From: Terriglobales bacterium
GTDB lineage: Bacteria; Acidobacteriota; Terriglobia; Terriglobales; SCQP01
Direction: 5' to 3'
Assembly (NCBI GenBank): GCA_025450725.1
Contig: JANWLQ010000166.1
Span: 1-34,715, forward strand
DNA: 34,715 nt
Shown here: piece by piece, positions 1 through 34,715 of the stretch
Position numbering within the stretch: position 1 is the first letter of the stretch
Layout: each line of letters begins with the position of its first letter
Position numbers and translations under genes: made by a program
Notes under the pieces: model-generated
What the model saw: only the letters and a program-made list of their open reading frames with translations
Databases searched by the model: none
What the model was told of the DNA's origin: nothing

Positions 1-322
1 ACTGGCTTATACGCGGCACCGGCGTCGCGCGAATGCGTTGCTGAATACGGCTCAAGTCGGCGCTGGCCAAATTGAGGGCGGAGATGATGCGCGTGGCACT
101 GGCGCGGGCCTCGCGCTCCTGGACCTGCTGGCGCGTGTAGCGAACGATGGCGCCGGCGGCGAGCAGAAGGCAGGCGGCGAGGGCCAGCCAGGCAAAGTAG
201 GGGCGTTTAGCCACCGGCCGCGCGCGCAGGCGGGCAAGGACGGGGCCGGCCAAATCGCGCGGGGGCGCTTGCGGCCGCAGGGCTCGGCGCAGGGCTTGTT
301 CCAATTCCTGATCGGATTTCAC
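1..322 (-). CDS. Membrane-anchored anti-sigma-like protein (C-terminus outside window)
   Basis: Reading the minus strand from a GTG at 322 gives an open frame to the window edge, at least 107 residues. The GTG overlaps the sigma factor stop (GTGA), so the two are translationally coupled. The N-terminus is a charged cytoplasmic stretch (VKSDQELEQALRRALRPQ), followed by one hydrophobic segment at about residues 42-60 (YFAWLALAACLLLAAGAIV) and then an Arg/Gln-rich, probably helical extracytoplasmic part. I see no HxxxCxxC zinc-binding anti-sigma motif. The role as regulator of the neighbouring sigma factor is inferred from the coupling and from the usual sigma/anti-sigma gene order. It could instead be a generic single-pass membrane protein of the sigma operon. 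Confidence 0.6.
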   Translation of the reverse strand, partial: MKSDQELEQALRRALRPQAPPRDLAGPVLARLRARPVAKRPYFAWLALAACLLLAAGAIVRYTRQQVQEREARASATRIISALNLASADLSRIQQRIRATPVPRISQ

Positions 323-834
323 GACACCACCTCCATCAACTCCGTGCGCGTGCGCAAGGTTTGCAGCGCACGCTGCAAGCGACTCTTTATTGTATTGACG
401 TTTTCACCGAGCATACGGGCGATCTCCATGGGGTCCATGTCTTCTTGATAGCGCAGCGTGACCGCGATGCGCTGGTCGGGCGGCAGTTCCGCCACGCAGG
501 CCTGCAGGCGCTGGTCGCGCCAGGGATCGGAATCGGCAGCGCGCGCGATCGGCTCGGGGGCGCTTTCGAGCCCGACGCGGGGGCGGAGGCGGGCGCGGCG
601 CAACTGATCAATCGCGCGCCGCGTGGTCACCTGACGAAGCCAAAACAGGACGTGGCGGTCGGACTCGAGCTCGCCCAGATGCTGAAATAGCTCGCAAAAG
701 ACATCCTGAGCCAACTCCTCGGCCACCTCGCGCTGGGCCACGATGCGCCAGGCGAGGCTGAAGACCATGGCCTGATGGGCGCGGACGAGGGCAGTGAAGG
801 CGTCATCGTCTACGATTCCGGGGGCTACTGTCAT
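319..834 (-). CDS. RNA polymerase sigma factor, sigma-70 family, ECF type
   Basis: The predicted protein has 171 residues. Region 2 lies at about 15-80 (AHQAMVFSLAWRIV, then AEELAQDVFCELF, then FWLRQVTTRRAIDQLRR, the usual -10 recognition helix). Region 4 lies at about 107-163 (LQACVAELPPDQRIAVTLRYQEDM followed by the helix-turn-helix GENVNTIKSRLQRAL). Both sigma-70 regions are complete and the length is normal for an ECF factor. I chose the ATG at 834. An in-frame ATG at 906 would add 24 residues and run into the divergent DUF2911 start at 901. It is coupled to the downstream membrane protein by a GTGA overlap, the usual sigma/anti-sigma layout. Target genes cannot be told from the sequence. 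Confidence 0.9.
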   Translation of the reverse strand: MTVAPGIVDDDAFTALVRAHQAMVFSLAWRIVAQREVAEELAQDVFCELFQHLGELESDRHVLFWLRQVTTRRAIDQLRRARLRPRVGLESAPEPIARAADSDPWRDQRLQACVAELPPDQRIAVTLRYQEDMDPMEIARMLGENVNTIKSRLQRALQTLRTRTELMEVVS

Positions 835-900
835 GCTGGTCAAATACAGAATACGCGCGGCTGTACCAGTTCGAATGCATGAGGATTTATACTGAGTGGT

Positions 901-1431
901 ATGCATGCCATTACACGTTTCACCCTAATTGGACTTATTGGCGCGGGCCTGGCTTTCGCGCAGCAGAACAAGCCACCGGCCAGTCCGCCGGCGGAGGCGA
1001 GCACCACCATTAACGGACAAGCGGTGACGATCAAGTACTCGTCGCCGTCGGTGAAGGGGCGGCAGATATTTGGACCGGGCGGATTGATCTCGCACGACGC
1101 GAATTATCCGGTATGGCGCGCGGGCGCGAACTCGGCCACGGCGCTGCACACGGGCACCGACCTGATGGTTGGCGACTTGCGGGTGCCCAAGGGCGACTAC
1201 ACCTTGTACGTCCTGGTGTCGGACCCCGACCACTGGCAGTTGATCGTCAACAAGCAAACCGGGCAGTGGGGCCTTACCTACGACGCCAAGCAGGACCTGG
1301 GCCGGGTGCCGATGAAAATGAGCGTTCCGGCGGCGGCGATTGAGCGGCTGCGGATTGAGCTGACCCCGACCAGCTTGACGCTGGCCTGGGACAAGCACGT
1401 GGCCTCGGTGGCGTTAAGCGCCAGCCATTAA
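901..1431 (+). CDS. Secreted DUF2911 domain protein
   Basis: A 176-residue protein with a signal peptide at 1-20 (MHAITRFTLIGLIGAGLAFA, then QQ). The mature part carries the features of DUF2911: INGQAVTIKYSSPSVKGRQIFG, then PVWRAGANSATAL, then LRVPKGDYTLYVLVSDPDHWQLIVNKQTGQWG. The family is common in Acidobacteria and Bacteroidetes, is predicted to be periplasmic and beta-rich, and has no established biochemical role. It is transcribed divergently from the sigma factor, with only about 66 bases between starts. A TATACT box lies just upstream of the start, but the spacing would leave almost no leader. Its stop lies directly against the stop of the convergent hydrolase gene. Confidence 0.9.
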   Translation: MHAITRFTLIGLIGAGLAFAQQNKPPASPPAEASTTINGQAVTIKYSSPSVKGRQIFGPGGLISHDANYPVWRAGANSATALHTGTDLMVGDLRVPKGDYTLYVLVSDPDHWQLIVNKQTGQWGLTYDAKQDLGRVPMKMSVPAAAIERLRIELTPTSLTLAWDKHVASVALSASH

Positions 1432-3273
1432 TCAATGGGCAAGGACAGGTAGCTCGACGTTCGACGGGTAACGCGGCGAGCGGTAGATGCGCTGGTCGGC
1501 GGCCACGTAGTCGCTGGCACGTGCCTGGAAAATGTTGGGCACGAAAGTTTGCGGGTTGCGATCAATGATGGGGAACCAGGTGCTTTGCACCTGCACCATG
1601 ATGTGATGGCCGGCCAGAAAGCAGTGATCGTTGGTGTGCAGGTCAATGTGATAAGGCTCGACCTGGCCCGGCACCATGGCCTCCGGCTTTTCGAAGGAAT
1701 GGCGGAACCGGCCGCGGAAAACTTCATCGGCCACCATGAGTTGGTAGCCGGACATGGTGGGCGCGGCTGTGTCCTGATCGGGATAGACGTCAATCAACTT
1801 GGCGACCCAGTCGCTATCTGTGCCGGAGGTGGAGGCAAATAGGTTGGCCACGATGTCGCCGGCGACGCAGACATCGTGCTCGAGCGCCGGCGTGGACCAG
1901 TGGGCGACGTCGGGGCGGGAATCCACGAAGCGCTGATCTTCAACCAGCCATGTGTACCAGTGGCTGCCGGGGCCGTAGGTCTCCTCAATTGGCCGATGGC
2001 GGTAGGGGACGGCGCGGGCGGGATCGGAGCGGTATTGATCGAAGGCGGTCGTTGCTGTGGCGGCGGGCGGGGTGGTGGCGAGCTTGGCTTCGGGAGCGAA
2101 ATAATATTTTTCGCGCGTGACACCAGCCACGGGAGGCCAGGCGGCGGTGGGCACCCACTGGTTTGAGCCGGTTTGAAATGTCAGGGCCTTGGTGAAGGGG
2201 AGCTTGCCTTTGTCCTTCAGCCAAAAAGCGAACCACGGCGCCTGCACCCGTACCCGGAAATACTCGTTCGTTGGGGCGCCGAACGGGATTGCGCCCAGGT
2301 GGTCGCCCGGTCCGCTTTCCCAGCTGCCATGGCTCCAGGGTCCGGCCACGAGGTAGTTGTAATGATGGCTGTCGTGCGGCTCGAGCAATTGGTAAATTGT
2401 GATGGGTCCGTAAAAATCCTCCTGGTCCCACCATCCCGCCACGTTCAAATTGGGAACCGTAAGCGTGAGGTTCTTCAAATACCGTGGAAACGCCTGCTTC
2501 TTCCAGAATTCGTCGTAGTTGGGATGGGCGACGAAATCATTCCAGGTCGGCAGGGTTCCATGCAGATACTTGGCATTGACATTCGACAGCGGCCCCAGTT
2601 TCAAATACCAGTCGTAGGTATCGTACTGGTCGAAGTGAAACGTGTAGTTGGTCTTGCCGGTCTCCATCATGGCCGCGTATTCAAAACCATAGCTGAGTCG
2701 AAACGCCCCGTTGTGATGAAAGTCGTCTCCGAGAAACATGTCGGCGGGCGAGGCTTGCTCGGACGCGGCCTTCAGCGCCGGATGCGGCTCCAGCAGCGCC
2801 ATCGTGGTCAGCCATCCGCCGTAGGAAAGCCCGAGCAACCCAGCGCGCCCGTTGTTGTTCGGAACGTTGCGCAGCAGCCAGGCGATGCTGTCGTAGGTGT
2901 CGGTACCTTCGTCGATGGAACCGGGAACGGAGCGGTCGCGGGGTGGGCGCTGCATGACAAACTGCCCTTCGGAACCGTAGCGGCCGCGGATATCCTGCAT
3001 GACGAAGATGTAGCCTTCGGTGAGCATGTCGCGGTAGACGTCGAGCTGGCGGCTGTAGCCCCGAGCATCGTCATCGGCGCCGTACGGGGTACGGGTGATG
3101 AGAAACGGCAGCGGCGCTGATGCGGCCTTGGGCCAATAAATTTCGGTGTGCAGCTTGACTCCGTCGCGCATGGGAATCATGACGTCGCGCTTGACGTAGT
3201 TGCTGGTTTGCGCGGGCATGAGGCAGGCCAGGGCGATCAGGGCGGCGAGGAGGTTGAGCGGGCGTAGCGGCAT
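1432..3273 (-). CDS. Exported CocE/NonD-family serine hydrolase (S15-like; alpha-amino-acid ester hydrolase type)
   Basis: The protein has 613 residues from the ATG at 3273. A longer in-frame start at 3459 would run into the divergent peptidase gene. The signal peptide is at 1-21 (LLAALIALACLMPAQ). The alpha/beta-hydrolase core begins VKRDVMIPMRDGVKLHTEIYWP, the standard start of CocE/NonD and Xaa-Pro dipeptidyl peptidase proteins. The nucleophile is Ser150 in GLSYGGW; a probable catalytic His is in AGPWSHGSW. The stretch after the nucleophile (MALLEPHPALKAAS, FLGDDFHHNGAFR) resembles alpha-amino-acid ester hydrolases and glutaryl-7-ACA acylases. The C-terminus is a PepX_C-like jelly-roll. 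It probably cleaves small amide or ester substrates in the periplasm; the true substrate is unknown. It shares a 49-base divergent promoter region with the S9 peptidase, suggesting a joint peptide-scavenging role. Confidence 0.92.
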   Translation of the reverse strand: MPLRPLNLLAALIALACLMPAQTSNYVKRDVMIPMRDGVKLHTEIYWPKAASAPLPFLITRTPYGADDDARGYSRQLDVYRDMLTEGYIFVMQDIRGRYGSEGQFVMQRPPRDRSVPGSIDEGTDTYDSIAWLLRNVPNNNGRAGLLGLSYGGWLTTMALLEPHPALKAASEQASPADMFLGDDFHHNGAFRLSYGFEYAAMMETGKTNYTFHFDQYDTYDWYLKLGPLSNVNAKYLHGTLPTWNDFVAHPNYDEFWKKQAFPRYLKNLTLTVPNLNVAGWWDQEDFYGPITIYQLLEPHDSHHYNYLVAGPWSHGSWESGPGDHLGAIPFGAPTNEYFRVRVQAPWFAFWLKDKGKLPFTKALTFQTGSNQWVPTAAWPPVAGVTREKYYFAPEAKLATTPPAATATTAFDQYRSDPARAVPYRHRPIEETYGPGSHWYTWLVEDQRFVDSRPDVAHWSTPALEHDVCVAGDIVANLFASTSGTDSDWVAKLIDVYPDQDTAAPTMSGYQLMVADEVFRGRFRHSFEKPEAMVPGQVEPYHIDLHTNDHCFLAGHHIMVQVQSTWFPIIDRNPQTFVPNIFQARASDYVAADQRIYRSPRYPSNVELPVLAH

Positions 3274-3322
3274 GGGACCATTATGCTGGAACTGAGTTAC
3301 ACTGACGCCGAGGAATGTCGCT

Positions 3323-6265
3323 ATGAAACTGGAAAAACTCGTTGGATTCGGTCTTTTGCTGGCCATGACCGCGCTGGCGGCGGGGGCGCAGCAGCGGCCG
3401 ATCGGGTTGGACGACATTATGGCCTGGAAAGGCATGGCCGGCACGGCGGTGTCGAACAATGGAGCATGGTTTGGCTACCGGCTGACATCGCTCGAAGGCG
3501 ATGGGCAAGTGGTGTTTCGCGAGAGTCATGGCGATAAGCAGTACACGTTTAACATCGGCGAAGCGCCAGTGCCACCGTACGGCGGCGGTGGAGGTGGGCG
3601 CGGGGGCGGGGCGGCGGCCAATTTGGCGTTTTCGAGTGATGGGCATTACGCGGCGTTCCTGGCGTATCCGACGCACGCGGCGCAGGCGGCGCTGCGACGG
3701 CAACGGAAGCCAATTGAGACGCACGCGGGACTCGTGGACCTGGCGACCGGCAAGGAAGTGAATTTTGCGCGGGTGCGGCGCTTTGCTTTTTCGGGGGACA
3801 ACCCGGCATGGGTCGCGCTGCAGAAGTTGGCGCCGGCGCCGGCGAATGCCGGTGCGGGCGGGGGCGCCGCCGCGGGGCGCGGCGGACGCGGTGGCGCGGC
3901 GAACGCCGAAAGCGATCCTGTGGGGACGGATTTAATTTTGCGCGAGCTGGCGAGCGGGCAGGAGGCGAATCTGGGCAGCGTGGGGGAATTCAGCTTCAAT
4001 CGCGCCGGGCGGTACCTCGCCTGGACGATTGCCGCGACCGACAAGGCCGGCAACGGCGTGCAGTACCGCGACCTGACGACGGGCAGCACGCGCTCGCTCG
4101 ACTCCGACGACCAGGCCATTTATCGCCACCTAACCTGGAATGAGACAGGAACCGCGCTGGCTGCGCTCAAGGGCACGCAGGATCGCGCCTGGCAAGAGAA
4201 GGTCTATAGCGTGGTTGGTTTTACGCATTTCGATGGCGAGGCGGCGCCGCAGGAGATAGTCTTTGATCCGGCGAAGGCGACCGGCTTTCCCGAGGGGATG
4301 AGTGTCAGCCCCAACCGGGCTCCGGCGTGGAGCGATGACTTGCAATCGTTTAGTTTCGGCATTCGCGCGCTGAAGCCGCGCGAGCCGGGCGCGAACGCGG
4401 CCGATGATACGGCTGGCGCGCCGCCGCCGGCCGACGATGCCGCCGACAAGGTGAACCTGGTGATTTGGAATTACCAGGACCCGCGGCTGCAGTCGGAGCA
4501 GATCGTGGAGGCGAGCCAGGACGAAAACTTCAGCTACCTGTCGGAGTACCGGGTGGACAGCGGGAAATTTATTCGCTTGGCCGATGACACCGTGCGCGAG
4601 GTGACGATAGCGCCGCACCAGCGCTTCGCGGTAGGGCGGTCGGTCGCTCCGTACGAATTAATGTCGCACCTGGATGGACAGCATTTCACTGACTTGTACA
4701 CGTTTGACCTGGCCAGCGGTCAGCGCAAGCTCGCCATACAAAAATGCCGGTACCCGGACGGCGTTTCGCCCGACGGGACGCGTTTTGCCTATTACCAGGA
4801 CGGCAACTACTGGGACTACGATATGGCCAGCGGAACCTCGCGCAATTTGACGGCGGGGGTGGCGACGTCGTTTATCAACCATGAGGACGACCACAACGTG
4901 GTCAATCCGCCGGAGCCGATGCTGGGCTGGACGAGCGACAGTCGCAACGTACTGCTCTCCGACGGTTGGGACATCTGGCGGGTACCGGTCGCGGCGGGCG
5001 CGGCGGTGAACTTAACCGGCGACGGGAAGCAGCAGCAAATCCGTTACCGGCAGCCCATGATTTTCGATGAGGATCAGCATGGCTACGACCTCTCGAAGCC
5101 GCTCTACCTGGAAGCGTACGGCGAATGGACCAAGAAAAATGGATTGGCGGTGATTGCCCCCGGCCAGCCGGGCGCTCACCGCGTTATGTTCGACGAAGCC
5201 GCCTATGGCGGATTGGTAAAGGCCAAAAAGGCCGACGATTACTTCTTCACCCGGCAAACCTATCAGGATGCGCCCGACTACTACGTTGCCGACGCCACGC
5301 TGACCAATCCGCAGCGGCTAACGCAGCTGGGCGATCAGCAAAAGCCGTTTCTCTGGTCGAGCGGCACCATTCTGGTGAACTACACCAGCGCCAAGGGCGA
5401 CAAGCTGCAAGGCGCGCTGCATTTGCCGGCCGATTACGAGAAGGGCAAGCAGTATCCGACGATTGTTTACTATTACGAAAAAATGTCGCAGAACGCGTTC
5501 GAGTACGCGCGGCCGACCGGCAATGGATTCAGCATTTCGGCGTATAACAGCAATGGCTACGCGGTTTTTGATCCCGATATTAGCTACAAGATCAATGACC
5601 CGGGGATGTCGGCGGTTTGGTGCCTGGTGCCGGCGGTGAAGGCGGCGATCGCGACAGGTGTTGTGGACGCGAAGCACGTCGGCATCCACGGGCATTCCTG
5701 GGGCGGATATCAGACCGCCTTCACGGTGACGCAGACCGATATGTTCGCGGCCGCCATCGCCGGGGCGCCGCTGACCGACATGATCAGCATGTACGACCTG
5801 GTGTACAAGAACTCGGGCGTGACCAACGGCGAGATTTTCGAAGCCTCACAGGGCCGGTTCAGCAGCGGCCCGTGGGACAACTGGGAGGCGTACACGCGGA
5901 ATAGTCCGGTGGCGCAGGTGAAGAACGTGCATACACCGCTCTTGATTCTCTCCGACGACACCGACGGCGCGGTGGATTTCACCCAGGGCATGGAATACTT
6001 CAACGCGCTGCGGCGGTTGGGGAAACCGGTTGTGTTACTCGAGTATCCGGGCGAGAACCACAGCCTGGCGCGGCGCGCCAACCAGAAAGACTATACGGTG
6101 CGCATGAAGGAGTTTTTCGACCATTACCTGAAAGACGCACCGATGCCGGTGTGGTACGGCAAGGGCATTCCGCATATCGCAATGGCCGATTACCTCAACT
6201 CGCTTCAGGAAAAGCCCAAGGCGTCGGCGACCGTGGCGGCGACGGCGGGAGCGAAGAACCACTAG
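3323..6265 (+). CDS. Exported prolyl oligopeptidase family serine peptidase (S9)
   Basis: A 980-residue protein. The signal peptide is at 1-22 (LVGFGLLLAMTALAAGAQQ). A long beta-propeller-like region (about 30-640, with repeated blade signatures such as LAFSSDGHYAAFLAY) precedes a C-terminal alpha/beta-hydrolase domain. Catalytic residues read directly: Ser792 in GHSWGGY, Asp881 in the DGAV context of DDTDGAVDF, and His913 in GENHSL. The propeller part holds two Gly/Ala-rich low-complexity insertions (about residues 87-100 and 170-195), probably surface loops. A GAGGAA Shine-Dalgarno sequence lies 8-10 bases before the ATG. The gene is divergent from the CocE-type hydrolase. The family cleaves short peptides, often after Pro or Ala. 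It ends exactly where the homology of a kinase pseudogene on the other strand begins. Confidence 0.95.
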   Translation: MKLEKLVGFGLLLAMTALAAGAQQRPIGLDDIMAWKGMAGTAVSNNGAWFGYRLTSLEGDGQVVFRESHGDKQYTFNIGEAPVPPYGGGGGGRGGGAAANLAFSSDGHYAAFLAYPTHAAQAALRRQRKPIETHAGLVDLATGKEVNFARVRRFAFSGDNPAWVALQKLAPAPANAGAGGGAAAGRGGRGGAANAESDPVGTDLILRELASGQEANLGSVGEFSFNRAGRYLAWTIAATDKAGNGVQYRDLTTGSTRSLDSDDQAIYRHLTWNETGTALAALKGTQDRAWQEKVYSVVGFTHFDGEAAPQEIVFDPAKATGFPEGMSVSPNRAPAWSDDLQSFSFGIRALKPREPGANAADDTAGAPPPADDAADKVNLVIWNYQDPRLQSEQIVEASQDENFSYLSEYRVDSGKFIRLADDTVREVTIAPHQRFAVGRSVAPYELMSHLDGQHFTDLYTFDLASGQRKLAIQKCRYPDGVSPDGTRFAYYQDGNYWDYDMASGTSRNLTAGVATSFINHEDDHNVVNPPEPMLGWTSDSRNVLLSDGWDIWRVPVAAGAAVNLTGDGKQQQIRYRQPMIFDEDQHGYDLSKPLYLEAYGEWTKKNGLAVIAPGQPGAHRVMFDEAAYGGLVKAKKADDYFFTRQTYQDAPDYYVADATLTNPQRLTQLGDQQKPFLWSSGTILVNYTSAKGDKLQGALHLPADYEKGKQYPTIVYYYEKMSQNAFEYARPTGNGFSISAYNSNGYAVFDPDISYKINDPGMSAVWCLVPAVKAAIATGVVDAKHVGIHGHSWGGYQTAFTVTQTDMFAAAIAGAPLTDMISMYDLVYKNSGVTNGEIFEASQGRFSSGPWDNWEAYTRNSPVAQVKNVHTPLLILSDDTDGAVDFTQGMEYFNALRRLGKPVVLLEYPGENHSLARRANQKDYTVRMKEFFDHYLKDAPMPVWYGKGIPHIAMADYLNSLQEKPKASATVAATAGAKNH

Positions 6266-6488
6266 CAAGAACTGCGACGAGTGCCCAAGGCGCCCAACGC
6301 CAAGGCCGGCGAGCGGGGGCGGCGGCGACAGCGGCGGTGCTGCCGCTCTCGCGGCGCAGACGCTTCAGTTCGCTGCGCAAGTCCAAGGCCGGTTGATCAC
6401 GCTACTCATCGCGGGCCTTGAAGACCTCGCCCATGCCGCCGGCGCCGAGCTTGTCGAGGACCTCGAAGGGGCCGACCGTGCGCGGCAT
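6266..6488 (-). pseudogene. Internally deleted Ser/Thr protein kinase remnant
   Basis: An ATG at 6488 overlaps the stop of the intact kinase (TAATG). It opens a frame reading MPRTVGPFEVLDKLGAGG, then MGEVFKARDE, then TAG at 6402-6404. This is the start of an STPK domain with its Gly-rich ATP loop and is clearly homologous to the N-terminus of the upstream kinase. In the same frame after the TAG comes DLRSELKRLRRES, then an Ala/Pro linker and RRPWRWAPWALVAVLA, which matches the segment just after a kinase domain and its transmembrane helix. About 250 codons of catalytic core are missing. The remainder stops at the end of the S9 peptidase gene. I read it as a tandem kinase duplicate that lost its core and its sensor domain. 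Confidence 0.8.
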
Positions 6489-9181
6489 TAGTGGGAACCT
6501 CCTCCGAGGCCGGTGGCGACAACCACATCGCGATTTTGAGAACCGCGGCTGACCGCCAGCCTGCCGTCCTTGGAGAAGGCGTAGGCGCTGATCTTCAAGT
6601 CCGTGAAGTGGGTCAGCGGCTGGGCGGGGCCGCCGGCGATGGGCCGGGCCCAGATGTTGTCGGTCGAGCCCTGGCTCACCTTGTAAGTAATGGACTTGCC
6701 GTCGGGCGACCAGGCAAGCGGGCGAGCCAAACGTGGCCCCATATCGAATCCGGCCGTGGTCACTTGCGGTGAACCGCCGTCGAGACGGATGATCACCGAT
6801 GCGCGCTGACCGTCGGGGGTGGAACTCGGTTCGTACACCCGCGTACCATCTGGAGATACTGGGTTTTCGGCGGCATAAATGCGCACCGTGGAGATTTGTC
6901 GCGGCGTGCCGCCGGCCAGCGGAACTCCCCAGAGGAATTGCCGGGCTTGCGTGTCCACGAGCATATAAACGACCTCGCGTCCACCTAGCGCCAGCGAAGG
7001 TGCGTAGGCGGCAGTGCCCGGCGATAGGGCCATTAGCTGGGTCAGGCCGCTGCCGTCGCCGTTGATGCGCCACACGGTGGCGTTATCGCCTCCCAAGCCA
7101 AAGACGATTTGGCCACTGGGCGCGACGTGAAGAGCGTAGGCAGTATTGGGCACACTGGCCAACGCGTGCGCTCCGCTGCCGTCGCTGGCTTCGGCCCAGA
7201 GCTGTTTCTGGCCGCCGAGTTGACGCAGAACAACCAAACCGCTGCCGTCCGATGTCCAGGCGAGGCCGCCCCTCCCCTCCTGATCCACGCCGCCGCCGGG
7301 CAGTTGCTGAAACTCAGCCCGGTTCTGCACCCAGATCGATGCCTGCGGCGCGGCGTGTACCAGCGCCAGCGTTCCAGTGCTGGCCAGGCTGGCGCTGGCG
7401 TAACCCTGCAGGTCGTTGGTGAGCTGAGTCAGCTTTCCACCTGGATAGGTCAGGCGCCAAAGTTGACTGGTGGCGGATTCTGGAATGTTGGCAGTCATTA
7501 CCAAGCCGCTGCCGTCGGCCAGCCAATTGAAGTCGGTTGGGTCGGAAGTTGTCGGAGGCCCGAGCGGCTGGGCCTTGCCGTCGCTCGATGCGACCAGCAC
7601 GATTTGCGCGGCGCCGCTCGCCCCCCCCTCTTCAACGGCAATCCAGCGCCCGTCGGGCGACCAAGCCGGCGAATGCGTCGGTCCGAAAAAGTTGGCCCAG
7701 CACTGGGAGAGGTAACCTTTCCCGGTCGGGGCCCGGTTGAGCACGCTCGCCTGGGTCCCGTCAGGATGCGCAAGCCAAAGTTCGGCTTGATTGCTTCGCT
7801 GCACCGCATAGGCGATCTGGCCGCCGTCGGGTGAAAACCCGGCGCCGGTGCAGGCGGAGTCGGCAATGGTGCGGGCCGCGCCGCCCAGTACCGGAACCGC
7901 TTTAAGGGTTCGGTCCTCGAGGAAGTACACCATGCTGCCGTCGGGCGAGAAGGAAGGCGATTGGCAGCAGCCGGGGGCGGGCGGCATGATCTGGGTGTCG
8001 CTGCCGTTGGCAACCGATTGCAGATGCAGCGAGGTGCCATCGGGGGCGAGGTCGACGTGGGCGAGGAATTTGCCATCGGGCGAGATGACTGCATCGACGA
8101 TTCGTCCGCTGAAGGTGAGCTGGCGGAAGGCGAGCTGCGGCGGCGCGGTGTTTTGCGGACGCAACGCCAACCAAGCAGCGGCGGCAAGGACAATGGCGAG
8201 GGCAATTGCGGCCAACGGCCACAAGCGGCGCCTGCTTGGAGGCGGGGTGGTTTGCGCGGGTGCGATCGCGGCCGCGTCGCCGCTGTTGGAGGTTGCGCCC
8301 GAGGTCGGACCCAAGGCGCGGCGCAGGCTGACGCGCAGATCAGCGGCGGACTGATAGCGCAGGTCGGGGTCTTTCTCGAGGCATTGCGCGATGGCATCAT
8401 CAAGACGCGCCGGGACTTCGCCCGATCCTGGAGGACGCAGCGAACTCGGCGGCGGCGGCGTGCGCGTCAGGATGGCGGCAGAGAGGTCAGCGGCGGTGCG
8501 CCCTTTGAAGGGCGCCTCGCCGGCCGCCATTTCATACAGCACCACGCCCAGACTGAACAGGTCGCTGCGGGCGTCGCTGGGCTCGCCGCGCGCCTGCTCG
8601 GGCGACATATAGGCGTAGGTGCCGACCAAAGTTCCCGGCGTGGTGAGCGGCGGCGCACCCGGGGCGAGCGCGGTGCCGGCGAGCGTGGCCGGATCGGTTT
8701 CGGTGGCGGCCGCGGCGGCGAACTGCGCCAGCCCGAAGTCGAGCACTTTCACCGACCCGCGCGGGGTGACGAAAATATTGCCCGGCTTCAGATCCCGGTG
8801 CAGGATGCCTTTGCGGTGGGCGGCGTCGAGCGCGTCGGCGATTTCTGATCCCCATTGCGCGGCTTGCTGGGCGCTGGGTAGGCCCCGGCCCAGGCGCTGG
8901 TAAAGGCTTTCGCCCTCGAGTAGCTCCAGCACTAGGTAGGGCTGGCCGCGATCGTCGCCGACCTCATAAATGGTGCAAATGTGAGGGTGGTTGAGGGCGG
9001 CAATCGCCTGCGCCTCGCGCTGAAACCTCTGCCGCGCCGCGACGCCGGCGGTCTCGGGCAGGAACTTGATCGCCACCTCCCGGTTCAGCCGCGTGTCGCG
9101 TGCCCGGAACACCTCGCCCATGCCGCCAGCGCCGAGCTGATCGAGAATCTCGAAGGGACCGATGGACCGGGGCGGGGGCAT
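6488..9181 (-). CDS. Transmembrane Ser/Thr protein kinase with C-terminal beta-propeller sensor
   Basis: An 897-residue protein. The kinase domain covers about residues 8-290: Gly loop GAGGMGEV (17-24), Lys39 in VAIKF, catalytic HRDLKPGN (128-135), DFG (148-150) and the SPEQARG activation-segment end (193-199). All key residues are present, so it should be active. One transmembrane helix follows at about 321-340 (WPLAAIALAIVLAAAAWLAL). The rest (350-897) is a set of TolB/WD40-like blades, for example VISPDGKFLAHVD, PSFSPDGSMVYFLED and PAWSPDGRWIAVEE. It is probably an extracytoplasmic sensor domain, as in many acidobacterial kinases. I chose the ATG at 9181; an in-frame ATG 54 bases upstream is less likely because the domain starts directly after 9181. 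Ligand and targets are unknown. Confidence 0.95.
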   Translation of the reverse strand: MPPPRSIGPFEILDQLGAGGMGEVFRARDTRLNREVAIKFLPETAGVAARQRFQREAQAIAALNHPHICTIYEVGDDRGQPYLVLELLEGESLYQRLGRGLPSAQQAAQWGSEIADALDAAHRKGILHRDLKPGNIFVTPRGSVKVLDFGLAQFAAAAATETDPATLAGTALAPGAPPLTTPGTLVGTYAYMSPEQARGEPSDARSDLFSLGVVLYEMAAGEAPFKGRTAADLSAAILTRTPPPPSSLRPPGSGEVPARLDDAIAQCLEKDPDLRYQSAADLRVSLRRALGPTSGATSNSGDAAAIAPAQTTPPPSRRRLWPLAAIALAIVLAAAAWLALRPQNTAPPQLAFRQLTFSGRIVDAVISPDGKFLAHVDLAPDGTSLHLQSVANGSDTQIMPPAPGCCQSPSFSPDGSMVYFLEDRTLKAVPVLGGAARTIADSACTGAGFSPDGGQIAYAVQRSNQAELWLAHPDGTQASVLNRAPTGKGYLSQCWANFFGPTHSPAWSPDGRWIAVEEGGASGAAQIVLVASSDGKAQPLGPPTTSDPTDFNWLADGSGLVMTANIPESATSQLWRLTYPGGKLTQLTNDLQGYASASLASTGTLALVHAAPQASIWVQNRAEFQQLPGGGVDQEGRGGLAWTSDGSGLVVLRQLGGQKQLWAEASDGSGAHALASVPNTAYALHVAPSGQIVFGLGGDNATVWRINGDGSGLTQLMALSPGTAAYAPSLALGGREVVYMLVDTQARQFLWGVPLAGGTPRQISTVRIYAAENPVSPDGTRVYEPSSTPDGQRASVIIRLDGGSPQVTTAGFDMGPRLARPLAWSPDGKSITYKVSQGSTDNIWARPIAGGPAQPLTHFTDLKISAYAFSKDGRLAVSRGSQNRDVVVATGLGGGSH

Positions 9182-9315
9182 GGCTGTGGCATTATAGCCC
9201 GGCCCGGCATCGGAGAACCTGGCGGCTGGAAACACGTTTCACGTAAAGACGCAAAGGGCGCGAAGAGCGCGGAGCAGACGTGTGACTTGTGTTTTCGCCT
9301 GGCGAGCCTGTCGGC
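9182..9315. other. Intergenic stretch with degenerate purine-rich repeat
   Basis: No gene. At about 9240-9275 there are short imperfect units of the type acgYaaag / gcgcgaag, resembling the degenerate 9-base intergenic motif also seen inside the small basic protein gene at 18584-18608. An attata at 9191-9196 reads TATAAT on the minus strand 10 bases before the kinase ATG, but no good -35 box accompanies it. Confidence 0.3.
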
Positions 9316-9498
9316 CTAGCCGCCGAGGAGGGTGCTGAGTTGGCGCAGGGCCGCGGGGTCAGTGTCCGAGATCACCCAATAGGCCATCCCGCCGCGTCGC
9401 CAGTGATCGAGCGTATAGCCGTCGCGGGTTTCGGTCTTGAAGCTCTGGTCGCCGGCGGCAGGCGAGATGAAGACCTTCACGACAGGCGCCGGCAGCGG
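9316..9498 (-). pseudogene. Fragment: C-terminal end of an anti-sigma-factor-like protein
   Basis: On the minus strand an open stretch between a TGA at 9501-9499 and a TAG at 9318-9316 reads APVVKVFISPAAGDQSF, KTETRDGYTLDHWRRGG, then MAYWVISDTDPAALRQLSTLL. The pattern GYxLxHWxxxxMxYWxxSDxxxxxL is typical of the extracytoplasmic C-terminus of zinc-finger anti-sigma factors. No zinc finger, transmembrane segment or start is present: the rest of the gene is gone, and its 5' side abuts an oppositely oriented cupredoxin remnant. It is therefore a gene relic. The family assignment rests on this short pattern only. Confidence 0.55.
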
Positions 9499-9745
9499 TC
9501 ACTATCAAGATCGACAACTTCACTTTCACGCCGATGGATCTGGTCATCGCGCCCGGCACCAAGGTGATCTGGGTGAATGATGACAATGTGCCGCACACTG
9601 TGGTGAGTATCGACCACGCCTTTCGTTCGCAGGCGCTTGACACCGACGACAAGTTCAGCTTCACCTTCGAGAAGCCAGGCAAATACAAGTACTACTGCTC
9701 GGTGAACCGGAGATGGTGGCAACGGTCGTGGTCACGCCGAAGTAG
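9484..9745 (+). pseudogene. Cupredoxin (plastocyanin-like) pseudogene, frameshifted at the copper site
   Basis: The plus strand reads QAPAAVTIKIDNFTFTP, then MDLVIAPGTKVIWVNDDN, VPHTVVS, and FEKPGKYKYYCSVN. This is a blue-copper fold with the first His ligand (VPHTV) and the Cys ligand (YYCSV). In intact relatives the Cys is followed by V-H-P-x-M. Here 8 bases (9705-9712) separate the Val codon from the Met codon where 9 are expected. The His ligand is lost, and the expected end MVATVVVTPK-stop (9713-9745) is in another frame. No signal peptide or proper start precedes it, because the DNA upstream is the inverted anti-sigma fragment. It is a pseudogene damaged at both ends. A sequencing error could explain the frameshift but not the missing 5' end. 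Confidence 0.75.
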
Positions 9746-10166
9746 ACGCCGGGTCGATCAGGCGCAACTGCTCGAAATAGTCGCGGTAAAAGCCGCGATC
9801 TCGAGTGAGCAGAGCGTCGGCTTGCGTCAGGGCGTGGGCGCCCACGAGGAAGTCCGCGATGATCGGCTTCGGCATGGCCGGCTTTCCGGGATGGGCATGC
9901 CGTCGCCGGTACGCGCGCCACAAAGCGCCGGCCTTTGCCGCAGCGCCCGGGCCCAGCGGATCAAAATCGATTTCGAGTTCAGTCATCACTCCGGCGTGGG
10001 TCGTGTCGTCTTCGAAGAAAGCGCGCAGTTCCGCCCACACTTCCGGGCAAGCGACGAGGCTTGCGCGCAGTCTGGCGGAGCGCAATGCCTCTCGCGATGC
10101 CGGGCCGAATTGGGCATCGCCGCTGAGCAGGTCAAAGACCACGGAACTATCAACCGCAATGCGCAT
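9732..10166 (-). CDS. vapC: PIN-domain ribonuclease toxin, VapC-like
   Basis: A 144-residue protein with a PIN fold: RIAVDSSVVFDLL at the N-terminus (Asp6), CPEVWAELRAFF (Glu42 or Glu46), KPIIADFLVGAHA (Asp105) and LLTRDRGFYRDYF (Asp123). These are the acidic residues that bind Mg2+ in PIN nucleases, and the length is typical. The family cleaves RNA, often tRNA or rRNA. The ATG follows the antitoxin stop with no gap (TAAATG), the usual antitoxin-toxin order. The last few codons overlap the decayed cupredoxin on the opposite strand, so the C-terminal STSA may be a read-through into foreign sequence. Confidence 0.88.
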   Translation of the reverse strand: MRIAVDSSVVFDLLSGDAQFGPASREALRSARLRASLVACPEVWAELRAFFEDDTTHAGVMTELEIDFDPLGPGAAAKAGALWRAYRRRHAHPGKPAMPKPIIADFLVGAHALTQADALLTRDRGFYRDYFEQLRLIDPASTSA

Positions 10167-10418
10167 TTACCGCCGACGCTTGGGGACAGGCCCCGGGCCG
10201 CGCAGTTGCTCAATGATCTGGTCCACCGGCGGCAGGCCGCGCAGCACGCCATACAGACGATCCACCGGGTCACTCCCCGCGGCGGGCGCGCGCTTGCGCA
10301 GCAGCACTCCCCCGGATCGCAGTTCGAAGGCCACCGGCGTACCAGCGCGCAAGCCCAATGCTCGTCGCACTTGCGCCGGCACGGTGATCTGGCCCTTCGA
10401 TGAGATGCGGCTCGTCAT
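10167..10418 (-). CDS. vapB: AbrB/MazE-type antitoxin (VapB-like)
   Basis: An 83-residue protein. The N-terminal swapped-hairpin AbrB domain is clear: TSRISSKGQITVPAQVRRAL, then GLRAGTPVAFELRSGGVLL (about 2-42). The C-terminal half (PVDRLYGVLRGLPPVDQIIE) is the kind of flexible segment that binds the toxin, and it ends in PKRRR. I chose the ATG at 10418; another in-frame ATG lies 12 bases upstream. It lies immediately before vapC with zero spacing. Such antitoxins usually repress their own operon together with the toxin, but I could not identify an operator palindrome. Confidence 0.88.
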   Translation of the reverse strand: MTSRISSKGQITVPAQVRRALGLRAGTPVAFELRSGGVLLRKRAPAAGSDPVDRLYGVLRGLPPVDQIIEQLRGPGPVPKRRR

Positions 10419-10534
10419 AATGTAAAGCATGGCACGCTTTACATACGAGATCAAGCGTACGGGGGTCACTGGGTTTTCAGGAACGCTGCTTCCAATCTCG
10501 CCAGTCCAATTACCGATGTGCGGGCCAGCGCCAG

Positions 10535-10755
10535 TCAATCCAGCAGGGCGTCCACGTACGCGCGCGGCTCGAAGGGCAACAGGTCCTCGTCGCTCTCACC
10601 CACCCGGATGTGCGCAGCGGAAGGGCGAGTTCGTGTGCGTCCGCATCGCGCTCAGGACCGGTGAGGAGCAGGGGTGGCTCGGCGGGCCTACGCGTTCGCC
10701 CATTCGCGGCGCCGATCTGCAAGGCAATGACATGGTCGCCCCACTGGAGGCGCGC
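10535..10755 (-). pseudogene. Unidentified frameshifted gene fragment
   Basis: Two minus-strand frames join into a plausible protein end. One reads WGDHVIALQIGAANG..., PPLLLTGPERDADAHELALPLR. The other continues HIRVGESDEDLLPFEPRAYV, then DALLD and TGA at 10537-10535. The switch falls at about 10612, where a CGCAC would need to be CGCCAC, a one-base loss, to restore the frame. The amino acid composition and the clean stop suggest a former real C-terminus, but I do not recognise the family. The upstream part is replaced by repeats. Confidence 0.35.
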
Positions 10756-10763
10756 CTGCCTTC

Positions 10764-10917
10764 GTTCCAACCCGCCGCGACTCCCCACGCCGCAACCCAA
10801 AGCGAATGCGGGGGCCCCAGTTCGACCACCCCTGCGCGCAAAAGCCGCGCAGGGGGCCCCGGTTCGCGGCCTTCCACCTCGATCTCGTCCCACGGAGGAC
10901 TCGGTGGCTGCCTGGGG
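10764..10917. repeat. Hairpin-bearing dispersed repeat, copy 1
   Basis: The repeat contains two hairpins. The first is at 10790-10811 (CCGCA/TGCGG). The second is at 10829-10855, a perfect 10-base stem CCCCTGCGCG/CGCGCAGGGG with the loop caaaagc. Each right arm runs into GGCCCC(G/A)G followed by a TTCG. The flanks (tccaacccgccgcgactccc on the left; gttcgcggccttccac and ggaggactcggtggct on the right) recur at 11784-11860. The repeat ends against the stop codon of the minus-strand barrel gene. Confidence 0.8.
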
Positions 10918-11700
10918 CTAGTGTTTGGGTTTGTTTAAGTCCTTCGAGAGGATGAGTTTGAGGGTAACGCGGTCGGAACTATTGGTCAGGCCGTAGCCGA
11001 CGCCGGCCTCGACGCTCACACCTTTGATGGGGTGATCGGCCACCAGCCAGGTCTCGTGGAACTGGGTATTTGTCGGCACAAATTGATGGAGAGGTCCGAA
11101 GTCGTCGTATTCCTCGACCGCCATTGCCCAGGTGGGCGAAAAGTTGTAGGCGAGACGGGTGGCGGGTACGAACTCGAGATTCGAAAGGCCGCCTTTGTAC
11201 TTGGTGTCAACAATGGGATTAATAACGATGTCCCATGGCTTGAGATGCCAGCCGAAGATGGGGCGCACCTCGGAGGTGTAGCGCGAGGTGTCCCAGCGAT
11301 GGGCATTGACACTGAACTCGAAGTTGACGCCGTAAAAAAAGCGGCGATCGGCGGCGTGCGGGCTTACGAAAAGAGTGCGCAGCTTGAAGCCGTTCAGGCC
11401 GAAACCGGTGGCGCGATCTTCACTATAGAGCGGCATATAAAGGCCGGCTTCAAACCACGGAGTCACGCCGTAGGCCCACTCGGGCACTCCGTTCAAGGAA
11501 TGATTGGCAGTGACGGCGCCGGCAAAGGCGGGCATGGCAATGCCATCGGGGGTGAAATTGTTATGCAGGGTTAAATTGAAAACTCCAACCGGCGCGATGC
11601 CGGCGTCATACACCTGAATTTCATCGGTCTGGGCGGCGGCGGGCCGAGGCAGAAAGAGCGCGAACACCAGCATCGCCGACAGCAACCAGTATTTGGCCAT
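10918..11700 (-). CDS. Predicted outer-membrane beta-barrel protein, function unknown
   Basis: A 260-residue protein with a signal peptide at about 1-24 (YWLLSAMLVFALFLPRPAAAQ). I chose the ATG at 11700. The mature part is a series of short amphipathic strands with alternating hydrophobic and aromatic residues (VGVFNLTLHNNFTP, WAYGVTPWFEAGLYMPLY, FFYGVNFEFSVN, VRPIFGWHLKPWDIVINPIV, VEAGVGYGLTNSSDRVTLKLIL). This is typical of a 10-12-strand outer-membrane barrel of the kind annotated as transporter or MetA-like. I do not recognise a specific family. It stands alone, with its 3' end against a hairpin repeat and a repeat copy in its upstream region. Confidence 0.75.
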   Translation of the reverse strand: MAKYWLLSAMLVFALFLPRPAAAQTDEIQVYDAGIAPVGVFNLTLHNNFTPDGIAMPAFAGAVTANHSLNGVPEWAYGVTPWFEAGLYMPLYSEDRATGFGLNGFKLRTLFVSPHAADRRFFYGVNFEFSVNAHRWDTSRYTSEVRPIFGWHLKPWDIVINPIVDTKYKGGLSNLEFVPATRLAYNFSPTWAMAVEEYDDFGPLHQFVPTNTQFHETWLVADHPIKGVSVEAGVGYGLTNSSDRVTLKLILSKDLNKPKH

Positions 11701-11869
11701 ATGTCTCACTGGCCTAGAATCGTAGCATTCCAAGAGGAGCTGCGAAAAATGTCGGTGCCATCAGTAGGCTCGGCTCTCTTCGCTCCAACCCGCCGCGACT
11801 CCCCACCCCGGTTCGCGGCCTTCCACGTCGATCTCCTCCTGGGGAGGACTCGGTGGCTACCTGCGACTA
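11701..11869. repeat. Intergenic stretch holding dispersed repeat copy 2, without hairpins
   Basis: Positions 11784-11870 repeat the flanks of copy 1 almost exactly (tccaacccgccgcgactccc, gttcgcggccttccac, ggaggactcggtggct). The roughly 65 bases that contain the two hairpins in copy 1 are absent: ccccac joins straight to cccggttcgcgg. The 80 bases before it contain nothing I recognise except the likely promoter area of the barrel gene. Confidence 0.7.
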
Positions 11870-11905
11870 GAAAAACAACCGCCCGCCCCGGGGAGGGGCG
11901 GGCGG
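11870..11905 (-). terminator. Intrinsic terminator after the LVIVD gene
   Basis: Positions 11879-11905 form a perfect 11-base GC stem (CCGCCCGCCCC / GGGGCGGGCGG, short loop). Read on the minus strand the stem is followed by TTGTTTTT (11878-11871). It lies 30 bases past the stop of the LVIVD gene and would end the minus-strand M20-DUF305-LVIVD transcript. Confidence 0.85.
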
Positions 11906-11934
11906 CTAGTGAGAGGGTTATTAAAACGCCGAGG

Positions 11935-13926
11935 TTACTTGGCGGCCGCTTTGGTCATGTTCTCGGCGGCGCCTTTCAGGCGGTTGGCGTCGAGGGGCGG
12001 GGCGGTGGCGGCTTGCTTGGTGAGTTCGGAGGCCAGGGCGTCAACTTTCGCCGCAGCCTCGCGGCGTTGGCCGGCCGGAGCGTCTTCGACCGCCTTCATG
12101 GCGGCGTTCAATGCGTCGGCACGGTCGCTGGTCAGGGACTTGTCACGCACCAATTGATCAATATAGGCGCGGGCGACGACGAAGCTCGAGGGCCAGTAAT
12201 AATGCCCCTGATCCTGAACGTTCATGTCGCCGGGCATGCCGCTGCCTTCCCAGCGCGCGGTTTTGGCGGCGTCAATCTCGTTCTGCGACAGGTACTCGCT
12301 GGGCTTCAACTGGAACACATCGAAGCCGCGGGCGATTTCCGATCCGTAGAGGTAACCGTTGTACCAGTACACCGACCAGTAACCGCCGATGACCATGTGG
12401 TCGGCGGCAATGGGCCCGCGGTCGAAGTAGGCGATCTCCTGAGCATGTTTGCCGTCGGTGAAATCAAACACCGTCGCGCCGCCCTGATAAAAGGCCTGCG
12501 ACATAATGTCGCGGCCGGGTACGGGAATGAGCGCGCCGTTGTGGGCAACGCAGTTCTCGACGTCGGTCTGCCAGGCGGGCATCTTGTAGTAGCCCTGGAA
12601 TTTCAGGTGGCGTTCGGCGCCGGTGCCGACGATATCGAAGATGGCATCGCCGCCCCAATTGGGCGGATCCTCAGGCCGGCAGCGCGGCTGGGTGCCGCCG
12701 CCCCATTCATCGGAGAACAGCACCTTGCTGCCGTCGTTATTGAACGTCGCCGAATGCCAGAAGGAGAAGGCGGGATCGGCCATGTCGTCAAGCCGCTTGG
12801 GATGAACCGGATCGCTGATGTCAAGCAGGATGCCGTTGCCGGCGCAAGCGCCACCGGCGAGACCGAGCCAGGGATAGGCAGTGATGTCATGGCAGCCGAC
12901 AGTGGCGCGCGCCATGGGCTCGCCCGAACCCTGGGCGCGGCCGGAGATGCTGTCAATGACGCCGGTGTTGGCGTCAGCGAAGATGTAGGCGTGGTTTACT
13001 ACCGCCGCTTTATCCGGGTGCGAGAGCGGCACCTTGATTACGTCAATGCCGTAGCTCGAGGTGTGGGGATCGTCGGGGCCGCCGTTGTCGCAGCCAGACA
13101 TTTCCTGTGCCGAGCGCACGCCGGCGGTGCCGGAGACGTAGATGTAGAGATTCTCCTTGTCCTTGGGCGAGGTCACCAGGGTATGGGTGTGCGAACCGCG
13201 GCAGGTCTGGACATCGGCTACCTGGAGGGGCTTGAGCGGGTTGGAGATATCGAAGATGCGCACGCCGTACATGCGGGCCGGATCGGGCGGCGGCGCGACG
13301 CGCGGGCCGCGAGCGGCGCCGGGTGCGCGCGCGACCACGGGGCGGGGCGGGGGCTGAGCGCAATCGAGCCGGCCGTAACTCTCGACCGACATAAAAGCCA
13401 AGTTACCCCAAATGGAAACGTCACCCTGGCCGCCGGGGCAGCTCACAATGGTCTGTAGCTTGGGGTGAGCGGGGTCATTCAGGTTATAGAAGATCAAGCC
13501 GTGGAAATTACCCTGGATGGCCAGCTTGCCGCTCTTGCCGAAGGCGAGATCGGAGTTGGCGTAATCGAGGCTGCGCCCGGTGGGGCTTGGATTGGGGTCG
13601 AACATGCCCTCGGGTTGATGGAGGGTGGTGACGAGTTCCATGTTCTCGGCGGCTTCGCCGGCATCGTTGAGTCCGGCCTTGAGGCATTCGCGCGGATCAG
13701 GTTTGTGGACGGGGGCGGCGGCGCCTCGTCCGCCGGTGGCAAACGCCGCGACGGGAAGGACCGGAGGGGTGGTGGGCGCCGTGTATTCGCCGGCGGGCCA
13801 ACAGCCCGGAGCCTGGTCGGTGGCGGCCGCTTGCTGGGCCGTTAGGGCGAGCGGCGCACAGAGGGCGAACGCAATAACAGCAGCGTAGCGCGGATTCATT
13901 CGTTTGAGTAGAGTCATAGAGTTCAT
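11935..13926 (-). CDS. Secreted LVIVD-repeat protein
   Basis: A 663-residue exported protein. A hydrophobic signal sequence at about 11-31 (RYAAVIAFALCAPLALTAQQ) follows a basic start. The body consists of beta-propeller-like LVIVD repeats of the form (G)xxxxF(D/N)(I/L)(S/N)DPxHPxxL, for example LIFYNLNDPAHPKLQTIVSC, VRIFDISNPLKPLQVADVQT and ILLDISDPVHPKRLDDMADP. It also has a Gly/Ala/Pro-rich linker near residue 65 and an Ala-rich helical C-terminus. The ATG at 13926 overlaps the DUF305 stop (ATGA) and is preceded by GGGAGG at a normal distance. The function of the family is unknown. A surface or periplasmic scaffold, perhaps metal-related given the DUF305 partner, is speculation. A strong terminator follows. 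Confidence 0.85.
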   Translation of the reverse strand: MNSMTLLKRMNPRYAAVIAFALCAPLALTAQQAAATDQAPGCWPAGEYTAPTTPPVLPVAAFATGGRGAAAPVHKPDPRECLKAGLNDAGEAAENMELVTTLHQPEGMFDPNPSPTGRSLDYANSDLAFGKSGKLAIQGNFHGLIFYNLNDPAHPKLQTIVSCPGGQGDVSIWGNLAFMSVESYGRLDCAQPPPRPVVARAPGAARGPRVAPPPDPARMYGVRIFDISNPLKPLQVADVQTCRGSHTHTLVTSPKDKENLYIYVSGTAGVRSAQEMSGCDNGGPDDPHTSSYGIDVIKVPLSHPDKAAVVNHAYIFADANTGVIDSISGRAQGSGEPMARATVGCHDITAYPWLGLAGGACAGNGILLDISDPVHPKRLDDMADPAFSFWHSATFNNDGSKVLFSDEWGGGTQPRCRPEDPPNWGGDAIFDIVGTGAERHLKFQGYYKMPAWQTDVENCVAHNGALIPVPGRDIMSQAFYQGGATVFDFTDGKHAQEIAYFDRGPIAADHMVIGGYWSVYWYNGYLYGSEIARGFDVFQLKPSEYLSQNEIDAAKTARWEGSGMPGDMNVQDQGHYYWPSSFVVARAYIDQLVRDKSLTSDRADALNAAMKAVEDAPAGQRREAAAKVDALASELTKQAATAPPLDANRLKGAAENMTKAAAK

Positions 13927-14576
13927 TGAGCACGCCTCCCCAGCATTCCATTCATACGGTCAATCTCCATGCGCTGATCGGTGTCAACACCGATCAGAAA
14001 ATCGGCAATATTGATTTCCTTACCGCCGCCTTGGGCACGCAGGTCGGCAACCATGTTGAGCGCGCCGGTGTGGTGTTGGATCATTCCGGTCAGGAACAGC
14101 TTGTCGAACGCAGGCCCTTTGGCGGCGGCCAGCGCTTTCATTTGCGCCGGGGTCAGCATGCCCGGCATGGGGGCCATCGTGCCGGAGCCCATCATCATGC
14201 TGCCGTCGGGCATGTCCATGGGAACGGGCTGGCCGCGGGCCTTGAGCCACTCCTTCATCATTTTCATTTCGTCACGCTGCGCCAGCTGGATTTTGTCGCC
14301 GAGCATGCGAAGTTGGCGGTTCGTGCTGTGGCTGGGAATCATGGCGACCATGGTGAGCGCCTGGGCATGGTGATGAATCATACCCTGCATGAACTCGACA
14401 TCGGCGGGGGTGAAGGCGGGATCGTGGAACGCCGGCACCTTGGCCATGGTCTTGGAGGCGGTGCCGGGCGCGCCCGGCTGCACCACGGCGACGGGCTTGG
14501 CCTGCGCCGCGAGCCCGACGGAGAGCGCGAAAATCGCGGCGAGGAGCGGGAGCGAGAACGGGCGTCGTCTCAGCAT
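13923..14576 (-). CDS. Exported DUF305 protein
   Basis: A 217-residue protein with a signal peptide at about 1-24 (FSLPLLAAIFALSVGLAAQ). Two copies of the DUF305 His signature are visible: FMQGMIHHHAQALTMV at about 63-78 and LTGMIQHHTGALNMVADL near residue 168. Between them is a Met-rich stretch (DMPDGSMMMGSGTMAPMPGM). His- and Met-rich ferritin-like DUF305 proteins are often linked to copper handling; that link is family knowledge, not shown here. The ATG at 14576 has AGGAG 8 bases upstream. The gene lies 22 bases after the M20 peptidase and overlaps the LVIVD gene by 4 bases, so the three form one operon. Confidence 0.93.
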   Translation of the reverse strand: MLRRRPFSLPLLAAIFALSVGLAAQAKPVAVVQPGAPGTASKTMAKVPAFHDPAFTPADVEFMQGMIHHHAQALTMVAMIPSHSTNRQLRMLGDKIQLAQRDEMKMMKEWLKARGQPVPMDMPDGSMMMGSGTMAPMPGMLTPAQMKALAAAKGPAFDKLFLTGMIQHHTGALNMVADLRAQGGGKEINIADFLIGVDTDQRMEIDRMNGMLGRRAQ

Positions 14577-14598
14577 GGATATTCTCCTAGGCAGCTTA

Positions 14599-16014
14599 CT
14601 ACATCTGGGTGAGCAGGCGAAGAAGCCGGTACTGAAATTCCGTCCCGCGATCGAAACTGGCGACGCCGAGGCGCTCGTCGCGGCCCTGGGCGCGGACGTC
14701 GTTCTCGTCAATTTGAACGCCGCTGACGGCATAGGTGGGCAGGCCGGCGGCGTTGGTGTACTTGCCGTCGCTGGCGCCGGTGGCCATATCGGGGATGACA
14801 GGCAGGCCCGACCACAGTTGTTTGGCCAGTTGACTGATTGGACCCATCACATCAGGACTTAATTCCACCGGGCGGGCGGGCGCGCCGCCGGGCGCCTGGT
14901 CAAACATCTGGCCGTCGTCGCGCATGTAGCGGATCTTGATTTTCGGGTCGGCGACGATCGCCTCGAGCTGCTTTTGAATATCGAGGGCGGGGTGGCCGGG
15001 CAGGATGCGGCAGTTGACGATGGCCTCGGCGTTTTGCGGCAGCGCGTTGTTGGCGTCGCCGGCGGAGAGGCGGGTGGCGACACAGGTGGTGCGCATGGTG
15101 GCGTTCAACTCCGGGTCCTTCGAGAGTCGGGCGATCGCGGCGGAGTCGGGCGGGGTGGCTAGGATGGCGCGTTCGTCGGCCGCGCGCCGGCCTGATTCGA
15201 GTTTGGCGCGGGCGGTAAAAAATCCGCGCGTGACCGAGTTCAGCTCGAACGGAAACTGGAACTGTTGAACGCGGTGCAGCGCGTTGGCCAGGTGATAGAT
15301 CGCGTTGTCGGGAACGGGCAGCGAGCTGTGGCCGCCGGGATTGGTGGTGGAGAGCTGAAAGTCGGCGTAAAGCTTCTCGGAGGCATCTACCGCCAGAAAC
15401 ATGGGCTTGCCGTTGATGGAGGTAACACCGCCTCCGTCGGCGTTGAGCACAAAGGCGGCATTGATGAGATCGCGGCGGTTGTGGACGAGCCAGTCAACTC
15501 CGTTATCGGTACCGCCCTCCTCGGCGGCGGTCAGGGCCAGGATGATGTCGCGGTCGCCGTGATAGCCCTCGCGTTTCAGGCGGATGAGGGCGGCCATGAA
15601 GTTGGCGTCGCCGTCTTTCATGTCCTGGGTGCCGCGCCCGTAAAAGTAGCCGTCCTTAATAACGAGGTGGAACGGGTCGGTAGTCCAATCGACGCGACGG
15701 GCCTCGACCACATCGAGGTGGCCGATCAGGAGGATGGGCTGACGCTGGCCGGAGCCACGGAGACGGGCGACCATGTTTTGCTTCTTGGGATTGGCGCCAA
15801 CGAGCACTACGTCGACTGGGGCGAAGCCGGCATCGAGAAGACGCTGACGCATGGCGGTGGCGGCCACGGTCGTCCCCATGGCGTCGGTGCTATTAATATT
15901 GATCAGTTGCTGCAGGATTTGCTCGGCGAGCGGCGCGTTGGCGGGAACTTGCGCAGCTGCGAGGGCGGCGCCCGCGAGCGCGAATCCGAGCAAGAAGACG
16001 GATAAGGGTCTCAT
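14599..16014 (-). CDS. Exported M20/M28-type zinc carboxypeptidase
   Basis: A 471-residue protein with a signal peptide at 1-22 (SVFLLGFALAGAALAAAQ). The M20 metal site is intact: GHLDVV (His99, Asp101), GRGTQDMKD (bridging Asp131), LTAAEEGG (catalytic Glu165, metal ligand Glu166), NADGG, and a later His in GVASFDRG context replaced or not obvious. The dimerisation (lid) domain is marked by STTNPGGHSSLP. It should remove residues from peptides or hydrolyse N-acyl amino acids in the periplasm. I chose the ATG at 16014; the longer frame lacks a signal peptide. Its start overlaps head-to-head with that of the FkbH-like gene on the other strand (CATG at 16012-16015). Confidence 0.92.
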   Translation of the reverse strand: MRPLSVFLLGFALAGAALAAAQVPANAPLAEQILQQLININSTDAMGTTVAATAMRQRLLDAGFAPVDVVLVGANPKKQNMVARLRGSGQRQPILLIGHLDVVEARRVDWTTDPFHLVIKDGYFYGRGTQDMKDGDANFMAALIRLKREGYHGDRDIILALTAAEEGGTDNGVDWLVHNRRDLINAAFVLNADGGGVTSINGKPMFLAVDASEKLYADFQLSTTNPGGHSSLPVPDNAIYHLANALHRVQQFQFPFELNSVTRGFFTARAKLESGRRAADERAILATPPDSAAIARLSKDPELNATMRTTCVATRLSAGDANNALPQNAEAIVNCRILPGHPALDIQKQLEAIVADPKIKIRYMRDDGQMFDQAPGGAPARPVELSPDVMGPISQLAKQLWSGLPVIPDMATGASDGKYTNAAGLPTYAVSGVQIDENDVRAQGRDERLGVASFDRGTEFQYRLLRLLTQM

Positions 16015-18175
16015 GGAGACTGAGGATAGCAGGAGATGTGGTCTTTTGGGGGCGGGAGCGCATCTTAGGAGGGTGGCCTTTAGGTGGCAGTTAACCGCGC
16101 CGCAACCGATCTCGCGGACTGTCCGTTCGCGGCTGCCCAAGCTGACCGAGGCTTGGTTCCGGTTGCTTTTTGCCGAGGAGCGGCTGCGGACCTATGGCAT
16201 CGTCCGTGTCCCCGCCGAAACCGATGCGGCTTTGCAGAGCTGCTATGTTGGGCCGCTGCTGGCATTGCTCGAGCGGTATGCTCGTTCGGGGGATGTGCGG
16301 ATCCGCAGTGTTTATCGGGATGAGTTGCTGCGTTATGCCCCGCAGCGCGCCGCGCCGGAAGTGCGCCTGCAGTATTTTCGCGAACTGATCCCACAGCTCG
16401 AAGCGGCGATTTTGGAGGAGGTTCCTTCCGCGGCCGACCGCGCCAGAGCGACCGAAGAGCTGGCGGCGGTGCATGCCCCGCTACTGGCGACGCCCGAGAA
16501 AAAGCGGCTGACGATGCTGAGCTTCGGCGACTGCCTCATGTACGAGCTGCGTGTCTTTTTATTGGAGCGCAGCCGCGAAGCAGGCATTCCGCTCGACATG
16601 CGGTCTTATTACTTCAGTTCGCGCCAGGGCAAGGGCATTTCCACCGACTCGGTGCTCGACGCGATCGAGCGGGACAAGGCCGACCTGGTGGCGTTTAGTT
16701 TCTTCTCGTATGAGGGACTGCCGGTTTATCCCGCGCTTTTGCGCGATGCGGAGAAGCTTTCGGAGACCGACATTGCCGAGCGGGTCACCCAAATCATGAC
16801 GCAGGTGCGCGCCTTCGTGAATGAGGTGCGCGCGAAAACTGACATTCCGTTTCTGATTCACAATGCCTCGGGTCTGCCGCTCTCCCGGTACCGGCGCCGA
16901 CTGCCCTTGCTCCCGCCTTTGTCGCCAGCGCGCCGGCGCACGGTCGCGGCGTTAAATCAGGCAATCGAGGAGTTGGTGGCGCATACCGAGAATTGCCTGC
17001 TGGTTGACGAACAGTCGCTCGTGCGGCGGCACGGACTGCGGGCGTGCTCGCGGAGCGTGGTACCGGGGCGCGCTAAGCATGCCTATTTTCATACCCAGGC
17101 GTTCGGCGATTTTGCCGCCGGTCATTATCTTGCTAAGCTGCGCGCCTTCCATACTTTGCGGCGCACAAAGGTTCTGGCCGTGGACTTCGACCACACGCTG
17201 TGGCGAGGAGTGATGGCGGAGGGTCCGGTTGAGCATCTGCGCCCGCGGCAGGAGTTGTTGCGGCGGCTGCGCGAGGCGGGCATTCTTTTGGTGGCAGTGA
17301 GCAAGAATGATCCAGGGTCCATACGCTGGGCGGAGATGCATTTGCAGCCCGAAGATTTTGCACTGCTGCAAATTAGCTGGCGTCCGAAAGCCGAAGCCAT
17401 TGAGCAGGCGGCGCAGTTGCTGGATCTGGGCCTGGATTCGTTCGTGTTGATTGACGATAACCCGGCGGAACGGCATTTGGTGGCGCAGCAATTGCCCACG
17501 GTACAGGTGCTCGATGCACTGGACGCGGATTCTTGGCAGGCGCTGGAGTGGCTGCTGGCATTCCCCAATACGCGTCAGACGGCGGAAGCCAAACAACGCA
17601 CCGCCCTGTATCGCGAGCAGGTGCGGCGGCGGGAGGCGATGACCGAGCCGGTTGATTACAACGCGATGATGCAAAGCTTGCATTTACGCGTCCAGTTCGG
17701 CCCGGCCATGGCGGGCGACCTTGATCGTCTTTGCGAGCTGGTGCAGCGCACGAATCAATTCAATACCACCACCATCCGCTACTCGAAAGCGCAGTTGCAG
17801 GAGATGATGGCGAGTCCACGGTACGGGATCTATGTGGCCCATCTGTCGGATCGTTTCGGCAAGCAGGGGCTGGTGCTGGCGGTGGTGGTCTCGCGGCAGG
17901 GGGACGTCTGCACGTTTGAATCGTTCGTGATGAGCTGCCGCGCCATGGGGTTCGAGCTGGAACGGCTGGCCCTCGCCCTGACGATAGAAGCCGAGGAGGA
18001 TGCGCATACATTCGTCGGGCGATTTGTACCGACCGAGCGCAATAATCCGGCCGCCGAATTGTACTCCGCTCATGGTTTTGTCACTGCCGGGCCAGAGGAG
18101 TGGATACTCGGGCCTGGCGCCGAACGGCCGCAAGCGCCGGATTGGTTTGAAGTGCAGCTTCTGCAAGCCGCCTAG
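16013..18175 (+). CDS. FkbH-like HAD-IIIC phosphatase/acyltransferase with SGNH-like and GNAT-like parts
   Basis: About 720 residues from the ATG at 16013. After an N-terminal region, an SGNH-like segment begins at LSFGDCLMYELRVFL (Gly172-Asp173-Cys174). The HAD domain starts at VLAVDFDHTLWRGV with Asp391 and Asp393, continues with LLVAVSKNDPGSIRWAE and ends with FVLIDDNPAERHLVAQQ. The C-terminal GNAT-like part holds RTNQFNTTTIRYSKAQL. This order is the FkbH family (HAD-IIIC), which loads glycerate-derived units onto carrier proteins; polysaccharide-linked members also exist. The usual DLDNTLW motif is DFDHTLW here. No carrier protein or polyketide gene is nearby, so the substrate is unclear. 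The start is uncertain: a GTG at 16073 is possible, and the region before about residue 40 has no family signal. Confidence 0.88.
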   Translation: METEDSRRCGLLGAGAHLRRVAFRWQLTAPQPISRTVRSRLPKLTEAWFRLLFAEERLRTYGIVRVPAETDAALQSCYVGPLLALLERYARSGDVRIRSVYRDELLRYAPQRAAPEVRLQYFRELIPQLEAAILEEVPSAADRARATEELAAVHAPLLATPEKKRLTMLSFGDCLMYELRVFLLERSREAGIPLDMRSYYFSSRQGKGISTDSVLDAIERDKADLVAFSFFSYEGLPVYPALLRDAEKLSETDIAERVTQIMTQVRAFVNEVRAKTDIPFLIHNASGLPLSRYRRRLPLLPPLSPARRRTVAALNQAIEELVAHTENCLLVDEQSLVRRHGLRACSRSVVPGRAKHAYFHTQAFGDFAAGHYLAKLRAFHTLRRTKVLAVDFDHTLWRGVMAEGPVEHLRPRQELLRRLREAGILLVAVSKNDPGSIRWAEMHLQPEDFALLQISWRPKAEAIEQAAQLLDLGLDSFVLIDDNPAERHLVAQQLPTVQVLDALDADSWQALEWLLAFPNTRQTAEAKQRTALYREQVRRREAMTEPVDYNAMMQSLHLRVQFGPAMAGDLDRLCELVQRTNQFNTTTIRYSKAQLQEMMASPRYGIYVAHLSDRFGKQGLVLAVVVSRQGDVCTFESFVMSCRAMGFELERLALALTIEAEEDAHTFVGRFVPTERNNPAAELYSAHGFVTAGPEEWILGPGAERPQAPDWFEVQLLQAA

Positions 18176-18228
18176 ACGGTTTTGAGAACGCAGCAACGGG
18201 AAGCGGGCATTGCGGCATCTGGCGGGGT

Positions 18229-18708
18229 ATGGCATCCGAAACAACCCGCGACCACGAAGAGATTCAGAACTGGGCTAAGGCCCACAATGCGACCCCGGCG
18301 GTGGTCAGCCGCACCGGCGGGATGCTGCGCTTCGCGTTTTCGCCGCAATCGGCGTCGGAGCTGGAAGAGTTGGACTGGGACAGTTTCTTCAAGGTGTTCG
18401 ACGAGAAAGGGCTGGAGCTTGTCTACGACGACAAGCCCGGAAGCCGATTCCACAAGTTCATCTATCCGGAAACCGAAGCTGCGCGTTCCCGGGGCGAGCG
18501 CAAGGCGGCCGCGCCGGCGCGCAGTAAGAGCCGGATGCAGATTGCGGGCGGTGGTTCTTCGAAATCCCGGGCCACCAAGTCTTCGCGAACGACGCGAACC
18601 ACGCGAACAATGGCGGGCCGCGGCAAAACGAGCTCGACGGCAAAATCGGCAAAGGCGAAGACGAAGGCGACCAGCAGGACGCGCGCGAAGGGCCGCGAGG
18701 CGGCCTAG
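18229..18708 (+). CDS. Small conserved protein with histone H1-like basic tail
   Basis: A 159-residue protein in two parts. Residues 1-85 form a small acidic domain: DHEEIQNWAKAHNATPAVVS, RTGGMLRFAF, then ELEELDWDSFFKVFDEKGLE, LVYDDKPGSRFHKF. This matches a short conserved domain found in many bacteria (sometimes mislabelled as glucan branching enzyme) that has no proven function. Residues 86-159 are a low-complexity tail of Lys, Arg, Ser, Thr and Ala (KSRATKSSRTTRTTRT, KSAKAKTKATSRTRAK), like a histone H1 or AlgP-type DNA-binding tail. The DNA of the tail includes three 9-base units containing cgcgaac (18584-18608). It lies 53 bases after the FkbH-like gene and may be cotranscribed. DNA or RNA binding by the tail is an inference. 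Confidence 0.8.
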   Translation: MASETTRDHEEIQNWAKAHNATPAVVSRTGGMLRFAFSPQSASELEELDWDSFFKVFDEKGLELVYDDKPGSRFHKFIYPETEAARSRGERKAAAPARSKSRMQIAGGGSSKSRATKSSRTTRTTRTMAGRGKTSSTAKSAKAKTKATSRTRAKGREAA

Positions 18709-19238
18709 CAGTCCAAGCACGCCGCGCTCCGCCCTCCGCGACTCCCTGCCGGCGCGCCGACGAAACCTGTTTGCCGAGCGCGACTCCCTCCACCTGAAAG
18801 GCTGATTTGCGAACGATGTCGCCGCGCGCGAAGTGTGCAATAGCACTGCACACAGCTCTTACGGGTGGGCTCGGCTTGGTCTAACCACCGCAGGAAAGGC
18901 CTTAGTCAGCCGACGCGAAATTCCGTATCTTTGTTTTGTGTCCGCCTGAGTCTCGGCAATTGAGCCAGTGGCCGGTAGTTGCTTGCAGCGGTCCGTTCAG
19001 CTGAGCGCCCGAGCCGGTCGACAGCTAACTCCAATGCCAAGAAGGCGATAGCGCGCGCTTTGCGGGCTTTATGGTGAACATAATGCGCAAGAATTCTGCA
19101 CCGGTACAGAGCAAAAAATGTGCATATAGTAATGCCTATCGAATCCCTATACAGAAAATACCTGAGCGAACATCGGAAAAAGTCTTAACTATCTGGAATC
19201 AGGTAAAAGGTCGAGGTTAGTGCTGGTAGATTCAACGG
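18709..19238. other. 530-base intergenic region before the lipoprotein gene
   Basis: No open reading frame stands out. One perfect 7-base inverted repeat (GTGTGCA/TGCACAC) lies at 18833-18853, without a T-tract. From about 19075 to 19235 the base composition is clearly more AT-rich than the surroundings and contains several -10-like hexamers (TATAGT at 19125-19130, TATACA near 19152), but none has a convincing -35 partner. This is where the promoter of the lipoprotein gene is expected. I see no tRNA or riboswitch fold. Confidence 0.5.
18833..18853. repeat. Short inverted repeat
   Basis: Stem GTGTGCA (18833-18839) and TGCACAC (18847-18853), loop atagcac. It could be an operator or a weak transcript-end hairpin about 125 bases past the small basic protein gene; there is no T-tract on either side. 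Confidence 0.35.
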
Positions 19239-21617
19239 ATGTCGGTGACACATGTCCGCTCCGTTGTACTGGCTCTTGGGCTTCTCTTACTGGCTGGATG
19301 CGGTGGAGTCCCATTAGCTAATCTGACTGCCAAAAGCACTCAAGGCCAGCCCGTTGGGACAGCCTTGACAATCACGAGTTCGGCGCTGACCGGTACGCAG
19401 GGAACGGCGCTGAGTACAGTGCTGAACGCCACCGGGGGGACACTCCCGTATAGTTGGGCGATCAGCAAGGGCACCTTGCCGGCCGGCCTTGCGCTCAACG
19501 CGACGACGGGCGCAATCAGCGGGACGCCGACGGCGGCGGGCACCTTTACCTTTACTGCCACGGTCAGCGATAACGCGCAACATGCGGTCAGCGCGGCGGT
19601 GGCAGCGTCGATTGCGGCACAGGCGCCGGTGACGCAAGGCTTGCGGGTGGCCAATACGACGGTCTCGGGAACCGAAGGCGCGGCGGTGGCCGCCATGCTG
19701 AGCGCGACGGGGGGAACGCTTCCCTATCGCTGGGCGGTGAGTTCGGGTTCGCTGCCGCCGGGGTTGAGCCTGGATGCAAGTTCGGGTACGGTAAGCGGAA
19801 CACCGACGGTGGCGGGGAACTTCCCCTTTACCGCGACGGTCAGCGATAGCGCGCAACACAGTGCCAGCGCGCCGGCGACGGCCGCCATCGCGGCGCCGCC
19901 GACATCGACGGCGAGTACAGCGACCGACGCCTATGGGGGATTGACGGCGCTTCCCTGCCCGACGGCAAGTTCGCTGGGACGGCCGGCGGGGCACTTCTAC
20001 ACGGCCGAGATCGGGAGCCATTGGCATCTATGCACGCCGGCCGGGGATGCGTTCTGGATGAATGGCGTCTATAACGTTGATGCCACCGACGACGGCACCG
20101 ATTACCAAAATGTAAATCTAGCGAGCCTGGTGGCCGCCAAATACGCCAAAGGGCCGCTGCCCAATGCCACACTGAATTGGGCGCTGGAGAGCGTGAAGCG
20201 GCTGCAGGCATGGGGTTTCAACACCGTGGCGGAGTACGGTATCGGCTGGACGCTGCCAGTCTACAAGAGCTCGGATTGGGGCACGGCGGACGGGACCATC
20301 CCGGTGAAGCTGCCATTCGTGGCGATGGAGGCGCCGAGTCTCTACTCGCTGACCAACAGCAATGGCTATGCGGCGCAACCGGTGAAGAATTTGATTGCGG
20401 GGGTAAAGGCGAGCGTGTTCGACGGTTATCGTTCGCAGTCGCCGGACATTTGGGACGCGAATTGGAGCCAATGGCTGCAGGTTGCTCTGACCAAGGACTA
20501 CTCTATGCAGCAGGCGCTGCATGGTCCACATAGCGATTACCTAATCGGCATCAACATTGACGACACCGATAACCTGGAAGGCTTTGGAGCGGGCACGGAT
20601 TTTGTGACCGTGGACCAGGGTGTAGCGGCGAAAGGTTATGAGCAAGCGCATTTGGGTTGGATCATCCTGGTGACATCGCCCACGCAAACTTCGAACTCGC
20701 AACTGGGAGTGAGCTACAGCGACCCAACGGTATATTCGAAGGTGGCGCTCTCGAACTGGCTGGCGGCGCGTTACGGGAACAGCATCAGCGCGCTCAACAG
20801 TGCGTGGGAGGCGAACTACACCAGCTTCGGCAGCAACGGCGGCTGGGGCGTGGGTTCAGGCGTTTTGGATGAGGACGGAACCTGCCCAGCGGCGCACGGT
20901 TCGAGTTGCTGGGTTCCGACCGACGCCTATCAGCTTCATGGAGCGTCGGCCGGTATGGTAAAGGACTTGAACGACTTTCTGCTGTACCACGCCTCGCATT
21001 ACTTTTCCACCATCAAGAGCGATCTGGCCGCAGCAGCGCCGGGCGTGCTGTATATGGGGCCAACCTACGTTGGGACGTGGGGAACGCCCGCGCGCAAGGA
21101 GATCCTGGAGGCGGCGGCGCAGTCGTTGGACGTGATCAGTCTGCCCAGCATACCGGCGGACTGCTCGAACTGCGGCGACGCGCAGCAGCGGCTGGATTTC
21201 GTCGCACAGTACGGCGGCAACCTGCCATGGGTGAATTGGGAGGGATACCAAGCCAAGTCGGATTCTTACATGGCGCGGTACGCAACGCCGAGCGACGAAT
21301 TGAAGACGCAGGCGGCGCGTGGGCAGTTGTATGCGGCACGGATGAAGCTGGAGCTGGCGGCGGAGGATAGCAGCGGCGTTCGCCATATCGTGGGGCTGAA
21401 GTGGTGGGCCATGTACGATATGCGCGGCGAGCAGGCGAATTGGGGCCTACTGACAAGGCGCGACAACGCGTACGACGGGGTAGCGGATAAGCCGACGGCG
21501 GGCACGGATCCATGGGGGTACCCGACCGGAGGCGAGGAAGCGACGTATGGCGACTTCCTTAGCGGCGTGACGGCGGCCAACAAGGCGGCGTTCGCGGCGA
21601 TTGCAGGCGGGGGCTAA
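19239..21617 (+). CDS. Lipoprotein with two He_PIG Ig-like domains and a putative glycosidase-like domain
   Basis: A 792-residue protein. The lipoprotein signal is LALGLLLLAGC with Cys21. Two He_PIG repeats follow at about 44-128 and 136-215, each with the TxGxxxxxxLxATGGTLPYxWA...LPxGLxLxxxxGxxSGTPTxAGxFxFTATVSD pattern. Residues 230-792 form one large domain: LQAWGFNTVAEYG, YLIGINIDDTDNLEGFG, HLGWIILVTSP, LNSAWEANYTSFGSNGGW, and GLKWWAMYDMRGEQANWGL near the end. The same landmarks occur in the secreted protein encoded at 32478-34058. The layout (barrel-like repeats, WGFNT, a YG..ALNSAW segment as in some beta-galactosidase/agarase families) suggests a TIM-barrel glycoside hydrolase, but I cannot assign a family. 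It probably sits on the outer membrane and acts on polysaccharide. No strong Shine-Dalgarno sequence precedes the ATG. Confidence 0.82.
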   Translation: MSVTHVRSVVLALGLLLLAGCGGVPLANLTAKSTQGQPVGTALTITSSALTGTQGTALSTVLNATGGTLPYSWAISKGTLPAGLALNATTGAISGTPTAAGTFTFTATVSDNAQHAVSAAVAASIAAQAPVTQGLRVANTTVSGTEGAAVAAMLSATGGTLPYRWAVSSGSLPPGLSLDASSGTVSGTPTVAGNFPFTATVSDSAQHSASAPATAAIAAPPTSTASTATDAYGGLTALPCPTASSLGRPAGHFYTAEIGSHWHLCTPAGDAFWMNGVYNVDATDDGTDYQNVNLASLVAAKYAKGPLPNATLNWALESVKRLQAWGFNTVAEYGIGWTLPVYKSSDWGTADGTIPVKLPFVAMEAPSLYSLTNSNGYAAQPVKNLIAGVKASVFDGYRSQSPDIWDANWSQWLQVALTKDYSMQQALHGPHSDYLIGINIDDTDNLEGFGAGTDFVTVDQGVAAKGYEQAHLGWIILVTSPTQTSNSQLGVSYSDPTVYSKVALSNWLAARYGNSISALNSAWEANYTSFGSNGGWGVGSGVLDEDGTCPAAHGSSCWVPTDAYQLHGASAGMVKDLNDFLLYHASHYFSTIKSDLAAAAPGVLYMGPTYVGTWGTPARKEILEAAAQSLDVISLPSIPADCSNCGDAQQRLDFVAQYGGNLPWVNWEGYQAKSDSYMARYATPSDELKTQAARGQLYAARMKLELAAEDSSGVRHIVGLKWWAMYDMRGEQANWGLLTRRDNAYDGVADKPTAGTDPWGYPTGGEEATYGDFLSGVTAANKAAFAAIAGGG

Positions 21618-22074
21618 AACAAGCAGCCAGTGGCGCAAGACATCCCCAATAGCAGCACTGGGGAGGCTCGCTCCGCCGCGCTTCTTACAGCCCGCCGCGT
21701 TGACGCGTCGCCGCGGCGGGATTCGCTTCAGGTCGGCAGGCCGCCGTTCGGGAGGCGCGCCTCCGTTCGCTGCACCCGGTCGCGACTCCGCACCCCGCAA
21801 CCCAACGCGGTTGCGGGGGCCCCGGTCCCCACTCCGGTCCGCGTTATCGCTCCACCCCAGAACCGACGACGGTTCTGGGGCCCCGGCCTGCGGCCATCTC
21901 CGGGGAGAGGGGGTCGAAGGTGCGGCGGAAATCGATTCACGGCAGCGGGCCACCCTTCGGAATTACGGCCATCCCTGCGCGCAAAAGCCGCGCAGGGGGC
22001 CTTGGTACGACCACCCCAGCGCCCAGAAGCGGTGCTGGGGACCCCGGTACGACCACGTCCAAGCGGCTCTGGGG
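21618..22074. repeat. Cluster of hairpin-bearing dispersed repeats (copy 3)
   Basis: No gene in these 457 bases between convergent genes. It holds four strong hairpins: 21793-21818 (CCCCGCAACC/GGTTGCGGGG), 21855-21880 (CCCCAGAACCG/CGGTTCTGGGG), 21973-21997 (CCCTGCGCG/CGCGCAGGG) and 22014-22040 (CCCCAGCGCC/GGTGCTGGGG). Each right arm is followed by a CCCCGG-like box and often by TACGACCAC. The stems differ in sequence but stay paired. The cluster reaches the stop of the minus-strand M48 gene and could end transcription from both sides, though no T-tract is present. Confidence 0.8.
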
Positions 22075-23706
22075 CTACTGTTTCGGGACGGGCGAGGCGC
22101 TGGCGGTTTGCGTCGTCGCTTCACGGGTCAGGAAGATCTCGACGGGAGTGATTTCGAACGAGAGCTTATCGCGTCCGGAAATAATGGCGGCCGCCGGGGC
22201 CTTGAGTAAGCTGATCTGGTCGGTCCAGGGATCGAGGTGGATGCGGCTGCCCAAAGCCATCGCAGGTTCCTGGTTGGGGTTGCGCGGCTGTAGGGCGGGG
22301 GCGGAGGCGATCAGCGCATTCATGCGATCGAGTCGGCCTTTTAGCACGATCGGGTTGCCCATGTGGGCGGCGACCAGATTGGGCATGCCCTCGGCCTGAT
22401 GGCTGAGCGCCAGTAGGAACAATCCGGCCTGGCCGAGGTGGCTGGCATAGGGGGAATTGTGCAATAGCTCGAGTCCCTTCTGGTCGGCCGCGGCTTCCTC
22501 GGTGGGGGTGCGCATCATGCGGATCTGCCGGAAGGCGTCCTGATCGGGGAAAATCATGCGGTCGTCGAACGCGTACTTGGTGTCAATTCCCTGGTTGAGC
22601 ACGATGTGGCCGAGTTCGTGGGCGATCACCATGGCAAGGCTGGCCTCGTCGGGCAGCACATCGATCAATCCGCGGCTAATCACGATGGTGTGGCCGACGG
22701 TGAACGACTCCATCGGAGTGGTCAGCATGACACGACAGCGGACCTCAGGTTCGATGTTGAGCTTGTTGGTCACCTCAAGGTTGTTGGTCACGGTGTCGAG
22801 CACCTTGTCGACCGCGCCTTCGGGGGAGAGCAGACCAGCCTTTTGCATGCGGACGAGAACGTCGTCCTCGGCCTTGCGCTCCCAATCGCGCTGGCGGGTT
22901 AGGGGAGCCTTGTCGTGGGAGGTCTGGCTCTGGTCGTCAATGGCCGATTGGCTATCCACCTGGATGTCGGTCAGCTCGGAGTGATTGGCGGAAGCAAGGT
23001 CGTAGCCCCAGAAGCGGGTGTAAGCCTTGATCAAAGTTTTGTTGACTTCGCCTTCTTCGGTATAGATGGCGGTCGGGAGCCAGTAGCCAGGGCCCATCTG
23101 GGTGCGCCAGCTATCGAAATGGAAGAAATGATGGGTCATGGGGTCGGGCACGAAGGTGCCGTCGAAGCGGACGATGTTATCCCCCTGGTCCTCGACCCAA
23201 ATACGTCCTTTGAAGCTGCCATGGGCGTAGCCCTTGCGCGGGACAACGTCAAACATATAGCAGCGAACGTCGCCGAGGAAGGCTTGGCCCTGATAATCAA
23301 AGCTGTAATAGGTGTCATTGAAGCGATAGCGATCGGGCATCATCATCTGCACAAAGCCGCGGGGATCGTAACGGCTATGGAAAAGTCCGCCGGCTTTGGC
23401 GAAAAAGCCGGTGTCGGTCTTGGTGAACATCGGTTCGCTGAGGCCATGGCTGAGATCCATGTAACCCAGGAAGTAAGTGTCACCGGCCGGTACGGATTGG
23501 AGATCCACATTGGGCTTGAGATTCTGAAGATAGGTTTCAACGCGCGGCTGGTATTGGACAACGCGATCGCGGAAGGCGCGTTCCTGGGCAATGACGCGAT
23601 TAATGATGCCTTGGATGTTGGTGTCGGCGGCGGGCGTCTGGGCACTGACAGAGAGGGAGAGTGAAGCGGCGAGCGCGACGGCGGCGAGAAGGGAATGGGT
23701 GCGCAT
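22075..23706 (-). CDS. M48-family zinc metalloprotease with long N-terminal domain
   Basis: A 543-residue exported protein. The signal peptide is at 1-22 (HSLLAAVALAASLSLSVSAQ). The C-terminal peptidase has HELGH at 363-367 (His363, Glu364, His367) and the third ligand Glu404 in EEAAAD. The N-terminal 300 residues are not part of M48: GDTYFLGYMDLSHG, then YMFDVVPRKGYAHGSFKGRI, WVEDQGDNIVRFDGTF, HFDSWRTQMGPGYWLPT. This pattern recalls the LolA/RseB-like outer-membrane lipoprotein-sorting fold. The ATG at 23706 has GGAGG 8 bases upstream; an upstream ATG at 23733 would overlap the TonB-like gene by 4 bases. It is probably a periplasmic quality-control protease, last gene of the PEP-CTERM run. 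Confidence 0.9.
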   Translation of the reverse strand: MRTHSLLAAVALAASLSLSVSAQTPAADTNIQGIINRVIAQERAFRDRVVQYQPRVETYLQNLKPNVDLQSVPAGDTYFLGYMDLSHGLSEPMFTKTDTGFFAKAGGLFHSRYDPRGFVQMMMPDRYRFNDTYYSFDYQGQAFLGDVRCYMFDVVPRKGYAHGSFKGRIWVEDQGDNIVRFDGTFVPDPMTHHFFHFDSWRTQMGPGYWLPTAIYTEEGEVNKTLIKAYTRFWGYDLASANHSELTDIQVDSQSAIDDQSQTSHDKAPLTRQRDWERKAEDDVLVRMQKAGLLSPEGAVDKVLDTVTNNLEVTNKLNIEPEVRCRVMLTTPMESFTVGHTIVISRGLIDVLPDEASLAMVIAHELGHIVLNQGIDTKYAFDDRMIFPDQDAFRQIRMMRTPTEEAAADQKGLELLHNSPYASHLGQAGLFLLALSHQAEGMPNLVAAHMGNPIVLKGRLDRMNALIASAPALQPRNPNQEPAMALGSRIHLDPWTDQISLLKAPAAAIISGRDKLSFEITPVEIFLTREATTQTASASPVPKQ

Positions 23707-23729
23707 GGTGGGGACCTCCAAATTCAAAT

Positions 23730-24716
23730 TCATTCAGCGAGCTGGAACAGGACATGGACGATGGCGTTGGTGGAGACGGGTTGACCGTTGCGGGTGGCGG
23801 GCTTGAAACGAATTTCACGCGCGACCTCGACGGCCTGTTGATCGAGTCCATAACCCAGTCCGCGCACGAGGCTGCCCACCTCAATGTTGCCGGAGGCGAG
23901 GAAGCTCACGCGGATGAGAACTTCGCCCTGGATACCGGCGGAACGGGCTTCGGGCGTGTATTTGGGTTCGGGCTTGTAAAGAATTTCGACCGGGCTGATG
24001 GCTTCCGCCGCAGCAACGGCGGCGCGAGCGGGACCGGCGGCGGCGGCACCGTCCCCAAACCCGGCGGACTGGACTCCGCGACCATTGCCGTTACCGTTGC
24101 CCCCTCCGCCGCCGTGTCCGTCCGCCGCGTCGCCGAAACCGGCGGACTGGACCCCGCGGCCGTTGCCGCCGCTTGGCTGAGCGTTAGTCGCGGCGCTTCC
24201 GAAGTCTCCGAGGTGGGCGACGTTGGTCAGCGGCGAGTGGGCGACGCCTTTTACGCCCGAGGGAGAGCCGAACCCGGCAAGTTGAACCGGGCGGCGCAAG
24301 GCGGCGGCATCGGGGGTGGGACTCAGTTTAGGAAGGGGCGACAATGCGGCGGCCATTTGAGTGGGGCGCGGCACAGGCTTTACCGCCTTGACGGGACGCG
24401 GCGCGACGATCTTGGGGGGATCGAAATGCGCGAGGCGGACGGGCGTGGGAATGGGCGCCGGGCGGCGGATGACCTCGCGCACCGGCTGGGTGATGCGAGG
24501 CGGCCTTACTTTCGGAGGCGGCGGCGGCGGTACGTAGAGCAGGACGGTACGGGCCGGGGCAATGGCACGAATGATGGGTGCGCGGGTCGCGGGCACGGCC
24601 ATGACGACGGCAAAGATCGCAGTCTCAATCGCCAGCGCGCGGCCAATGCCGCGCATACGCTGCGCGCGACTTGGACCATCGGGAAGGGGAGCGAAACTTG
24701 GAATGTTGTCGGTCAT
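23730..24716 (-). CDS. TonB-like energy-transducing protein
   Basis: A 328-residue protein with a short cytoplasmic tail (MTDNIPSFAPL), one transmembrane helix at about 27-45 (LAIETAIFAVVMAVPA), a Pro-rich periplasmic stretch starting YVPPPPPPKV, and a Gly/Asn-rich spacer with repeated GRGVQSAGFGD units. The C-terminal TonB domain (about 243-328) reads EILYKPEPKYTPEARSAG, IQGEVLIRVSFLASGNI, VAREIRFKPATRNGQPVST. No ExbB or ExbD is in the window. Standalone TonB-C proteins like this are common in Acidobacteria. AGAGAG precedes the ATG. Its first 11 residues and about 30 bases of DNA around the start are duplicated in the short ORF just upstream. Confidence 0.9.
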   Translation of the reverse strand: MTDNIPSFAPLPDGPSRAQRMRGIGRALAIETAIFAVVMAVPATRAPIIRAIAPARTVLLYVPPPPPPKVRPPRITQPVREVIRRPAPIPTPVRLAHFDPPKIVAPRPVKAVKPVPRPTQMAAALSPLPKLSPTPDAAALRRPVQLAGFGSPSGVKGVAHSPLTNVAHLGDFGSAATNAQPSGGNGRGVQSAGFGDAADGHGGGGGNGNGNGRGVQSAGFGDGAAAAGPARAAVAAAEAISPVEILYKPEPKYTPEARSAGIQGEVLIRVSFLASGNIEVGSLVRGLGYGLDQQAVEVAREIRFKPATRNGQPVSTNAIVHVLFQLAE

Positions 24717-24726
24717 GATTTTCTCT

Positions 24727-24915
24727 CTAATATAAAGATGGGATCATGTACAAGATGGGTTCATGCACTTTCGCCGTCGGCCACAGCACCGCGCCGGCGG
24801 AGAGGGCGAGCACGCCGCAGTCAGCGGCCAAGCCAAGGAGGAGACGAACGAAGCCGCGCGGAGGTTGCGCGCGACCAGGTCGGAGGGGAGCGAAACTTGG
24901 AATGTTGTTGGTCAT
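24727..24915 (-). pseudogene. Short ORF, product of a partial tandem duplication
   Basis: A 62-codon frame starting MTNNIPSFAPL, nearly the same 11 residues as the TonB-like protein (MTDNIPSFAPL). About 30 bases around both starts differ at only one position. After that it reads VRLLLGLAADCGVLALSAG, which resembles the signal sequence of the adjacent PEP-CTERM protein (RSLLGLATACGMLALGAS). Its end, in another frame, encodes RRRGAVADGESA-stop, close to that protein's RRRIGAMADGESV-stop. The TonB-like gene starts 10 bases downstream. It may still be translated as a one-helix peptide, but I read it as the scar of a tandem duplication followed by deletion. Confidence 0.55.
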
Positions 24916-24975
24916 CGATTTCTTGTAAAAATGATGGGCTTCGGCGGACCGGGGCCGCATCTGCCCGAAGGGTGA

Positions 24976-25620
24976 TCACACGCTTTCGCCATCGGCCATG
25001 GCACCGATCCGACGGCGCATGAGGCCGCCGAGGCAGAGCAAGCCGGTGCCAAAGAGCAACAGCGTGGTGGGTTCGGGCACGATGCCGCCACTGACCGCGA
25101 CAGGATAGGGTGAAGAGGCGACGGATTCGATATTGGCGCCGTCCAACTGCACCGCGGCCTGGATGGTGAGTTTGGTGCCACTGAAACTGCCGCTGCCTTG
25201 AATGGTCGCGGACATGGCCACCATATCGTTGGCGGAGTCGGTGAAGTTCAAGGCGGTGAGCGCGCCACTGAAGACGGTTCCACTGGCGCCGGTAAGGGAC
25301 AAGGAGGAGCCGGCTAACCCCGCGGCGCTGGCGGAGAAGGACCCGCCGCCGTTGTTGGTTAACGGTGTGAACTGACCGAGGTTGAGGGTATAGCCACTCA
25401 CGGCGGAGCCGTTGAAGCTGCCCTCAGCGCCCCCGGACATGCTGCACTGGGAGTTACTGCAATTTCCCAGAGTGGCGCTGACGTTACCGTTGCCGGTGCT
25501 GGAGAAAGTCACCAAGTTACTTCCGGAGGAAGTAAGGGTGATGGGAGTTTGGGCACTGGCGCCGAGCGCGAGCATACCGCAAGCGGTGGCCAGGCCCAGC
25601 AAGGAGCGATAGAAGGTCAT
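24976..25620 (-). CDS. PEP-CTERM sorting-domain protein 2
   Basis: A 214-residue exported protein. The signal peptide is at 1-23 (SLLGLATACGMLALGASAQ). A Gly/Ser/Thr/Asn-rich beta-type body follows. The C-terminal sorting signal is VPEPTTLLLFGTGLLCLGGL followed by MRRRIG: the VPEP motif, one hydrophobic helix and an Arg cluster. An exosortase should cut near the PEP motif and release or transfer the protein to the cell surface or polymer. The body shares the pattern FSA..LAGS, GT.F.G.LTAL.F, V.M.A..QG.G.F with the preceding gene, so the two are paralogues. The ATG overlaps the stop of that gene (ATGA) and has a GAGGT sequence at good spacing. Confidence 0.93.
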   Translation of the reverse strand: MTFYRSLLGLATACGMLALGASAQTPITLTSSGSNLVTFSSTGNGNVSATLGNCSNSQCSMSGGAEGSFNGSAVSGYTLNLGQFTPLTNNGGGSFSASAAGLAGSSLSLTGASGTVFSGALTALNFTDSANDMVAMSATIQGSGSFSGTKLTIQAAVQLDGANIESVASSPYPVAVSGGIVPEPTTLLLFGTGLLCLGGLMRRRIGAMADGESV

Positions 25621-26279
25621 AGTGTTACCTCGAAAGCGGAGCGGCGGCGCAGGTACGCGCAGCCGGCAAGGAAGCCAAGTCCGGTCAACCAGAGCAGGAC
25701 GGTGGCCGGTTCGGGAACGATAATGCCCGCCTCATCCACGGTTGTGTTGGAGTTGGCGACGCCATTGATATTGCCGCCGGGAGCGAGAATGATGCTACCC
25801 AGAAGCTTGAAAACGGTGCTGGCGAAGCCCCCGGTGCCCTGCACCATGGCTTGCATAGTGACGACATTGGAGCCCGACAGCGCCTGGGAGAAGCTGAGCG
25901 CGGTCAACATGCCATGGAAGGCGGTGCCCGAGCCCGAGCTCACGTCGAAAGCGGAGCCGGCCAGTTCGCCGCTGGTGGCCGAGAAGGTGCCCGAGCCATT
26001 ACCCGTCAGGGCCAGCGGATCGAAGGTAGTGAGTGAGTAATTCGGTCCGGGAGCGCCGGATGGATTCAAGCTTCCAGTAAGGGTATGATTGCCGGTGAAG
26101 TTAACACCGGGTTCCCAGCCCAGAATGACATTGAGCGACCCCGGCGTGCTGCCGGTGTAGAAGTCAACGAACTGGGAGGAGGTTGCCATATTGATTGTGG
26201 TTTGAGCGCGGGCGGCGGTGGTGGAGAGCATCCACGCGCAGCCAACCAGCGTCACCGTAACGAGCCAGCTATGTTTCAT
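25617..26279 (-). CDS. PEP-CTERM sorting-domain protein 1
   Basis: A 220-residue exported protein. The signal peptide is at 1-25 (HSWLVTVTLVGCAWMLSTTA, then ARAQ). The body is beta-rich (FVDFYTGSTPGSLNVILGWE, TGNGSGTFSATSGELAGSAF, AFHGMLTALSFSQAL). The sorting signal is VPEPATVLLWLTGLGFLAGC followed by AYLRRR. All three parts of PEP-CTERM are present, so it should be a substrate of the exosortase encoded 3 kb upstream. The start at 26279 has AGGAGA 9 bases before it. It begins a new translational block 107 bases after the TPR gene and is coupled to PEP-CTERM protein 2. Confidence 0.93.
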   Translation of the reverse strand: MKHSWLVTVTLVGCAWMLSTTAARAQTTINMATSSQFVDFYTGSTPGSLNVILGWEPGVNFTGNHTLTGSLNPSGAPGPNYSLTTFDPLALTGNGSGTFSATSGELAGSAFDVSSGSGTAFHGMLTALSFSQALSGSNVVTMQAMVQGTGGFASTVFKLLGSIILAPGGNINGVANSNTTVDEAGIIVPEPATVLLWLTGLGFLAGCAYLRRRSAFEVTL

Positions 26280-26356
26280 TTGTGCGATTCTCCTTGGCGG
26301 CATTTAAGCCACTGAAAGTTGGATGCTTAATAGATGCGACGAGCAAGCAGCACTCA

Positions 26357-26386
26357 TTAATAAGTAACTGCAAGCAAGCTGCGCAA
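26357..26386 (-). promoter_or_regulatory. Possible promoter for the PEP-CTERM genes
   Basis: On the minus strand TTGCGC (26386-26381) and TATTAA (26362-26357) are separated by 18 bases, 4 of 6 matches each to sigma-70 boxes, in a locally AT-rich gap directly after the TPR gene stop. The leader would be about 70 bases. I see no sigma-54-type GG/GC pair, which some exosortase loci use. Confidence 0.3.
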
Positions 26387-28588
26387 TCAACGCATGGACA
26401 CGGCTCCGGCGGCGTGGCCCGCTGCCATTGCCTGGCTGAGATGGAGGCGGTAGAGAGCGACATTGGGTTCCCGGGCGATGCATTGTTTGAGCAGCGGTAT
26501 GGCGCTGGCGGAGGCACCGTTGCGGGTGTAGGCGACGGCCAGCGTGTCACTCACCGAATCGACGTTGGGCAACAGCTGCTTGGCGCGCTGGGCGAGACCG
26601 AGAGCGAGCGCGGGGTTGGCGTTGGTTTGCAGATCAATCCAGGCGAGGTTGGCGGCGGCGACTCCGAAGTTGGGATCCTGGTCAAGGGCGCGCTGGAAGT
26701 AAGCTCCAGCCTGAGTGTAATTGCGCTGGCTGAGATAGAGATTGCCGATGAGGGTGATGAGGGGCGGAAAATTGGGCTTGTACGCGAGCGCCTGGCGGTA
26801 AGTTGCGATGGCGTCGGCGTCGCGATGATCGTCCTGATAGGCGCGCCCGAGCTGGAGGTAACTGATCACCAGGCTAGGATCGAGTTGGAGGGAGCGCTGG
26901 AGATCTTGTTCGGCGCGGGCACGGTCGCCGGCCTGGATCTCGAGCGCGCCGAGGATCTGATGGGCACTGGCGTTGAGGGGATGCGCGGCAACGAATTGAC
27001 TGACGCGGGCGATAGCCTGTGTCCGCTGGCCGTTGCCACTTTCAAGGTCGGCCAGCTGCGCCAGCGGTGCGGCATTGTCGGGCGCCAGCGAGAGTGCGGT
27101 ATTGAGATCGCGCTCCGCGACGGCGACATTGTGGCTCGCCGCATCGGCATCGGCAAGGCGTTGGTAGACGGCTGCGTCGTGCGGGGCGAGAGCAAGCGCG
27201 GCCTGGAATTGTTGGGTGGCGGGAAGGACGGCATGGCCGGCGAGCAGGGCGGCGCCGAGAGCGAGGTGAGAGGCGGCCGATGCGGGTTGTAGCGAAGCCC
27301 AACGACCGGAAGCCGCCAGTGCTTCGCGGATATTGCCTTGGCGCAGGTCGAATTGAGCGACGGCGGCGAGCACGGCGGGCGCATCCTCAGCCGAGCCGGC
27401 ATGGCTAAGCGCCTGCTCGTACTCGCCCTGGGCGGCGGCGGTTTGGCCGTTCTGTTCATAGACGGCAGCCAGAGCGGCATGGGCGGCGCCGGAGCTGGGG
27501 GCATCGCTGACGATTTGGCGCAGAGCAGAAGTGGCGGCGTCGACTTTGCCGGAAGCCGTGAGAATGCGGGCGTCGGCAATGCGATCGGTAACGTGGTCGG
27601 CGGGAGCGACCGAAGAGGCGCGCAGCAGGGCCGCATTGAGACGGGCCGCATCGGACCAGCGACCGAGGGCGAGATCGGCGGCCACAGCATCGCGCGCGCC
27701 CGCGGCGCCGGCGCGCTGAAATTCGCCTAACGCCTTTTCGACCTCCCCCCAACTCACATAGACACGACCGATGGCAACTGCCGCCTCGGGCGAGGAATCA
27801 TTGTGGCGCAGCGTAGCCAGCACCTGCTCGCCACCCGCCAAATCACGGCGATCGCGGCGGAGGTTGGCCCAGGCGACAAACAAGGCAGCGTTTTTCGGGC
27901 TAGCGGCGGTGGCGCGTTGAAAGACAGAGTCGGCGGCTTGCGGGTTATTCTCGACCTGGTACAGATTAGCCAAGTTCATATTGGCCGGCGCGAAGCTCGG
28001 GTTGAGGGCAATTGCCTGGAGCAGCGATTGTTCGCCGGCGGCGCGGTCCCCGCTCCCAATCTGCAAGACGGCGAGATTGACGCGGGCGGCCGGATCCTTG
28101 GGCTGGAGTGCGACCAGGCGAGTGAAGACGGCCTCGGCGGCTTTCGCCGAGGCGGCCTGATGATGGCCAAGCAGGGCGGCGCCGCGAAGCTGGAGCGCGG
28201 CAATGTTGCTGGGTTCGCGGGCAAGCACGGCATCGGCCTCGGCCTGGGCGTGGGCGGGGTCATCGGCGGCGAGCTCAAGCTGACCGAGCGCCAATTGGAT
28301 ATCCGTCCGCTGGGGATCGGCAGTGACTCCGTCGCGCAGAGCGAGATAGGCGGCCGAGGGATTGCCAAGCGCCAGGTCGGCGCGGGCGAGGCCGAGGAAG
28401 GCATCGGCGTCATGGGGATCTTTCTGCAGCGCCTTGCGGTACTCGATTGAGGCGGCGTCGGTCTTGCCCTGCTGGCGGTAGCGGTCGCCGCGCTGGACAT
28501 AAAAGGCGGCATTGCGCCCGAGCAGGCTGGAGCAGCCAGTGAAGAGCAGAAGGCAAGAGGCGATGGCGGCGATTTTGAGCGATGACAT
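26387..28588 (-). CDS. TPR-repeat lipoprotein, PrsT-like, of the exosortase locus
   Basis: A 733-residue protein with a lipobox (AAIASCLLLFTGC, Cys19). Almost the whole remainder is tandem TPR units of 34 residues, for example ASIEYRKALQKDPHDADAFL, GLARADLALGNPSAAYLAL, and RAEQDLQRSLQLDPSLVISY, LQLGRAY. Large TPR proteins with this arrangement belong to exosortase/PEP-CTERM loci (PrsT type), where they are thought to help polymer assembly or export. I chose the ATG at 28588, 10 bases after the EpsI stop; the longer upstream frame is antisense shadow without a signal peptide. It is probably cotranscribed with the exosortase fusion and EpsI. Confidence 0.9.
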   Translation of the reverse strand: MSSLKIAAIASCLLLFTGCSSLLGRNAAFYVQRGDRYRQQGKTDAASIEYRKALQKDPHDADAFLGLARADLALGNPSAAYLALRDGVTADPQRTDIQLALGQLELAADDPAHAQAEADAVLAREPSNIAALQLRGAALLGHHQAASAKAAEAVFTRLVALQPKDPAARVNLAVLQIGSGDRAAGEQSLLQAIALNPSFAPANMNLANLYQVENNPQAADSVFQRATAASPKNAALFVAWANLRRDRRDLAGGEQVLATLRHNDSSPEAAVAIGRVYVSWGEVEKALGEFQRAGAAGARDAVAADLALGRWSDAARLNAALLRASSVAPADHVTDRIADARILTASGKVDAATSALRQIVSDAPSSGAAHAALAAVYEQNGQTAAAQGEYEQALSHAGSAEDAPAVLAAVAQFDLRQGNIREALAASGRWASLQPASAASHLALGAALLAGHAVLPATQQFQAALALAPHDAAVYQRLADADAASHNVAVAERDLNTALSLAPDNAAPLAQLADLESGNGQRTQAIARVSQFVAAHPLNASAHQILGALEIQAGDRARAEQDLQRSLQLDPSLVISYLQLGRAYQDDHRDADAIATYRQALAYKPNFPPLITLIGNLYLSQRNYTQAGAYFQRALDQDPNFGVAAANLAWIDLQTNANPALALGLAQRAKQLLPNVDSVSDTLAVAYTRNGASASAIPLLKQCIAREPNVALYRLHLSQAMAAGHAAGAVSMR

Positions 28589-28598
28589 GGGCGTGACC

Positions 28599-29228
28599 TC
28601 AGTTGGGGATGTAGGCGGCAAGCCGCGGATAAATGAGACGGGCGAAGGCGGCCGCCTGTTCGTCGGCGGACGCAAGAGACTGATGAACGGGTACCCAAAT
28701 GCGCACCAAGGCGCCGTCGGTGCGGTGGCGCTCAAGGGCGTCGGTGGCCATCCACCATTTGGCGGCATACTCGCTGGCGATGACGCGACCGCGGCCTTGG
28801 TACCAGTACAGGACGACGGCCTGATCGGCACCCTTGGCTACCGCATAGTCATTGACGCGGATGGGAGCGTGGCCGGGGATCGCGATGGTTTGCTCGCGCG
28901 CTTGCAACGGCACCCATCCGCCGCCAGGCAGGCAATTCTTGGGAGAATGAATTGTGTCACCTGTGCGCTGACTGGGATAGTAGCCAACATATAATTCGAG
29001 CGCCTGACCCGCGGGCGGGGTGAAGCGTCGGTTGAGATAGTCGTGCACGCCCGCCATGGCGAGCACGGAGGGGTCGAGGGGCAGGTTGACACTCGACCAG
29101 CCCGCGACTTGAGGGGGGAACCGACTCAGCGGAACGGCCGACGGGACCTCCTCGGCGTGTTGGAGCGCGCCGAGAGCAAAGAAAGTTGCGCCGAGGAGGG
29201 CGGCGGTAAAGAGCAATGCCGATTTCAT
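28599..29228 (-). CDS. epsI: Exosortase-associated protein EpsI (DUF3485)
   Basis: A 209-residue protein with an N-terminal hydrophobic anchor (MKSALLFTAALLGATFFALG). The family signature is plain: LELYVGYYPSQRTGDTIHSP followed by KNCLPGGGWVPL (about 78-107), with the conserved Ser-Gln, His-Ser-Pro and Asn-Cys-Leu-Pro-Gly elements. VLYWYQGRGRVIASEY and WVPVHQS follow. EpsI proteins partner the exosortase and are needed for polysaccharide production in some bacteria; the exact chemistry is not known. The ATG overlaps the fusion gene stop by 4 bases. In many genomes EpsI is fused to the exosortase C-terminus. Here it is separate, while the exosortase N-terminus carries the fusion. Confidence 0.95.
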   Translation of the reverse strand: MKSALLFTAALLGATFFALGALQHAEEVPSAVPLSRFPPQVAGWSSVNLPLDPSVLAMAGVHDYLNRRFTPPAGQALELYVGYYPSQRTGDTIHSPKNCLPGGGWVPLQAREQTIAIPGHAPIRVNDYAVAKGADQAVVLYWYQGRGRVIASEYAAKWWMATDALERHRTDGALVRIWVPVHQSLASADEQAAAFARLIYPRLAAYIPN

Positions 29229-30913
29229 ATATGCTCCGGTTTCATGGTGGCCGCCAGCGCAACGGGGCGGGCAATAGGGCGCGGAGTGCGCCAGCGGCGG
29301 CGGAGGGCGGCGTGCAGCACCAGCAGCAGGCCGAGGGAGACGACAAAGATGAGCCAGCCGGAAAAAGCGTGAAAAAATCCTTCTGCGTACCTTGGGCCGA
29401 AGTCATACGTGAGAACGCCAGTGCCGAGGATACGCATGGCATTGGCGAAAATGGCGATGGGCACCATGCAGATGACAAGCAGGGCGCGAATGCGCAGCCT
29501 CGATTCAGTGAAGTAGCTGTAGCCGACCGCAAGGGTAATGAGCGAGAACAGGCTGCGGATTCCACTGCAGGCGTCGGCGACCGACATAGTGTAGTTGGGC
29601 AGCATGATGGTGTTGCCTTCGCGCAAGGCGGGAATCTGCAGCAGGTCGAGGCCGCAGGAGGCGAGGCGGGAGGCGACGAGCTGCAGTGGGAAGGTGATTT
29701 GGTAATAGATCACCGCCGGCAGCGGTATCATTAGGAACAGGAAGCCGAAGGGGAAGGCCCAGGCGCGGAGGCGGCGCCAGCCCGCGAAGAGCACTATGAC
29801 GCCAGCGAGGCCAACCAGCAGCGAAATCCGGGCAAAGAATAGCTCGGCGGCGAGGCGGCCAAAGACGAGCATGGCGGCGGCGAGGATCATAATGGCGGCG
29901 CCGGCGGGACTGGGGCGCAACGGCTGCCGACGCCAGCGATGGCGGCTGCGCCACAGCAGATACACGGCCAGCGGCGCAACGAGAAAGCCATGGCCGTAAT
30001 TAGGATCTGAGTACCATTGCCCGACAAGGCCAGTAAGTACCGGCCAGTAGATCACCAGAGCGAAGGCCGCCAAGGCACAAGCAGCAATCTCGGGAAGGCA
30101 ATAACCAAGACGGAGCCATTCGCCGGCGCACCAAGCGGCAAAGTTGTGGGGCCAGCAAGCCGCGCGGAAGCCGCGGATGCCATCGCGCTCGGCCAGACGC
30201 CAACGGGAGCGGTCAGAGCCAGACTGGCTGCGGTGGTGGCAGAGGCGAGCACGAGGCGTAATCAGGAAACGAGCCTGCGGACCGAGGCCAACGCAGTATG
30301 AGATGTCTTCACCGCGGGGGCAGCCCGGCCGAATGTCGAGACAGTGATAGCCGCGCAGAGCGGCGGCGCGGAAGCTCATCTGAGCGCCTCCGAGAACACT
30401 GACGGGAACGGGCGGAAGGTTCCGCGCCTGGTCCGGGGTTCGGCCAAAGGCCTGCCAGTGCAGCGCCGGACGCTCATCGCGGAACACGCCCCGACAGAAG
30501 ATGGTGCGCCAAAACAGATATGTCCAGGCGGGCGGCCGGTAGTTGGTAATGACGCCGGCTGCGCCGGTGAGCTTGGGATCGTCGCGGTAAAGGGCGAGAA
30601 GTTGGGCGGCGTAATCGGGTTCAAGCTCGATATCGTCGTCGAGAAACAAGAGGATTTCGCCCTGGGCATGCCGGACGGCGAACTCGCGAGCTTCGAGCAG
30701 GCCCCGGATCTCGGGAGTGCGGAAGTAACGCAGTTTAACCACCGTGCCGTTGGCGTCAAAGAGCGCCCGGACGGCGCGCTCGGCAGAGTCGTCGCGGCCC
30801 TGGTCCACGACGAGCAACTCAATGGGGAGCACGGTCTGGGCGAGCAGCGAGGCTATGGTGCCAACCAGGTCGTCAGGGCGATTTTTGGTGGGGATGAGGG
30901 CGCTGAATGTCAT
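29225..30913 (-). CDS. Family 2 glycosyltransferase fused to exosortase
   Basis: One uninterrupted 562-residue frame holds two complete domains. Residues 1-265 are a GT2 glycosyltransferase: FSALIPTKNRPDDL, VVDQGRDDS, the metal-binding LDDD at 91-94, GGAQMSFR and RGEDISY (Glu202-Asp203). Residues 275-540 are an exosortase: VIYWPVLTGLVGQWYSDPNY, GHGFLVAPLAVYLLWR, then ADACSGIRSL with catalytic Cys449, ANAMRILGTG with Arg494 and GFFHAFSGW with His515, spread over about eight membrane helices. The join (WPHNFAAWCAGEWLRLGYCL) lies where the GT's C-terminal part normally meets its own membrane helix. There is no internal ATG near it. A GTG at the VIYW position could in theory start a free exosortase but has no Shine-Dalgarno sequence. 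It overlaps both neighbours by ATGA. It probably adds a sugar and processes PEP-CTERM proteins. Confidence 0.93.
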   Translation of the reverse strand: MTFSALIPTKNRPDDLVGTIASLLAQTVLPIELLVVDQGRDDSAERAVRALFDANGTVVKLRYFRTPEIRGLLEAREFAVRHAQGEILLFLDDDIELEPDYAAQLLALYRDDPKLTGAAGVITNYRPPAWTYLFWRTIFCRGVFRDERPALHWQAFGRTPDQARNLPPVPVSVLGGAQMSFRAAALRGYHCLDIRPGCPRGEDISYCVGLGPQARFLITPRARLCHHRSQSGSDRSRWRLAERDGIRGFRAACWPHNFAAWCAGEWLRLGYCLPEIAACALAAFALVIYWPVLTGLVGQWYSDPNYGHGFLVAPLAVYLLWRSRHRWRRQPLRPSPAGAAIMILAAAMLVFGRLAAELFFARISLLVGLAGVIVLFAGWRRLRAWAFPFGFLFLMIPLPAVIYYQITFPLQLVASRLASCGLDLLQIPALREGNTIMLPNYTMSVADACSGIRSLFSLITLAVGYSYFTESRLRIRALLVICMVPIAIFANAMRILGTGVLTYDFGPRYAEGFFHAFSGWLIFVVSLGLLLVLHAALRRRWRTPRPIARPVALAATMKPEHI

Positions 30914-32475
30914 TGCGTAACTCCGGGGGTGACGCTTCGGGTAACTCCGGTCGAGGAGGCCGCCGGCGCGGCGAAGCGCCGGTTGGCCCGGATGAGAATG
31001 CGACGGAAGCTGAGCAGCATGGCTTGGCGCTCGTCGGGGACCACTCCGACGGCACCGGCGCAGACGGCGAAGAGCAGGGACTGGCCCAGTCCGGCGGCAC
31101 AAAGATGAGCCCAGCTCGAGCTGGACACCGGGACCATGCCCAGGGACAGCAGCGCGGAGCAGGCGAGCGCGGTGAGAGTGGCGCGAGCAAAACCGAGGCG
31201 GAAATACTCGCCCCAGCGAATGCCGGCCACGCGCAGCACATACCAAGGTTCGATGGCAACGCTGGCGATCAATAAGGGAACGGTGGTGCCCCAGGCCACG
31301 CCCCTCAGTCCATAGACGTGGGCCCAGTGAAAGCTGAGGCCCAGATTGGCGAGCCCTTCGACCAACGTAAGCGCGGCGAGGAAGCGATGACGGGCGACGG
31401 AAAAGAGAAGCAAGTTGGAGGGATACTGCGCCCAGGCCAGCAAATAGCCGGCGACAAGAATGAGGAGCAGCCCGTAGCTGGAGGCATACTCGGGGCCGAC
31501 CCAAAGATGGATCAGGGCGCGTCCGTCGAAGTAGAAGAGCATGCCGAAGTAGGCGGCAATTAAGGTGAAATACCGGGTGGCATTCAGGTAAAGGTGGCGC
31601 AGAGCGGCGGCGTCGTTGCGGCCGACGAACTCGCACATGCGCCCATTCAGAGGAGAAGCGATGGCCGACAGCACGCCCTTGGCGTATTCAATCAGACGGG
31701 TGGCGACATTGAAGGGCGTGATCAGGGCGACAGTGAGGGTACGGGCAATCACCAAGGCGTCGGTGTACGAGCGAAGTGACTCGCCACCAAGGGTGACGAA
31801 GGCGAAGCCGCCATAGACGAACAGTTCGCGGGCGCCCGACCAACTGGCAAACCGCGCGGAAAAGACAAGCCCGGGATCGGCGCGACGGATAAGGAAGGCG
31901 GCGAGGAGGAGAAGAAATACGGAGGAGACCAGGGTGGCGGCGGCAAGCGAGACTACGCCATGATTGGTGAGGAGCAGCACCGCAACCAAGCCATTGCGGA
32001 GCAGCACTGAGGAAATCGTCGCCACGTTGAAAAGATCGAAGCGGCGGATGCCGCTCATATAGTTGCCCAGGCAGCGGGCGGGAAACAGGATGGCGAGGCT
32101 GAGGGCCATCAACAGCAGGGTGTTGTGAAAGGCTGCGCCGGCAGCGGCGGGGAACACGCGGGGCGCCCAGACGAGGAGAAAAGGCAGAAGGAGAAGCACC
32201 AGCCCGGCGGAGGCGCCACTGAGGGCAAGGGCATTGGCGATGGTACGGTTGAGACCCTGTCGGTCGCCGGCGCCCCAATCGCGGGCGACAAACCGGAACA
32301 GGCCGTAGCGGAGGCCATTGTCAAAAAGACCAGAGTAGTCCACCAGCGAGGACGCGAGCACCCAGAGGCCGAAGATTGAGGCGCCGAGTCGGTGGATCAT
32401 AAGCGGGGCGATCAGGAACGACACCACCCCGGCGATGATGAGACCGGCTCCGTTGGATAAGATGCTGCGACGCAT
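30910..32475 (-). CDS. Wzx-type polysaccharide flippase (MOP superfamily)
   Basis: A 521-residue protein with about twelve to fourteen membrane helices. It starts RRSILSNGAGLIIAGVVSFL followed by IAPLMIHRLGASIFGLWVLA, typical of Wzx and oligosaccharide flippases. Further signatures are LFDNGLRYGLFRFVARDWG and the internal FVYGGFAFVTLGGESL. It should flip lipid-linked sugar repeat units across the inner membrane before polymerisation. The start at 32475 lies 2 bases after the stop of the glycosidase-like gene. The last residues (TGVTRSVTPGVTQ) come from a short imperfect tandem repeat in the DNA (gtaactccgg at about 30917 and 30940) and may be an extension. The ATG of the GT2-exosortase gene overlaps its stop. 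Confidence 0.92.
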   Translation of the reverse strand: MRRSILSNGAGLIIAGVVSFLIAPLMIHRLGASIFGLWVLASSLVDYSGLFDNGLRYGLFRFVARDWGAGDRQGLNRTIANALALSGASAGLVLLLLPFLLVWAPRVFPAAAGAAFHNTLLLMALSLAILFPARCLGNYMSGIRRFDLFNVATISSVLLRNGLVAVLLLTNHGVVSLAAATLVSSVFLLLLAAFLIRRADPGLVFSARFASWSGARELFVYGGFAFVTLGGESLRSYTDALVIARTLTVALITPFNVATRLIEYAKGVLSAIASPLNGRMCEFVGRNDAAALRHLYLNATRYFTLIAAYFGMLFYFDGRALIHLWVGPEYASSYGLLLILVAGYLLAWAQYPSNLLLFSVARHRFLAALTLVEGLANLGLSFHWAHVYGLRGVAWGTTVPLLIASVAIEPWYVLRVAGIRWGEYFRLGFARATLTALACSALLSLGMVPVSSSSWAHLCAAGLGQSLLFAVCAGAVGVVPDERQAMLLSFRRILIRANRRFAAPAASSTGVTRSVTPGVTQ

Positions 32476-32477
32476 AG

Positions 32478-34058
32478 TTAATTGGTGAACCTTTCGAGAT
32501 CCGCCTCCACCTGGCGATTGGCGGCAGTTACAGCGTCCACAAAACCGGTATAGGGGGCGCCACTGGGGTTGACCAATCCCCAGTTGGCATCTTCGCCGAG
32601 CTTGTCCATGTACTCCCACCAGGCGAAGCCAAAGACGGGGTAGTCGCCGCCGGGGACGCGGTGGTGAAACATCCAGTCGAGTTCGGCGGTGTAGGCGCGG
32701 GCGCGGTCGGTCTGAGAAGCAAAGTTGTAAACGCCGTCCACAGCGGCGCGACTGTGCAGGGCGGAGTCGGCGTCGGCGCGGAAGCCAAGCCACGCGAAAA
32801 CGGGCTTGGGGGTAAGTTCGTAGGTACGATCGAGCACATCGGGGCGCCGCCGGTCAAGAGCAAGTTGGAGGGCATCGCAATACCGGCCAGCCGCGCGCAG
32901 AATGGGAGCACGGGTCAGACCGCCGAAACCATTCAGCGCCCCGCTGAAGACGAGGTGGCCTGGATCGGCTGCGCGAATGGCAGAGGACGTAGTTTCGAAG
33001 TAGCGCTCGGCGTAAAGGCCGAGGAACGCGTCAAGGTCGGCGCGCACCGCAGGCGGCGCGTCGTCGCCGCGGGCAGTGCCGAGCCAGGAATGGCGGCCGC
33101 TTTCATCGAGCAGGCCGCTGCCCGCGGGCCAGCCGCCGTCGCTGGCGAACGTGGTGTACTGCGCGCCCCAAGCTGAGTTGAGATTGGCGATCGAGTGATA
33201 CTTGGTTTGAAGATAGTTGCTCCACGCCGCCTTGGTATAGACGGTGCGGTCGGCGTATCGTACGAGGTGGCGGGAACCGGCGCCGCCGACGTCGGGATTT
33301 TCGGTTTGAAATGGAGCGGTGATGGCGGCGATCCAGCCGAGATGGGGATGGATGACGCCGCCAACGCCTGGAATTTCGGGTCCGGGGCCAAAGCCGAACA
33401 AGTTATCGCTGTCATCGGCAATGGTCGCCAGCAGCCAGGGCGAAGCGCCGAGGGCGTGAGTGAACTCGGCCTGACGAGTCGGAATGGCGCGATCGTCGGC
33501 AATCGCGCGCGCGTAGATGGCGAAGTTGGGATCGAAAACGTCGGGGACGTGACCGGGCCAGCCGTGATAGACGCGGCGATCCACAGCACCGGCGAGCAGG
33601 GTCTTAAAGGGACCGGGCGCTAGATTGCCGGTGTTGAGGGCGCCATACCAGGCGACATTGAGTCCGCGGATGAAGGGCATCTCGGCGGGGTTGCCGCGCT
33701 CGCGATCGTAGGTGCCGACCGGTAGCGCATAATCGGTGGCGTAGCAGCCAAGTGTGTTGAAACCCCAGGCGCGAAGCTGGTTGACGGCGTGCTCGGCGAA
33801 GAGCAGCGGCTGCTGATGGAAGTCGCGGGCGAAGGCCTCGGTGGCGGCGGCGCCGCCGTCATTCCAGTCCACGCCGTAAACGGCGCGCATGAAGAAGGGG
33901 CGGCTCGTTGGATCGAGTAGCATCCAGCGGGAGCGGCGGCGGTTGAGGCGGAAAAAAACCGTGGCTGGGCCCTGGGCGAATGACCCAGGCATGCGACGGA
34001 GCAGCGGGGCGGAGCAAGCGGCGGCGGCCAGATGAGCGAGGCACCGACGGCGCGTCAT
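32478..34058 (-). CDS. Secreted putative glycosidase-like protein, paralogue of the lipoprotein at 19239
   Basis: A 526-residue protein with a Tat-like signal (TRRRCLAHLAAAACSAPLLR) at 1-28. The rest is homologous along its length to residues 240-792 of the He_PIG lipoprotein: LRAWGFNTLGCYA, ATIADDSDNLFGFGPG, HPHLGWIAAITAPFQTEN, LNSAWGAQYTTFASDGGW, PAGSGLLDESG, and near the end FAWWEYMDKLGEDANWGL. It has no Ig domains. Conserved acidic residues (Asp-Asp in the DD(T/S)DN motif, the Asp after WWxxx and the Glu in GExANWGL) are candidates for catalysis. Its place between polymerase and flippase points to trimming or remodelling of the exopolysaccharide. The start overlaps the ligase stop by 4 bases. 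The enzymatic role is inferred. Confidence 0.8.
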   Translation of the reverse strand: MTRRRCLAHLAAAACSAPLLRRMPGSFAQGPATVFFRLNRRRSRWMLLDPTSRPFFMRAVYGVDWNDGGAAATEAFARDFHQQPLLFAEHAVNQLRAWGFNTLGCYATDYALPVGTYDRERGNPAEMPFIRGLNVAWYGALNTGNLAPGPFKTLLAGAVDRRVYHGWPGHVPDVFDPNFAIYARAIADDRAIPTRQAEFTHALGASPWLLATIADDSDNLFGFGPGPEIPGVGGVIHPHLGWIAAITAPFQTENPDVGGAGSRHLVRYADRTVYTKAAWSNYLQTKYHSIANLNSAWGAQYTTFASDGGWPAGSGLLDESGRHSWLGTARGDDAPPAVRADLDAFLGLYAERYFETTSSAIRAADPGHLVFSGALNGFGGLTRAPILRAAGRYCDALQLALDRRRPDVLDRTYELTPKPVFAWLGFRADADSALHSRAAVDGVYNFASQTDRARAYTAELDWMFHHRVPGGDYPVFGFAWWEYMDKLGEDANWGLVNPSGAPYTGFVDAVTAANRQVEADLERFTN

Positions 34059-34715
34059 CGGAACATCTCCGCCAGGGTGCGGGCCCTGGTAACCATGGCC
34101 GGGGTTGACGGCAGCGCGAGGCGAGGCCGGGGGCTCTGCACAAGGACGCGCGCCGGTGCAGGGTGGGCGATGTGCCCGGCGAGCTCGCGAATGCAGGGCG
34201 TGATGAACAACATGAGCCACATCAGTTTTTGTTGTTCCGCGGATAGGAAGAAGATACCGACGGCACAGCCGATGAGGCCGATTTGCACCCCGCGGGAGGT
34301 TTGCGAAATCCAGTGATCGGCGGGAGCGAGGCGAGCGGCAACGCCGGCGTTGCGCAAGCCGCCGATAAAGATAAAAATGAAGAGCAGCAGTCCGGGCAGG
34401 CCCAATTCGGCGGCGACCTCGATGTAGGTGTTATGCGCCAAGGTCAGCACCTTGATGTTGCCGGTTTCATAGGAGAGAGTGAGCGACTTGAAGTTCCCGA
34501 GCCCGACACCGCCAATTGGATGAGCGCGGAACATGCGAATGCCAGCGGCCCAGGTGACGAGGCGGGATTGTTCCGCGGAGTTGGCGCTATAGTCGGGATG
34601 CAGCAGGCGGGCCAGAGGCGACTGCGGCAGGAGAACGAAAAGCGGAGCGGCCAAGACCGCAATCGCGATTAAACCGCCAAGCCGGCGGCGCTCGACCCAC
34701 AAGAACAAAACCGCC
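34055..34715 (-). CDS. O-antigen ligase/polymerase-like membrane protein (N-terminus outside window)
   Basis: The last 219 or so residues of a larger protein; the frame stays open to the window edge. The Wzy_C (O-antigen ligase) signature is complete: SRLVTWAAGIRMFRAHPIGG, VGLGNFKSL, then TLAHNTYIEVAAELGLPGLL, LFIFIFIGGL. Two or three membrane helices follow (LIGCAVGIFFLS, MWLMLFITP). It either polymerises repeat units or ligates polymer to lipid. It opens the visible part of the exopolysaccharide operon and overlaps the next gene by ATGA. The Pro/Arg-rich C-terminal tail (APARVLVQSPRPRLALPS) is unusual but lies in the same frame. Confidence 0.9.
   Translation of the reverse strand, partial: AVLFLWVERRRLGGLIAIAVLAAPLFVLLPQSPLARLLHPDYSANSAEQSRLVTWAAGIRMFRAHPIGGVGLGNFKSLTLSYETGNIKVLTLAHNTYIEVAAELGLPGLLLFIFIFIGGLRNAGVAARLAPADHWISQTSRGVQIGLIGCAVGIFFLSAEQQKLMWLMLFITPCIRELAGHIAHPAPARVLVQSPRPRLALPSTPAMVTRARTLAEMFR

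Follow-up and report, generated by a model that had tools for sequence, protein, structure and literature searches.

Whether an exosortase and a glycosyltransferase of the GT2 kind can be made as one protein, and what such a union would mean for the pathway that both serve, is the question raised by an exopolysaccharide locus from a Terriglobales bacterium. The window, that is, the whole stretch of 34,715 nucleotides analysed here, is an entire contig (C166) of a metagenome bin of 2.5 Mb that lies in 230 contigs and is 75% complete. A first-pass annotation of this DNA had described a single frame with a full GT2 domain followed by a full exosortase. The frame itself was confirmed by translation, by both domain matches and by both sets of motifs: 562 codons and a stop on the minus strand, with zero internal stops, encode the two domains in one frame (Table 1).

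Table 1. Features of the fused gene and of its neighbours, in window coordinates and in the direction of transcription.
Feature	Coordinates	Strand	Basis
Wzy / O-antigen-ligase-like polymerase, cut by contig end	34055..34714	-	PF04932 62.6 bits
Putative glycoside-hydrolase-like protein	32478..34220	-	Weak beta-agarase match over residues 324-571
Oligosaccharide flippase (Polysacc_synt_3 / MOP family)	30910..32475	-	NCBIfam, Pfam; orthologs upstream of exosortase in G002, G007
GGAG ribosome-binding site ahead of fusion ATG	30921..30924	-	Sequence
Fused GT2-exosortase gene, 562 aa	29225..30913	-	ATG at 30913, TGA at 29225-29227; translation, Pfam, family profiles
GT2 domain, residues 1-280 (profile match 2-280)	30074..30913	-	PF00535; family profile 281 bits
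GT2 D92-D93-D94 (DxD) motif	30632..30640	-	Sequence
GT2 E202-D203 (ED) motif	30305..30310	-	Sequence
First transmembrane helix, residues ~273-296	30026..30097	-	Hydropathy peak 276-294
Junction, residues 277-280, 4-residue overlap of two domain profiles, no linker	30074..30085	-	Family profiles
Exosortase domain, residues 277-543	29285..30085	-	PF09721, TIGR02602; family profile 400 bits
Exosortase nucleophile candidate C449 (ACSGIRS)	29567..29569	-	Motif as in PMC1569441
Exosortase R494 (NAMR)	29432..29434	-	Sequence
Exosortase H515 (HAFSG)	29369..29371	-	Sequence
EpsI (DUF3485)	28599..29228	-	TIGR02914 141.9 bits, PF11984
PrsT-like TPR lipoprotein	26387..28588	-	TIGR02917 241.7 bits, below cut-off 312
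PEP-CTERM protein 1	25617..26303	-	TIGR02595 20.1 bits, cut-off 16
PEP-CTERM protein 2	24976..25620	-	TIGR02595 25.1 bits, cut-off 16

The longest mechanical open reading frame extends upstream to a GTG at 31636, a stretch that overlaps the flippase gene, and for this reason we consider the ATG at 30913 to be the likely start. This ATG overlaps the flippase stop, and the TGA of the fusion overlaps the ATG of EpsI, in each case as a 4-bp ATGA. EpsI has a GGAG of its own (29234-29237), and the spacing of the GGAG is usable at both the fusion and the EpsI starts. With such an overlap and a GGAG site at each end, the gene boundaries are credible.

Both halves of the protein were recognised by curated models. 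PF00535 matched residues 4-119 (78 bits, Pfam cut-off 23.3), over positions 1-115 of the 168 in the model, with the remainder covered by a closer profile built from relatives. PF09721 matched residues 283-535 (259.6 bits, Pfam cut-off 25.7) and the NCBIfam exosortase model TIGR02602 also scored above its threshold (205.1 bits, cut-off 105.55). Family profiles for the GT2 and for the exosortase were built from fetched relatives. The GT2 motif residue D37 is intact, and the invariant exosortase Cys, N-x-x-R and H-x-x-x-G are all present (C449, NAMR494 and H515AFSG), corresponding to the Cys, Arg and His motifs described for exosortases in PMC1569441. Foldseek matches of the predicted model were GT-A enzymes, SpsA among them, and the solved structures related to the fusion by sequence were GT2 matches only.

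Compared with known systems, the fusion resembles the exosortase/EpsH family (TIGR02602, PF09721) in its full-length core, its Cys, Arg and His residues, its scores above curated cut-offs and its placement in an EPS locus with EpsI, a PrsT-like TPR protein and PEP-CTERM proteins; it differs in that a GT2 domain stands where a short N-terminal extension is usual. Matches to the subtype models fell below their cut-offs for XrtA (202.2 vs 208 bits), XrtD (223.9 vs 400), XrtW (207.2 vs 425), XrtV (168.6 vs 313) and XrtB (137 vs 275). In the XrtD (TIGR04152) and XrtW (NF038142) single chains an exosortase is joined to EpsI, the partner that adjoins the fusion here, and the fusion's exosortase and the separate EpsI of the locus match the two halves of models of this type. 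Here, however, EpsI has its own gene and the exosortase is joined to a GT2 at its N-terminus. Exosortase fusions to EpsI and to CAAX-protease-like domains were reported in 2006 (Haft et al. 2006, PMC1569441); the latter likewise combine an exosortase with a second enzyme domain, and served there as a Rosetta-stone hint, but their partner is protease-like and they numbered four, versus one GT2 fusion here. The GT2 half shares its GT-A fold, its DxD and ED motifs and its polysaccharide-locus setting with enzymes of the HpsN/EpsD kind (NF038299, NF041875), but falls far under their equivalog cut-offs and has lost the C-terminal tail. What appears to be new is an exosortase joined to an N-terminal GT2, seen once; exosortase fusions to other partners are already known.

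The way in which the two halves meet bears directly on whether the gene is real. The GT profile (2-280) and the exosortase profile (277-543) both lie in frame 0, with only noise in the other frames, and the peptide at their junction is WLRLGYCLPEIAACALAAF. Helix 1 is shared: the GT homology ends in it and the exosortase begins in it, and the last hydrophobic segment of the GT continues into this first transmembrane helix. About 29 C-terminal profile positions are missing from the GT part and about 20 N-terminal ones from the exosortase part. All of the motifs are intact, and to the earlier description of two full domains this adds that the GT C-terminus and exosortase N-terminus are shortened at the join.

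A single-base sequencing error at the junction was ruled out: both homologies abut in one frame, some 50 codons from the two gene ends are lacking, and the sequence leaves no space into which the GT tail and the exosortase head could fit. A concealed GTGA boundary between two genes, with a TGA in the +1 frame overlapping GTG287, was ruled out by the frame-0 homology: the GT profile stays in this frame through residue 280, and exosortase helix 1 needs it from residue ~273. Codons 226-280 contain zero in-frame ATG, GTG or TTG, and the earliest in-frame alternative starts after codon 280 are TTG281 and GTG287, both within helix 1. These two codons could in principle allow internal initiation and hence two proteins from one frame, but neither is preceded by a Shine-Dalgarno sequence and a start at either would truncate exosortase helix 1, making this a very improbable account. 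As far as the codons of this region indicate, a normal exosortase could not have a separate start here. One frame, intact motifs, a seamless junction, and ATGA and GGAG at both ends together argue that the fusion is one gene.

The assembly could mislead in another way, if about 150 bp at the gene boundary had been lost from the contig through misassembly or strain mixture and the genes were really separate. The source is a single MAG, a metagenome bin in 230 contigs, and the closest relative does have separate genes, both of which speak for such an artefact. However, the loss would need to be in frame with both homologies abutting exactly, a one-base error would be insufficient, there are no strong direct repeats flanking the junction, and composition and neighbours are consistent with the bin; we therefore judge an artefact to be improbable. 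In tetranucleotide profile the window fits the remaining sampled contigs of its bin best (r = 0.89); comparison with regions of other genomes gave 0.38-0.85. Elsewhere in the family, the flanking S9 peptidase has a single strong match, from a genus-mate (62% identity). Mis-binning of the contig was not supported by either.

The relatives that could be named were mostly acidobacterial MAGs. The nearest homologs (66% identity for the exosortase, 47-48% for the GT2) were located in G002 (L051; JAJPKR010000058, Centralia_MAG_96), in which the order of the locus is Wzy, glycoside-hydrolase-like protein, flippase, GT2, exosortase, EpsI, PrsT and two PEP-CTERM proteins, equal to that of the window. 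The difference is that in G002 the GT2 and the exosortase are unfused: each has a start and a stop of its own, and an ATGA overlap couples the two genes. Since the genes are separate in this closest relative, the fusion is most simply read as a derived event within a conserved locus, and it looks private to the lineage of the source genome. Separate genes in all close relatives, together with detection of two proteins, had been named in the first-pass annotation as evidence against a true fusion; separate genes were found in the closest relative. In G007 (L099, G007:C111) the exosortase directly follows the flippase and the GT2 gene is placed downstream of the PEP-CTERM genes, so that adjacency of GT2 and exosortase is not fixed. 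Genus-mates (G010-G013, L089-L094) had only distant exosortases (43-50% identity), with several copies in G012, while the orthologous locus was present in other genera of the family, a distribution that points to patchy inheritance.

Beyond these relatives, wide genome searches scored a few candidates per genome. Among the matches listed, none was full-length in the 14 family genomes, in overlapping samples of 397 order, 399 class and 396 phylum genomes, or, with a two-domain profile, in 372 Planctomycetota. A Pseudomonadota search at E 1e-50 returned zero matches, at a threshold too strict for this to count as evidence. When 84,980 species genomes were scanned with peptide patterns, only L051 among the matches listed had both halves, as separate genes. 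No plasmid-borne fusion was found (46 records with a match, 0 covering 80% of the query). This GT2 was directly upstream in 2 of 65 distinct exosortases with upstream sequence, one of the two being the fusion in the window. Counting other proteins with a GT2 followed by an exosortase, as had been proposed, gave none beyond the window in the samples searched; nor was a recurring GT2-exosortase family found, the architecture being absent from any second, independent genome in these samples. It was also absent from the curated models matched here, and was not found described in the literature searched, although an earlier mention may exist. The novelty claimed for the in-frame fusion was in these respects supported, but for one genome only.

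The exosortase part has eight helical segments in the predicted model, with a long helix 5 (386-424). Seven Lys or Arg residues precede helix 1, and the loop behind it has none. The loop from helix 2 to helix 3 has five, that from 3 to 4 none and that from 4 to 5 three; the long loop ahead of C449 has one, and the C-terminal end has four. Because these loop charges alternate between inside and outside, with the GT side positive (positive-inside rule), the GT2 domain is predicted to be cytoplasmic and C449, R494 and H515 to lie at the periplasmic face, an exosortase orientation that agrees with the EpsH topology proposed in PMC1569441. The two active sites would then have the membrane in common, but not the compartment. 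This is at odds with the suggestion in the first-pass annotation that the transpeptidase sits beside a site of sugar transfer, as the charge counts put the sites on opposite membrane faces; hand-over between them would need the adjacent flippase. The AlphaFold model (mean pLDDT 75, pTM 0.47) was confident for the GT-A core (residues 1-120 above 90) and moderate for the exosortase, and had one continuous helix at 258-302, of low confidence before 272. Since the model is moderate overall and residues 231-271 score below 50, it does not fix how the two domains sit relative to each other.

We then considered the state of the GT domain, in which 11 of 57 homolog-conserved columns are changed (46 kept), among them N77E, Q149P, F191C and D192L, versus 2 of 48 in the exosortase domain (46 kept). 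With that many family-conserved columns changed, GT activity is not to be assumed, and it may be altered or gone. The window lineage has evolved significantly faster than G002 in the GT (chi2 12.5) and the flippase (chi2 16.6) and weakly faster in the exosortase (chi2 3.6), while EpsI and PrsT were not significant. A degenerating GT might thus persist as a cytoplasmic appendage to an exosortase that still works, as both the poorer conservation of its columns and its rate excess over G002 would suggest. However, the DDD and ED motifs and the open frame are kept, the flippase is accelerated equally, the ratio of branch to sister is similar in the two domains (0.92 vs 0.40 in the GT, 0.44 vs 0.20 in the exosortase), and the L022 homolog, on an equally long branch, departs at 9 of 56 conserved columns. 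We accordingly regard a vestigial GT as quite unlikely. Decay specific to the GT was inseparable from general acceleration, given the flippase. The region of flippase and GT (30074-32475) is fast while PrsT and EpsI are not, as if the polysaccharide itself had changed; as far as rates can indicate, the pattern would fit either a changed glycan or relaxed constraint.

Within the locus, the exosortase co-occurs with two PEP-CTERM proteins, EpsI, the flippase and Wzy. Apart from this tandem pair, the bin (75% complete) had no PEP-CTERM match above cut-off, whereas G002 had 10 and G007 had 8, and the fused exosortase may therefore serve mainly the PEP-CTERM proteins of its own locus. The glycoside-hydrolase-like protein between Wzy and the flippase had zero Pfam matches, and in G002 and G007 weak counterparts lie at the equivalent position. 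Downstream of the PEP-CTERM genes, in the same orientation, are genes for a TonB-like protein and an M48 metalloprotease (Pfam; 22075-24716).

In pathways of the Wzx/Wzy type, a GT2 adds sugar to a lipid-linked intermediate in the cytoplasm, a flippase turns the intermediate over and Wzy polymerises it, and exosortases process PEP-CTERM proteins on the outer side. Against this background, the explanation we favour, and hold to be moderately probable, is a lineage-private fusion in a conserved exopolysaccharide/PEP-CTERM locus, by which a GT2 and an exosortase would be anchored together as one polypeptide. In the ancestor, the GT2 and the exosortase would have been encoded by two genes that shared a 4-bp ATGA overlap, and the loss of some 50 codons across the coupled boundary would have joined the membrane-associated C-terminal helix of the GT2 to helix 1 of the exosortase. 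In the resulting protein, a GT2 domain in the cytoplasm would lead into an exosortase of 8 helices whose Cys, Arg and His would face the periplasm. On the cytoplasmic face, the GT2 would attach a sugar to a lipid-linked intermediate, which the neighbouring flippase and Wzy would export and polymerise, and the exosortase would process PEP-CTERM proteins on the opposite side of the membrane. The fusion would mainly set a 1:1 ratio and a common location for two enzymes of one pathway, with no new chemistry, and the relative already makes the same two enzymes from coupled genes. The fusion is known from one MAG (75% complete), with no second species carrying it in the samples searched.

To our knowledge, what exosortases attach PEP-CTERM proteins to is unsettled. 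A closer functional link is conceivable, in which the fused GT2 helps to build a lipid-linked glycan that, once flipped, is the acceptor for exosortase-cleaved PEP-CTERM proteins. A GT2 of this kind accompanies the exosortase in each of three orthologous loci that also contain flippase and Wzy genes, and exosortase fusions were taken as functional hints by Haft et al. 2006 (PMC1569441), whose exosortase model includes a periplasmic nucleophile of unknown identity. Archaea offer a precedent for an acceptor made by the product of a neighbouring gene: pssA, next to artA, codes for an enzyme of lipid synthesis that ArtA-dependent processing requires (PMC7157517). However, the two active sites are predicted to be separated by the membrane, the GT of G007 does not adjoin its exosortase, this GT2 is directly upstream of just one other exosortase among the 65, and the fusion does not recur in the samples searched. 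We consider such coupling unlikely, and slightly more doubtful still the proposal, made by analogy, that the GT2 makes part of a flipped acceptor glycan for PEP-CTERM proteins and so forms the exosortase counterpart of the archaeosortase-PssA link.

Given its single occurrence and active sites predicted on opposite sides, the fusion is a lead rather than proof. As a natural fusion to a particular GT2, it points to one candidate glycan-building enzyme, and it offers a single-gene construct for asking whether glycan synthesis and PEP-CTERM processing are interdependent.
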